Positions 1-64,000 of a DNA stretch of 64,000 nt are shown here, piece by piece. The position numbers and the translations under genes are program-made. The DNA comes from Myxococcales bacterium (lineage in GTDB: Bacteria > Myxococcota_A > Polyangia > Haliangiales > Haliangiaceae): assembly GCA_016794525.1 (NCBI GenBank), contig JAEUJY010000034.1, positions 62,001 to 126,000 of the forward strand. Reading direction: 5' to 3'. The notes beneath the pieces are model-generated. The model worked only from the letters and a program-made list of their open reading frames with translations, was not told the DNA's origin and ran no database searches. Each line of letters begins with the position of its first letter. The stretch's first letter is position 1.

Positions 1-1
1 C

Positions 2-400
2 GACATCGTCGACACCGCGGTCGGCGCTGGCTCGTTCACGACGCTCGTCGCGGCGGTGCAGGCGGCCGGCCTGGTCGACACGCTCAAGGGCGACGGCCCG
101 TTCACCGTGTTCGCGCCCACCGACGAGGCGTTCGCCAAGCTGCCGCCCGGCACGGTCGAGGCCTTGCTCAAGGACAAGGCGAAGCTCACGGCGATCCTCA
201 CGTACCACGTCGTGCCGGGCCGGGTGACCGCGGCCGACGTCGCCGGGCTGACCACCGCGACCACCGTGCAGGGCGGCGCGCTGGCCATCGACACCAGCGC
301 GGGCGTGAAGATCAACGACGCGACCGTCGTGAAGGCCGACGTGATGGCCTCGAACGGCGTCATCCACGTCATCGACACGGTGCTGCTGCCGCCGATGTAG
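2..400 (+). CDS. Fasciclin (FAS1) domain protein, 5' end outside window
   Basis: The reading frame is open from the window edge ([19 protein letters not shown]...) to the TAG at 398-400, so the true start lies upstream and the GTG at 56 is internal. The visible 132 residues are one almost complete FAS1 domain: the H1 box is seen in [15 protein letters not shown], a YHVVPG segment follows, and the H2 box is [14 protein letters not shown] at the extreme C-terminus. FAS1 domains are extracellular or periplasmic adhesion modules; in bacteria they are usually single-domain secreted proteins of about 160-200 aa, so probably only a signal peptide and some 30 residues are missing. The cell-surface role is inferred from the family. 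Confidence 0.9.
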
Positions 401-439
401 CGCGGCGCGCGGACGCCGGCGCGGTCGTTGGCTGCGCCG

Positions 440-1486
440 TCAGCCCCAGCGCAGGGCGTAGGCGCCCCAGGCGTAGCTGACGCCGGCCGACGCCATCACC
501 ACCAGGTCGCCGGCGCGGACCCGACCCGCGGCCAGGCCCAGCTCGAGCGACAGGATCGGATCGAACTGGCCGAGGTGGCCGTAGTCGGCGAGGTAGGTCG
601 AGCGCTCGAGCGGCAGGCCGAGCTCGGCCAGCACGGCCTGGTGCGCCGACGGCTTCATGTGCAGGATCGCCAGGTAGCCGAGGTCGCGCGGCGTCGCGCC
701 GGCGGCGCGGGCCGCCTCGGCGATGACCTGCATGAAGTTGCGGTGGCTGCGCTCGCCCAGGCGCGCCTTCATGCCCTCGACGTCGTGGACGTCGAGCATC
801 GTCGCGGCGGTGCCGGCCAGCGCCGGGGTCACCGGCTGCATCGTGCCGCCCGCGGCGCAGCTGACGTCGTCGGCGAAGTCGCCGTCGGAGATGTGGGCGC
901 CGCCCAGCAGCAGGTTGCGCTCGGCGTCGCGGCGCAAGACCAGCGCGCCGCCGCCCGCCGCCAGCGCGTACATGAACGACACCCGGGGGTTGCGGTAGTC
1001 GATCAGGTCGCCGTTGCGGTAGCCGCCGGCGAGCAGCACCGTCTTGACCCGGGGATCGGTCTGCAAGAGCGCGCGCGCCAGCGTCAGGCCGGCGATCGTC
1101 GTGCAGCACCGCTGCGCGATGTCGATCGCCCACGCGTTACGCGCCCCGATCAGCTGCTGGATCTTGATCCCCGAGACCATCAGCGGGCGCTCCTTGTGCT
1201 CCTCGCTGATCGAGATGATCACGTCGACCTCGAGCGGGTCGACGCCGGCCCGGGCCAGCGCGGTCTGCGCCGCCTTGGCGCCCATCGCGCACGGGTGGTC
1301 GTCGGGGCCCGGCATCGGCTTCTGGCGGATGCCGAACTTGTGGACGATGACGTCCTCGGCGATGCCGGTGGCGGCGGCCAGCTCGGCGCTGGACATCCGC
1401 GGCGTGGGCACGTAGGTGGCGAGGCCGATCACTCCGACCCGGGGCAGCGCTGGCTGGCTGGCGGCAAACATGTTGCGATGCAACAT
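440..1486 (-). CDS. 3-oxoacyl-ACP synthase III (KASIII/FabH-like) family protein
   Basis: A 348-residue thiolase-fold condensing enzyme. The FabH nucleophile position is Cys127 (IDIAQRCC, followed by a second Cys), the His is in LAILHMKPSAH (H276), and the closing strand SAGVSYAWGAYALRW matches the FabH end. The usual Asn of the GNTS motif is replaced: the segment reads YGHLGQFDP (H304), so the triad would be Cys-His-His. This variant occurs among KASIII homologues that condense or transfer unusual acyl groups rather than start fatty acid synthesis, so I do not call it fabH. The start is ATG 1486; a second ATG at 1471 is equally close to the conserved VGVIGLATYVP. It is divergent from the SDR at 1627, and both may modify the same acyl substrate (inference). 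Confidence 0.82.
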   Translation of the reverse strand: MLHRNMFAASQPALPRVGVIGLATYVPTPRMSSAELAAATGIAEDVIVHKFGIRQKPMPGPDDHPCAMGAKAAQTALARAGVDPLEVDVIISISEEHKERPLMVSGIKIQQLIGARNAWAIDIAQRCCTTIAGLTLARALLQTDPRVKTVLLAGGYRNGDLIDYRNPRVSFMYALAAGGGALVLRRDAERNLLLGGAHISDGDFADDVSCAAGGTMQPVTPALAGTAATMLDVHDVEGMKARLGERSHRNFMQVIAEAARAAGATPRDLGYLAILHMKPSAHQAVLAELGLPLERSTYLADYGHLGQFDPILSLELGLAAGRVRAGDLVVMASAGVSYAWGAYALRWG

Positions 1487-1626
1487 ACTCGAACCGGGGA
1501 ACGATTCAATAGATTTTGTGCGGCGCGGCAGGGTGGTTGGCCAGGCGCGGTCGGGCTCGGCCGCGGCGTGGAGGTTCCCGGGCGCGGCGCGGCGCGGCCT
1601 GCGGGCGGGCGTGGCACCCTCGCGGC
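1487..1626. promoter_or_regulatory. Divergent intergenic region with an AT-rich island
   Basis: This 140-bp gap separates the KASIII-like gene (minus) from the SDR gene (plus). Bases 1501-1520 (aacgattcaatagattttgt) are strikingly AT-rich for this genome, as expected for a promoter. On the minus strand TTGAAT and TATGTT are spaced 16 bases apart, a possible -35/-10 pair, but the -10 would overlap ATG 1486 and would favour initiation at ATG 1471. The plus-strand promoter could not be defined. Confidence 0.35.
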
Positions 1627-2505
1627 ATGACCGACTTCCCTTCGACCGCGATCATCACCGGGGCGTCGCGCGGCATGGGCGCGCTCATCGCCGAGGCGCT
1701 CGCCAAGCGCGGGGTCGGGCTGGTGCTCGCCGCGCGCGACGCCGCCGGGCTCGAGGCCACGCGCGACCGGTGCGCGCGGCACGGCCACGCGGTGCACGTC
1801 GTGCCGACCGACGTCGCCGACCCGCGCCAGCTCGCGGCGCTGGTCGCGACCGCCACCGCGCGGCTCGGCGCGCTCGACCTGCTGGTCAACAACGCCGGCA
1901 TCGAAGAGGTGGGCTTCTTCGAGGACATGACGCCCGAGGAGATCGAGCTGCACGCGCGGGTCAACCTGATCGCGCCGATGCAGCTCGCGCGCGCGGTGTT
2001 GCCGGGCATGCTGGCGCGCGACCGCGGCCACATCGTCAACATGGCGTCGGTCGCGGGGCTGGCGCCGATGGGCTTCGGCGAGACCTACGGCGCCACCAAG
2101 GCCGGCCTGCTCAACTTCTCGCGGTCGCTGCGCGCCAGCCTGCGCGCCCGCGGCACCCAGGTGCGCTGCTCCGCGGTGTGCCCCGGCTTCGTCGAGGGCG
2201 CCGGCATGTACGCCGACCAGCAGGTGCGCTACGGCTTCAACGCGCCCGGCCTGGTCGGCTCGGTCCACGTCGACGAGGTCGTCCGCGCCGTCCTCCGCGT
2301 CATCGACGAGGACCTGCCCGAGGTCGTCGTCAACGACAAGCCGATCAAGCCGCTGGTGATGGCCGGCCTGACCTCGCCGCGGCTGATGGACTGGATCCTC
2401 GGCAAGCCCAGCCTGGGGCGGATGCTGTTGCCGATGGCCGAGGCCCGCCGCGCCGAGCGCCAGGCGGCGGCGGCGCGCGACGAGGAGTCCCTTACCAAGC
2501 CCTGA
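1627..2505 (+). CDS. Short-chain dehydrogenase/reductase (SDR)
   Basis: A 292-residue classical SDR oxidoreductase. The nucleotide-binding motif TGASRGMG lies at residues 11-18, the NNAG motif at 88-91, and the catalytic Ser141, Tyr154 and Lys158 in ASVAGLAP and YGATKAG. After the Rossmann domain comes a 45-residue C-terminal extension typical of SDRs acting on acyl or lipid substrates. The ATG at 1627 was chosen because the TGxxxGxG motif then sits at the normal distance from the N-terminus; the upstream open frame is Arg-rich noise. The substrate cannot be told from sequence; the divergent KASIII-like gene suggests an acyl-chain substrate, but this is inference. Confidence 0.88.
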   Translation: MTDFPSTAIITGASRGMGALIAEALAKRGVGLVLAARDAAGLEATRDRCARHGHAVHVVPTDVADPRQLAALVATATARLGALDLLVNNAGIEEVGFFEDMTPEEIELHARVNLIAPMQLARAVLPGMLARDRGHIVNMASVAGLAPMGFGETYGATKAGLLNFSRSLRASLRARGTQVRCSAVCPGFVEGAGMYADQQVRYGFNAPGLVGSVHVDEVVRAVLRVIDEDLPEVVVNDKPIKPLVMAGLTSPRLMDWILGKPSLGRMLLPMAEARRAERQAAAARDEESLTKP

Positions 2506-2540
2506 CGCCGCGGCGGCGCCGCGGTGGGCAAGCTGAGGGC

Positions 2541-3380
2541 ATGCGGCTCACCTCGATCTTGTTCGCGACGTCGTTCACCCTGATCGCGGCCACCGGCTGG
2601 GTCCACCTCGAGGCCGGCCCGAACGACGACGGGCCCGCGGAGCGGCGCGCGGTGCAGGAGCTGGCGGTCGCCGGGCAGCGCGTCGGCGTGTCGCTCGATC
2701 GGGCGCGCGTGCCGGCCGGCGCGGCGGTGCGCCTGACCGTGAGCGGCGTCGAGCCGGGTGCCGCCGGGCGCGAGCTCGCGGTCCGCGTGATGGCGCAGAC
2801 CAGCTCGCCGATGGCGCGCGTGCCGACGCCGCCCCGCGAGGTGGCGCGCGCGACCGTGCGGCTCGCGACGGCGCCGGTGACGGTCCCGCTGACGCTGCCG
2901 GGCATGGGCGCGCGCGACCGGCTCGCCGTGGCCGGACGGATCACGCAGTACACGGTCGTCGTCAGCGACGGCGATCAGCGGGACGCGGCGGTCGCGTTGC
3001 CGGTGTTCGCCTACGAGCCCGAGGCGTTCCGGCTGGCGATCGATCCGCCGGCGCCGGGGCCCGCGGGCGCGCCGGTCGACGTGACGGTGCGGGTGACCAA
3101 CGTCGCCGACGCGCCGCTGCGCGGCGTGACGATCCGCGCCTCGGGCTCGCTTTTCACGTCGAGCGACGCGGCCCGGGTCGCCCGGCTGGCGCCGGGCGCG
3201 ACGGCGGTGGTGACGCTGCACGGCGTGCGCGGCGAGGTGGGCGTCGGGGAGGCGTCGCTGGTCGCGTACGGCAGCGCCGAGCGCGGCGGCACCGCGTCGC
3301 TGTGGACCCGGCTCGATCCGGGCAGCGGCGGCCTGACCGAGCTGCCGCCGCCGGTCGACCTGCTGCTCGGGATGTACTGA
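2541..3380 (+). CDS. Exported protein with CARDB/DUF11-like beta-sandwich domain
   Basis: A 279-residue protein of unknown function. The N-terminus (MRLTSILFATSFTLIAATG) looks like a Sec signal or membrane anchor. The rest is beta-rich and Cys-free. Residues about 165-260 contain a segment of the CARDB/DUF11 type (VDVTVRVTNVADAPLRGVTI, then APGATAVVTL), an Ig-like fold found in bacterial surface proteins. The preceding half (VPAGAAVRLTVSGVEPG...) looks like a second beta-sandwich. The TGA is followed after one base by the GTG of the deiminase-like gene, so the two are very probably co-transcribed. Confidence 0.6.
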   Translation: MRLTSILFATSFTLIAATGWVHLEAGPNDDGPAERRAVQELAVAGQRVGVSLDRARVPAGAAVRLTVSGVEPGAAGRELAVRVMAQTSSPMARVPTPPREVARATVRLATAPVTVPLTLPGMGARDRLAVAGRITQYTVVVSDGDQRDAAVALPVFAYEPEAFRLAIDPPAPGPAGAPVDVTVRVTNVADAPLRGVTIRASGSLFTSSDAARVARLAPGATAVVTLHGVRGEVGVGEASLVAYGSAERGGTASLWTRLDPGSGGLTELPPPVDLLLGMY

Positions 3381-3381
3381 C

Positions 3382-4533
3382 GTGCGCGGCCTCGGGCGGA
3401 ACCTGGTCGCGGTGGCGCTGGGGGCGATCGCGGCCGCCGCGTGCCTGGTGGTCGCGTCGGCCGCCGGCCTCACGCCGCGGCGTCCGGCCCCGACGGCGCG
3501 GGTCGTCGCCGAGGACGCCAGCGCGCCGCTGGCGCGGATCGCGATCCACTACGCGCCGGCGGCCGACGACGTCGCGTTGCCGGTCTGGCAGCAGCTGTTC
3601 GCGGCGCTGCCGGCGCGGGTCGAGGTCGCGGTCGCGGTCGCGCGCGCCGCTGACTTCGTGCGGTTCCAGGCGCTGCTCGGCGCCGCCGGCGTCGGCGACC
3701 TGGCCCGCTTCCATCCCGTGGTCGTCGGCCACGAGGTCACGACCTGGTCGCGCGATCGCTTCGTCGCGCTGGCCGATCCCGACGGCCGCGGCGTGGTGCT
3801 CGCGCCGCCGCGCGTCGAGGTCGGCGCCGCCGGGCGCGCCGGCGACATGGCCTCGCCCGACGCGCTGGCGCGCGCGGTCTGGGATCGCCCGGCCCGCACC
3901 GCGCCGTTCGTCTTCGAGGGCGGCGACTTCGCCGCGTCGGCGCACACGCTGTTCGTCGGCGCCGAGGTGCTGGTGCGCTCGCGTGGGCGCGGCGGCTTCG
4001 ATCGCGCCTCCATCGACCGCGCGCTGCGCCGGTCGGTCGCCGGCGACATCGTCTGGCTGGGCGATCAGCCCGGCGACGTGCCGCACCACCACGTCATGAT
4101 GTACATGGTCCCGCTCGACGACCACGAGGTGTTGGTCGGCGATCCCGCCGCGGGCGCTGCGCTGGCCCGCCAGGAGCCCGCCGCCGCCGCGCTCGTGCTC
4201 GACGCCGACCAGGCCGGCCACCAGCGCCGCTTCGATCACGTCGCCGAGCTGCTGACCGCGCGCGGCCTCCGGGTGCGCCGCATGCCCGTCGTCGTGCTCG
4301 CCGACGCCGGCAGCTACGTCACCTACACCAACGCGCTCTTCGACCGCGAGCCCGGCCCGCACGGCCGCCCCATCGTCTACCTGCCGACCTACCGCCTGCC
4401 CGCCCTCGACGCCGCCGCCGCCCGCCACTACCGCGACCTCGGCTACCTCGTCCGCCCGATCGACGTCTCGTCGATCTACCAGCTCAACGGCTCCCTCGGC
4501 TGCCTGGTCAACGTGATGGCGCGGGGCCGCTGA
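3382..4533 (+). CDS. Agmatine deiminase / peptidyl-arginine deiminase superfamily protein, membrane-anchored or exported
   Basis: A 383-residue protein whose landmarks match the guanidino-group-modifying fold of agmatine deiminase: WSRDR with Asp125, FEGGDF with Glu179, HHHVMMYMVP with the His235-237 cluster, VLVGD, SYVTYTNAL, and a C-terminal SLGCLVN that places Cys374 where the nucleophile lies. These enzymes hydrolyse a guanidinium group to ureido plus ammonia. Unlike cytosolic agmatine deiminase it begins with a hydrophobic segment (residues 7-30), so it probably acts outside the cytoplasm. The substrate is unknown, and the Cys context (usually GGGIHC) is diverged. GTG start, one base after the previous stop. 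Its last 75 codons have a degenerate copy at 6153-6280. Confidence 0.68.
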   Translation: MRGLGRNLVAVALGAIAAAACLVVASAAGLTPRRPAPTARVVAEDASAPLARIAIHYAPAADDVALPVWQQLFAALPARVEVAVAVARAADFVRFQALLGAAGVGDLARFHPVVVGHEVTTWSRDRFVALADPDGRGVVLAPPRVEVGAAGRAGDMASPDALARAVWDRPARTAPFVFEGGDFAASAHTLFVGAEVLVRSRGRGGFDRASIDRALRRSVAGDIVWLGDQPGDVPHHHVMMYMVPLDDHEVLVGDPAAGAALARQEPAAAALVLDADQAGHQRRFDHVAELLTARGLRVRRMPVVVLADAGSYVTYTNALFDREPGPHGRPIVYLPTYRLPALDAAAARHYRDLGYLVRPIDVSSIYQLNGSLGCLVNVMARGR

Positions 4534-4545
4534 GGCGCCGCTCTG

Positions 4546-4743
4546 CGACGATCCCCATCCGAGCGTCGGAGCGACGATCCCCATCCGATCGTCGGCCCCA
4601 TCCGATCCCCCCATCCGATCCCCATCCGATCGTCGGCCCCATCCGATCCCCATCCGATCGTCGGAGGCTGCGACGATCCCCATCCGATCGTCACGCGACA
4701 TCCGATCGTCGGAGGCCCTGACGGTCCCCATCCGATTCATCGC
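4546..4743 (+). repeat. REP-like palindrome array A
   Basis: Copies of a 23-base hairpin unit: arms CGACGATC and GATCGTCG, loop CCCATCC. A perfect copy lies at 4572-4594; near-perfect copies at 4546-4568 (one arm mismatch) and 4671-4693; partial or fused copies at 4597-4664, where CCCCATCCGATC is reiterated several times in short direct repeats, and at 4699-4712; a decayed copy ends near 4743. The array starts 12 bases after the stop of the deiminase-like gene and ends 55 bases from the 3' end of the transposase gene, so it fills the space between two convergent genes, the usual place for REP elements. Confidence 0.85.
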
Positions 4744-4797
4744 GGTTCGTACGATGGTGCTCAACACCCATCCACGCCGCAGTACCGACGTGTCCGG

Positions 4798-5805
4798 TCA
4801 GCCGGACATCGGCGCGACTTGAGGAGCGCCCAGGGGTGGCGACCCGGACGGCCACTGGCAACCTTGGGCGCCAGGGCGGGCTGGGTCAGATGGCTCAGGC
4901 ACGAACGCGAGCGGTCGAGGGAAGCCGTTCGGCGGGAAGCCCGGGAAGAGTTGATGGGCGCGCTCCCGGATCGAGTTCGCTGCTGACCGGAAAGCGTCGA
5001 CAAACGCGCGATAGATCTCGTGAAACCCACGCCGGCTCGCCTCGGTCGAGGCGTGGCACAGCGGCGGGCGACTCTGCTTGGACTCGGCCGGTCGCGCAAA
5101 GGCGGACTGCGCCAGGATCGCGCGCATGCCGAGCGGTGGAGCGCTTCGGGTGCTGGCGGCGCGCGCCTCGACCTCGTCGACGAGCGCCTGGTGGCGCGCG
5201 CGCAGCTGGTCGGCGGCGAGGTGCGCCCATTGTGGGATCGGGGTCAGTCTGACCTCGACCAGCTCTTCGAACGACTTGGGGGCAGGCGGCTTCGCGCGGC
5301 GCGCAGCGCGCGTCTGGCGGTCACGGTTGACCCAGATCCCGTCCAGCTGCATGTCGCCGAGCAAGGCGGGCGTGGAGGAAGCGCCAGTCCAGTCGAGGGC
5401 GTGGCCGACGAGGCCCTCCTTCACGCCTTGTGAGATGACGTATCGAAGGCGATCGACGACGGCGTCGTCATCGACGACCTCGATGACTGACGCGCGATCG
5501 TTCCAGAACCGGCCCTTCCAGCCATGCAATCGCGCCATCTCACGGGCGATGTTGCTGTTGATGTAGCCGATGAAGCGGGCGAGGCTGCCCCCGTCGAGGG
5601 CCGAGGCGAGCAGGTGGTAGTGATTCGAGAGGAAGGTGAACGCGTAAAGCTGCACGAGCGGATACGTCCAAAGCGCCCGCGCGAGGACCCCTAGGATCAA
5701 CAGGCGCCCCTCCTCTGTCGGCGGGAGCAAGAAGCGCTCCTCGACGGTGCGCGACATGAACTCAAAGATCGACCGCCGCCGATACATCCTCAACCTCGAC
5801 GCCAT
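4798..5805 (-). CDS. Y1 (HUH) transposase, RAYT-like
   Basis: A 335-residue single-strand DNA transposase of the IS200-like Y1 family. The HUH metal-binding motif is NHYHLL (His62, His64) in LYAFTFLSNHYHLL. The helix ARFIGYINSNIAREM supplies the candidate nucleophile Tyr81, and the following GRFWNDRASVIEV and RLRYVISQGVKEGLV segments match the family's GxFWxxR and RYIxxNPVxAGLV blocks. The last 150 residues are a poorly conserved extension found in many deltaproteobacterial members. ATG 5805 was preferred; ATG 5787, with GAGG upstream, is also possible. The frame stays open further upstream, but only through repeat array B. All catalytic residues are present, so the enzyme may be active. Confidence 0.85.
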   Translation of the reverse strand: MASRLRMYRRRSIFEFMSRTVEERFLLPPTEEGRLLILGVLARALWTYPLVQLYAFTFLSNHYHLLASALDGGSLARFIGYINSNIAREMARLHGWKGRFWNDRASVIEVVDDDAVVDRLRYVISQGVKEGLVGHALDWTGASSTPALLGDMQLDGIWVNRDRQTRAARRAKPPAPKSFEELVEVRLTPIPQWAHLAADQLRARHQALVDEVEARAASTRSAPPLGMRAILAQSAFARPAESKQSRPPLCHASTEASRRGFHEIYRAFVDAFRSAANSIRERAHQLFPGFPPNGFPRPLAFVPEPSDPARPGAQGCQWPSGSPPLGAPQVAPMSG

Positions 5806-5870
5806 GGTCCCACGCCAAGCAACCCGCGTGCCGGACAGCTCGGCCCCACAGCGGGCAGTGCGGCGACCCC

Positions 5871-6143
5871 ACGATCCCCATCCGATCGTCAGTAGGCATC
5901 GGCAGGGCGGCGACCCGACACGATCCCCATCCGATCGTCGGAGGGCGGGCAGCGGCGTCAGGGCGCCAACGCGACGATCCCCATCCGATCGTCGGACCCC
6001 GCCGATTGTCGGACGCCATCCGATCGTCGGACCCCGCCGACCCGACGATCCCCATCCGATCGTCAGACCCGACCCGACGATCCCCATCCAATCGTCGGAC
6101 CCCGCCGACCGGACGCCGGCCGGACGATCCCCATCCGAGCGTC
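5871..6143 (+). repeat. REP-like palindrome array B
   Basis: Seven recognisable copies of the same hairpin as array A: 5871-5890, 5919-5940, a perfect copy at 5972-5994, a broken copy spanning 6001-6030, then 6043-6065, 6075-6097 (GATC changed to AATC) and 6123-6143 (GAGC). The first three are separated by unrelated 25-35-base spacers; the last four share a spacer core GGACCCCGCC, as if amplified together. The array lies upstream of the transposase start codon and could affect its expression. The remaining bases of the 5806-6347 gap hold the deiminase remnant and about 65 bases with no visible feature. Confidence 0.85.
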
Positions 6144-6152
6144 AGACCCCGC

Positions 6153-6280
6153 GGCAGCTACGTCACCTGCACCAACGCGCTCTTCGAGCGCGAAGCCGGC
6201 CCCGCCGGCCGCCCGACCGTCTACTTGCTTGCCGAGCTCAACGGGGCGCTCGGCTGCCTGGTCAAGGTGATGGCGCGCGC
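6153..6280 (+). pseudogene. Remnant of the 3' end of the agmatine-deiminase-like gene
   Basis: Translated in frame it reads GSYVTCTNALFEREAGPAGR, then PTVYLL, then AELNGALGCLVKVMARA. This aligns with the C-terminus of the intact protein at 3382-4533 (GSYVTYTNALFDREPGPHGR, IVYLP, QLNGSLGCLVNVMARGR), with about 30 internal residues deleted between YL and LNG. There is no start codon and no stop at the expected place; the frame runs on into antisense of the next gene. DNA identity is high but clearly not perfect, so the duplication is not recent. It begins ten bases after the last hairpin of array B. Confidence 0.8.
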
Positions 6281-6347
6281 GGGGACCGGCTCCTGCCCCG
6301 CAGGCTCACCGTTCTCGGTCGATCGCGCACCGGCGAGCTCCCACGAT

Positions 6348-6977
6348 CTAGCGAAGCCGGTCGCGCACGTGCCTCAGCCACGCGCGCAACGTGTGGCCGT
6401 CGGCTCCCGGCAGGTGGTCGAAGTAGAGCTTCTCGCGGAACGCACGTTCGAGCGCAGGATCGTCGGGGAACGCGGCGAGGAAGGCGTCGAGAAGGCTCGC
6501 GACCAGCTCGCGTTGCTCGCGTGAACGCTCGGCGATGTACGCGTCGAGCGCTTCGGCGGGCGTGGCCGCTTCGAGTGGGCCATCGGCACGGAAGTAGCTG
6601 GCGAACTCGTATAGCTCGTAGGGCGTCGGTGGCTTCACGGCGCGGGCGGGACGCTGTTGTCGCTCGTCGTCCAGCAGCGCCTGAAGCGACGGCAAGCCCA
6701 CCGCAGCGAGGCGCGGCGCCAGGCACTCGACACAGTCCCCCAGGAGGTACCCCTCGAAGAAGAAGTTCTCCGCGTCGTCATCCACCGCCCACGCCTCGGC
6801 AGCCAGGACGACGTCCACCTTTGCGGCGCACGCCAGGCAGAAGAGCGACGCCTCGCCGTCCCGGTCGAAGCGCGCGACCACGTCGAGCCGTCGCTCGGTC
6901 ATCAGGGCGTCGTAGGCGGAGCGACAGATGGGGATTCCCCACTGGAGATCGTGAACAGGGCACTGGCACGCGGGCAT
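6348..6977 (-). CDS. Hypothetical protein with CxC/CxxC zinc-knuckle-like motifs
   Basis: A 209-residue cytoplasmic protein that I do not recognise. The N-terminal 90 residues contain paired cysteines: Cys4/Cys6 (CQCPVHD), Cys18, Cys47/Cys50 (FCLACAAK) and Cys82/Cys85 (DCVECLAP), enough for one or two zinc sites. The C-terminal half is helical and charged (YIAERSREQRELVASLLDAF). ATG 6977 gives a sensible start directly before the first Cys pair. The minus-strand gene ends 67 bases from the deiminase remnant. The 191-base gap upstream (6978-7168) shares its promoters with the VWA lipoprotein gene; a TATTCT on the minus strand could be a -10, but this is weak. Confidence 0.6.
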   Translation of the reverse strand: MPACQCPVHDLQWGIPICRSAYDALMTERRLDVVARFDRDGEASLFCLACAAKVDVVLAAEAWAVDDDAENFFFEGYLLGDCVECLAPRLAAVGLPSLQALLDDERQQRPARAVKPPTPYELYEFASYFRADGPLEAATPAEALDAYIAERSREQRELVASLLDAFLAAFPDDPALERAFREKLYFDHLPGADGHTLRAWLRHVRDRLR

Positions 6978-7168
6978 CGCGGTCGAGCCGTAGAATACGG
7001 TCGCCAGCGGTTACAGGCTCCTCCCTCGCAGCTGCGTCGAAACACCCTTGCGCGGTATGCCGAAGTAACGTCCTGATTTCGAGGTGTTGAATGGGTAGAG
7101 CCGGTCCCCGGCTAGCGCGGACGCGGCGGCTTGGCTACCGTCCGCGGCTCGGGGAGCCAGGAGTCACC

Positions 7169-8212
7169 ATGCCATCGCACGTGCACGCGCCATCATCGTC
7201 AACGTCTTCGCCGTCGCGCCGGCGGCTCATCCTCCCCGCGGCCGGCGCGCTCGCGCTGCTGGCCTGCGGGCCGACCGGCTCGGGGCCGAGCGGCGACGAC
7301 ACGCCGGGCGACGTCGACGCGGCCCGCGAGATCGACGCGGGGTTCGACCTCGACGCGACCAACGGCGGCGAGGGCTGCGCGAAGATCGACATCCTGTTCG
7401 TCGTCGACAACTCGGGGTCGATGGCGCAGGAGCAGGCGAACCTGGCGACCAACTTCCCGCAGTTCATCTCGGTGATCGAGCAGTCGGGGCTGGACTACCG
7501 CGTGGCGGTGACGACGACCGGCGTCGACTACACGTACAGCCAGGGCTCGCTGCCCGGCTTCCCGCCGATCCCGTCCTCGATCACCGGCGGCGACAACGGC
7601 GCGATGCTGCAGCCGGCGAGCTGCAACCTGCCGCGGCGCTGGATCCAGGCCGGCGATCCCAACCCGGCGCAGCTGTTCGCGTGCGCCGCCAACGTCGGCA
7701 CCAACGGCCCGTCGGACGAGATGCCGCTGGCCGCGATGCGCGCCGCGTTCGACGATCGCGTCACCGATGGCACCAACGCCGGCTTCCGCCGCGACGACGC
7801 GCTGCTGGCGGTGGTGATCCTGACCGACGAGAACGACTGCAGCTACGAGCAGCCGGTGACGCTCGGCTTCGCCGAGACGCTGTGCGACGCGCAGCAGGAG
7901 CCGGTGGCCAACTACGTCGCGTTCCTCGACAGCTTCACCGGCGATCGCGGCCGGTGGGCGACGGCGGTCATCGCCGGTCCCGGCCCCAGCACCTGCAGCT
8001 CGACGTTCGGCGACGCCGACTACGCGCAGCGCCTCGATCAGTTCGTCATGCAGGCCGGCACCACCAACGGCGTGCTGTCGTCGATCTGCGCCGGCGACCT
8101 CACCGCCGGCTTGACCGCCGCGCTCGAGCTGTTCGACACCGCCTGCGAGAACTTCCCGCCGATCGGCAAGGCGGCGCCGCCGCGCGCCACGCCGGCCGTC
8201 GCAGTGCCCTAG
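7169..8212 (+). CDS. VWA-domain lipoprotein
   Basis: A 347-residue secreted protein. A twin-Arg-like basic start and hydrophobic stretch end in a lipobox (ALALLACG), followed by an Asp/Gly-rich linker. A von Willebrand factor A domain follows: IDILFVVDNSGSMAQEQ carries the MIDAS DxSxS motif, and VVILTDENDCS is its later acidic strand. VWA domains bind metal and protein ligands; this kind of single-VWA lipoprotein is abundant in myxobacteria and the ligand is unknown. ATG 7169 was chosen because AGGAG (7159-7163) precedes it at good spacing and it places the signal peptide at the N-terminus; the longer frame from 7091 has no such site. Confidence 0.82.
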   Translation: MPSHVHAPSSSTSSPSRRRLILPAAGALALLACGPTGSGPSGDDTPGDVDAAREIDAGFDLDATNGGEGCAKIDILFVVDNSGSMAQEQANLATNFPQFISVIEQSGLDYRVAVTTTGVDYTYSQGSLPGFPPIPSSITGGDNGAMLQPASCNLPRRWIQAGDPNPAQLFACAANVGTNGPSDEMPLAAMRAAFDDRVTDGTNAGFRRDDALLAVVILTDENDCSYEQPVTLGFAETLCDAQQEPVANYVAFLDSFTGDRGRWATAVIAGPGPSTCSSTFGDADYAQRLDQFVMQAGTTNGVLSSICAGDLTAGLTAALELFDTACENFPPIGKAAPPRATPAVAVP

Positions 8213-8216
8213 CCGG

Positions 8217-8828
8217 CTAGAAGCCGATCCAGAAGCCGGTCGTCGCCTCGCCGATGAAGATCGACAGGTCGGGGGCGTCGATCGGCGCGTGGACGGTGCC
8301 GCCGCCCTCGAGCAACAGGCCGACGTTGTCGGTGATCGCCAGCCGCACGCTGGCCCGCGTCGACGACATGAAGAACCCGCCGCCGAACTGGTAGAACGTG
8401 CGGTTGCCGACGGTCAGGTCGACGCGGTCGAGCCGCTTGCCGATCGCCACGCTGGCCAGCCCGGCGGCGCCGCCGTCGGCGTCGTCGCTGTCGAGCGCGT
8501 CACCGACCGCCGACACCAGCGTGATCGCGCGGCCGCCGCCGACGCCCACGGCCAGCGAGACGCCGTTGGGCTTCTCGTGCAGCACGCCGTAGCGGACCTC
8601 GGCGAAGCTGTTCCACACCTCGTTCTGCGCCAGCACCTCGACGTCGTCGGTGACCGCCACCGCGGCGTGCAAGACCGTGTTGGCCTCGCCCAGCTGCGAT
8701 GCGGCCAGGCCGGCCGACAGCTCGACGCGCCCGGCCGGCATCGTCTCGGCCGGACGCACCATGGAGTAGGTTCCGCACGCGCTGGTCAGCGCCAAGGCCA
8801 CCGCGAGCCCGACACGACGAGGACTCAT
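8217..8828 (-). CDS. Outer-membrane-type lipoprotein, hypothetical
   Basis: A 203-residue protein with a clear lipoprotein signal (MSPRRVGLAVALALTSACG; Cys18 after LTSA). The mature part has alternating hydrophobic and polar residues with many Gly and aromatic positions (VRYGVLH, VGVGGGRAITLV, TFYQFGGGFF, GLLLEGGG) and ends in Phe (GEATTGFWIGF). This is suggestive of a small beta-barrel or transporter-like outer-membrane fold. No family was recognised. ATG 8828 was chosen over an upstream in-frame codon that would start inside the repeat array and displace the signal peptide. It converges with the VWA lipoprotein gene (4-base gap). Confidence 0.65.
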   Translation of the reverse strand: MSPRRVGLAVALALTSACGTYSMVRPAETMPAGRVELSAGLAASQLGEANTVLHAAVAVTDDVEVLAQNEVWNSFAEVRYGVLHEKPNGVSLAVGVGGGRAITLVSAVGDALDSDDADGGAAGLASVAIGKRLDRVDLTVGNRTFYQFGGGFFMSSTRASVRLAITDNVGLLLEGGGTVHAPIDAPDLSIFIGEATTGFWIGF

Positions 8829-8952
8829 GCGGCCATCGTGTGGCCGGCACTCGACCGGTGCAATGCGACAGGCTGTCTCCGCGCCGAACCAAACGGAACG
8901 AGCACGACGTCGGCCGCGTATCGTCAGGGCGCGCCCCCCGCCCATCCGGATC

Positions 8953-9188
8953 GACGCTCCCCATCCGATCGTCAGGGGCCGGCCGGGGCCCGACGCTCCC
9001 CATCCGATCGTCAGGAGCCGGCCAGGGGCCCGACGCTCCCCATCCGATCGTCAGGGCCGGCCGGGGCCCGACGCTCCCCATCCGATCGTCAGGAGCCGGC
9101 CAGGGGCCCGACGCTCGCCATCCGATCGTCAGGGGCCGGCCGGGGCCCGACGCTCCCCATCCGATCGTCAGGGGCCGATCGTCAGGGG
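8953..9188 (+). repeat. Tandem array C of REP-like hairpins, about 39-bp period
   Basis: Six copies of a 21-base unit with the same CCCATCC loop as arrays A and B but different arms (left GACGCTC, right GATCGTC) start at 8953, 8992, 9032, 9070, 9110 and 9149. A truncated seventh right arm ends at 9188. Spacers are 18, 19, 17, 19 and 18 bases; two forms alternate (AGGGGCCGGCCGGGGCCC type and AGGAGCCGGCCAGGGGCCC type), so the array looks amplified as a dimer of about 79 bp. The spacers contain GGCCGGCC palindromes, so each period can form two hairpins. It fills most of the 415-bp gap (8829-9243) between two divergent genes, so their promoters must lie in or beside it. Confidence 0.88.
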
Positions 9189-9243
9189 CGCCGAACGCAC
9201 GGAATGCGCGCGCGGGTCGCGACGTTCGACCGATACTCAGCCC

Positions 9244-9738
9244 ATGCGCAGCCTCGCCACCTTCGCCCTCGCGTTCGCCCTCGTCGCGCCGGCCGCCGCC
9301 CAGCCGGCCGCCAAGCCGGTGCCGCCGCCGCCCGGCTTCCAGATCAAGGGCATCCACGCGTTCCTGTACTTCCACCGCACCGGCGGCTTCGGCGACCGCG
9401 ACCTGACCGACGGCCAGACCGCGCTGTGGAACACGATCATCGGCGAGGGCGACGCCGGCATGCCGTCGACGGCCATGCTGGTGAAGGTCGAGCTGGGCGG
9501 CCCGACGTTCGCCAACCAGGACGGCAAGGTCGTCGTCGTGGCCAAGGCCGGCAAGAAGACGCTGGCCAAGCAGACGTTCCAGATCGGCGACTATTTCGAG
9601 GAGGGCGGCCAGGCCATCACGCTGCCGATGCTGGTCACCGGGGTCGGCTGCGACGAGGTCACGCTGACCGCGACCCTGTCGGGCAAGGGCAAGAAGGGCG
9701 CGGCGACGGCCAAGGTGCCGTTCGCCTGTGGCGAGTAG
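9244..9738 (+). CDS. Secreted hypothetical protein
   Basis: A 164-residue protein with a Sec signal peptide (MRSLATFALAFALVAPAAAQ, probable cleavage after AAA). The mature protein is beta-rich and Lys-containing (VVVVAKAGKKTLAKQTFQIG, TLTATLSGKGKKGAATAKV) with two Cys near the C-terminus (GVGCDE, FACGE) that could form a disulfide. This resembles a small Ig-like periplasmic domain. No family recognised. ATG 9244 follows hairpin array C by 56 bases. The ABC transporter starts 33 bases downstream on the same strand, so co-transcription is possible. Confidence 0.6.
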   Translation: MRSLATFALAFALVAPAAAQPAAKPVPPPPGFQIKGIHAFLYFHRTGGFGDRDLTDGQTALWNTIIGEGDAGMPSTAMLVKVELGGPTFANQDGKVVVVAKAGKKTLAKQTFQIGDYFEEGGQAITLPMLVTGVGCDEVTLTATLSGKGKKGAATAKVPFACGE

Positions 9739-9771
9739 CGGCCCCGCCACGAGTGCGCTACACGAACGACG

Positions 9772-10667
<896 letters not shown>

Positions 10668-10671
<4 letters not shown>

Positions 10672-11537
10672 GGCACGTGCTCAAGCTGACCCGGTGGGAG
10701 CTGTGGAAGCTGGCGCGGCGGCCGTCGTCGTACGTCGGCTTCGTGCTGTGCCTGGTGTTCGCGGCGGTCGCGCTGATCGGCTTCGAGTGGTCGCAGTACA
10801 AGGGCAAGAAGATCGGCGGCCTCGCGATCGATCCGAGCCAGTACCTGAACGGCCCGTTCTTCGCGAACTTCGTCCTCAACATCGGCTTCTTCGCGCTGCT
10901 GCCGCTGGTGGCGGCGACGGTGGCCGGCAGCCAGCTGGCCGGCGAGCACAAGGACGGCACGCTGCGCGCGCTGCTGGTGCGGCCGCCGTCGCGCACCGCG
11001 GTCTACGTCGCCAAGGCGCTGGCCAGCCTGGTGTGGCTGGAGCTGATGGTGGTGTTCCTGTGCGGCCTGGCGCTGCTGATCGGCCACGTCGCCTACGGCG
11101 GCGGCTCGCTGCTCATCTACATCTGGGAGTACCGCAACGCCGGCTTCTGGATCGTGCCCGCCGACGACTGGCCGGCGCTGCTGGCGCTGGCGTGCGTGGG
11201 CGCCGGCGCGGCGCTGGCGATCATCGTCGCCGCGGCGCTGTGCGTCTCGGCGATCACCGACAACCCGGTGGTGGCCCACGTCGGCACGCTGGGCGGGTTC
11301 TTCATCTCGTCGGTGCTGCAGCGCCTGCCCGACGAGATCATGGGGCCGTCGTTCAAGGAGATGCTGCCGACCCGCCACATGAACTTCTGGCACGAGCTGT
11401 ACCGCTGGTACCACCCGGCCGGCTCGACGGTCGATCACCACCGGCTGTGGACCGACGTCGCGTGGTGCGGCGGTCTCACGGTCGGCTTCTTCGTCCTCGG
11501 CCTCGTCCTGTTCCGCCGCCGCGACCTGACCGGGTGA
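10668..11537 (+). CDS. ABC-2 type transporter permease
   Basis: A 289-residue membrane protein with about six predicted helices: residues around 17-38, 64-84, 120-142, 168-196, a weaker one near 205-220, and 262-284 at the C-terminus. The GEHKDGTLRALLVRP segment after the second helix is the hallmark of ABC-2 permeases. Translation starts at GTG 10668 inside the end of the ATPase gene (4-base overlap), so coupling with the partner is expected. After the TGA only 36 bases separate it from the convergent lipoprotein gene; no clear terminator hairpin was seen there. Confidence 0.88.
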
Positions 11538-11573
11538 GCGCGGCGCCCGGCGCGCCGTCCGTCGCCGCGACGG

Positions 11574-12833
11574 CTACTGCGCGACCGAGGCCTGGATCGA
11601 GGCCTGGTAGTCGATCGGCAGCGGCATCGACTCGTAGGCCGGCGGCGTGCGGCCGATGACCACCGGCGCGCAGGTCGAGACGCCCGCGCCGACGACGCGG
11701 TACGGGGTGTTGGTCAGGATCTGCTGGTAGGCGCCGGTGGCGCGATCCAGCGTGCGCACCGTCGAGGTCTCGGTGCCGAGGATGTCGGAGGTGGTGACGA
11801 AGACGTAGAACTTGCCGCCCCACTGGGCGAACGCCCACGCGGTGACGGTGCCGCCGAGGCCGCCGGGGATGCTGAGGCGGTTGCCGGTGCCGCCGCCGCT
11901 GGCCTTGTCGATCTGCTGCACGAACGCCTGCGAGGTGCCGGGGTAGAAGCCCCACAGCGTCGCGTCGCCCAGGCCGGTCAGCTCCGGGCTGTACTCGACG
12001 GTGGCCGACAGCGGGCCGACCCGGTTGACGGTCAGCGCGCCCGGGGTGAGGTAGCCGAGGTCGCCGCCGACCATCGCGTCGGCGTTGCCGCCGCCGATCC
12101 ACAGCTTCTCGGTGTCGCCGCCGGCCGCGTCGGTGACGAAGCCCATGCCGAACACGTCCCAGCGCCGGCCGACGTTCTGCTGCTTGACGAAGCTGGTCGG
12201 GGTGCAGGCGGCGTTGGCCGTCGACACGTTGAAGATCTCGCCGCTGTTGTAGAGCACCCACGCGACGGCGTCGCGATCGACGCCCATCGAGAACGGGGTC
12301 GCGGTGGTGGTGACGAAGTCGGGCAGCGCCGGGCCGGCCGGGCAGCTCAGGCGGCCGATCAGGTGGTACGGGCCGGCCGGGCTGCCGACCAGCCGCGGGT
12401 CGAACGACAGGAGGTTGTTGGCGTCGTCGACGACGTAGATCAGGTCGACGCCATCGGCCGAGCACGCGCGCTGGCACGCGCCGCCCGAGCACTCGCTGCC
12501 GGCGGCGCAGGTCTCGACGACGCCGCCGAAGGTGCCGTCGCTGTTGCACGACACGACGTTGGCGCCCTGGCAGGCGTTCTGGCCGGGGGTGCAGTCGACG
12601 CAGCCGCCGAGGTTGGCGTTGCAGGCGGTCGCGCAGCTCTCGACGACGACCCACTCGCCGCCGCGGCACTCCTGGTACTGGACGCCGACGCACTGGTGGC
12701 CGGAGCCGGTGCACGGCTGGCCGGTGTTGGCGTCGGTGTCGCCGATGTCATCGCCGCTGGCCGACGGGCCACACGCGAACAACGACGCGCCGAGGAGCAG
12801 AGTGCCGAACGAAGCGAGGGTAGGACGAAGCAT
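11574..12833 (-). CDS. Cys-rich surface lipoprotein, hypothetical
   Basis: A 419-residue lipoprotein (MLRPTLASFGTLLLGASLFACG, Cys21). Residues 35-110 hold about 13 cysteines in repeated short loops (QYQECRGGEWVV, CATACNANLGGCVDC, CQGANVVSC), a pattern common in myxobacterial surface proteins. The remaining 300 residues are a beta-rich region that may be a propeller (LIYVVDDANNLLSFDP, KFYVFVTTSDI, STVRTLDRATG). A strong Shine-Dalgarno AGGAGG lies six bases before ATG 12833. Function unknown; presumably exposed at the outer surface. Confidence 0.75.
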   Translation of the reverse strand: MLRPTLASFGTLLLGASLFACGPSASGDDIGDTDANTGQPCTGSGHQCVGVQYQECRGGEWVVVESCATACNANLGGCVDCTPGQNACQGANVVSCNSDGTFGGVVETCAAGSECSGGACQRACSADGVDLIYVVDDANNLLSFDPRLVGSPAGPYHLIGRLSCPAGPALPDFVTTTATPFSMGVDRDAVAWVLYNSGEIFNVSTANAACTPTSFVKQQNVGRRWDVFGMGFVTDAAGGDTEKLWIGGGNADAMVGGDLGYLTPGALTVNRVGPLSATVEYSPELTGLGDATLWGFYPGTSQAFVQQIDKASGGGTGNRLSIPGGLGGTVTAWAFAQWGGKFYVFVTTSDILGTETSTVRTLDRATGAYQQILTNTPYRVVGAGVSTCAPVVIGRTPPAYESMPLPIDYQASIQASVAQ

Positions 12834-12974
12834 CGAGAACCTCCTGCGTGGTCCCCCCGACCGGGCGACGCACCCCCCGTCTTTACCGCGGCGCCCGGCG
12901 CGGACGGAAGCGCGATCTGTCGTCGAGCTTCGAGAATGCGACGTGACGCACCGGCGCCGCAGGTCCTGCCAGGC

Positions 12975-13003
12975 TTGGTCAGGTCGCCGTCGGCGGGTAG
13001 GAT
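12975..13003 (+). promoter_or_regulatory. Candidate sigma-70 promoter of the dihydrofolate reductase gene
   Basis: TTGGTC (12975-12980) and TAGGAT (12998-13003) are separated by exactly 17 bases. The start codon at 13012 lies only eight bases after the -10, so a transcript from this promoter would begin at or within a few bases of the ATG and be leaderless. No Shine-Dalgarno sequence precedes the ATG, which fits. Confidence 0.4.
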
Positions 13004-13011
13004 GATCAGAA

Positions 13012-13551
13012 ATGATCAGCCGGCCGTTCAGCTGCGTCGTCGCCGCCGATCTCGACGACGGGATCGGCAAGGACAACGACCTGCCGTGGCCGCGGCTGCC
13101 GACCGACCTGCGCACCTTCAAGCGCATCACCTCGGCGGCGGCGCCCGGCCGCGAGAACGCGCTGGTGATGGGCCGGCTGACCTGGGAGTCGATCCCGCCG
13201 CACCTGCGGCCGCTGCCGGGCCGGCGCAACGTCGTCGTGTCGCGGGGGCTGGCGGCGCTCCCCGACGGCGTGTGGCTGGCGCGGTCGCTCGACGCCGCGC
13301 TCGCGCAGTGCGCCGAGGCGCCGACCATCGATCGGGTGTTCGTCATCGGCGGCGGCCAGATCTACGCGCAGGCGTTCGCCCACCCGGCGTGCGCCGAGAT
13401 CGTGCTGACCCGGCTGCAGGCGCGGTTCGCGTGCGACACGTTCATCCCGCCGGTGCCGGCCGGGTTCGCGCTGGCCGAGGTGCTGGCGGCCGAGGTCCAC
13501 GAGGCCGGCATCACCTACGCGATCGAGCGCTGGCGGCGCGCCGACGGTTGA
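13012..13551 (+). CDS. folA: Dihydrofolate reductase
   Basis: A 179-residue NADPH-dependent reductase of dihydrofolate to tetrahydrofolate, of normal length for the family. VVAADLDDGIGKDNDLPWP matches the Met20-loop region; LPTDLRTFKRIT carries the proton-relay Asp32; ALVMGRLTWESIP is the NADPH-binding helix start; VFVIGGGQIYAQA is the GGxxxY block. No thyA neighbour is present in the window. Start ATG 13012, with no Shine-Dalgarno but a promoter-like sequence just upstream. DHFR and related RibD-type reductases share this fold, but the intact substrate motifs favour DHFR. Confidence 0.92.
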   Translation: MISRPFSCVVAADLDDGIGKDNDLPWPRLPTDLRTFKRITSAAAPGRENALVMGRLTWESIPPHLRPLPGRRNVVVSRGLAALPDGVWLARSLDAALAQCAEAPTIDRVFVIGGGQIYAQAFAHPACAEIVLTRLQARFACDTFIPPVPAGFALAEVLAAEVHEAGITYAIERWRRADG

Positions 13552-13599
13552 ACGTTCATCACCGTCGCGCGCCGGGCGCGACTGCGCGACACTGCCCCC

Positions 13600-14457
13600 A
13601 TGTCGTCCCCCGTCCTGCCGCCCTCGTCGAGCTTCACGCACGCCGGCCGCACGATCGCCTACCGGGCGTACGGCGAGGGCGCGCGCACGGTGGTGCTGAC
13701 CCACGGCCTCTTGATGGACAGCCGGATGTACACCGCGCTGGCGCCGACGCTGGCGGCCCGCGGCTTCCGGGTGATCACCGTCGACATGCTCGGCCACGGC
13801 GAGTCCGGCCGGGTGACCGACATGACCGCGCACTCGATGCCGGCCTACGGCGCCGACGTGATCGCCCTGCTCGATCACCTGGGCGTGCCCCAGGCGGTGG
13901 TCGGCGGCACGTCGCTGGGCGCCAACGTCGCGCTCGAGGCGGCGGCGGCGGCGCCCGACCGGGTGCGGGCGCTGTTCCTCGAGATGCCGGTGCTGGAGAA
14001 CGGCCTGGCCGGGGCGGCGGCGCTGTTCGTGCCGCTGGCGCTGGCGCTGCGGATCAGCCAGCGGACGATGCAGGTGGTGGCGTCGATCGCGCGGCGCATC
14101 CCGCGCACCCACTTCCTGGTCGACGTCGTGCTCGACTTCGCGCGCCGCGACCCGGCGACGTCGCTGGCGATCCTCGACGGCCTGACCTTCGGCCGCACCG
14201 CGCCGCCGGCCGATCAGCGCCGCAAGCTGCCGCACCCGGCGCTGGTCGTGGGCCACCCGCGCGATCCGATCCACCCGTTCTCCGACGCCGAGGGCACCGC
14301 GCGCGAGCTGGTGCGTGGCCGGCTGGTGTCGGCGTCGTCGATGTACGAGTGGCGGCTGCGGCCGGCGCGGCTCGACACCGAGCTGATCGAGTTCTTGCGC
14401 GAGGTGTGGACCGAGCCGCAGCCGGTGGCCGGCGTGCTGGCGGCGGCGGGCGCCTGA
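13600..14457 (+). CDS. Alpha/beta hydrolase
   Basis: A 285-residue alpha/beta-hydrolase-fold enzyme. The oxyanion-hole motif is VVLTHGLLMD (His35-Gly36); DMLGHGESG follows; the nucleophile elbow is GGTSLGAN with Ser105; the late acid/His region reads VVGHPRDPIHPFSDAE. A helical cap (residues about 130-200) separates the two halves. The substrate cannot be predicted; close relatives are annotated as esterases or haloperoxidase-like hydrolases. It follows the dihydrofolate reductase gene after 48 bases on the same strand. Confidence 0.85.
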   Translation: MSSPVLPPSSSFTHAGRTIAYRAYGEGARTVVLTHGLLMDSRMYTALAPTLAARGFRVITVDMLGHGESGRVTDMTAHSMPAYGADVIALLDHLGVPQAVVGGTSLGANVALEAAAAAPDRVRALFLEMPVLENGLAGAAALFVPLALALRISQRTMQVVASIARRIPRTHFLVDVVLDFARRDPATSLAILDGLTFGRTAPPADQRRKLPHPALVVGHPRDPIHPFSDAEGTARELVRGRLVSASSMYEWRLRPARLDTELIEFLREVWTEPQPVAGVLAAAGA

Positions 14458-14520
14458 TCCCGGGCGGCGATTTGCGACCCGGGCGGTAGCGTCGGCCGGC
14501 CGGCGACGTATGTTCCGGTC

Positions 14521-15021
14521 ATGGGTCACGAGATCTCCGGCAAGCTGCACGCCATCTTCGACACCGCGCAGGTGTCCGAGCGGTTCACCAAGCGCGAGTT
14601 CGTCCTCGAGCTGGCCGACAACCCCAAGTACCCGCAGCTGGTGCAGTTCCAGCTGACCGGCGATCGCGTGAGCCACCTCGACAGCTTCAAGGTCGGCGAC
14701 GAGGTGACGATCGAGTTCAGCCTGCGCGGCCGCGAGTGGAAGAGCCCGCGCGGCGAGACCAAGTACTTCAACAGCCTCGACGTGTGGCGGATCGAGCCGG
14801 GCCGCAACGCGATGGGCGGTGGCGGCGGTGGCGGCGGCGGCGGTGGGCGCGGCGGCGGTCGCCGCGAGGAGCCGCGCGGCGGTCGTGGGGCGCCGCCCCC
14901 GCGCTCGGCCCCGGGCGGCCGCGACCCGCGCGACGGCGACGTGCCGCCGCTGTCGGACGACGATCGGCCCTACGGCGGCGGCGGCCGCGAGCCGAGCCTC
15001 GACGACGACCTGCCGTTCTGA
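14521..15021 (+). CDS. DUF3127 single-strand-DNA-binding-like protein
   Basis: A 166-residue protein. Residues 1-98 are an OB-fold-like domain of the DUF3127 type (EISGKLHAIFDT, FTKREFVLELADN, VGDEVTIEFSLRGREWKS, KYFNSLDVWRIE). Then comes a Gly tract (twelve Gly around residues 99-110), an Arg/Gly-rich linker and an acidic tail ending in DDDLPF. The tail reproduces the C-terminal tip of bacterial SSB (DDDIPF), which recruits replication and repair proteins. The layout OB fold, flexible Gly-rich linker, acidic tip is therefore SSB-like. DNA binding has not been shown from sequence. It ends just before a strong hairpin at 15028. Confidence 0.8.
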   Translation: MGHEISGKLHAIFDTAQVSERFTKREFVLELADNPKYPQLVQFQLTGDRVSHLDSFKVGDEVTIEFSLRGREWKSPRGETKYFNSLDVWRIEPGRNAMGGGGGGGGGGGRGGGRREEPRGGRGAPPPRSAPGGRDPRDGDVPPLSDDDRPYGGGGREPSLDDDLPF

Positions 15022-15027
15022 GACCTT

Positions 15028-15068
15028 GGAGGGTCTTTCGCAAAGACCCTCCCCCACAAGACGTGGGG
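15028..15068 (+). terminator. Strong hairpin pair after the DUF3127 gene
   Basis: A perfect 11-bp stem (GGAGGGTCTTT, loop CGC, AAAGACCCTCC; 15028-15052) starts seven bases after the stop codon. It is followed by a second hairpin (CCCCAC, loop AAGAC, GTGGGG; 15052-15068). No T-run follows, so it is not a textbook intrinsic terminator, but such stems often end transcription in GC-rich genomes. It also marks the boundary with the following four-gene operon. The 15069-15171 stretch holds no other feature I could see. Confidence 0.6.
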
Positions 15069-15171
15069 CCCCCACCCGAAACGCGAGATCCTGGTTCCGG
15101 GCACCCGGCTTCGACCCCACGACGCGAGACGCCCGGCGCCGGCGATGGTCGCCGCGCCTTCCGAGGAGACC

Positions 15172-16257
15172 ATGGCCGAGATCCGACTGCCCGCGGAACG
15201 CAAGTACGACGCCGAGCTGGCCGCGCTGGCCCGGACCGACCGCGGCGCGCGGCCGCCGGGGTGGGCGCTGTCGCCGCGCGCCGTCGAGACCTACGTGATG
15301 GGCGGTGACGCGCCGGTCGACGGCGTGACGATCACGCCGAAGTACATCGGCGACCGCGCGCTGGTGCAGGTGGCGATCGCGACCCTGGCGTCGGACCGCG
15401 CGCTGATGCTGGCCGGCGAGCCGGGCACCGCCAAGAGCTGGCTGTCCGAGCACCTGAGCGCGGCGATCAGCGGCACCAGCGCGCTGGTGGTGCAGGGCAC
15501 CGCCGGCACCAGCGAGGAGCACATCAAGTACGGGTGGAACTACGCGATGCTGCTGGCCGAGGGGCCGAGCGAGCGGGCGCTGGTGACGTCGCCGGTCTTG
15601 CGCGCGATGCGCGAGGGCAAGTGCGCGCGGGTCGAGGAGATCACGCGCACCTCGTCGGAGATCCAGGACGCGCTGATCTCGATCTTGAGCGAGAAGCAGG
15701 TCGCGATCCCCGAGCTGGGCCAGGTGGTCAGCGCGCAGCGCGGCTTCAACCTGATCGCCACCGCCAACACCCGCGACCGCGGCGTCAACGAGATGAGCGC
15801 GGCGCTCAAGCGGCGCTTCAACTTCGTCACCGTGCCGGTGGTCGAGGACCTCGAGCAGGAGGTGGCGATCGTGACCCGCCGCGAGGCCGAGCTGCGCGCC
15901 GACTACCAGGTGGGCGCGGCGCCGCCGGCCGACCTGGCGCGGATGCTGGTGACGGTGTTCCAGGAGCTGCGCGCGGGGCTGACCAAGGACGGCAAGACCA
16001 AGGTCAAGACGCCGGCCGCGGTGCTGTCGACGGCGGAGGCGATCTCGGTGCTGTTCCAGAGCGGCATCCTGGCCCAGAGCTTCGGCGGCGGCAGCGTGAC
16101 GGCGGCCGAGGTGACGCGCTCGCTGGTCGGCGCGATCGCCAAGGAGAACGCCGACGACGTGAAGGTGCTGCGCGAGTACGTCGAGACGGTGGCCAAGGGC
16201 CGCCCCGGGCCGTGGAAGGAGCTGCACGCGGCGACCAAGGCCCACGTGCGCGGCTAG
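15172..16257 (+). CDS. MoxR-family AAA+ ATPase
   Basis: A 361-residue AAA+ ATPase. Walker A is GEPGTAKSW (82-90); the Walker B strand reads KCARVEEITRT; sensor 1 is LIATANTRDRG; the arginine-finger region is ALKRRFNFV. MoxR ATPases typically remodel or assemble a partner complex together with a VWA protein encoded nearby, and here a VWA gene lies two genes downstream. ATG 15172 was chosen because GAGGAG stands just upstream; an in-frame GTG/ATG region at 15145 adds nine residues. It leads the four-gene operon 15172-22806; its stop is two bases before the DUF5682 start. Confidence 0.88.
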   Translation: MAEIRLPAERKYDAELAALARTDRGARPPGWALSPRAVETYVMGGDAPVDGVTITPKYIGDRALVQVAIATLASDRALMLAGEPGTAKSWLSEHLSAAISGTSALVVQGTAGTSEEHIKYGWNYAMLLAEGPSERALVTSPVLRAMREGKCARVEEITRTSSEIQDALISILSEKQVAIPELGQVVSAQRGFNLIATANTRDRGVNEMSAALKRRFNFVTVPVVEDLEQEVAIVTRREAELRADYQVGAAPPADLARMLVTVFQELRAGLTKDGKTKVKTPAAVLSTAEAISVLFQSGILAQSFGGGSVTAAEVTRSLVGAIAKENADDVKVLREYVETVAKGRPGPWKELHAATKAHVRG

Positions 16258-16259
16258 CC

Positions 16260-18692
16260 ATGGCCGCGCCGCGCCGCAAGCCGAAGGCCGCGCCGCCGGC
16301 CGCCCCGGTGGCCGACGAGGCGCCGCCGGCGGTGGCGGGCCCGCCGCTGGTGCGCGACCTCGGGGCCGGCATCGCGCGGCTGGCCGAGGTGGCGATCTTC
16401 CCGGTGCGCCACCACTCGCCGCGCACCAGCGCCGCGGTGCGCGCGTTCCTCGACGCGACCTCGCCGGAGGTCGTGCTGGTCGAGGCGCCGCGCGACGCGC
16501 TGCCGATCGTGCCGCACCTGTTCGACGCCGACACCGAGCCGCCGGTCGCGATCCTGGCCTACCGCACCGAGGGCGCGCCGGCGTCGATCCTGTTCCCGAT
16601 GGCGACGTACTCGCCGGAGTACGTCGCGTTCCGCTGGGCCCACGAGCGCGGCGTGCGCACCGCGTGCATCGACCTGGCGACCGGCGAGCGGATCGCGTAC
16701 GACGAGAAGCAGGCCGCGCTGGCGGCGCTGGAGGAGGAGTCGGCTGCTGCGCCCGACGCCGCGGCCGCGGCCGAGCCCGACGCCGTCGACCCCGATCACG
16801 CGCTGGCCCTGGCCCACGGCTTCCGATCGTTCGACGAGCTGTGGGAGGCGTGGTTCGAGGCGCCGGCCTACGTCGCCGACGACTTCCGGCGGGTGCTGAT
16901 GGCGTGGTGCGAGGCGGCCCGGCCGACCGAGCGCGAGATCGATCGCGCGCGCGACGCGCGGATGGCGCGCCACATCGTCGCCGAGCTCGAGCGCGGCACG
17001 GCGCCCGGCAAGATCGCCGTGGTGATCGGCGGGGCCCACGCGGCGGCGCTGGTCAACGGCGTGGTCGACCCGGCGCTCGAGGCGCGGGTCGCGGCGACGG
17101 TGCCGACGGCGATCACGCTGATCCCGTACTCGTTCCCACGGCTGGCGGCGCAGGTCGGCTACGGCGCCGGCAACCGCGCGCCGCGCTACTACCAGCGCGC
17201 CCACGATCGCGCGTGCGACTACGCGCGGGCCACGCTCGAGCTGCTGATCGAGTTCACCGAGCACCTGCGGATGCGCGGCTTCGCGGCGAGCCTGGCCGAC
17301 ACGATCGAGGCCTACCGGCTCGCCCTGGCGCTGACCGACCTGCGCGGCAAGCACGCGCCCGGGCTCGACGAGCTGCGCGACGCCACCGTCGCGACGATGT
17401 GCCGCGGCGAGCGCGCCCACGTCGACAGCTTCCTGTGGCCGACGGTGGTCGGCAAGACCGTCGGCAAGGTCGGCGCGCGGATCGGCAAGAACTCGCTGCA
17501 GGACGAGTTCTGGCGCGAGCTGCGGGCGCGCGGCCTGCCGGCCACTGACGAGCGCGAGGCGTTCACGCTCAAGCTGGGCGACGTGGTCCAGGTCGACACC
17601 AGCGTGTTCTTGCACCGGCTGCGGCTGGCCGACGTGCCGTACGCGACCTACCGCGGGTCGCAGGGGGTGGCCAGCCAGGCCGCGGCGCCCGAGGACACCG
17701 CCGGCGGGTTCGACGCGCTGGCCCGGGTGCGCGAGCACTGGGAGGCGCAGTGGACGCCGTCGACCGACGTCGCGCTGGTCGAGCGCATCGTCCACGGCGA
17801 CACGCTGGCGCAGGTGGTCGAGCGCGCGCTGGCGGCGCGGCTGGCCACCGCGGCCACCGCGGCCGACGCCGCGACGATCCTGATGGAGGCGGTGGTGGCG
17901 CGGGCGCCGCAGGTGGTGGGCGAGGCGCTGGCCGCGGCCGAGCGGCTGGCCGCGGTCGACGACGATCTGGCGTCGCTGGCGCGGGCGGCGCGGGCGCTGT
18001 CGGGCCTGGTCAGCTACGGCTCGTCGCGCGGCACCGACGCCGCGACCACCGCGGTGCTCGAGGCGCTGCTCGACAAGACCTTCACCCGCGCGGTGCTGCG
18101 CGTCGAGGGCGCGTGCCAGGGCGACGACGCCGCGGTCGCGCCGGTGATCGACGCGCTGCGCGTGCTGCACGAGCTGGCGGTGGCGCAGCGGCGCCTCGAT
18201 CGCGAGCTGTGGTTCGCGACCGCGCTGGCGCTGGTGCGCGGCGATCGGGTCCACCCGCGCTGCGCCGGTCTGCTGGCCGGGCTGATGTTCCTCGGCGAGC
18301 AGCTGACCGAGGCCGACGTGGTCGGGCTGGTCGCGGTGCGGCTGTCGAGCCTGGCCGATCCCGCGGCCGGCGCGGCGTTCCTCGAGGGCTTCCTCGCGGT
18401 CAACGCGCTGGTGCTGGTCAAGAACCGCGCGATCGTCGCCGCGCTCGACGACTTCATGCAGGGCATCGCCGCCGAGCGGTTCCGCGACGTCGTGCCGCTG
18501 CTGCGGCGGGCGCTGGCCCACCTGGGCGCGACCGAGCGGCGCTACCTGCTCGAGCACCTGCTGGCGGTGCGGCAGATCGGCGGCAGCGCCCGGGCCGCGG
18601 CGCAGGTGCTGGCGGCGAAGGACGTCGACAAGCTCGCCGAGATCAACGCCGACCTGGCGTCGGCCATGGACGACCTGGACGACCTGCTATGA
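16260..18692 (+). CDS. DUF5682 family protein
   Basis: An 810-residue protein of the uncharacterised DUF5682 family. The N-terminal 260 residues recall the TraB/ChaN fold: IFPVRHHSPRTSAAVR (near residue 47), VVLVEAPRDAL, and VVIGGAHAAAL (near 257), a GxxH-type motif. A low-complexity Ala/Asp insert lies near 165-180. The remainder is mostly alpha-helical, Ala/Leu-rich and without recognisable catalytic residues. DUF5682 proteins are known chiefly as neighbours of MoxR, VWA and SWIM genes, exactly as here. The stop overlaps the VWA start (ATGA). Metalloprotease-like activity is only a suggestion from the GxxH motif. Confidence 0.82.
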   Translation: MAAPRRKPKAAPPAAPVADEAPPAVAGPPLVRDLGAGIARLAEVAIFPVRHHSPRTSAAVRAFLDATSPEVVLVEAPRDALPIVPHLFDADTEPPVAILAYRTEGAPASILFPMATYSPEYVAFRWAHERGVRTACIDLATGERIAYDEKQAALAALEEESAAAPDAAAAAEPDAVDPDHALALAHGFRSFDELWEAWFEAPAYVADDFRRVLMAWCEAARPTEREIDRARDARMARHIVAELERGTAPGKIAVVIGGAHAAALVNGVVDPALEARVAATVPTAITLIPYSFPRLAAQVGYGAGNRAPRYYQRAHDRACDYARATLELLIEFTEHLRMRGFAASLADTIEAYRLALALTDLRGKHAPGLDELRDATVATMCRGERAHVDSFLWPTVVGKTVGKVGARIGKNSLQDEFWRELRARGLPATDEREAFTLKLGDVVQVDTSVFLHRLRLADVPYATYRGSQGVASQAAAPEDTAGGFDALARVREHWEAQWTPSTDVALVERIVHGDTLAQVVERALAARLATAATAADAATILMEAVVARAPQVVGEALAAAERLAAVDDDLASLARAARALSGLVSYGSSRGTDAATTAVLEALLDKTFTRAVLRVEGACQGDDAAVAPVIDALRVLHELAVAQRRLDRELWFATALALVRGDRVHPRCAGLLAGLMFLGEQLTEADVVGLVAVRLSSLADPAAGAAFLEGFLAVNALVLVKNRAIVAALDDFMQGIAAERFRDVVPLLRRALAHLGATERRYLLEHLLAVRQIGGSARAAAQVLAAKDVDKLAEINADLASAMDDLDDLL

Positions 18693-19915
18693 GCAAGCGC
18701 ACGCCACCTCCGAGCGCGCCGCTGGCGCCGGCCGACGCCGAGGCGCTCTTGCGCTGGCGGCTGGCGCTGGGCCCCGAGGCCGAGGCCACGGCGCCCGAGC
18801 TGGGGCTGGCCGGCCTGGCCGGGCAGGCCGGGCTGCCCGGCGTCGACGGCGAGCGGCTCAAGGACTTCGACGGCGCGCTCGGGTTCGTCTACGACGGCGG
18901 CCGCGGCGCCGGGCGCGGCGGGGCGCGGCCGTACCTGCCGGTGTGGCTGGGCCTGTTGCGCGAGTTCTTCGATCGCGACGTCGTGGCGATCCTGCAGAAG
19001 GACGCGATCGAGCAGCGCGGCCTGACCGAGCTGTTGTTCGAGCCCGAGACGCTGCCGTTCCTCGAGAAGAACGTCGACCTGGTGGCGACGTTGATGGCGG
19101 CCCGCGGGCTGGTGCCCGATCAGGCCAAGGACCTGGCGCGCGGCATCGTGCGCGAGGTGGTCGAGGACCTGCGGCGGCAGCTCGAGAGCGAGGTGCGCAC
19201 GACGCTCTTGGGCGCGGCCCGGCGCAACACCGACTCGCCGCTGCCGCTGGCGCGCAATATCGACTGGCGGCGCACGATCCAGCGCAACCTGCGCGGCTGG
19301 GACCGCGCGCGGCAGCGGCTGGTGCCCGAGCGCATCTACTTCTGGGCCAACCAGCGGCGCCGCCACGACTGGGACGTCGTGATCGCGGTCGATCAATCGG
19401 GGTCGATGGGGCCGAGCGTGGTCTACAGCTCGGTGATGGGCGCGATCTTCGCGTCGATCGACGTGCTGCGCACGCGGCTGTTGTTCTTCGACACCGAGAT
19501 CGTCGACGTCACGCCGCTCCTGGTGGATCCGATCGACGTGCTGTTCGCGTCGCAGCTGGGCGGCGGCACCGACATCAACCGCGCGGTGGCCTACGTCGAG
19601 GAGCACTTCGTCGAGCGCCCCGACAAGACGATCTTCCTGTTGATCACCGACCTGTTCGAGGGCGGCGACGCCGAGGCGCTGGTGGCGCGCATCCGCGGGC
19701 TGGTCGAGGCCAAGGCCACGGTGCTGGTGCTGCTGGCGCTCACCGACGGCGGCACGCCCAGCTACGATCACGCGCTCGCCGCGCGGCTGACCGCGCTCGG
19801 CGCCCACTGCTTCGGCTGCACGCCGCGCCTGCTGGTGCGGGTGGTCGAGCGGATCATGAAGCACCAGGACCCCGCCGGCGTGATCGCCGAGCACGCCGCC
19901 GCGCCGCGCAGGTAG
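18689..19915 (+). CDS. VWA-domain protein, MoxR partner
   Basis: A 408-residue cytoplasmic protein with no signal peptide. A helical N-terminal region (LLFEPETLPFLEKNVDLVATLM, VREVVEDLRRQLE) is followed by a C-terminal VWA domain: WDVVIAVDQSGSMG holds the MIDAS DxSxS, GGGTDINRA the Thr, and FLLITDLFEGG the Asp, so metal-dependent ligand binding should be intact. In characterised MoxR systems the VWA protein is the adaptor that recruits the client of the ATPase. Translation is coupled to the DUF5682 gene by an ATGA overlap, and the next gene follows eight bases after the stop. Confidence 0.88.
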   Translation: MSKRTPPPSAPLAPADAEALLRWRLALGPEAEATAPELGLAGLAGQAGLPGVDGERLKDFDGALGFVYDGGRGAGRGGARPYLPVWLGLLREFFDRDVVAILQKDAIEQRGLTELLFEPETLPFLEKNVDLVATLMAARGLVPDQAKDLARGIVREVVEDLRRQLESEVRTTLLGAARRNTDSPLPLARNIDWRRTIQRNLRGWDRARQRLVPERIYFWANQRRRHDWDVVIAVDQSGSMGPSVVYSSVMGAIFASIDVLRTRLLFFDTEIVDVTPLLVDPIDVLFASQLGGGTDINRAVAYVEEHFVERPDKTIFLLITDLFEGGDAEALVARIRGLVEAKATVLVLLALTDGGTPSYDHALAARLTALGAHCFGCTPRLLVRVVERIMKHQDPAGVIAEHAAAPRR

Positions 19916-19923
19916 AGGAGCCG

Positions 19924-22806
19924 ATGGCCGACGCCCCCACGCTACGACTGCCCGAGCTGCGCGCGATCGTCACCGACGCCGGCGAGCTGGCCAAGGGCGC
20001 CAAGATCGTCGACGACGGCGGCCTGGCGCACCTGGCGCGCTACCAGCACAAGCTGTACGCCGACGCCGCCGGCAGCCAGACCTACAAGGTGCAGATCGCG
20101 TTCGAGGACAAGGGCCCGCGCGGCCGGTGCTCGTGCATGGCCGCGCGCAGCCGCCCGTTCTGCAAGCACGCCGCGGCGCTGCTGGTGGCGTGGGCGCGGA
20201 CCCCCGAGGCGTTCGCGGTGGCCGAGACCGCGCCGGCCGGCCCCGCCGATGGCAAGAAGAAGGCGGTCAAGACCGGCAAGGTCGACGCCGCCGAGCTGAT
20301 GCGCACCGGCGTGGCGCAGGTGACGACCTTGGTGCGCGAGCTGGCGCTGGCCGGGGTGGCGGCGATGGCCGACGATCGCGCGGCGCAGGTGCGGGCGCTG
20401 GGCGCGAACCTGCGCGAGCAGAAGCTGCGCCGGCTGGGCGCCAAGACCGTCGCGATGGCCGATCTGCTCGAGGCCCGCGACCAGCCGAGCTTCGACGAGT
20501 CGGCCTATGCGGAGCTCCTGGCCGAGCTGGTGCTCACCGCGCGCAAGCTCGACAAGCACCTCGCCGGGGAGCCGCTCGACCCGCGCCACGTCGAGGAGCT
20601 GATCGGCAAGACCTGGACCAAGAAGGACCGCGCGCCGGTGGCCGGCCTCGAGCTGGTCGAGGTCGCGTTCGCCAGCTACGAGACCGCCGACGACTACCTG
20701 ATCCGCGACAGCCGGCTGATCGAGCTGACCACCGGCGCGCACTACTGCGAGAAGCAGATCCTGCCGCGGTTCCTGGCCAAGCGGACGCCGGCCAAGCCGA
20801 GCTACGCCGGGCTGGTGCTGACCACCGACGGCAGCCAGTTCCCGTCGTACCCGCCGCACCGGCTCGATCTCGAGGCGCCTCGCCGGCGCGCGCTCGACGC
20901 GGCGGCGGTGGCCCGGCTGCGCGCGACCGCGCTGCCCGACGTCAAGGCGGCGCTGGCGGCGCTGCAGGAGCACCGCAAGGATCTGTTCGCGCCCGACGCG
21001 CTGCCGGTGACGATCGCGTGCGACATGGTGGTCGCCGACGGCGGCCACCTGCGGGTCGTCGACGCCTCGAGCGCGGCGCTGTTCCTGCCCGACGAGGACG
21101 GCCTGGTCGACCGGCTGGCGACCGCGCTGGCCGGCGCGGCGCTGCGGGCGATCGTCGGCGACCTCGAGCTCGAGGGCGCGCTGCCGGTGGTGACGCCGCT
21201 GGCGGTGATCGTCGAGGGGCGCCACGGGCTCGAGCTGCGCAGCCTGGTGACGCTCGACCCGACGCTGGGCTCGCGCAAGCTGCGGCTGGCGACGCCGGCG
21301 GCGGCCGGGCCGTCGCGCTGGGCCGCGACCGCGCGCGCGGTGGGGCTGTCGACCGCGGCGATCGCGCTGGGCGAGGTGCGCGAGGAGCTGGCGGCGCTGC
21401 TGTTCGCCGGCCTGACGTCGGTGACGCCGCGGCGGGTCGAGCCGCTGGTGGCGCGGCTGCGCGAGCTGGCGCTGGCCAAGCCGGCCGACACGCTGGCGGC
21501 GCTGGCGACCCGCGACGCCGAGGCGCGGCTCGACGATCTGATCAAGCTGCACCAGGTGCTCGGCATCGCGCTGATGCGGCTGACCGGCGCGGCGGCGGTC
21601 GAGCGCGGCGAGCTCGAGGCGTCGCCGATGTACGCCAGCGTGTACGTGCGCGGGTCGGCCGAGCGCCCGACGCCGGCCGAGATCGCGCGGCGGGTGGCGC
21701 GCGGCGAGCTCGATCGCTTCACCGCGGCGGCGCGCTACGCCCGCTACTACGAGACGATCCCGAGCGAGCGGTTGATCGACGAGGTGTTCCCGACGTGGGC
21801 CGACGGCAGCGCCGCGCCGTTCGTCGCGCTGGCGGCGCGCGCCCACCCGGCGCGGGCGGTGGCCGAGGCCGCGGCGCTGCTCGACGAGGGCGCCGGCGGC
21901 GAGCGGCGCGGGCGGCGCGGCCGGCCGCTGCAGCCGCCGCGGATGGCGACGATCACCGCGCTGCGCGTGCTCGAGGAGGTCGGCGGCGACGCCGCGCTGG
22001 CCGGGCTGCGCCACGCCGCCGACCGCCACCGCGACGCCTGCGTGCGGGCGCTGGCCCGGGCCGCGCTGGCCCGCAGCACCGGCGCGCCGCTGCCCGACCT
22101 GGCGGCCCGGCTCGAGGCCCGGGCCGCGCTGGTCAACGCCGCCAGCAAGGACGATCGCGCGCGCGCCGCCGAGGCGCTGGCCGATCTCGGCGACACCGAC
22201 GCGCTGCCGCTGTTGCGGCTGTCGTTCGCGGGCGACGTCGCGTTCGACGTCCGCGACGCCGCCGGCCGCGCGCTGGGCCGGCTGGGCGACGGCGACAGCG
22301 TCGACACGTTCGTCGCCGCGCTGGCGCGGCGCGGCCGCTACCACGATCCGGCGGTGACGGTGGCGCTGGCGCTCGGCCACCTCGGCGACGTGCGCGGCGT
22401 GCAGGCGCTGCTCGAGGCCTACGAGGCCGCGTGGCGTCCCGACGTCGTGACCGACGCGCTGGTGGCGGTGGGGCCGGCCGCGGTGCCGCAGGTGGTGGCG
22501 TTCGTCGAGGCGCGCCCCGGGTTGTTGAAGCGCGCGACCGCTCGCGCGGTGATCGACGCGCTGGCCGCCGACGCGCTGCGCGCGGCGATCGTCGATCGGC
22601 TCGATGGGCTGCCCGCCGACGACGTCGCGGCGGTGATCGGCCCGGGCGCCGCGCTGCTCGACCTGGCCAAGGGCCGCCCCGAGGTGGCGCGGCCGGTGGC
22701 GGCGCACCTGCTGCAGCGCTGGCCCGCGCTCGCGGCCAAGGGCGCGAGCCGCGAGGCCCGCGCGCTGGCCCGCAAGGCCGAGGCGGCGCAGGCCGACCCG
22801 GCGTGA
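19924..22806 (+). CDS. SWIM zinc-finger protein with C-terminal HEAT-like repeats
   Basis: A 960-residue protein closing the MoxR-DUF5682-VWA operon. The SWIM finger is Cys69-x-Cys71-x8-Cys80-x-His82 (RCSCMAARSRPFCKHAAALL); SWIM domains bind DNA or proteins. The middle (residues about 200-560) contains beta-rich segments with no family that I recognise. The C-terminal third has repeated helical pairs (RVLEEVGGDAALAGLRHAA, ALADLGDTDALPLLRLSF, ALGHLGDVRGVQALLEAY), typical of HEAT/PBS-lyase repeats that form protein-binding scaffolds. GAGGAG precedes ATG 19924. A nucleic-acid sensing or scaffolding role in the complex is inferred. Confidence 0.85.
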   Translation: MADAPTLRLPELRAIVTDAGELAKGAKIVDDGGLAHLARYQHKLYADAAGSQTYKVQIAFEDKGPRGRCSCMAARSRPFCKHAAALLVAWARTPEAFAVAETAPAGPADGKKKAVKTGKVDAAELMRTGVAQVTTLVRELALAGVAAMADDRAAQVRALGANLREQKLRRLGAKTVAMADLLEARDQPSFDESAYAELLAELVLTARKLDKHLAGEPLDPRHVEELIGKTWTKKDRAPVAGLELVEVAFASYETADDYLIRDSRLIELTTGAHYCEKQILPRFLAKRTPAKPSYAGLVLTTDGSQFPSYPPHRLDLEAPRRRALDAAAVARLRATALPDVKAALAALQEHRKDLFAPDALPVTIACDMVVADGGHLRVVDASSAALFLPDEDGLVDRLATALAGAALRAIVGDLELEGALPVVTPLAVIVEGRHGLELRSLVTLDPTLGSRKLRLATPAAAGPSRWAATARAVGLSTAAIALGEVREELAALLFAGLTSVTPRRVEPLVARLRELALAKPADTLAALATRDAEARLDDLIKLHQVLGIALMRLTGAAAVERGELEASPMYASVYVRGSAERPTPAEIARRVARGELDRFTAAARYARYYETIPSERLIDEVFPTWADGSAAPFVALAARAHPARAVAEAAALLDEGAGGERRGRRGRPLQPPRMATITALRVLEEVGGDAALAGLRHAADRHRDACVRALARAALARSTGAPLPDLAARLEARAALVNAASKDDRARAAEALADLGDTDALPLLRLSFAGDVAFDVRDAAGRALGRLGDGDSVDTFVAALARRGRYHDPAVTVALALGHLGDVRGVQALLEAYEAAWRPDVVTDALVAVGPAAVPQVVAFVEARPGLLKRATARAVIDALAADALRAAIVDRLDGLPADDVAAVIGPGAALLDLAKGRPEVARPVAAHLLQRWPALAAKGASREARALARKAEAAQADPA

Positions 22807-22816
22807 CCGGCGCCGC

Positions 22817-23394
22817 TCAGCAGCCGCGGGTGGCGCGCAGATCGCGCAGCACCTGGGCGGCGATCTGGCAGCCCTGCTCGACCTGGTCGCGGGCGCCGTC
22901 GTCGTCGGTGGCGAGCAGGACCCGCCACTGCGCGCGCGACTCGTCGGCCATCTCGCGCAGCTGATCGCGCTCGGCCTCGGCCATCGCCGGGCAGCTGTCG
23001 ATGTCGTCGATCAGCTGGAAGTAGACGCCGCAGATCGGCGGGAGCTCGCCGGGATCGTCCTCGCCGACCTGCGACGCCCGCTTGTACAGCGCCTCCTGCA
23101 TCGCCCGCGCGTGGTCGCGCTGCTCCTCGGAGAGCTGATCGGAGCAGGCCCGGGCCTGGCGCGGGGTGGCCGCCGCGCGGTAGCAGGCGACGACCTTGGC
23201 GTCCCAGCCGTCGGCGGTGCACAGCGCGGTGACCTCGGGCGCCGGATCGATCTCGGCGGCGGCCAGCTCGGGCCGCACCACCTTCATCGCGTCGGCGACG
23301 TGGGCGCCGGCCTCGCGGCAGTGCTCCACCGGCGGGCGCCCGCCGTGGCCACAGGCGGTCGCCAGCAGCGCCGCCGCGATCAGCCCGCGCGCCC

Positions 23395-23398
<4 letters not shown>
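22817..23398 (-). CDS. Lipoprotein, hypothetical
   Basis: A 193-residue lipoprotein (MRARGLIAAALLATACGHGG; Cys16 after LATA). The mature part has about eight further cysteines (EHCREAG, ALCTADG, VACYRAA, ARACSDQ, ICGVYF, SCPAM, GCQIAA, final Cys) and is helical, so it is likely a disulfide-linked helical periplasmic protein. Its start overlaps the stop of the M3 peptidase gene (ATGA), so the two are translationally coupled and probably work together in the envelope. No family recognised. It converges with the SWIM gene, ten bases apart. Confidence 0.7.
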
Positions 23399-25413
<2,015 letters not shown>

Positions 25414-25499
25414 CGCGGCGTCTTAGCACGCGTCCGCGGGGAGAGGGCGGCCTTGCGGCGGGCGGACGCGCGCAGGAAATCTCGCGTCCCGGGGGGAGG

Positions 25500-25544
25500 C
25501 TCGGCGGGGGCATGACCCCGCCGAGGGGCTCGGCGACGAGCCCC
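25500..25544. other. Two abutting perfect hairpins in the miaE upstream region
   Basis: Hairpin 1 has a 10-bp stem, CTCGGCGGGG (25500-25509) and CCCCGCCGAG (25516-25525), with loop GCATGA. Hairpin 2 has an 8-bp stem, GGGGCTCG (25525-25532) and CGAGCCCC (25537-25544), with a GCGA loop of the stable GNRA class. They share base 25525. They lie in the 184-base gap between the divergent M3 peptidase and miaE genes, 54 bases before the miaE start, so in a miaE transcript they would be in the 5' leader or mark its upstream edge. Function unknown. Confidence 0.5.
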
Positions 25545-25597
25545 CTGGAACTCGTTCACGGCTTGACGCCGGTGACGTCGACGGCAAAGCTGCCGCC

Positions 25598-26176
25598 GTG
25601 GACGCCCCGACCCTGCCGCTGACGCCGACCTCGCCGACCTGGGTGGCGGTCGCGCTGGCCGACCTCGACACCGTGCACCAGGATCACCTGCACTGCGAGC
25701 GCAAGGCCGCGCAGTCGGCGCTGTCGCTGGTGCGCAGCTACCCCGATCGCCTCGACCTGGTGCTGGCGGTGTCGCGGCTGGCCCACGAGGAGACCGCGCA
25801 CGTCGTGCAGGTGACGCAGCTCCTCGGCCGGCGCGGCGTCGCGCCGACGATGGACTTCGGCGACGAGTACGCGGCGCAGCTGTACAGCCACGTCCGGCGC
25901 GGCGAGCCGGCGCGGCTGCTCGATCGGCTGCTGGTGTTCGCGCTGATCGAGGCGCGGTCGGCCGAGCGGCTGGCGCTCCTGGCCGACGCGATCCCCGACG
26001 AGGCCACCGCGATCTTGTACCGCGGCCTGGCGACCGCCGAGGATCGCCACCGCGACACGTTCCTCGAGCTGGCGGCGGCGGCGGCCCCGACCGAGTGGCA
26101 GGCGCGGCTCGCGGTGCTGGCCCGCGCCGAGGCCGACGTCGTCGCGCGGCTGCCGGTGCGCGCGCGGATCCACTGA
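25598..26176 (+). CDS. miaE: tRNA-(ms2io6A)-hydroxylase
   Basis: A 192-residue non-haem di-iron monooxygenase of the MiaE family, which hydroxylates the isopentenyl group of modified A37 in tRNAs reading codons that begin with U. The four-helix ferritin-like core shows the iron ligands in order: Glu34 (HLHCERKAA), Glu65-x-x-His68 (LAHEETAHVVQV), Glu118 (ALIEARSAERL) and Glu148-x-x-His151 (ATAEDRHRDTF). Length and spacing match the family. The GTG start at 25598 puts WVAVALADLDTVHQDHLHCERKA at the usual distance. The methyltransferase gene begins seven bases after the stop. Confidence 0.92.
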   Translation: MDAPTLPLTPTSPTWVAVALADLDTVHQDHLHCERKAAQSALSLVRSYPDRLDLVLAVSRLAHEETAHVVQVTQLLGRRGVAPTMDFGDEYAAQLYSHVRRGEPARLLDRLLVFALIEARSAERLALLADAIPDEATAILYRGLATAEDRHRDTFLELAAAAAPTEWQARLAVLARAEADVVARLPVRARIH

Positions 26177-26183
26177 GTCGCCG

Positions 26184-26921
26184 ATGGCCGACGCGCGCCA
26201 GCACTACGCCGGGCTGCTCGCCGACGTCTACCTGTGGTCGGTGTCGCGGCGCGGCGATCCGTTCGCGCGGGCGGCGGCGTGGCTGGCGGCCCACGGGCTC
26301 GACGGCGCCGCCACCTACCTCGACCTCGGCGCCGGGTTCGGCGCGCACGCGCTGCCGCTGGCCCAGGCCGGCAAGCAGGTGACCGCGGTCGACTTCGATC
26401 CCACGCTGCTGGCGGCGCTGCGGACCGCGGCCACGCGCGCGGGCGTCGCGATCGAGGTCGCCGAGGGCGACCTGGGGGCGTTCGTCGCCGCGGCCGCCGG
26501 CCGGCGGTGGGACGTGATCGTCTGCGCGGGCGACACGCTGACCCACCTGCCGGCGATGGCCGACGCCGCGGCGCTGATCGCCGCCGCCGCCGCGCGGCTG
26601 GCGCCGGGCGGCGCGCTGGCCCTCGAGTGGCGCGACTCGACCGAGTTCACCGCCGAGGGTGTGGCCCGGTTCGTCGAGGTCGGGCGCGACGCGCGGCGGC
26701 TGATGCACTGCCTGCTCGAGCCGATCGACGCCGACCACCTGCGGGTCACCGATCTGGTGACCGAGGTCGGCCCCGACGGCCCGACCGCGCGGATCAGCGA
26801 CTACCTCAAGCTGCGCCTGAGCCCGAGCCGCGTCGCCGCGTGGGCCACGGCCGCGGGGCTGCGCGTGGCGCCGGCGCGGGTCGAGCGCGGCATGACGACG
26901 CTGGTGGCGCGCGCGCCGTGA
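26184..26921 (+). CDS. Class I SAM-dependent methyltransferase
   Basis: A 245-residue Rossmann-type methyltransferase. Motif I is YLDLGAGFGAHALPLA (LDLGAGFG 46-53), the acidic end of strand 2 is VTAVDFDP, and the post-motif region VIVCAGDTLTHLP is typical of small-molecule methyltransferases. The C-terminus (WATAAGLRVAPARVERGMTTLVARAP) forms the last strands of the fold. The substrate is unknown. Its position seven bases after miaE suggests co-transcription; a tRNA substrate is conceivable, but nothing in the sequence shows it. Confidence 0.85.
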   Translation: MADARQHYAGLLADVYLWSVSRRGDPFARAAAWLAAHGLDGAATYLDLGAGFGAHALPLAQAGKQVTAVDFDPTLLAALRTAATRAGVAIEVAEGDLGAFVAAAAGRRWDVIVCAGDTLTHLPAMADAAALIAAAAARLAPGGALALEWRDSTEFTAEGVARFVEVGRDARRLMHCLLEPIDADHLRVTDLVTEVGPDGPTARISDYLKLRLSPSRVAAWATAAGLRVAPARVERGMTTLVARAP

Positions 26922-26924
26922 GCG

Positions 26925-27542
26925 CTACTGCGGCCGCGGCACGGTGAAGTCGACGCCCCAGACCCACACCGCGAAGACGAAGTCCTCGTGGCCGATGTTG
27001 ACGAAGTCGTGCTCGCTGCCGGGCTCGGCGACGCCCTCGTCGCCCGGCCCGAGCCGGCCCAGCAGCGTGTCGTCGGCGCGGCCCTGCAGCACGAGGTTGT
27101 GCTCGCGGCCGGCGTGGCGGTGCCAGGCGAAGCGCGCGCCGGGCGCCAGCTTGACGAAGCCGGTGTCGGCCCCGGCCAGCGCCGGCCCGGCGGGGAAGTG
27201 GATCAGCCAGCAGCCGGGCTCGGGGCCGGCCTCCCAGGCCGACGGGCGATCGACCAGCCCCAGGAGCTCGCGGGCGCGATCGGCGGCGACGTCGAACAGC
27301 TCGCTGAACCGGCGCACGAAGCGCTCGAAGCGCGGCTCGGTCGACGCCAGCAACCGGGCCCGCACCGACGGCGACGGCTCGATCCCGGGCAGCGCCGCGG
27401 CCAGCTCGGTGGCGGCCCGCTCGTAGGTCGCGAGCGCCGCCATCAGCGACGGATCGACGGCGAGCGCGCGCTCGACCTCGCGCGCCTCGTCGTCATCGAG
27501 GGCGCCCAGCGCGTACAGGGGGAGCAGGTCTTGGATGGACAC
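26925..27542 (-). CDS. Cupin-domain anti-sigma factor (ChrR-like)
   Basis: A 205-residue protein encoded just downstream of an ECF sigma factor. The N-terminal 50 residues (DLLPLYALGALDDDEAREVERALAVDP) match the anti-sigma helices of the RskA/ChrR group. The C-terminal cupin (residues about 105-195) has the metal motif WHRHAGREHNL (His141, His143, Glu147) with a later His178. ChrR normally also binds zinc through an N-terminal His/Cys cluster; none is present here (no His or Cys before residue 110). It probably holds the sigma factor inactive until the cupin senses an oxidant or metal (inferred). Start GTG 27542. Confidence 0.82.
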   Translation of the reverse strand: MSIQDLLPLYALGALDDDEAREVERALAVDPSLMAALATYERAATELAAALPGIEPSPSVRARLLASTEPRFERFVRRFSELFDVAADRARELLGLVDRPSAWEAGPEPGCWLIHFPAGPALAGADTGFVKLAPGARFAWHRHAGREHNLVLQGRADDTLLGRLGPGDEGVAEPGSEHDFVNIGHEDFVFAVWVWGVDFTVPRPQ

Positions 27543-27592
27543 GGTAGCGGCGAGTGTGGCGTGGACCCAGCGATCGCCTCGCTGGCGCTCGG

Positions 27593-28165
27593 CTAGGTCG
27601 GGACAGCCCCGAGAGTATGGCGCAGTTTGGCCAGGCCGGCGGCCAGGCGTGACTTGACGGTGCCGATCGGGACGTCGAGCCGGGTGGCGATCTCGGAGCA
27701 CGACAGGCCCTCGAAGTAGGCCAGCTCGAGCACCGCCCGCTGATCCTCGGACACCTCGGCCAGGGCGCGGCGGACCCGGGCCTGGTCGGGGGTGGCGCTG
27801 GGGTCGTCGTCGCCGACCACCCGGCCGATGACCTCGTCGTCGCCGCTGCGCCGGGACACCCGGGCCGACTTGACCACGTCGAGCGCGCGCGATCGCATGC
27901 GGATCACGAGCCAGGTACGAACGCGACCGCGCTTCAGATCGTAATCTTTGGCGGCGCGCCAGACCTCGAGGAAGACGTCGTGGAGCAGGTCCTCGGCCTC
28001 GCCGCGGTTCTTGAGGATCCGCAGCCCGAGCGCCAGCATCGTGGCGGCGTGGCGGTCGTACAGCGCGGCCAGGGCGGCGCGATCGCCGGCGGCCATCGCC
28101 TGGATCAGCGCGATGTCGGCGGCGTCGTCGGTCGTGGCGTCGGGCCGCGTCGCCCCCGCGGTCAT
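27593..28165 (-). CDS. ECF-family RNA polymerase sigma factor
   Basis: A 190-residue sigma factor with region 2 at about residues 25-95 (LYDRHAATMLALGLRILKNR, EAEDLLHDVFLEVWRAAKDYD) and region 4 at about 125-185 (RALAEVSEDQRAVLELAYFE, SEIATRLDVPIGTVKSRLAAG, the helix-turn-helix). It belongs to the sigma-K/RpoE group usually paired with cupin anti-sigma factors, and the next gene on this strand (50-base gap) is such a protein. The target regulon is not visible. ATG 28165 was chosen; a longer frame exists but adds no conserved residues. The 73 bases to the divergent helicase gene must hold both promoters. Confidence 0.9.
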   Translation of the reverse strand: MTAGATRPDATTDDAADIALIQAMAAGDRAALAALYDRHAATMLALGLRILKNRGEAEDLLHDVFLEVWRAAKDYDLKRGRVRTWLVIRMRSRALDVVKSARVSRRSGDDEVIGRVVGDDDPSATPDQARVRRALAEVSEDQRAVLELAYFEGLSCSEIATRLDVPIGTVKSRLAAGLAKLRHTLGAVPT

Positions 28166-28238
28166 GGAAACGACGCTAGCACGATCCACGTGCATGGGTG
28201 AGGTTGCGCAGGTCGGTCGCTCCTTGTAAGTCAGCGTG

Positions 28239-31118
28239 ATGGCCGCGGCCGACCTGCGCGACGCGATCCGCGAAGCCGCCTCGACCCGGGCGTGGTCGCA
28301 GGGCGTGACCCTCGCGCGCGAGGATCGCGTCTCGGGCAAGAGCGCCAGCAAGGGCGAGCAGGTGGTCGAGGTGCGGGTGCCGACCCGGCCGACGCCGTAC
28401 ACCGTCGTGCTGTACCTCGACGACGAGGAGTGGGACTGCGACTGCGGGACCCGCGAGGCGGCCTGCTCGCACGCGTGCGCGGCGGCGATCGTGACCGCCG
28501 AGGCCGCCGCCAAGGGCGTCCCGCTGCCGGTGTCGAAGGCGGCGGGCGCGGCGATCGGCTACCGGCTCGGGCCCGACCCGGCCGGCCTGGCGGTGGCGCG
28601 GGTCGCGATCGAGAACGGCCGCGAGACGCCGATCACGACGTCGGTGCAGTCGAGCGCGGCCGGCCGCGGGCCCAAGCTGGCGATCACCGAGGCCGACCTG
28701 CTGGTCGACCAGCTGCTGGGCACCCGGCCCGACGCGCCGATCGGCGCCGACCGGGTCGATCGCCTGCTGCAGGTGCTGGCCGACGCCGCCGACGTGCGCT
28801 TCGCCGGGCAGCCGGTCAAGACCAGCGGCGAGCCGGTGACGCCGCGGGCGATCCTATCCGACGCTGGCGACGGCGTGGTGGTGCGGCTCGAGGCGCCGAG
28901 CGGCGCGCGGGCGGTGTCGCTCGGCGTCGCCGTGGTCGGCGACACGCTGCACCCGATCGGCGCGATCGATCTGGGCGGCGCGCGGTTCGAGCACCTGCCC
29001 GCCGAGCAGCGGTTCAGCCCGCGCGAGCTGGGCGCGGTGGCGACGACGATGGTGCCGGCGCTGGCGGCGCGCATCCCGATCGAGATCCGCACCCGGCGGC
29101 TGCCGTCGGTGGCGCGCGGCATGGCGCCGCGGGTGATGCTCGACGTCGTGCAGCGCGGCGAGTCGCTGTCGGTGATGGCGATCGTCGTCTACGGCGATCC
29201 GCCGGTGGCGCGGGTCGACGGCGATCGGCTGGTGCACCTGGGCGGCGACGTGCCGGTGCGCGATCTCGACGGCGAGCAGCGGCTGCGCCACCGCCTGCGC
29301 AGCGAGCTCGACCTGCTGCCCGGCCGGCGCATCGAGGCCAGCGGCCGCGACGCGTTCGAGCTGTCGGCCAAGATCGCGCGCTGGCTGCGCGCCGACGCCG
29401 CGGCCGCCGACGCCGCGCGCGCGGTGCCGCTGGCGTTCGACGTCGACGTCAGCCGGGGCCTGGCGGTCAGCGTGACCGGCGAGGGCCGCGCGGTCGACGC
29501 GCTGGCGGCGCTGCGCGCGTGGCAGGCCGGCGCCGACCTGGTGGCGCTCGAGGGCGGCGGCTGGGGCGCGCTGCCGATGCAGTGGCTGGCGCGCCACGGC
29601 GCGATCCTGGGCGACCTGCTGGCGGCGCGCGAGCCCGACGGCGGGCTGCCGGCGTTCGCGCTGCCCGACGCGGCGCGGCTGGCCGACGACCTCGGCGTGC
29701 CGGCGCCGATGGACCTGACCCGGCTGCGCGCGCTGGCCGACGACTTCGACGGCATCCAGGAGGCGCCGCTGCCGCCGGGGCTGACCGCCGAGCTGCGCCA
29801 CTACCAGCGGCGCGGCGTCGACTGGCTGGCGTTCTGCCGCGACGCCGGGCTCGGCTGCGTGCTCGCCGACGACATGGGCCTCGGCAAGACCGTCCAGGCG
29901 CTGGCCGCGGTGCGCGGCCGGACGCTGGTGGTCAGCCCGACCTCGGTCGCGCCCAACTGGCTGGCCGAGGCCGCGCGGTTCCGCCCCGACCTGAAGGTCG
30001 CGCTCTACCACGGCGGGCGGCGCAAGCTGGTCGACGACGCCGACCTGACGATCACGACGTACCCGATCGTCCGCAACGACATCGACGCGCTGGCCACGAT
30101 CGCGTGGGACACGGTGATCCTCGACGAGGCCCAGGCGATCAAGAACCCCGACAGCCAGATCGCGCGCGCCGCGTACCGGCTCAAGGGCGCGTGGCGGGTG
30201 TCCCTGTCCGGCACGCCGATCGAGAACCGGCTCGACGAGCTGTGGAGCCAGCTGCACTTCACCAACCCCGGCCTGCTCGGCGCGCGGGTCGACTTCCGCG
30301 ATCGCTGGGCCACCGCGATCGAGGCCGGCGACGCCGAGACCGCGGCGCGGCTGCGCACCCGGGTGCGGCCGTTCGTGATGCGCCGCCTGAAGAAGGAGGT
30401 CGCGCCCGAGCTGCCGCCGCGCACCGAGAGCGTGCTGTGGGTCGAGCTCGACGACGACGAGCGCACCACCTACGACGCGATCCGCGCCGCGACCCAGGCC
30501 GACGTGCTGGAGCTGCTCGAGCACGGCGGCGGCGTGATGGCCGCGCTCGAGGCGCTCTTGCGGCTGCGCCAGGCGGCGTGCCACCGAGGCCTGTTGCCGG
30601 GGCAGCGCGCCGACGGCTCGACCAAGCTGACGACGCTGGTCGAGGCGGTGGCCGCGGCGGTCGCCGCCGGCGGCAAGGCGCTGGTGTTCTCGCAGTGGAC
30701 GTCGTTGCTCGATCGGGTCGAGCCGGCGCTCACCGCCGAGGGCCTGGCGTTCACCCGGCTCGACGGCTCGACCCGCGATCGCGCCGACGTCGTCGCGACG
30801 TTCCAGGACGCGGGCGGCCCGCCGGTGATGCTGCTGTCGCTCAAGGCCGGCGGCACCGGCCTCAACCTGACCGCGGCCGATCACGTCTTCCTGCTCGATC
30901 CGTGGTGGAACCCGGCGGTCGAGGATCAGGCCGCCGACCGCGCCCACCGCATCGGCCAGGACAAGCCGGTCATGATCTACCGGCTGGTCGCGCGCGACAC
31001 CGTCGAGGAGCGCGTGCTGGCGCTGCAGGACAAGAAGCGCGCGATCGCGGCGGCCGCGCTCGACGGCGGCGCCGCGCTGGCGATCACCCGCGACGACCTG
31101 CTCGACCTGCTGCGATGA
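28239..31118 (+). CDS. SNF2-family DEAD/DEAH helicase with N-terminal SWIM zinc finger
   Basis: A 959-residue translocase. The SWIM finger Cys67-x-Cys69-x6-Cys76-x-His78 ([16 protein letters not shown]) lies near the N-terminus. The SNF2 core begins near residue 515 ([17 protein letters not shown]): Walker [13 protein letters not shown], Walker [12 protein letters not shown], motif [19 protein letters not shown], and C-terminal motifs [31 protein letters not shown] and DRAHRIGQ. It is an ATP-driven double-strand DNA translocase, probably for DNA repair, transcription recycling or chromatin-like remodelling. A GTG three bases upstream could also start translation. Its stop overlaps the start of the RNA-ligase gene (ATGA), suggesting shared function. 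Confidence 0.92.
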
Positions 31119-31831
31119 CGGCGCGGCTGTACCCGCGCATCCCGCACCTGCCGGGCTCGCGGCTGGGGCCGAGCGAGCGCCACGCCGCCGCGGCGGTGGT
31201 GGCGCGGATGACGGTCGCGGCCGGCGACGGCGATCGGGTGATCGTCACCGAGAAGCTCGACGGCTCGTGCGTCGCGCTGGTCGGCGTGGCCGACGGCGTC
31301 GCGGCCCGCGGTCGCGACGGCGGGCTGTGCGCGACGTCGCGCAACGACGGCCGGCGGGCGTGCGCGGCGTGGGTCGAGGCGCGGGCGGCGCAGCTGGCAG
31401 CGGGCGGCGCGGTGCCGGTCGGCGCGCGGCTGGTGTGCGAGTGGCTGGCGCTGGCCCACGGCACGCGCTACGCGCTGCCCCACGGGCCGCTGGTGGCGAT
31501 CGACGGCTTCGACGCCGCCGGCGCGCGCTGGCCGTGGGCGCGGGTGCAGGCGACGGCCGCGGCGCTCGGGCTGCCGACGCCGATCGTGCTGCACGCCGGC
31601 GGCGCGCTCGCGATCGACGCCGCGCTGGCGGCGCTGGGCGACCACGGCCACCACGGCGCGATCGATCGCGCCGAGGGCGTGATGTACCGGCTCGAGCACG
31701 GCGCGCGGGTGATCGCGCTGGCCAAGCTGGTGCGGCTCGACAAGCAGGACGGCGTCTTGCTCGCCGATCACAGCGGCGGCGACCACGTCTGGAACGCGTG
31801 GCCCGACGACGGCCGCGGCGCGCGCGGCTAG
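31115..31831 (+). CDS. RNA ligase family protein
   Basis: A 238-residue nucleotidyltransferase of the RNA-ligase superfamily. The start [16 protein letters not shown] and the nucleotidylation motif [14 protein letters not shown] (KxDG, Lys47) are typical of the small phage- and bacteria-encoded T4 Rnl2-like ligases. Later motifs are EWLALAHGT (motif IIIa position), AEGVMYRLE (motif IV) and ALAKLVRLD (motif V, with the second Lys). Such enzymes seal nicks in RNA through an AMP-lysine intermediate. It overlaps the helicase gene by four bases and converges with the prolyl oligopeptidase by the shared tetranucleotide CTAG. A role in RNA repair is inferred. Confidence 0.85.
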
Positions 31832-34026
31832 CGCGGCCAGCCGACGCGCTGGTCGGGGTGGTCGTGGACGTAGAGCACGAACGCCACCTCGCGCGCCAGT
31901 TGCTTGAGCCGATCGAAGCGCCCCGACGCGCCGCCGTGACCCGACGCCATGTCGACGTCGAGCACCAGCAGGTTGCGGTCGGTCTTGGTGGCGCGCAGCT
32001 TGGCCACCCACTTGGTCGGCTCGTAGTACTGCACCTGGCTGTCCCACAGGCCGGTGTGGACGAAGATCGCCGGGTAGTCCTGGGCCGCGACGTTGTCGTA
32101 CGGCGAGTACGACAGCATGTACTGGTAGGCGGCCGGCTCCTTGGGGTTGCCCCACTCGTCGAACTCGCCGGTGGTCAGCGGGATCGACTCGTCGAGCATC
32201 GTCGTGACGACGTCGACGAACGGCACCTGCGCGACGACGCCGCGGTACAGCTCGGGCGCGAGGTTCAAGATCGCGCCCATCAGCAGCCCGCCGGCGCTGC
32301 CGCCCTGCGCGAACACCTGGTCGCGGGCGCCGTAGCGCTCGGCGATCAGGTGCCGGGTCACCGCGATGAAGTCGGTGAACGTGTTGCGCTTGTGCATGAG
32401 CTTGCCGTCCTCGTACCAGGCGCGGCCCAGCTCCTGGCCGCCGCGGACGTGGGCGATCGCGAACACCCAGCCGCGGTCGAGCAGGCTGACGTAGGCCTGG
32501 CGCATCCGCGGATCGTTCGACGAGCCGTACGAGCCGTAGCCGGTGATCAGCAGCGGCGCGGTGCCGTCGCGCGGGGTCGTGCGCCGGTAGACCAGCGAGA
32601 TCGGGACCGCGACGCCGTCGGCGGCGGTGGCGTGCAGGTACTCGCTGACGTACTGGGTCGGGTCGTAGCTGGGGACCGGCTGCTGCTTGAGCAGCTCGCG
32701 CGCGCCGGTGCGCGGGTCGACCTCGTAGACCGCGGTGGGCGCGACCAGCGAGTCGTAGGCGTAGCGGATCCGCGGCGCCGCGGCGTCGGGCAGGTCGATC
32801 ACCGCCATCGTGTAGGCCGGGTCGGCCGCGTCGACGAAGAACGCCGGCTTGCCGGCGGGGACCACCTCGACCTTGCTCATGCCGCCGCTGCGCACCGTGG
32901 CCGCGACGACGCCGTGGCCGACGGTGACGCTCTGGACGAAGGCGTCGGGGCGGGCCGGGATGACGTCGCGCCACGCCGCGCGGTCGCGCTGCTTGCCCTC
33001 GCGCACGCTGACGACGCGGAAGTCCTTGGCGTCGGCGTTGGTGCGGATGACGAACTGGCCGTCGAGGTGGTCGAGGTCGTACTCGTGGTCGGGCGCGCGC
33101 GGCAGGAACACCGTCGGCGCGCGGGTCGGCTTGCGCGCGTCGATCAGCCGGGCCTCGCTGGAGGTCGTCGAGTCGGCGCCGATCACGACGTAGCGCCGCG
33201 ACTTGGTGCGCTGGAGGTAGAGCGCGAACGTCGCGTCGTCCTCGCGGTAGACCAGCGGGTCGGCGGCGGCGGCGCCCAGCGTGTGGCGCATCACCCGATC
33301 GGCGCGCAGCGTCGTCGGATCCTTGCCCAGGTAGAACAGCGTGCGCCCGTCGGCGGCCCACGCCAGCGACGGCGCGACGTTGGTCGCGGTGTCGGGCAGC
33401 ACCCGGCCGGTCGCGAGCTCCTTGACGTGCAGCTCGAACTGGTTGCGGCCGACGGTGTCGTCGACCCACGCCACGCGCGCGCCGTCGGGGCTGACCGCGT
33501 AGCGGCCGATCCGGTAGTACGCGTGGCCGGCGGCCAGCTGGTTGCCGTCGAGGATGACCTCCTCGGGCGCGGTCATCGTGCCCTTGCGGCGGCAGTGGAT
33601 CGGCTGCTGCAGCCCGGCCTCGTAGCGGACGTAGTACCAGTAGCCGTCGTCGAGCGTCGGCACGCTGGTGTCGTCCTCCTGGACCCGGCCGCGCATCTCG
33701 GCGAACAGCGTGGCCTCGAGCGCGGCGGCGTCGGCCAGCGCCGCCGCGGTGTACGCGTTCTCGGCCTCGAGGTAGCTCAGCACCTCGGGCTGATGGCGGG
33801 TGTCGTCGCGCAGCCAGTAGTACGGATCGTTGCGCGCGCCGCTGGGCGAGTCGACCGCGTGGTCGCGGCGCGCGGCGACCGGCGGCTGCGGCGCGGGCGC
33901 GGCGGGCGCGGCGTCGACGGTGGGCGGCGGGGGCGGATCGACCGGGGCGGGCCCGGTGGTGCGCGCGGGCGCCCCGCCGTGGCAGGCGACGAGGGCGACG
34001 AGCGCCGGGAGCAACGAGCTGCGCAT
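31828..34026 (-). CDS. Prolyl oligopeptidase family serine peptidase (S9, oligopeptidase B-like), lipoprotein
   Basis: A 732-residue serine peptidase. The N-terminus MRSSLLPALVALVACHGG is a lipoprotein signal, followed by a Pro/Ala-rich linker. The start NDPYYWLRDDTRHQPEVLSYLEAEN is diagnostic of oligopeptidase B/prolyl oligopeptidases; a beta-propeller follows (residues about 110-440). The catalytic domain has VFAQGGSAGGLLMG (GGSAGG, Ser near 575), the Asp in the LVLDVDMASGHGG region, and the His near 694. It cleaves short peptides, probably after basic residues if truly oligopeptidase B-like. The lipoprotein signal places it outside the cytoplasm, unlike E. coli PtrB. Confidence 0.92.
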   Translation of the reverse strand: MRSSLLPALVALVACHGGAPARTTGPAPVDPPPPPTVDAAPAAPAPQPPVAARRDHAVDSPSGARNDPYYWLRDDTRHQPEVLSYLEAENAYTAAALADAAALEATLFAEMRGRVQEDDTSVPTLDDGYWYYVRYEAGLQQPIHCRRKGTMTAPEEVILDGNQLAAGHAYYRIGRYAVSPDGARVAWVDDTVGRNQFELHVKELATGRVLPDTATNVAPSLAWAADGRTLFYLGKDPTTLRADRVMRHTLGAAAADPLVYREDDATFALYLQRTKSRRYVVIGADSTTSSEARLIDARKPTRAPTVFLPRAPDHEYDLDHLDGQFVIRTNADAKDFRVVSVREGKQRDRAAWRDVIPARPDAFVQSVTVGHGVVAATVRSGGMSKVEVVPAGKPAFFVDAADPAYTMAVIDLPDAAAPRIRYAYDSLVAPTAVYEVDPRTGARELLKQQPVPSYDPTQYVSEYLHATAADGVAVPISLVYRRTTPRDGTAPLLITGYGSYGSSNDPRMRQAYVSLLDRGWVFAIAHVRGGQELGRAWYEDGKLMHKRNTFTDFIAVTRHLIAERYGARDQVFAQGGSAGGLLMGAILNLAPELYRGVVAQVPFVDVVTTMLDESIPLTTGEFDEWGNPKEPAAYQYMLSYSPYDNVAAQDYPAIFVHTGLWDSQVQYYEPTKWVAKLRATKTDRNLLVLDVDMASGHGGASGRFDRLKQLAREVAFVLYVHDHPDQRVGWPR

Positions 34027-34095
34027 CGCCGACTGGTACCACGCACGCGCCGCCGGCGCGTTCACCCCTCTGCGGCGAGCCGGCGGCGTGGCACG

Positions 34096-35256
34096 ATGGG
34101 CGCCGTGACGACGCGGGTGTGCTTCGCGACGCCCAACCAGGGCTACCAGGACGATCTGCGGCGGCTGATGGCCGACGTCGACGTCGTGCTGTCGCGCTTC
34201 GGCCCGGCGGTGCCGCCCGGGCTCGACCTCGAGGCCACCGCGACGTGGCGCGCGCGCGCCGCGTTCGCCGCGCTGGGCGAGCGCTGCTTCGTCGAGAACA
34301 CCGAGCTGGCGATCGACGGCGAGCCGCCGCTGCGCGGCGCGGCGATGAAGGCGCTGCGCGAGTCGATCGGCGACGCCGGCGTGTGCGCGCGCTTCGGCGG
34401 GCGCGCCGCGGTGGCGCGCGTGGTCGTCGCGCTGGCCGAGGGCCCCGACGACGTCCGGCTGTTCACCGGCGCGCTCGAGGGCGCGATCGCGCGCGCGCCG
34501 GGCGCGGTGGCCGGGCGCGGCTGGGATCAGGTGTTCGTGCCCGACGGCTACGCGCGCACGTTGGCCGAGCTGGGCGACGCGACCTACCTGGTCAACATGC
34601 GCCACGGGCCGTACCTCGACCTGGCCGATCACCTGCGCGGCCGCACCTACGGCGGCGCGTTCGAGGCCCACGTCACCGTGCGCTGCGCGGCCGCCGACGA
34701 GGCGGCGTTCGCGGCGCTGTGCGATCGGCTGGGCGTCAAGCACATCGCGATCGAGCTGCCGACCGGCGACGTCGTCTCGCAGCCGATGACCGCGACCGTG
34801 CACCGCGGCGAGCTGCGCGAGGTGCAAGAGCAGGTGCACGACCTGGCGCGGGCGATCGTCGCGGCGGGCTTCGAGGTGGTGCGCACGAAGATCGAGGCGC
34901 TGCCGCGCAACCGCGATCTGCCGACGACCGACGCCGCGGCCGCCGCCGAGCCGGGTCGCTACTTCGAGTACCACCTGAAGCTGGTCATCGCGCCCGAGGT
35001 CGACCTGGCGACGATCGCGGCCACCGCGGCGGCCCACGGCGCGCGGCTGTCGCGCAACGCCCGCCGGCAGCGCGCCGACGGCAGCCACGAGCGCTACCTG
35101 ACGCTGCGGCTGCCGGGGCTGGGCAAGCCCAGCGCCGACGCGCGGTTCGCCGCGCTCGAGGCCGCCGTCGAGGCGTTGCCGGTCGCGATCACCCGCCGCG
35201 TCCGCGAGTACACCGTCTATGACTCGAACCTGGCCCTCGATCGCGGCTGGCGCTGA
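34096..35256 (+). CDS. HAM1-like NTP pyrophosphatase fused to an unknown C-terminal domain
   Basis: A 386-residue two-part protein. Residues about 6-190 match the HAM1/RdgB/ITPase fold, which hydrolyses non-canonical purine NTPs: VCFATPNQGYQDDL (phosphate loop), RCFVENTELAIDGEPPLRG (DDSGL region, here ENTEL), RLFTGALEGAIA and RGWDQVFVPDGYARTLAEL (GFGYDPIF region). The catalytic region is clearly diverged. Residues 195-386 (AHVTVRC, HIAIELPTGD, VVRTKIEALP, EYHLKLVIAP) form an internally repeated alpha/beta domain that I do not recognise. The total is about twice the size of a normal RdgB. It overlaps the next gene by 38 bases. Start ATG 34096; GTG 34105 is an alternative. Confidence 0.7.
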   Translation: MGAVTTRVCFATPNQGYQDDLRRLMADVDVVLSRFGPAVPPGLDLEATATWRARAAFAALGERCFVENTELAIDGEPPLRGAAMKALRESIGDAGVCARFGGRAAVARVVVALAEGPDDVRLFTGALEGAIARAPGAVAGRGWDQVFVPDGYARTLAELGDATYLVNMRHGPYLDLADHLRGRTYGGAFEAHVTVRCAAADEAAFAALCDRLGVKHIAIELPTGDVVSQPMTATVHRGELREVQEQVHDLARAIVAAGFEVVRTKIEALPRNRDLPTTDAAAAAEPGRYFEYHLKLVIAPEVDLATIAATAAAHGARLSRNARRQRADGSHERYLTLRLPGLGKPSADARFAALEAAVEALPVAITRRVREYTVYDSNLALDRGWR

Positions 35257-36028
35257 CCCGCGGGCCGCCGCGCTCGCCGGCTGGTTGCGCCGCGCGGCGC
35301 GCGTCGGCGATCCGGCGTGGATCGTCCGCGGCAGCCTGGTCACCGCGGCGCACTGCCCGGGCGCGCGCCCGCCGGCCGACGTCGACTACCTCGCGCCGGG
35401 CGCCGGCGCCGACTTCGACGACGCGGCGGTGGCGGCGCGGCTGTACACGATCGCCGCGGCGCCCGACGCGCAGGTGCCGCTGGCGATCGACCGCACCGAG
35501 GTCATCTGGGCCGAGTCGGAGGCGCCGGGGATGCGCGCCCACGCGATCGCGCAGGTGGCCGGCGCCGAGGTGCGGTTCGGCGTCGACGTCGCCGTCGGTG
35601 ATCCGATGTGCGTCGCGCCGCGGGCGATCGCGGTGGCCGACGTCGGCGTCGTGCCCGCGTGCGCGCCCGAGATGCTGTTCGGCTGGAAGGTCCACGGGCT
35701 GTGCGAGTTCGGGCGCGGCCGCTGGCGGGCCAAGGACCTGTTCGACCTCGACCTGCTGTGGCGCCACGCGGCGCTCGACGTCGCGGCGACCCGCGCGGCG
35801 ATCGCGCTGGCGTTCGGGTCGCGCGGGCTGCCGCTCGAGGCGCTCGACGACTTCCGGCTCCGCCCGGGCTGGGGGGAGTCGACCGGCGGGCGGCGCAAGT
35901 GGCGAGGGCTGGCCCGCCTGCACCCGGCGGTCGACGGGTTCGCCGCGACGCGCGACCGGGTCCGCGCCGCGCTCGACGCGCTGGTCCCTGGTCGCGAGGG
36001 CTCAAGATCGCCGGCCGACGGTCGATGA
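35219..36028 (+). CDS. AbiEii/AbiGii-like nucleotidyltransferase family protein
   Basis: A 269-residue protein resembling the AbiEii family of DNA polymerase beta-type nucleotidyltransferases. WIVRGSLVTAAHCPGAR followed by PADVDYLAP matches the strand-helix-GS and the D-x-D-x motif (AD-V-D). EMLFGWKVHGLCEFGRGRWR and AKDLFDLDLLW is the characteristic lysine/arginine-rich and KDxxDL block. AbiEii proteins are toxins of type IV abortive-infection systems, but many relatives are housekeeping or orphan enzymes, and no AbiEi-type antitoxin gene is adjacent. Its start lies 38 bases inside the HAM1-fusion gene, so coupled expression is likely. Confidence 0.65.
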   Translation: MTRTWPSIAAGADPRAAALAGWLRRAARVGDPAWIVRGSLVTAAHCPGARPPADVDYLAPGAGADFDDAAVAARLYTIAAAPDAQVPLAIDRTEVIWAESEAPGMRAHAIAQVAGAEVRFGVDVAVGDPMCVAPRAIAVADVGVVPACAPEMLFGWKVHGLCEFGRGRWRAKDLFDLDLLWRHAALDVAATRAAIALAFGSRGLPLEALDDFRLRPGWGESTGGRRKWRGLARLHPAVDGFAATRDRVRAALDALVPGREGSRSPADGR

Positions 36029-36035
36029 CGATCGC

Positions 36036-37133
36036 ATGGCCGTTCCCGGCGTTTCTGGTCGCCCCGGCTGGGTGAAGCGCCTGATGGCGTGGCTCGGCCC
36101 GGGGCGCGCGACCGCGGCGGTGGTCCGGGCGCGCGGCACGGCGCCGCGGGCCGCGGTGCCGCCACCGCCCGATCGGCTGGACGCGGTGCTCGACGACCTG
36201 GTCGCCGGGCCCGCCGCGCCGCCGGCGGTCGTCCTCGACGAGCCGGATCCAGCCGTGGCCCGCGTGCTGCACCCGCTGCTGTCGGCGCGCGACGCCGGCA
36301 CCGCGGTGTACCGCCCGGCGGTCGGGCGCCTCGCCGAGCTGATGGACCTGGCCCCCGACGACTTCAACGGCACGGTCCGCCTGATCACCAGCGAGCCGGC
36401 GATCATCGCCGCGGTGCTGGCCACGGCCAACAGCGCCGAGTTTCGCCGCGGCGCCGCGGTCGCCGACATCCGCGAGGCGGTCGGCCGCCTCGGCCTGGTG
36501 CAGGTGCGGCAGCTGGCGCTGGCGGTCACGGCCCGGGCCCTGCAAGAGCCCGACGCCAGCGCCGCCGGCATCCGCCGCGTGCGCGGCGAGCGCGATCTGC
36601 ACCGCGCGCTGACCACCGCGTTCGCGTGCAGCTGGCTGTCGCTGCAGTACGCGCTGGCGCAGCCCGATCGCACGTTCGTCGCCGCGATGTTCCTCGACGT
36701 GGGGCGGCCGCTGATCTACCGCGACCTGGCGCGCCTCGAGCACGCCGCCGGACGCGCGCCGGTGTCCGACGCGATCGCCGAACAGCTGGTCGACGCGGCG
36801 CACGCCCGCCTCGGCGCGCAGACGCTGGCGGCGTGGGGGCTGCCCGACGAGGTGGTCGCGATGTGCCGCCACCACCACGACGAGCTGCTGCCGGCCGAGC
36901 TGGATCGGCGCGAGTGGCACGCCGTGCGCGCGGTGTCGGGGCTGGTGCACCTGCGCGGCGGTCAGCCCGTCACGGCCGCGACCCGGGCGAGCCTGGCGGC
37001 GCTGGCGCTCGATCGGCCGGGCCTGCGCGCGCTGCTGGTCAGCCTCGACGAGCTGTCCGATCGCGCCAGCCGCCTCCTGGGCGTCCCGGCCGAGGCCGCG
37101 GCGTGGCCGACGCCGGCGCCGATCACGGCTTGA
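36036..37133 (+). CDS. HDOD domain protein
   Basis: A 365-residue protein. After an Ala/Pro-rich N-terminus (residues 1-70), the HDOD domain runs from about 85 to 300: VGRLAELMDLAPDDFNGTVRL, AAVLATANSAEFRRG, REAVGRLGLVQVRQLAL, FVAAMFLDVGRPLIY, AWGLPDEVVAMCRHHHDELL. HDOD is an HD-like fold that usually lacks the catalytic His-Asp and acts as a regulatory module in signalling and motility, for example type IV pili control. It is preceded by seven bases from the nucleotidyltransferase gene and converges with the secreted protein below with an 11-base overlap. ATG 36036 was chosen over the upstream frame because that frame reads antisense-like arginine-rich noise. Confidence 0.85.
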   Translation: MAVPGVSGRPGWVKRLMAWLGPGRATAAVVRARGTAPRAAVPPPPDRLDAVLDDLVAGPAAPPAVVLDEPDPAVARVLHPLLSARDAGTAVYRPAVGRLAELMDLAPDDFNGTVRLITSEPAIIAAVLATANSAEFRRGAAVADIREAVGRLGLVQVRQLALAVTARALQEPDASAAGIRRVRGERDLHRALTTAFACSWLSLQYALAQPDRTFVAAMFLDVGRPLIYRDLARLEHAAGRAPVSDAIAEQLVDAAHARLGAQTLAAWGLPDEVVAMCRHHHDELLPAELDRREWHAVRAVSGLVHLRGGQPVTAATRASLAALALDRPGLRALLVSLDELSDRASRLLGVPAEAAAWPTPAPITA

Positions 37134-37833
37134 CCGGGCTGGCCTTGATCACCCGCGGCTTGGACAGCAGGCTCTTGGCGGCGTTGACGTTGCTCGGCAG
37201 ACCCGACGGCGTCAGCGACAGCTCGTACTTGTGGCTGTTGACGGTGACCTTCGAGTTGGCGAGGTAGACCATCACCCGCGTGGTGGGCAGGTTCTGCAGC
37301 TGCAGCGTCCAGCTCGCGTCGTTGGTCGAGAACGTCTTGTGCACCTCGGGCTGGGCCTCGTTGCCCGACAGATCGAGCACGCACACCGTGACGGTGTAGG
37401 GCGCGTCGGCGTTGCCGCCGGTGCCGCGGAAGCGCAGCGTCGCGCTCTGGCCGGGCATCTGGCTCGACACGAACGTGCGCTCGGCGTTGAGCGCGCCGTC
37501 GTAGATGCGCTCGGTCCAGGTCGAGGGATCGGTCTGGGTGCCCCAGCCCAGGCCGCGCGGGCCGATCTTCATGCTGCCGGCGTCGACGTTGTACTCGTTG
37601 ACCAGCTTCTCGGTCTCGGCGAGGAACTTGGTGTAGTCGTCGACGCACTTCTGCGCGTCCTCGGCGGTGGTGGCCAGGAGCTGGCACACCGGCGCCTGCA
37701 AGATCGGCGACAGCTTCTTGAAGGCGGAGGTCAGCTTGCCCCACTCCGACTGGCACGGGTTGGCCGCGGCGCCCTGGTGGGCGGCGGCGACGAGGGCGAG
37801 GGCGGCGACGGCAGAGGCGGCGAACTTGGTCAT
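37123..37833 (-). CDS. Secreted hypothetical protein
   Basis: A 236-residue exported protein with a clear Sec signal (MTKFAASAVAALALVAAAHQ, cleavage near GAAA-NP). AGGAG stands upstream of ATG 37833. The first part is helical with three Cys (NPCQSEW, APVCQLL, KCVDDY); the second is a beta domain (TVTVCVLDLSGNE, TLQLQNLPTTRVMVYLANSK, KYELSLTP). No family recognised. The gene is divergent from the sigma-54 regulator at 38003, whose control may extend to it (inferred from position only). Confidence 0.65.
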   Translation of the reverse strand: MTKFAASAVAALALVAAAHQGAAANPCQSEWGKLTSAFKKLSPILQAPVCQLLATTAEDAQKCVDDYTKFLAETEKLVNEYNVDAGSMKIGPRGLGWGTQTDPSTWTERIYDGALNAERTFVSSQMPGQSATLRFRGTGGNADAPYTVTVCVLDLSGNEAQPEVHKTFSTNDASWTLQLQNLPTTRVMVYLANSKVTVNSHKYELSLTPSGLPSNVNAAKSLLSKPRVIKASPVKP

Positions 37834-38002
37834 CGTAGATCTCCTGGTTGAATCGACGAGACCGGCTTCAGCACGGCGCGTACCAGCACCCGGCGCGGTG
37901 GATCCGCGGCCTTACGAAGCGCTCGCAGGCCGGCGCGGCGCGACGAGCCGTTCGCGCACGCCGCATCGGCGCGCTGGTACAATGCCTGCTGAACATCGGG
38001 GG
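37834..38002. promoter_or_regulatory. Divergent intergenic region with a -10-like TACAAT
   Basis: This region lies between the secreted protein (minus) and the FHA/sigma-54 regulator (plus). TACAAT at 37978-37983 is a good -10 on the plus strand and overlaps the in-frame ATG at 37982. If it is used, the transcript would begin near 37990 and the ATG at 38003 would be the real start. No convincing -35 or -24/-12 (GG-GC) sigma-54 element was found. Confidence 0.3.
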
Positions 38003-39843
38003 ATGTTCGACCCGGATCTGCTCGACACGATGCCGACCGACGCCACGCCGACGCCTGAGCCATCGCCGCCGACCCGCACGCACCACGAGGCGGCCTCGGC
38101 GGAGCTCGGCGCGGGCTACCTGCTGTGCATCGAGGACGGCAGCTCGCACACCGTGCCGCTGCCCGGCGACGGCGAGCTGACCCTGGGGCGCGACCCCGAG
38201 TGCACGATCCGGCTGGCCGACGCGCAGGTGTCGCGGCGCCACGCGGTGATCACCGCGGTCGCCGACGGCGTCCGGGTCACCGATCTCGACAGCCGCCACG
38301 GCACGTTCGTCAACGGCGAGCGCGTGGCGCGGCCGCGGCGGCTGCTGTCGGGCGACGTGATCACGCTGGGCGGCGCGGTGCTGGTGGTCCACCGCAGCGC
38401 GCGGGCGGTCGGCGTGCGCACCGTCGTCGACGCGGCCGAGCTGTCGACCCGGCTGGAGATCGAGCTCGACCGGACGCTGCGCTACGGCCGCACCGTCGCG
38501 GTGGTGGTGGTGCGCGGCGACGCCGACATCGATCGCGGCCGGCTGATCACCGCGCTGGCCGCCGAGCTGCGGCCGATCGACGCCGCGGCGCTGTTCGGCG
38601 ATCGCGAGCTGGTGGCGGTGCTGCCGGAGCTGGGCGGCGGCGCGGCGGCCGAGGCGGCGGCGCGGCTGCTGCAGATCGTCGGCGGCGGTCGTGGCGGCGT
38701 GGCCACCGCGCCCCACGACGGCTGCGACCTCGACACGCTGCTGGGCGCGGCCCGCGGCGCGGCGACGGCGGCGGCCGCCGGGGTGGTCGCCGCGGCCGAG
38801 TCGGACGTGCTGCGGGTCGAGCTGGGCGACAAGGTGGCGGTGGCCGCCGACCCGGCGATGCGCCGCCTCTACGAGCTGATCCGCCGCCTGGCCAAGAGCG
38901 ACCTGCCGGTGCTGGTGCACGGCGAGACCGGCAGCGGCAAGGAGCTGGCGGCGGCGGCGATCCACCACGGCTCGGCGAGGGCCAAGGGGCCGCTGGTGTC
39001 GATCAACTGCGCGGCCTTGCCCGAGACGCTGGCCGAGGCCGAGCTGTTCGGCCACGAGCGCGGCGCGTTCACCGGCGCCGGCCAGCGCGCCGGGCTGCTC
39101 GAGTCGGCCTCGGGCGGCACGGTGTTCCTCGACGAGATCGCCGACCTGTCGCCGGCGATCCAGGCCAAGCTCCTGCGCGCGCTCGAGGCCGGCAAGATCA
39201 CGCGCCTGGGCGACAACCGCGAGCGCGCGATCGACATCCGGCTGGTCGCCGCGACCCACCGCGACCTGACCCTCGAGGTGGCGGCCGGGCGGTTCCGCCA
39301 GGACCTGCTGTTCCGCCTGAACGCTGCGCGGGTGGTGGTGCCGCCGCTGCGCGACCGACGGCGCGAGCTGATCCTCCTGGCCGAGCACCTGCTGACGGCG
39401 GCGTGCAAGCGGCTGGGGCGCGACCCGCTGCCGCTGTCGACCGACGTCGTACGCGCGCTCTATGCGCACCGCTGGCCCGGCAACGTGCGCGAGCTCAAGA
39501 ACGTCATGGACTACGCGGCGGCGGCGGCGATCGACGCCGACGTGATCGAGCCGTGGCACCTGCCCGACGAGCTGTCGGCGCTGGCCGGCGAGCCGGTGGT
39601 CGATGCGCCGAGCGACGACACCGCGCCCACCGCCGCGGCGCCCACGCCGCCCGCCGGGCGGTTCCGGCCGATCGACGACGAGGTCGCCGAGCTCGAGCGG
39701 ACGCGGATGGTCCAGGCGCTGGCGGCGTGCGACGGCGTGCGCAACCGCGCGGCCGCGTTGATCCAGATGCCGCTGCGGACGTTCGTCACCAAGTTCAAGC
39801 GGTTCGCGATCCAGCCCAGCGAGTGGGAGAAGCCGCGGGCGCG

Positions 39844-39847
<4 letters not shown>
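38003..39847 (+). CDS. FHA, degenerate-GGDEF-like, sigma-54 AAA+ regulator
   Basis: A 614-residue enhancer-binding protein. FHA domain, about 45-130 (LTLGRDPECTIRLADAQVSRRH, DSRHGTFVNGE), binds phosphothreonine. A middle domain (135-270) has the outline of GGDEF, but the motif is lost: LRPIDAAALFGDRELVAVLPEL. The AAA+ domain (about 290-520) has Walker A GETGSGKE, the sigma-54 contact GAFTGA and Walker B VFLDEIADLS. A Fis-type helix-turn-helix ends the protein (RNRAAALIQMPLRTFVTKFK). It activates sigma-54 promoters, probably in response to the kinase whose TTG start overlaps its stop by four bases. An ATG at 37982 would add seven residues. Confidence 0.9.
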
Positions 39848-43665
<3,818 letters not shown>

Positions 43666-43812
43666 TTCGGCGTGCGCGCGACCGCGCGCTGAACGGGCGC
43701 GCCGTTTCGGCTCGGAGATATGCGTTCTGTTTGGCGGCATACCGAATGTGCGCCGCGATCCAGTTGTGGAGGGATACGCCGGCCTGGCACATCGTGTGCT
43801 CACCCCGGAGGC

Positions 43813-45426
43813 ATGATGCAGAAGGTGCTTGCTGGACTCTTGTTGTCGTCGGCCCTGGCTGGTTGTGTCGAGGCTGGCCTCGGCCAGGACGAGGGATGGA
43901 TCGGCCCCGGCAGCGGTGATCGCGAGCAGGGGCGGTGGCAGCTCGGGGGCTTGGCGGACGGGCTACTCGGCCCCGCGCTGGACACCTACCTGGCGGTCCA
44001 CCCCGACGTCACGATCAACGGCACGGCGACCACGCTGTCGGTGACCGCGCCGGTGCTCGCCGGGAGCTGCCTCAAGGCGACCGTTGGCGCCACCACCTAC
44101 CAGTGCGCGGACCCCGCGTTCACCGGCCTGGAGCTGGTGGGGAACACCGGCGCGCCGCGCCTCAAGATCGTCTCGGCCACGAGCTTCGTCATCGCGGGCG
44201 CCGGACGGCACAACGCGACCGGCTACGTGCTGCAGCACAACTCCAACTGGGTCAACTGGCCGGCGGCCCCGACCTGGGTCTCGTACTGCGTCGGGGACCG
44301 CCTGGCGTACCCGCTGGCGGGCGAGGTCAAGCGCGACGGCACGTTCGCGCCGGGCTCGGGTCGGATCACGTTCGCGTGCAGCGAGTACACCAGCGCCGGC
44401 GACAAGCCGCCGGCCCTGACCGACCGGGTCGGCAACGGCGTCGTCGCCAAGGTCATGAGCTGGGGCTACCTGCCGGGGAGCGATGGCGTCGACTGGAACG
44501 GCAGCCCGGTCTACGGCACCGAGTTGTTGCACGCCGCGGTGACCGCTGCGCGCGCCAACTACTGCGGCGACGGCAAGTCGCACACCCTCGACGCGACCTC
44601 GATCCAGATCTTCGACTTCGTCACCGGCAACCTCGCCGAGGACGCCACCGGCGTCATCGCGCCGAGCCCGGCGGACTCGACCGCGCCGCTCGACTCCAAC
44701 GCGTACTCGCTCGAGTCGGTGTGGAAGGGCAAGGATCCCGCCTGGGCGCCGATGTGCCTCTCCAAGCTGCGGTGGCAGGCGCTGCCGCTCGGCGACCGGT
44801 GCGTCAACGGTGTGACGCTCCACGACCCGCGCCTCGATCCGGACTACAAGTTCTGCGACGACTTCCCGGATGTCTTGGCCCTGGCCAACGCGGGCGGGGT
44901 CATCGCGATCAACTCGAAGTGGAATGACCTCGGGCTGTGGCGGTGGAAGCACGCGAGCAACGGCGACTTCTACTCGACCACCGTCGGTTCGTACAACACC
45001 GTCCGTCCGGGCACCAACCCGGCCACCGGCTACGATCCGGTCGCCAACCCGCCGGTCCTCCTCGGCACGCTCCTGACCAGCGCCGGCAAGACCGTGTTCG
45101 AGGCCAACTACGGTCCGAGCGGGACCCCCGACACCGGGACGCTGGTCGCGATCAGCTCGTGCAAGAAGAACACGGACTGGGCGACCGCGACGCCGGCGTG
45201 GCTGGCGGCCAACGGTTACGCCACGAGCTGCAAGGTCGAGGGCTACGTCTGGTCGGTCAAGCCGTCGCCGTCGGTGCAGGCGACGCTGGGATGGGACAAC
45301 CCGCCGATGGTCGAGCTGAAGCTGTGGAAGAAGGGCAGCGAGTACGCCACGTCGGTGGCGGCGCCGGGCGCTGGCTACGCGGTCGTGACGTCGCTGGGCT
45401 GGCTGGTCGCGCGGGCGTCGTACTGA
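43813..45426 (+). CDS. ADYC-domain-type lipoprotein, hypothetical
   Basis: A 537-residue lipoprotein (MMQKVLAGLLLSSALAGCVE; Cys18 after ALAG, a canonical lipobox). The mature protein has about 13 Cys spread through it and the segment AARANYCGDGKSHTLD, which I associate with the 'ADYC' domain described for Myxococcota lipoproteins (here ANYC). SYCVGDRLAYPLAG and WKGKDPAWAPMCLSKLRW are further conserved-looking blocks. Function unknown; envelope location. Two consecutive ATG codons at 43813 and 43816 follow GGAGG; the longer frame from 43720 lies in the AT-richer upstream region (43666-43812), which presumably holds the promoter. Confidence 0.72.
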   Translation: MMQKVLAGLLLSSALAGCVEAGLGQDEGWIGPGSGDREQGRWQLGGLADGLLGPALDTYLAVHPDVTINGTATTLSVTAPVLAGSCLKATVGATTYQCADPAFTGLELVGNTGAPRLKIVSATSFVIAGAGRHNATGYVLQHNSNWVNWPAAPTWVSYCVGDRLAYPLAGEVKRDGTFAPGSGRITFACSEYTSAGDKPPALTDRVGNGVVAKVMSWGYLPGSDGVDWNGSPVYGTELLHAAVTAARANYCGDGKSHTLDATSIQIFDFVTGNLAEDATGVIAPSPADSTAPLDSNAYSLESVWKGKDPAWAPMCLSKLRWQALPLGDRCVNGVTLHDPRLDPDYKFCDDFPDVLALANAGGVIAINSKWNDLGLWRWKHASNGDFYSTTVGSYNTVRPGTNPATGYDPVANPPVLLGTLLTSAGKTVFEANYGPSGTPDTGTLVAISSCKKNTDWATATPAWLAANGYATSCKVEGYVWSVKPSPSVQATLGWDNPPMVELKLWKKGSEYATSVAAPGAGYAVVTSLGWLVARASY

Positions 45427-45479
45427 GGCTGAGGGCGGCGTGAGATCGGCGGCGGCGGCGGGCTGATACACTGGCGCCG

Positions 45480-46145
45480 ATGCGCTGCGGCCTGATCGGG
45501 ATCACCCTCGCGCTGGTCGCGTGCAAGAGCGGCGGCGGCGAAGGGCGCGCCGGTGGTGGTGCGGCGGTGGGCGGGGCGCGCGATGGCGCGGTCGCGGTCG
45601 GGACGGACGCGAACGCGGTGGCGGCGACGACGGACGCGGCGCCGGTCGCGCCGGCGGTGATCGACGCGGGCGCAGCGGCGGTGGACGCGGGGGCGGGGCG
45701 GGCGGCGACGCCGACGCCACCCGGCGTGGTGCGGCTGGTGCTGGTGCACGACGTGCCGCTCTTGCGCTCCGAGGAGAAGGCGCTGCAGCGGGTGACCTCG
45801 GCGCTGGCCCGCGGCAAGCTCAAGGGGACGGTCGTGGACGCCGGCGACGAGGAGGCGGCGCTGTTCGCGGCGTGGACCGCCCAGGTGCCCCCCGAGCCGA
45901 TGCCGCCGCTGCCGGCGGCGTGGGCGACGGCGCCGCTGGTGATCGTGGTCGGCGTCAACCCGCCGAGCGGCGTCGAGCCGAAGCGCCAGAGCAGCGGGCT
46001 CAGCCCCCCGGTCGTCTTCCGCCCTCCGTCGAACGACGCGGTCTTCGTCGCGGGCGGCCGCGCGACCGGCGACACCTTCGACGGGCTGCTCGAGGAGGGC
46101 GGCCTGCTGTCGATGCTCGCCACCTTCGCCCGGAGCGCCCCATGA
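45480..46145 (+). CDS. Lipoprotein, hypothetical
   Basis: A 221-residue lipoprotein ([20 protein letters not shown]; Cys15). Residues 20-85 are a Gly/Ala/Val/Asp low-complexity linker ([20 protein letters not shown]). The globular part ([34 protein letters not shown]) is alpha/beta and unrecognised. Its stop overlaps the next start (ATGA at 46142-46145), and the next gene is a similarly small exported protein, so they form a pair upstream of a protein kinase (54 bases further). Confidence 0.62.
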
Positions 46146-46618
46146 CCCGCGCCGCGCTGATCGCCACCGCGCTGATCGCCACCGCCGCCGCGCCGGCCCG
46201 CGCCGGCTGGCGCCCGCTCGAGCTGATGCTCATCGACGCCGGCCAGGGCGGCGCCGCGGGCAAGCGCTGCGTCGATCGCGTCGCGGGGTTCTTCAAGGCC
46301 CAGGGCGAGGACGTCGACCTGGTGCGCCGCGATCTGGCGGCGGTGCGGGCCAAGCTGCCGGCGACGCTGCCGCCGTCGGTGCTGGCCTGGACCGACGCCG
46401 CGACCGCGGCGCTGCGCGTCCGCAAGGGCGACGATCCCCTCGACGCGATCGTCGTCATCGACTGCCGGCCCGACGCGCGCACGCTCGACGTCGTGATCGA
46501 CCCCGCGCCGGATGGCGTGGCCACGCTGCGGCTGCGCGCGGTGGCGCTCGAGGCCCCGGTGCTCGAGTGGGTGGCGCGGCGGATCCAGGCGGCGGCGTAC
46601 GTCGGCTTCGAGCCGTAG
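46142..46618 (+). CDS. Exported hypothetical protein
   Basis: A 158-residue protein with a Sec signal ([21 protein letters not shown], cleavage after ARA). The mature part is alpha/beta ([39 protein letters not shown]) with two Cys (KRCVDRV, IDCRP). It ends in a helix ([19 protein letters not shown]). No family recognised. Translation is coupled to the preceding lipoprotein by an ATGA overlap. The long open frame upstream in the same frame is a shadow of that lipoprotein gene. Confidence 0.6.
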
Positions 46619-46672
46619 CCCCGGATTTCTGCACCGGCACCGGCCGGCCCGGGGTGTTACCTTCCGGGCGCC

Positions 46673-49120
<2,448 letters not shown>

Positions 49121-49253
49121 CCGCGGTGTCCGGTGTCCGCGGCGTGCGCAGCGCGTTGGCCGTACATCGGCCACCTCGGGGCACCGCGCCGCGCAAGCGC
49201 TCGGAATCGAACGCGTGTGGGCCTGGCACGCCGCTCGCTTATCGACCGGGTCG

Positions 49254-49457
49254 ATGTCGTTCCGCCTGTTCCAAGCGATGGGTCGAGCGTTGTCATCGCG
49301 ATCCGGGCGCGGCGCCGCCGCCGAGGCCAAGCCCGCACCGCCGCCGCGGGTGCTGCCCGTCACGTACGTCGACGCCCCGGCGCGTCCGGCGCGTGAAGTC
49401 ACCGTCAGGTCGTCACGCCTCGCGCGGGGGACCGCCCCGATCCGGCAGACCGACTGA
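49254..49457 (+). CDS. Microprotein, paralogue of the ORF at 49509
   Basis: A 67-residue basic protein, [20 protein letters not shown] at its start, then a Pro-rich stretch and [14 protein letters not shown] near the end. It aligns over its whole length with the next small ORF: MS-x-RL-x-Q-x-x-G-x-ALS-x-R at the start, VDxP in the middle and VTVRxxRLARGTxP at the end. Two independent copies with the same pattern in the same order argue that both are real genes. Function unknown; the amphipathic, Arg-rich start might contact membrane or nucleic acid, but this is speculation. No strong ribosome-binding site was seen. Confidence 0.5.
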
Positions 49458-49508
49458 TCGCCCGAGAACTGGCGCACGCCCCCCGGTTCCCCCTAGGATG
49501 CCCCACGC

Positions 49509-49706
49509 ATGTCGCGGTCGATCCGGCTGATCCAGTCCATCGGGCTGGCCTTGTCGCGCCGCCGCCACGAGCCGGTGGTCGGCGCGGCGGCCCCGCCCGC
49601 GGTCGCCCCCGCGCACGTCGACAATCCGTGGGCCGAGCGCTCGGTGACGGTGCGCGCGGTGCGCCGCCTCGCCCGCGGCACGCGGCCGCCGACCCACGGC
49701 GAGTGA
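49509..49706 (+). CDS. Microprotein, paralogue of the ORF at 49254
   Basis: A 65-residue basic protein, [20 protein letters not shown] at its start, a Pro/Ala-rich middle ([15 protein letters not shown]) and [17 protein letters not shown] at the end. It shares start, middle and end motifs with the 67-residue ORF 52 bases upstream, so the pair arose by tandem duplication. It ends nine bases before the 3' end of the convergent kinase gene. No domain recognised. TAGGAT fourteen to nineteen bases before the ATG may be a -10 rather than a ribosome-binding site. Confidence 0.5.
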
Positions 49707-49715
49707 GCCGGCCGC

Positions 49716-51320
49716 TCAGCGCCGCAGATCCTCGACGTGGTCGAGGTCGCGGTCGGCGGGCACGTCGATCGTGATCTCGCGCTCGACGCCGAGCTGCGGG
49801 TTGACGAAGCGCAGGCGGTGGCGCCCGGGGCTGAGCTGGACCGTCGCGATGGTCTCGAGGCCGGCGGCCGCGCCGTCGACGTAGACGATCGCCCACGGGC
49901 GCGCGTTGATGCGCACGGTCCGGGTCGCGGGCGCGGCGGGCGCGTCGATCGCGGTGCCGGCGTCGAGGCGCGGCGGGTGGAGCGGCACGCTGCGACCGCC
50001 GTCGGCGCCGCGGGTCGGCGGCGCGTCGGGTGGCGGCGCGTCGGGTGGCGGCGCGTCGGGTGGCGGCGCGTCGACCGGGCCGGCGTCGACGGCCCGCGCG
50101 GCGTCGGGCGTGCCGGCGTCGATCGTCGGCGTGGTCGACGTGGCGCGGCGGCCGCGGATCACCAGCGCGGCCGCGCCGAGCCCCGCGACGGCCAGCGCCA
50201 CCAGCGCGATCGCGCGCCGCGACGACGCCGCCGGCGGGGGCGCGGGCACCGGCGCGGCGACCGGGGCCGCGGGCGCGACGCTCGGCGGCGCGGCGACCTC
50301 GCCCTCGGCGGCGGTGGCGGCCAGCGACCGCGCGGTGTTCGAGCCCGGCTCGCCGTCGTCGAGGAAGCTGTACAGCTCGCTGCCGGCGTCGGCGCCGAGC
50401 TCGGCGTCGCCGTCGTCGGTCGCGCCGTCCCACACCGCGGCCATCCACCGGGCGAGCTGGGTCGCCGGCGCGTCGGCGCGCACCGCCGCGCGGCGATCGA
50501 CGATGTCGTGATCGAGCTCGGCCAGCATCGCGCGCGCGTCGGGGTAGCGCTGCGCGCGATCGAGCGCGGTGGCGCGATCGACGATCGCGGCCAGCGCCGG
50601 ATCGACGTCGGCCGGCCACGGCACCAGCGCGCCGGCGCGGGCCGCGGCCAGGAGCGTCTCGCGATCGTCGCCGGCCCGCGCGCGCGTGCCGGTGAGCAGC
50701 TCGCGCAGCACCAGCCCGACGGCGTAGACGTCGGCGCGCCCGTCGACCGGCTCGCCGCGCGCCTGCTCGGGCGCGAGGTACGCCGGCGTCCCCAGCAGCG
50801 CGCGGTGGTCGTCGCCGGCGAGCGACGCGATGCCGAAGTCGGTGAGCTTGACCTCGCCCGACCACGACACCAGCACGTTGCGCGGCGTGACGTCGCGGTG
50901 GACGATGCCCAGCGGCTCGCCGCCCGGCCCGCGCCGATCGTGCGCGTAGGCGAGCGCGCGGCAGCACTCGCCGGCGACGAACGCCGCGACCATCGGCGGC
51001 AGGCGCTGGTCGCCGGCGCGGGCCAAGGTCGAGCCCAGGTCCTTGCCCTCGACGCGCTCCATCGCCAGGAACACCTGATCGCCGGTGCGCCCGAAGTCGA
51101 ACACCGGGACGATGTTCTGGTGGGTCAGGCCCATCGACAGCCGGGCCTCGCGCAGGAACAGCTCGAGGAAGCGGGCGTCGTTGGCGCGCTCGGGGCGGAT
51201 GCGCTTGACCACCAGCAGCTTCTCGAGGCCGCCGGCGCGCCGCCGCGCCAGGAACACCTCGGCCATGCCACCGCGCGCGAGGGGGCGCACCAGCTGGTAG
51301 CGGCCCATCTCGCGCGGCAT
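49716..51320 (-). CDS. Ser/Thr protein kinase with C-terminal PEGA-like domain
   Basis: A 534-residue membrane kinase. Kinase domain about 8-275: LARGGMAEVFLARR, VVKRIRP, VHRDVTPRNVLV (HRDVTPRN, a myxobacterial variant of HRDLKPxN), DFGIASL and GTPAYLAPEQ. A linker and one transmembrane helix (about 365-388: AIALVALAVAGLGAAALVI) lead to a (DAPPP)n repeat region and a C-terminal PEGA-like beta domain (VRINARPWAIVYVDGAAAGL, LSPGRHRLRFVNPQLG). ATG 51320 was chosen because GRYQLVRPLARGG then begins at residue 7; the longer frame has only Arg/Pro-rich noise. The activating signal and substrates are unknown. Confidence 0.9.
   Translation of the reverse strand: MPREMGRYQLVRPLARGGMAEVFLARRRAGGLEKLLVVKRIRPERANDARFLELFLREARLSMGLTHQNIVPVFDFGRTGDQVFLAMERVEGKDLGSTLARAGDQRLPPMVAAFVAGECCRALAYAHDRRGPGGEPLGIVHRDVTPRNVLVSWSGEVKLTDFGIASLAGDDHRALLGTPAYLAPEQARGEPVDGRADVYAVGLVLRELLTGTRARAGDDRETLLAAARAGALVPWPADVDPALAAIVDRATALDRAQRYPDARAMLAELDHDIVDRRAAVRADAPATQLARWMAAVWDGATDDGDAELGADAGSELYSFLDDGEPGSNTARSLAATAAEGEVAAPPSVAPAAPVAAPVPAPPPAASSRRAIALVALAVAGLGAAALVIRGRRATSTTPTIDAGTPDAARAVDAGPVDAPPPDAPPPDAPPPDAPPTRGADGGRSVPLHPPRLDAGTAIDAPAAPATRTVRINARPWAIVYVDGAAAGLETIATVQLSPGRHRLRFVNPQLGVEREITIDVPADRDLDHVEDLRR
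50026..50070. repeat. Three perfect 15-bp tandem repeats inside the kinase gene
   Basis: The unit tcgggtggcggcgcg is present three times without change and is preceded by a near-copy at 50013-50025. On the coding (minus) strand it encodes the repeated DAPPP of the extracytoplasmic linker. Because the unit is a multiple of three, gain or loss of copies would change linker length without breaking the frame. Confidence 0.85.
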
Positions 51321-51376
51321 CGACGCAAGTATATCCCGCGGTTGACCGCTGATCGGCGTCGCCCCAGAATCAGCGC

Positions 51377-52423
51377 GTGCGCCTCGTGCCCCTCCTGGCG
51401 GCGCTCGCCCTGGCGGCGGGCGTCGCGCCCGTGCACGCGGCACCCAGCGTCGACGCCGTCGTCGTGTGGGCGCCGGGCGTCGATCGCGCGCCGGTGGCCG
51501 CGGCGGCGCGGGCGGCCGGCGTCGGCGTGATCGATCGCTCGCCGGCCCCGGCGCCCCCGCCGGCGATCGCGCCGCTGGTGGCCCAGGCGATCGAGGCCTA
51601 CGACGCGCTGGCCCTCGACGACGCCTGGGCCAAGCTCGAGCGCGCGCGCGCCGAGGTCGACGCCACCGGCGGCGGCGATCTCGGGCCGACCGCGCTGGCC
51701 GATCTGTTCATGTACCGCGCGCTGGTGCGGACCCAGCGCGGCGACGCCAGCGGCGCGTGGGACGAGTGGAGCAGCGCCGCGGTGATCGCGCCGGAGCGCA
51801 CGCTCGATCCCGCGCGGTTCGCGCCGCGGGCGGTGGCCGATCTCGAGCGGGCGCGGGCGGCGGTGGCGGCGCGCGCGCGGGTCCCCCTCGACGTCACCGA
51901 CGCCGCCGGCTGCCAGCTGGTGCTCGACGGCGCGGCCACCGCGCCGACCGCGTCGGTGCTGATGGGCAACCACTGGCTGCGGGTCAGCTGCCCGGGCGCC
52001 GAGCCGTGGGGCATGCGGCTGGCGGTCAGCGCGGCGACCGCGACGGTGTCGGTGGCGGCGCGGCGCAACCTGGCGCCGGCCGACGACGAGCTGCTGGTGG
52101 TCGCGCGCGGCGTCGGCGCGCGCGAGTTCGTGACCGTGGTCGCGCGCGGCGATCTGGTCTGGGTCCGGCGGATCGGCGGCGACGGCCGCGAGCGCGATCG
52201 TCGCACCGTCGCGCTCGGCGATGGCGGCGCGGTGATCGCCGAGGCCGTGGCCGCGCTGATGCGACCCGCGGCGCCGCGGCAGCCCTGGTACCGCAGCCGC
52301 TGGGCGTGGGCGGCCGGGATCGCCGGCGCCACCGCCGCGATCGCGATCCCGCTGACGCTGATCATCGCCGGCGGCGACGCGCCGTCCACGGCGACGGTGG
52401 TCGGCCCCGGAGGTCGGCTGTGA
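51377..52423 (+). CDS. Exported hypothetical protein with C-terminal transmembrane helix
   Basis: A 348-residue protein. A Sec signal opens it (MRLVPLLAALALAAGVAPVHA), then an alpha/beta region (VDAVVVWAPGV), a TPR-like helical region (IEAYDALALDDAWAKLERAR, ADLFMYRALVRTQRGDASGA), a PEGA-like beta segment (GCQLVLDGAATAPTASVLMG, HWLRVSCPG) and a C-terminal hydrophobic helix (WAWAAGIAGATAAIAIPLTLIIAG, residues about 308-330). It thus probably spans the inner membrane at its end, with the bulk in the periplasm. GTG start 51377. The next gene starts inside its stop (GTGA). Confidence 0.65.
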   Translation: MRLVPLLAALALAAGVAPVHAAPSVDAVVVWAPGVDRAPVAAAARAAGVGVIDRSPAPAPPPAIAPLVAQAIEAYDALALDDAWAKLERARAEVDATGGGDLGPTALADLFMYRALVRTQRGDASGAWDEWSSAAVIAPERTLDPARFAPRAVADLERARAAVAARARVPLDVTDAAGCQLVLDGAATAPTASVLMGNHWLRVSCPGAEPWGMRLAVSAATATVSVAARRNLAPADDELLVVARGVGAREFVTVVARGDLVWVRRIGGDGRERDRRTVALGDGGAVIAEAVAALMRPAAPRQPWYRSRWAWAAGIAGATAAIAIPLTLIIAGGDAPSTATVVGPGGRL

Positions 52424-53850
52424 GGTGGTGGCCGGCGCTCGCGATCGTCGCCGCGTGCGGCGAGGCCGGCGTCACGCTGCGCCCGGTCTACGACCTGCCG
52501 GTCGACGACCCCGACGCGGTGGCCAGCGGCATCGACGCGGTCGAGCTGGCGGTCGCCCGCGCCGGCAGCGCGCAAGATCTGGCGTCGGTCACCTTCACAC
52601 CCGGCGCCGCGGCCGAGCTGGGCGGCGTCCCGTTCGCCGACGATCTGGTGGTCCACCTGACCGGGCGCCTCGGCGGCAGCGACGTCGGCTACGGCCGCAC
52701 CTGCGCCTTCGCGCTGACGGCCGACGACGAGCCGCCGACGCCGCACCTGTGGTTCGCCCGCAACGTCAAGTTCGCCAACGTCGACGTCACGCCGCGGCTG
52801 CGGCGCGGCGGTCAGGCGGTCACCGCCGGCGACGGCAGCGCGCTGTTGCTCGGCGGCGGCGATCGGGTCGCGGCGATGGTGGCCGAGCGCTTCGATCCCG
52901 GCACCGGCGCGCTGACCGACGCGGTGCCGTTGCTCGATCGGACCCAGGCGATGGCGGTGCCGCTCGGCAGCGGCGCGGCGGGGCGGGTCGCGGTGTTCGG
53001 CGGCGTCGACGGCGGTGGCGTCGGCGTCGGCAGCATCGAGCTGATCCGGCTCGACCGTGGCGCCGCCAGCGTCGAGGTCGATCCGCTGGGCGTGCTGGAT
53101 CGCGTCGAGGCCACCGCGACCGCGCTCACCGACGGGCGCGCCGTCGTGATCGGCGGCCGGCGACCGGGCGGCCCGCCGGTCGGCGACATCGACGTGATCG
53201 CCGACGCCGCCGGCGCCGTCGAGGTCCGGCCGGCGCGGGCGGTGCTGGCGCATCCGCGGGCCGGGCACACCGCGACCCGGCTCGGCGACGACGTCGGCGC
53301 GCCGGTGCTGGTCGCGGGCGGCGTCGACGAGACCGGCGCCGCGATCGCCGCCGCCGAGCTGTGGAAGCCGCTGTCGGGCGACCTGGCCAACCCGACGCAG
53401 TTCGACCGCCCGATGGTGGTGCCGCGCAGCCGCCACCTCGCGCGGCTGATGCCCGACGGCAGCGTCCTCATCCTCGGCGGCGTCGACGCGCTCGGCGCGC
53501 CGGTGTCGACGATCGAGCGCTACACGATCGACGCCGGCTTCGTCGCGGTCGGCGATCTGCCGACCGGGGCCGGGCTGGTCGACGCGACCGCGACCCCGCT
53601 GCCCGACGGCCGGATCCTGGTGGTCGGCGGCCGGCCCGCGCCGGGCGCGCCGGCGGTCGCCACCGCCGTGATCGCGCGCCTCGACGTCATCGACGGCTCG
53701 GTCGACGTGGTCGCCACCGATCGGCTCGCGGTGCCGCGCGCCGGCCACCAGGCGACGCTCCTGTGCGACGGCACGGTGCTGGTCAGCGGCGGCGCCGACG
53801 CGGTCGTCCGCGCCGAGCGCTACAACCCGCCGGCCACCGGCCGCCGCTGA
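52420..53850 (+). CDS. Lipoprotein with kelch-like beta-propeller
   Basis: A 476-residue lipoprotein (MRWWPALAIVAACGEAG; Cys13). The mature part after residue 120 has six or so repeats of the kelch type, each with a GG pair: SALLLGGGDRV, RVAVFGGVDGG, RAVVIGGRRPGG, PVLVAGGVDETG, SVLILGGVDALG, RILVVGGRPAPG and TVLVSGGADAV, each followed by a conserved hydrophobic/acidic strand. Kelch propellers are binding scaffolds; the ligand is unknown. GTG 52420 overlaps the stop of the preceding gene, so the pair is co-translated and both products are in the envelope. Confidence 0.75.
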   Translation: MRWWPALAIVAACGEAGVTLRPVYDLPVDDPDAVASGIDAVELAVARAGSAQDLASVTFTPGAAAELGGVPFADDLVVHLTGRLGGSDVGYGRTCAFALTADDEPPTPHLWFARNVKFANVDVTPRLRRGGQAVTAGDGSALLLGGGDRVAAMVAERFDPGTGALTDAVPLLDRTQAMAVPLGSGAAGRVAVFGGVDGGGVGVGSIELIRLDRGAASVEVDPLGVLDRVEATATALTDGRAVVIGGRRPGGPPVGDIDVIADAAGAVEVRPARAVLAHPRAGHTATRLGDDVGAPVLVAGGVDETGAAIAAAELWKPLSGDLANPTQFDRPMVVPRSRHLARLMPDGSVLILGGVDALGAPVSTIERYTIDAGFVAVGDLPTGAGLVDATATPLPDGRILVVGGRPAPGAPAVATAVIARLDVIDGSVDVVATDRLAVPRAGHQATLLCDGTVLVSGGADAVVRAERYNPPATGRR

Positions 53851-53882
53851 GCCGCGCCGCCGCGCCGCCCGCGACCCCCGCG

Positions 53883-54527
53883 TTACGCCGGGGCGCCGTC
53901 GTCGCGCGGGTTCGTCGCGCGGTACAGCGCCAGGTTGCCCTCGTCGTGGAGCAGGCGGACGTCGACGAAGCCGGCCCGCTCGAGCGTGCGCGGCTGATCC
54001 GCGCGCGTCAGCGTCAGCGCGGCCAGCGGCGCCGTGGGGTCGACCAGGTACCCGTCGCAGTACAGCATCAGGCCGCCCGGGACGAGCAGCGTGCGCGCGC
54101 GCTCGAACAGCGGCAGCGCGTGCCGCTTGTGGCGGGTCTCGTGGACCGCTTGCTGCGTCACGATCGCGTCGAACGTGCCGAGCCCGACGGGCCACGTCGG
54201 CGCGCGGAAGTCGCGGACGACGAACGCCACGCGCGCGGCGAGGTCGCCGAGGTGCGCGGCGGCGAGGGCGTGCATCGCCGGGGACCAATCGAGCGCGGTG
54301 TACGTGGCGACGTCGCAGCGGCGCAGCAGCGCGCGCGCGAGCTCGCCGGGGCCGGAGCCGAGCTCGAGGATGCGCAGCCGGCGGTGCGACGCCAGCGCGG
54401 CGCCGAACGCGGCGCGGAAGGCCTGGCGAAACGGCTTCCGCCGCCGCGTGTCGTCGAGCCACGCGCGCGCGGTTGCCGGATCGCGGTGGTCGACGCGGAT
54501 CGGCACGTCCTCGTCGTCGTCCGCCAT
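53883..54527 (-). CDS. Class I SAM-dependent methyltransferase
   Basis: A 214-residue methyltransferase. The SAM motif is LRILELGSGPGELARALLRR (ELGSGPGE near 55-62), motif II region YTALDWSPAMHALA, post-motif FVVRDFRAPTW, and FDAIVTQQAVHETRHKRHAL with the acidic turn before LLVPGGLML. These features resemble small-molecule methyltransferases of the Methyltransf_25 type. ATG 54527 lies six bases after the stop of the sigma-54 regulator gene upstream on the same strand, so the two are likely co-transcribed. Substrate unknown. Confidence 0.85.
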   Translation of the reverse strand: MADDDEDVPIRVDHRDPATARAWLDDTRRRKPFRQAFRAAFGAALASHRRLRILELGSGPGELARALLRRCDVATYTALDWSPAMHALAAAHLGDLAARVAFVVRDFRAPTWPVGLGTFDAIVTQQAVHETRHKRHALPLFERARTLLVPGGLMLYCDGYLVDPTAPLAALTLTRADQPRTLERAGFVDVRLLHDEGNLALYRATNPRDDGAPA

Positions 54528-54533
54528 GGCGTC

Positions 54534-56273
<1,740 letters not shown>

Positions 56274-56318
56274 GCTGTACGACCTGTGCACAGTGGCGGT
56301 CGGGACGACGAATCACCG

Positions 56319-56346
56319 TTGGAGATCCAGGCGGTTGGGCTAAGAT
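56319..56346 (+). promoter_or_regulatory. Candidate sigma-70 promoter for the lipoprotein at 56384
   Basis: TTGGAG (56319-56324) and TAAGAT (56341-56346) are 16 bases apart within the 110-base, relatively AT-rich gap between the divergent sigma-54 regulator and lipoprotein genes. The predicted transcript would start near 56353, giving a leader of about 30 bases. No sigma-54 GG/GC element was noticed in this gap. Confidence 0.35.
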
Positions 56347-56383
56347 GATCACTGGTATCCTGGTTGCAAACAAGGTCCATGCC

Positions 56384-57025
56384 ATGCGTCGTGTCGTCGC
56401 CCTAGCGCTCGTCGTCCTCGCCGGATGTCCGGCCGACGACCAGTCGCAGCCCGACGCGCCGGGCAGCGCGGGAGTGGCGGTGGCCTGGATCTCCGACCCG
56501 GCGGTGGTGCCGGGCCGGGTCGAGGACGGCTTCGATCTGACCGCGGCGGCCTTCCACCTGCGCAACCTGCGGGTGGTCGGCGACGCCGGCTCCGGCGACC
56601 CCCGCACCACCGCGCCGCTGGTCGAGCTGGGCTGGAGCAGCGAGGGGCGGCCGGGCACGATCGTGTTCCCCGACGCGCCGCCCGGGCTGTACTCGCGCAT
56701 GCTGTGGACGATCGATCGCGGCGCGGGCGCGTACGCCTACGAGCTCCACGGCACCGCGCAGACCGGCACCGGCCGCGAGCCGTACGCCATCCTGGACGCC
56801 GACCCGATCGCGATCGATCTCGACTACCAGATCGTGGCCGAGGCCGGCGCGCAGACGACGATCGTGACGCGGGTCGACTTCGACGACGTGCTCGACGTGG
56901 TCGACTTCGACGCCGCCCCGCTGATCGGCGGCGTCCGCACGATCACCGCCGGTGATCCGCAGCTGGCGGTGATCCGCGTCGAGGTCCGCAAGGCCTTCGG
57001 CGTGCACCCCAGCGATCAGCCGTGA
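56384..57025 (+). CDS. Lipoprotein, hypothetical
   Basis: A 213-residue lipoprotein (MRRVVALALVVLAGCPADD; Cys15 after VLAG, a canonical lipobox). The mature part is all-beta (AVAWISDPAV, AAFHLRNLRVVGDAG, YAYELHGTAQTG, TIVTRVDFDDVLDVVDFD), compatible with a small immunoglobulin- or lipocalin-like domain. No family recognised. ATG 56384 was preferred to an upstream ATG at 56345, which would put 13 residues before the signal peptide and overlaps a promoter-like -10. Confidence 0.65.
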   Translation: MRRVVALALVVLAGCPADDQSQPDAPGSAGVAVAWISDPAVVPGRVEDGFDLTAAAFHLRNLRVVGDAGSGDPRTTAPLVELGWSSEGRPGTIVFPDAPPGLYSRMLWTIDRGAGAYAYELHGTAQTGTGREPYAILDADPIAIDLDYQIVAEAGAQTTIVTRVDFDDVLDVVDFDAAPLIGGVRTITAGDPQLAVIRVEVRKAFGVHPSDQP

Positions 57026-57052
57026 CGGCGCGGCGCCCGCGCGCCGGCGACG

Positions 57053-60000
57053 TCACCGCGGCCGGAACGCCAGGCTGATCCGCGCGTCGAGCTGCTCGAG
57101 GAGTTCGATGATCTGCACCATCTTCTGCGCCAGCACCTGATCGCCGGCGCGCGACTCGACCGCGGCGCCCACCACCGGCACCAGCGTGTCCTCGAGGCGG
57201 CGGATCTGGCTGAGCAGCTGATCGGGATCGACCGCCGGCGTGGCGGCGCCCGGGGCCGGCGCGCGCTCGACGGCGCCGCGCAGGCTGGCGGCCAGCGCGT
57301 CGAGGCGCGGGCCCAGCCAGCCCTCGGGATCGCGGCCGGCCTCGTCGGCGGTCGCCCGCTGCGCCGCGGCGACGACGGCCTGGCGCAGCGCCCGCACCTC
57401 GCCGCCCAGCTCGGCGGTCGGGCTGGGCGCGGCCAGCGCGGTCCGGATCGCCGACAGCTCGACGCCCAGGCCCGACAGCGTGCCGACCAGCCGGGTCACC
57501 GGATCGTCGGCGCCGCCGCCCATCCGCCGCTGCCGCACGTACTCGGCCTTGATCTGCGCCCAGCGCTCGGCCTGCGCCGGCGTCTGCCGCCCGCGCAGCT
57601 CGGCCAGCTTGAGCAGGTTCTGCTCCGCCGCGGTGGTCAGGGTCTGCGCCTCGCCGCGGTAGTGGTCGTCGATCAGCTGCTCGAGCTCGTCGGGCGTCAT
57701 CGCCGCGACCACCTTCTCGGCGATCTTGCCCATGTTGCGGTAGCTGCCCTGCAGCTTGAACGGAGGCTCGGTGCGGAACGCGTCGGCCTGCGCCGCCGAG
57801 CGGATGTACTCGGCGTTGACCTTGAGCAGCGTGGCCTGCGCGGTCAGGAGGTGGCGCAGCACCGCGAGGATCTCCTCGAGCTCGACGCCGGCGTAGCCGT
57901 GGGCCAGCTCGGTGGTCGGCACCGGCTCGCCCTGCGCCAGCCGCACCAGCTTGTAGACGTCGCTCAGCTCGCGGCCGGCCACCGGCGCCAGCGTCGGGTT
58001 GGCGGTGAGCGCGTTCTCGAGGAACGACAGCGCGAAGGCGTCGGCGCGCCCGGCCAACACGTCGCCGAGGTTGTAGACGTCGGCGCGGTTGGCCAGCATG
58101 TCGGGGATGCGGAACTGCTCGCCGCTCTCGGTGTACGGGTTGCCGGCCATGACCACGCAGAACTTCTTGCCGCGCAGGTCGTAGGTGCGGGTCTTGCCGC
58201 GCCAGACGCCCTCGATCTTGCGCTGCGCGTCGCACAGCGAGATGAACTTCTGCAGCAGCTCGGGTGAGGTGTGCTGGATGTCGTCGAGGTACAGCATCGC
58301 GTTGGTGCCCAGCTCGAGGGCCAGCGACACCTTCTCGATCTCCTGGCGCGCGGTCGCGTTGGGCGCGTCGGCGGGATCGAGCGACGTGACCTCGTGGCCG
58401 AGCGCCGGCCCGTTGACCTTGACGAACGCCAGGCCCAGCCGCGCCGCGACGTACTCCATCAGCGTGGTCTTGCCGTAGCCGGGCGGCGAGATCAGCAACA
58501 GCAGGCCCATCTGATCGGTGCGCTTGGCGGCGCCGGCCGCGCCCAGCTGCTTGGCCAGGTTGGCGCCGATCAGCGGCAGGTAGACCTGATCGATGAGCCG
58601 GTTGCGCACGAACGACGACATCACCTTCGGCGCCAGCTCGCCGAGGCGCAGCCGCGCCCGCTCGCGATCGGCGACCTCGGCGCGCGCCGCGCGGTAGGCG
58701 CGGAACGCCGGCACCACCTCGGCGCGGAAGCGGGCGAGGCGCGCGGTCAGCTCGTCGAGCCGCACCGGCAGGCTGCCGCTGGTGATCCGCGGGTGGCGGC
58801 CGTACAGGCCGGTCACGGTGGCCTCGACGATCGCGCTCGACGGCTCGCGCTCGAGCCCCGGCGTGGCGATCAGCGTGGCAGCCTCGAGCGCCGCGCTGGC
58901 CAGCTCGGGGCGCCGCGCGACGACGCCGTCGACCCACGCCCGGGCCAGCCCGAGCGCCGCGCCGGTGCCGGCGCCGAGCGCGGCGATGTCGTCGGTGAAG
59001 CCCAGCCGCGCGCCGTGGCTGTCGAGCTCGGCGTGCAGCGCCTCCTGGATCGTCACCGCCGCGCCGCTGACGACGAACCGCGGGTGCGCGGCCGCCAGCT
59101 CGCGCACCAGGTAGGTCGCGGCCAGCGCGGCGTCGCCGGCGACCAGGCCGGCCTGGGCCAGCGCCGGGTCGTGCTCGACGAACCGCGCCAGCACCGTCGC
59201 GATCTCGCCGGCGAGCTGGGCGCGACCGCCGCGATCGCCGAGCGTGCCGGCCAGGCGGGCCAGGCTCTGCGCGGTGCGGTGCCAGCGCGCCTTGGTCGCG
59301 GCGTCGGCCAGCCCGACCCAGCCCATCACCGCCAGCGCGCGGGCGCCGGTGGCGTGGCCCAGCCGGCCCGCGCCCTCGCGCATCGCCAGCAGCCGCTCGA
59401 GGATCTTCGCCGCGTCGGCGTCGTGGACGCCGCGCTCGTAGCCCTCGTCGTAGCGCTCCTGCGCCAGCTGGCGCAGCGTCGCCTCGAGCGTGCCGGCGCG
59501 CGCGTGGTCGTGCAGCGCCGCCAGCGTCAGCCCGCCGGCGCCGGCCTCGGCGTCGGCCAGCACCGCCGCCGCCAGGTACTCGCCGCGGTAGACCTCGGCC
59601 GACTCCGACGGCAGGTCCTGGTGCCACAGCGCCCGGGCCGCCAGCAGGCGCTCGTCGGTGAGCGGCTCGTAGAAGTCGGTGCCGGCCAGGTGGATCGCCA
59701 GCCCGTCGTCGTGCGGCACGATCATCAGCTCGAGCGGCTGCTTGTTGACCGGGAAGCGGTGCTCGCCGAAGCGGATCAGCTCGCCGCCACCCTCGAACAG
59801 GTCGGCCGCGTCGCGCTGGCCGCGCAGCGCGTCCTGGCGCGCGGTCTTGAGCTTGGCCTCGAGCTCGTCGGCCTTGACGCCGTCGCCGAGGCTGCCCAGC
59901 TCGGCGACGATGTCGCGCAGCTTGGCGATCATCGCGTCGGACGCGAAGTACGCGTTGACCTCGTCGGGCGAGCCCAGCCCGGCGGCGCGCCGGGCCACGC

Positions 60001-62368
60001 CCTCGAGGATCCGCTGCGCCGCCTTGTGCAGGTTGGCGGTGCGGCGCTGGCGCTCGGCGGCCAGCAGCTGCTTCTTGGCGCCGACGGCGTCGACGATCTC
60101 CTCGCGCTTGCCGGCCAGCTCGGCGGTCAGCTCGTCGAGCTCGGCGAACCGGCCCTCGAGCTCCTCGAGCTGGACCAAGAGGCGGGTCAGCTCCTGATCG
60201 CAGCGCTCGGGCGTGTCGCACTGGGCCAGCGCCGACGCGACGCTCTGGCTGATCAGCTTCACCTGGGCGCCGAACTCGGCGCGGCCCTCGCGGGTCGCCA
60301 GCTCGCGGTGGCGGCCCTCGATCGTCGCGCGGGCCCGGTTCACCTTGCCGAAGGCGTCGGTGATGTTCTCGAGGATCGCGGTGCGGCGGGTGGCGTCGGC
60401 GATCGTCAGCGATCCGATCACGTTGCCGAGCAGGTCGAGCCCGCCGGCGACCTGATCGATCTCCTCGCGCAGCGGCTTGACCGCCGCCGCGGTGCCGAGC
60501 TCGCCGGCGCGGCCGGCCAGCCCGTCGGCCTTGGCCACCAGCGCGCCGAACGCGTCGCCGCGGGCCAGGAACCCGACGCAGTCGGCGGTGACGCGATCGA
60601 ACGCGGTCGCGACCTCGGCCTCGAGCGCCTTGAGCCGCGCGGCGTCGATGAACCGCACCTCCTGCTTGGAGATCAGCTGGCCGCGCAGCCCGCGCAGCCC
60701 GGTCAGCGCGTCGAGGAACGGCTCGATCGCCTCCCAGCCCTCGGAGCGGGTGGCGCGCAGCCGCTCGGTCACCGCGGCCTCGGCCTCGGCCAGCGCCGCC
60801 GCGGCGGCCGCCTCGAGCGCGACCACCTTCTCGTACTCGTCGAGGATCAGCTTGGCGGTCGCCTTGACGTCGGCGATCGCGGTCTTGAGATCGCCGGCGT
60901 CGGCGTGGCCCAGCCAGTAGTAGGCGTCGGCGGCGCGGGTCGACAGCGCCAGGATGTCCTCGAAGGTCGGCCGCTTCGGGGCCTCGGTCCCGGCCAGCCG
61001 CGCGATCGACAGCGCGTCGGACAGGCCGCGCACCAGATCGGCGTTGCCGACCTTGGCCAGGTAGCTGCCGTCGGTGGGCGCCGACGCCGCGTGCTCGGCC
61101 GAGGTGAACGGGGTCTTCCACACCTGCATCGGGTGGACCCGGGTCGGCTCGCTCGACGCCGAGCGCATCACGACCAGCCGGCCGTCGGCGAACAGCGAGT
61201 AGCCGTGGCTGGTGATCGGCGCGGCGATCGCCTTCTCGATCAGGTTGTACGGGTACAGCAGGTAGGTGCCGTCGCTGCCGCGGTGGTAGACGTAGAGGAC
61301 GTCCTCGCCGTTGGGCGAGCGCACCTCGCGCTTGAGCACGTAGTCGCTGGCGTCGCCGTCGAAGGTCTTGTACGCGCCGCCGACCAGCACGTAGCCGCCG
61401 GGGAAGACGATGCCGTGATCCTCGGGCAGCGAGCGGCAGCCCTGGCCGATGCCGTCGGCGCGCACCACCGTGCGCGACCGCGCGTCGAACACCAGGTAGC
61501 GCCACGCGGTCTCGCGGAACGGCAGCACCTTGAGCACGATCAGCCCGCCGGGCTTGCCGATCGCCGCGTAGAAGAAGCGGCCGTCGTCGAGCGACTGGTT
61601 GGCGTCAGCCACCGGCTCGCTGTAGATGCCGCGGCCGGTCTCGGTGTTGTCCTCGACCTTGATCGTCAGATCGCCGCCGACGGTCTCGATGAAGAGCGTG
61701 TCGAGGATGTTGTAGTGCGGGTGCTTGCCGGCGACCTGATCGTCGCGGGTGACCTCGCGCCACTCGAAGTCGTAGGCCGGCGGGTACAGCGCGGCCAGGT
61801 CGCGATCGCCGCGATCGTCGACGTAGGTGACCCGCCCGTCGGGCTCGATCCGCCAGCGCAGGACCTTCTGGTCCTTCCAGGTCGCGCCGGCCTGGAACAC
61901 CGCGAGCAGGAGCGTGTCGCGCTTGATCAGCTGGATCAGCCGCGCGTCGCGGTAGTAGCGGTACAGGTTGGCGAAGTCGCGGCCCAGCTCGGCGCCGGTC
62001 AGGAAGCCGCCGAGCCCGTCGAGCGGCAGCGGCGAGGTGTCGAAGCCGGCGTCGCCGCCGCCGGTCACCGGCTCGAACCGGTGCAGCGCCAGGACGTCGC
62101 CGATCTTGGTCTCGGACTTGAGCCCGAGGAAGACGTTGAAGCCGAGCAGCAGCTGGCCGCCGATCGCGACGATGTCGGCCGGGACGCAGTTGTGCTCCGA
62201 GCGCACCCGCTCGGTCGCGATCAGCTGCGGCTCGGTGGCGCCGAACAGCGCCTTGCGGCGGGCGTTGAGCGCGTCGGCGCGCTTGGCCAGCTCGCCGCCG
62301 GCGGTCGCCAGCCGCTGGCGCAGCACCTCGTAGTTGCCACCGGTCAGGGCGGCGTCGACATCAGCCAT
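57053..62368 (-). CDS. DUF3686-type large AAA ATPase ('DNA repair ATPase')
   Basis: A 1771-residue cytoplasmic protein. The N-terminal 450 residues are a beta-rich region (RIEPDGRVTYVDDRGDRDL, GKPGGLIVLKVLPFRETAWR, LVVMRSASSEPTRVHPMQVW) typical of the family annotated as DNA repair ATPase. Residues about 500-780 are long helices with coiled-coil character. A single AAA module lies near residue 1290: Walker A LLISPPGYGKTTLMEYVAAR and Walker B AMLYLDDIQHTSPELLQKF, with sensor 1 FCVVMAGNPYTESG. The C-terminal 250 residues are helical. The DNA-repair label is inherited annotation, not demonstrated. It follows the flotillin gene by 80 bases, a pairing seen in many bacteria, and may act at membrane microdomains. 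Confidence 0.85.
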   Translation of the reverse strand: MADVDAALTGGNYEVLRQRLATAGGELAKRADALNARRKALFGATEPQLIATERVRSEHNCVPADIVAIGGQLLLGFNVFLGLKSETKIGDVLALHRFEPVTGGGDAGFDTSPLPLDGLGGFLTGAELGRDFANLYRYYRDARLIQLIKRDTLLLAVFQAGATWKDQKVLRWRIEPDGRVTYVDDRGDRDLAALYPPAYDFEWREVTRDDQVAGKHPHYNILDTLFIETVGGDLTIKVEDNTETGRGIYSEPVADANQSLDDGRFFYAAIGKPGGLIVLKVLPFRETAWRYLVFDARSRTVVRADGIGQGCRSLPEDHGIVFPGGYVLVGGAYKTFDGDASDYVLKREVRSPNGEDVLYVYHRGSDGTYLLYPYNLIEKAIAAPITSHGYSLFADGRLVVMRSASSEPTRVHPMQVWKTPFTSAEHAASAPTDGSYLAKVGNADLVRGLSDALSIARLAGTEAPKRPTFEDILALSTRAADAYYWLGHADAGDLKTAIADVKATAKLILDEYEKVVALEAAAAAALAEAEAAVTERLRATRSEGWEAIEPFLDALTGLRGLRGQLISKQEVRFIDAARLKALEAEVATAFDRVTADCVGFLARGDAFGALVAKADGLAGRAGELGTAAAVKPLREEIDQVAGGLDLLGNVIGSLTIADATRRTAILENITDAFGKVNRARATIEGRHRELATREGRAEFGAQVKLISQSVASALAQCDTPERCDQELTRLLVQLEELEGRFAELDELTAELAGKREEIVDAVGAKKQLLAAERQRRTANLHKAAQRILEGVARRAAGLGSPDEVNAYFASDAMIAKLRDIVAELGSLGDGVKADELEAKLKTARQDALRGQRDAADLFEGGGELIRFGEHRFPVNKQPLELMIVPHDDGLAIHLAGTDFYEPLTDERLLAARALWHQDLPSESAEVYRGEYLAAAVLADAEAGAGGLTLAALHDHARAGTLEATLRQLAQERYDEGYERGVHDADAAKILERLLAMREGAGRLGHATGARALAVMGWVGLADAATKARWHRTAQSLARLAGTLGDRGGRAQLAGEIATVLARFVEHDPALAQAGLVAGDAALAATYLVRELAAAHPRFVVSGAAVTIQEALHAELDSHGARLGFTDDIAALGAGTGAALGLARAWVDGVVARRPELASAALEAATLIATPGLEREPSSAIVEATVTGLYGRHPRITSGSLPVRLDELTARLARFRAEVVPAFRAYRAARAEVADRERARLRLGELAPKVMSSFVRNRLIDQVYLPLIGANLAKQLGAAGAAKRTDQMGLLLLISPPGYGKTTLMEYVAARLGLAFVKVNGPALGHEVTSLDPADAPNATARQEIEKVSLALELGTNAMLYLDDIQHTSPELLQKFISLCDAQRKIEGVWRGKTRTYDLRGKKFCVVMAGNPYTESGEQFRIPDMLANRADVYNLGDVLAGRADAFALSFLENALTANPTLAPVAGRELSDVYKLVRLAQGEPVPTTELAHGYAGVELEEILAVLRHLLTAQATLLKVNAEYIRSAAQADAFRTEPPFKLQGSYRNMGKIAEKVVAAMTPDELEQLIDDHYRGEAQTLTTAAEQNLLKLAELRGRQTPAQAERWAQIKAEYVRQRRMGGGADDPVTRLVGTLSGLGVELSAIRTALAAPSPTAELGGEVRALRQAVVAAAQRATADEAGRDPEGWLGPRLDALAASLRGAVERAPAPGAATPAVDPDQLLSQIRRLEDTLVPVVGAAVESRAGDQVLAQKMVQIIELLEQLDARISLAFRPR

Positions 62369-62448
62369 GCGTCATACCTCGACTGCAAGCGGACCCAGCG
62401 AAGGAGGCGGGCGGGGCGGGGCCACGCGGGCCCCGCCCGGCCATCGGC

Positions 62449-63999
62449 TCAACTGACCTTGTCGTCGTCCACACCGAGCTTCTTGGCCTGCTCGAGCAGC
62501 GCCGCCAGCTTGCGCTTGGTGGTGTCGTCGGCCTTGAGCATCAGGTTGGCCAGCACCGCCGAGATGGTCAGGTTCTTCAGGCCCTCGGCCGAGCCGCCGG
62601 CGGCGGCGCCGACCATGTCCTTCAGGTCCTGCATGAAGCGGCCGTCCTCGAGCCGGTCGCCGAGCGCGGCCCGGACCACCTCGGAGTGATCGACGACGCC
62701 GTCGATCGAGGTGCCCAGCGCCACCGCCTTGACGAAGCGGTCGAAGAACTGGCCGTCGCCGCCGACGATCTTGATGTCGGCCTTGCCCATCGCCTCGGCC
62801 ATGACCTTGGCCTGCGACTCGGACATCGCCACCCGGGCCTTGATCTGCTCGAGCGCGATCTCGCGCTGGTTGGCCAGCTTGAGGCGGAACTCCTCGTGCT
62901 CGCGGCCCGCGCCCTCGAGCGCGCGCATCGCCTCGGCCTTCTGCGCCAGGCCGTGGGCCTCGGCGGTCATGCGCTTCTCGATCGCACCGGCCTCGGCCTC
63001 CTTGGCCGCGACCTCGGCGAGCAGCTTCTCGCGCAGGCTGACCGCCTCGGCCAGGCCGGTCTTCTCGATCGCGGCGGCCTCGGCCTCGCGCCCGGCGGCC
63101 TCGGCCATCGCCTTGCGGCGCACGTTCTCGGCGACGACGGTGCCTTCGCGGTCGAGCACCTGCACCTGGGCCTCCTTGACCTTGGCCTGGGCCATGCCGG
63201 TCTTCTCGAGCGCGACGGCGTCGGCCTCCTTGACCCGCACCTGGGCCAGGCCGGCCGCGGCGTGCTCGGCCTGGGTGCCCTCGGAGCGGCGGATCGCGGC
63301 GCGGGCCTCCTTGTCGGACGCCTCCATCGCCGCCTCGGCGAGGATCAGCTGGCGCTTGGCGTGGGCCGACGCGACCTGCTGCTCGGCCTCGGCCTTCTTG
63401 ATGTCCTTGATGAACACCTCCTGGGCGGCGGCCTCGGCGTTGACGATCGTGACGTGCTTGTGGCGCTTGGCCTCGGCGTCGACGCGCAGGTCCTTGATCG
63501 CCTCCTCCTCGACGGCGACGGTCTTGTCGACGGCGACGCGGGCGCGGATGATGTCGGCGATCGACCGCTTCTCGGCCTCGACCGCCTTGTTCATGTCGAT
63601 CGAGCCGAGCTCGACCTCGCGCTTGCGGGTGACCTCCTCGAGATCGTGGGCCTTGGCCACGCGCACCTTCTCGACCTCGACCTCGCGGATGCGGCCCTGC
63701 TCGCTGACCTGGACCGCGCGCAGCTTGGCCTGCTCGGCCATCTGCACCGCCTCCTCGGCGCGCTGGCGGTCGACGTGGGTGCGCTTCTCCTCGTCGAGGC
63801 GGAAGCGGTGGGCCTCGTTCTCCTCGCGCGCGGTCGCGATCGCGATCTCCTTGTTCTTCTTGGCCTCGGCCTCGGCGCGGGCCTGCTCGAACCGGAACAC
63901 CGCCTCGTCGGCGGTCAGGTTCTGCTTGCCCAGCTCCATCCGCTCCTTCTGCTTGAGCTGGTTGGTGTCGATCGCCGCCGACGTCGTGATGTCGGTGAT
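62449..63999 (-). CDS. Flotillin/SPFH family protein, N-terminus outside window
   Basis: The frame runs from the window edge (ITDITTSAAIDTNQLKQKER, then MELGKQNLTADEAV) to the stop at 62449, 516 visible residues. These form the long Ala/Glu/Lys heptad-rich coiled coil of flotillins, with repeated EAEAAAIEK/EAEAGAIEK motifs, followed by a C-terminal helical domain (FFDRFVKAVALGTSIDGVVD). The SPFH/band 7 domain and membrane anchor must lie upstream of 64000; the M at 63939 is internal. Flotillins scaffold membrane microdomains. The downstream giant ATPase is probably its partner. Confidence 0.88.
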   Translation of the reverse strand: MTDITTSAAIDTNQLKQKERMELGKQNLTADEAVFRFEQARAEAEAKKNKEIAIATAREENEAHRFRLDEEKRTHVDRQRAEEAVQMAEQAKLRAVQVSEQGRIREVEVEKVRVAKAHDLEEVTRKREVELGSIDMNKAVEAEKRSIADIIRARVAVDKTVAVEEEAIKDLRVDAEAKRHKHVTIVNAEAAAQEVFIKDIKKAEAEQQVASAHAKRQLILAEAAMEASDKEARAAIRRSEGTQAEHAAAGLAQVRVKEADAVALEKTGMAQAKVKEAQVQVLDREGTVVAENVRRKAMAEAAGREAEAAAIEKTGLAEAVSLREKLLAEVAAKEAEAGAIEKRMTAEAHGLAQKAEAMRALEGAGREHEEFRLKLANQREIALEQIKARVAMSESQAKVMAEAMGKADIKIVGGDGQFFDRFVKAVALGTSIDGVVDHSEVVRAALGDRLEDGRFMQDLKDMVGAAAGGSAEGLKNLTISAVLANLMLKADDTTKRKLAALLEQAKKLGVDDDKVS

Positions 64000-64000
64000 C

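Follow-up and report, generated by a model that had tools for sequence, protein, structure and literature searches.

In gammaproteobacteria, from which the rules of REP/RAYT systems derive, a GTAG foot is part of recognition. The locus described here lies in a myxobacterial genome (9.8 Mb, 177 contigs) and raises the question of whether a Y1 transposase and the foot-less hairpin arrays on either side of it form a comparable pair, as an earlier note on this DNA had proposed. We analysed the window, a stretch of 64,000 nucleotides (G000:C37:62001-126000), together with the host genome and its relatives. The results favour, with a probability of roughly 55%, a REPtron-like pair composed of a RAYT-type Y1 transposase and species-specific short palindromic repeats. 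Arrays were placed relative to genes called by codon usage, with the window as training set, and the features of the locus are as follows:

3382-4533, plus strand: PAD_porph-type deiminase gene (Pfam 2.4e-6, gene call).
4546-4741, plus strand: left hairpin array, units at 4546, 4572, 4613, 4641 and 4671.
4798-5805, minus strand: Y1 (HUH) transposase gene, RAYT-like, 335 aa (ORF, profiles, alignment to ISDra2, Foldseek, homologs).
5869-6144, plus strand: right hairpin array, units at 5869, 5918, 5972, 6043, 6075 and 6122.
6152-6277, plus strand: partial second copy of the deiminase gene 3' end (source 4308-4523; 77 nt at 87%, 43 nt at 91%).
8952-9170, plus strand: third array of 6 units with the GACGCTC variant, between divergent genes.

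The Y1 gene does lie between two hairpin arrays of uniform orientation, with all copies on the plus strand and about 60 nt between gene and array on either side. The array coordinates given earlier covered these two arrays correctly and left out the third. The left array starts 12 nt after the deiminase stop codon and also holds decayed pieces at 4697 and 4720, and the right array holds a decayed unit near 6010. Beyond the arrays lies the copy of the deiminase 3' end, so that direct repeats bracket the element made up of the Y1 gene and its arrays. A CdiI_2 immunity-like protein with unusual GC3 (6348-6977, minus strand, 3.7e-12) adjoins the arrays.

We then assessed the protein, numbering its residues from the ATG at 5805, the start common to its homologs. 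It carries H62, H64, W101, the catalytic Y122, a Y-x3-Q motif and a C-terminal extension. Profile matches were modest: Pfam Y1_Tnp reached 0.0036, under its curated cut-off, and NCBIfam NF047646 REP_Tyr_transpos reached 33.5 bits (E 3.5e-8), short of its curated cut-off of 80 bits; a PHROGs search with four Y1 proteins returned no match. A three-sequence profile aligned with the ISDra2 transposase at E 0.12, a result whose value lies in its register and not its score, and placed H62/H64 on the HUH motif and Y122 on the YIESQ tyrosine. The intact HUH motif of His62 and His64 described earlier was borne out by this register and by the homolog alignment. Tyr81, previously listed alongside the HUH motif, is not catalytic: it belongs to FIGYINSN, a helical stretch that precedes the W motif. 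Catalysis is assigned to Tyr122 (LRYVISQ), which aligns with the ISDra2 QKYIESQ motif and is invariant among homologs.

The predicted structure was of low confidence overall (mean pLDDT 63, core near 80). Its best PDB match in Foldseek was 4er8, the E. coli RAYT with a REP hairpin, followed by the ISDra2 and IS200/IS608 transposases of the IS200/IS605 family, and on this model the predicted fold is RAYT-like. The assignment of Tyr122 follows from the ISDra2 register together with these structural matches to RAYT and IS200 transposases. The residue four past it is Q (Y122-VIS-Q126-G), as in IS200/IS605, and nearer homologs have Q or H at this position. Class 2 RAYTs have NP where IS200/IS605 have Q (PMC6006769), and their signature Y-x3-NP is absent from the Y1 protein. 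In the tree, the window protein has a long branch and falls in a clade of 17 whose internal order is poorly resolved; its closest homolog (G003:C43) is 49% identical and the next best copy in the host genome 39%.

Alignment of 75 hairpin units from 13 arrays defined a core of 21 nt, GACGATC-CCCATCC-GATCGTC, with a stem of 7 bp and a loop of 7 nt. The 23-base unit with 8-bp arms described earlier was too long for the family, as the outer C-G pair occurs in a minority of copies. The CCCATCC loop is indeed conserved, to the same degree as the stem, and the flanking columns of the 75 units contain no GTAG/GTGG foot, in agreement with the earlier description. The base on the 3' side of the core is mostly A (array-weighted 0.77), and outside the core the arrays share only a weak CC(C/T) before it and A(G/C)G after it. 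Stem changes are few; a few are G-T wobbles and none retains Watson-Crick pairing, so that the units show likeness by recent common origin and give no sign of selection for pairing. Arm covariation was therefore rejected as structural proof. RNA folding of the hairpin gave -8.0 kcal/mol, and -9.3 for the other strand. An Rfam search with the hairpin returned no match, and the reading as an RNA family was dropped for that reason.

The window contained 17 hairpin matches with at most 3 mismatches, those of the third array among them, compared with 0.00 in 100 dinucleotide shuffles. A genome-wide count, which had been called for, gave 74 matches against 0 for the reversed control pattern, at about 11 intergenic places; the hairpin is thus not confined to the loci first named. 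The arrays fall between called genes apart from small overlaps at three places: at C39 and C162 these involve only low-scoring calls or genes that have an array on either side, and at C113 a stop codon. Within each array all copies run head to tail in one orientation, and inverted pairs of the BIME/REPIN type were found at none of the arrays of the host genome. Arrays occur in either orientation to the gene that precedes them, and a strict strand bias was contradicted by contig C79, where arrays point both ways. For eight of the 11 arrays a stop codon is no more than about 35 nt away, by distances taken from the gene-call tables. This placement and the folding energies are what would be expected if the host retained the arrays as transcription terminators, to stabilise mRNA 3' ends or as binding sites for regulators. 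We consider such a role very improbable, as the hairpins have no U tract, stand in both orientations to the upstream gene, include one array between divergent genes, show no compensatory changes and no Rfam match, and are absent from every relative.

The restriction to one genome was evident when the hairpin was searched with at most 1 mismatch: the host genome gave 64 matches, and the 317 other class genomes together gave two, each standing alone and with one mismatch. Six congeners gave background matches only, and a search of viral contigs found none. Apart from the two lone hits the hairpin family is private to the host genome, in contrast to the equal abundance in transposase-free relatives that would have counted against the earlier reading.

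Other Y1 genes have repeats of their own beside them. In the sister species G006, which has ten Y1 copies, CCGAGAGGTTGCTACCC occurs 53 times, and it is absent from 9 other genomes searched; by distances taken from the tables, 52 of the 53 have a Y1 copy no more than 8 kb away. G009 carries 44 copies of GGTGTCACCCACCCGG and its variants, many away from its five Y1 genes; the Y1 flanks of G025, G009 and G010 hold further, differing repeats; and the closest homolog (G003:C43) has three local repeat copies and one looser copy. Another Y1 gene of the host (C109), from a distant clade, is surrounded by four arrays of GCAACCCCGG[AT]GC, all no more than 5 kb away (L120:5966-11005), and exact copies of the searched variant occur nowhere else. 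An 11-mer present at least 5 times was found in 6/24 Y1 flanks compared with 13/274 control regions (p = 0.002, the flanks of one genome being not fully independent), and half of the 24 flanks tested had no repeat. For the covariation of hairpin and transposase raised earlier, the closest Y1 homolog being just 49% identical, the judgement is a qualitative one: different Y1 genes accompany different private repeats.

Repeats of other layouts were also observed. L105 (G005:C10) and L107 (G003:C30) are Y1 islands, each about 20 kb long, in which GGTGTCACCC palindromes occur on either strand and in ORFs as well; the two share a gene set of sulfatase, PQQ-metallophosphatase, kinase and HEAT proteins, and a reading of them as gene-cassette arrays was dropped in view of this common gene set and the palindromes within ORFs. 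In G310, L163 and L165 hold distant Y1 genes with GGTCCGACACC repeats, which have a 24-nt period in L163, where a TGGCGG/CCGCCA hairpin also lies about 156 nt upstream.

Individual arrays grew locally. Linkers copy the local sequence of their site, are specific to each array and repeat within it (28-nt period in C48, 37-nt period in C79c), which shows tandem duplication on the spot to be the source of most copies in an array. A stretch of flank is duplicated across three arrays, those of the window (77 nt at 87% and 43 nt at 91%), C79c (43 nt at 100%) and C86 (140 nt at 94%). At C86 (L056), near a contig end, the 140-nt direct repeat (94%) and a 144-nt inverted repeat (78%) surround the array.

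Another family of tandem hairpins, TCCCACGTGGGATCGA, is likewise dispersed in the host genome, where its 49 copies stand at a 25-nt period on contigs C24, C63, C99 and C113 (L141:512 onwards). It was met in a sampled control region, repeat discovery in the host genome having covered pattern searches and sampled regions, and none of its copies has a Y1 gene nearby. Dispersed hairpin arrays in this assembly thus need no adjacent Y1 gene, so that adjacency supports a link between Y1 gene and hairpin and is weak proof alone. Only 1 of the 11 places touches the window Y1 gene, and together with the Y1-free family this makes coincidence not negligible. Moreover, the Y1 gene has foreign codon usage, with a log score of -39 compared with +77 to +208 for most neighbours and a GC3 of 0.83 compared with 0.97-1.00, and it may have joined an already existing array only recently.

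These observations bear on whether the arrays are ordinary minisatellites that form when replication slips on palindromes and that spread by another route, with the Y1 gene coincidental or inserted into an existing array that served as its target. Array-specific linkers, local duplication, the dispersal of TCCCACGTGGGATCGA without any Y1 gene and the foreign codon usage all agree with this explanation, as does the preference of certain insertion sequences for REPs, reported in PMC1525189. However, with 11 places and about 10 Y1 genes, simple arithmetic gives each single family a chance of roughly 0.5 to 2% that one of its arrays adjoins a Y1 gene. In addition, other Y1 genes in the host and its relatives also adjoin private repeats, and slippage alone does not bring one exact 21-mer to 11 places. 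We regard the minisatellite origin as possible rather than probable.

A different element was shared by the homologs. Most homologous Y1 genes are preceded by a GTCCG-N5-CGGAC hairpin with a fixed stem and a variable loop, mostly 70-190 nt before the Y1 start and in some cases doubled or tripled at intervals of about 20 nt. A GTCCG-N5/6-CGGAC hairpin was present within 250 nt upstream of 17/26 Y1 genes (those with enough upstream sequence) compared with 11/1580 control pieces of the same length. The element occurs at L034-L037, L060-L066, L068, L070, L072-L073, L075-L076 and L079 and spans Y1 clades that have little identity with one another. In other parts of these genomes it is near chance, with 14 in 400 kb (loops 1-8). 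SOS/LexA control of the Y1 gene was considered and rejected: in six genomes the lexA promoter has sites of the GTTCAG type and lacks GTCCG-N5-CGGAC. Two features of the window belong to this element:

4792-4807, no strand: perfect hairpin GTCCGG-TCAG-CCGGAC over the Y1 stop codon (sequence, motif scan; the motif is the homologs' upstream hairpin).
5822-5836, minus strand: decayed GTCCG-N5-CGGAC copy (GTCCGGCACGCGGGT) just upstream of the Y1 start (read by eye).

On the strand of the gene, some units of the array upstream of it read GTCCG-ACGAT-CGGAT, a 9/10 match to GTCCG-N5-CGGAC, and TCCGGA occurs in the linkers of 4/13 arrays. The likeness is suggestive, no more, of an array unit that may descend from an ancestral GTCCG-N5-CGGAC hairpin. 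The cognate element of the Y1 family could then be the upstream hairpin itself, as a site of self-recognition or an operator, with the amplified hairpin as a derivative or bystander. Its enrichment before proteins of low identity with varying loops fits such a role, as do the perfect copy at the stop codon of the window gene, the matching array units and the linkers with TCCGGA. Against it, the element is not itself a dispersed repeat, being near chance elsewhere in the same genomes, the upstream copy at the window gene is decayed, and the 9/10 overlap with the array unit could be chance. We hold this alternative to be tentative and somewhat unlikely; the conserved upstream hairpin is in any case a concrete candidate substrate of the Y1 proteins.

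Returning to the REPtron-like pair, the Y1 protein would recognise the folded, single-stranded 21-nt hairpin with its 7-bp stem and CCCATCC loop, and would cut and join single strands beside it by means of Tyr122 and the HUH site. Occasionally a hairpin copy would be seeded at a new intergenic site, mostly just past a stop codon. It would then spread locally by tandem duplication, during which the flanking bases of the site would be copied into the linkers, giving head-to-tail arrays. The data show the gene with its predicted fold and catalytic residues, the dispersed intergenic arrays confined to the host genome, their site-specific linkers and the flank duplications at three arrays; recognition, cutting, seeding and mobilisation by the Y1 protein are inferred. 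The REP/RAYT system proposed in the earlier note thus stands in its dispersal, its RAYT-like predicted fold and its private repeats, but the family is small (75 units), its repeats are direct and its growth is by local duplication. That the hairpin follows a recognition rule of its own is a guess.

A broader scenario, which we consider quite unlikely as a whole, is a Myxococcota branch of long RAYT-like Y-x3-[QH]-G proteins with an ancestral GTCCG-N5-CGGAC hairpin, in which each lineage would have amplified its own loop-specific hairpin without a guide tetranucleotide and recognition would have switched repeatedly. The myxobacterial sister species, with related Y1 proteins and unrelated private repeats, offer a natural series for this question of hairpin switching. 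The GTCCG-N5-CGGAC hairpin that precedes most homologous Y1 genes is new, and the tag-less hairpin family with its Y1 gene looks like a new variety of the REP/RAYT partnership.

Finally, we compared the pair with known systems. CRISPR does not describe it, as the linkers repeat within an array and a scan of the immediate neighbours gave no cas-like domains. With IS200/IS605 it shares HUH/Y1 chemistry and the Y-x3-Q motif, but near-identical copies are lacking (next best 39%) and the protein is much longer (335 aa). CGTC-tagged REPs (PMC3733652) are likewise short palindromes with GTC at one end; theirs have an unpaired CGTC, stems of 8-9 bp, loops of 4-5 nt and inverted dimers, whereas here GTC is part of the stem and the loop has 7 nt. 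TnpAY1 class 3 (PMC6006769) has Q and not NP after the tyrosine and atypical many-copy hairpins beside the gene; its Q is five after the tyrosine in a protein of about 178 aa, compared with four after in 335 aa here, and in place of its CnGA foot a CCGA string occurs here with its bases paired in the stem. TIRYT/TIRtrons (Di Nocera 2013, PMC3733652; subclass 2.1, PMC6006769) share a long RAYT-like protein with a C-terminal extension, genomes without GTAG REPs, and flanking repeats of which some grow into moderate families; they have one pair of terminal inverted repeats, in contrast to the direct hairpin arrays here, where the GGGGWSAS motif was not seen.

The REP/RAYT systems (TnpA-REP) of E. 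coli, Stenotrophomonas and Pseudomonas have in common with this pair a Y1 HUH protein with the 4er8 RAYT fold, a single gene of low intragenomic identity flanked on both sides by private, dispersed, intergenic palindromes, and the possibility of several Y1 genes per genome, each with different repeats. The present pair differs in that its repeat lacks the GT[AG]G foot and occurs in few copies, all in head-to-tail arrays, and in that its protein has Y-x3-Q in place of Y-x3-NP and, at 335 aa, a long C-terminal extension. Because the class 2 signature, the GTAG foot and inverted pairs are all missing, we would call the pair RAYT-like and place it outside every described REP class.
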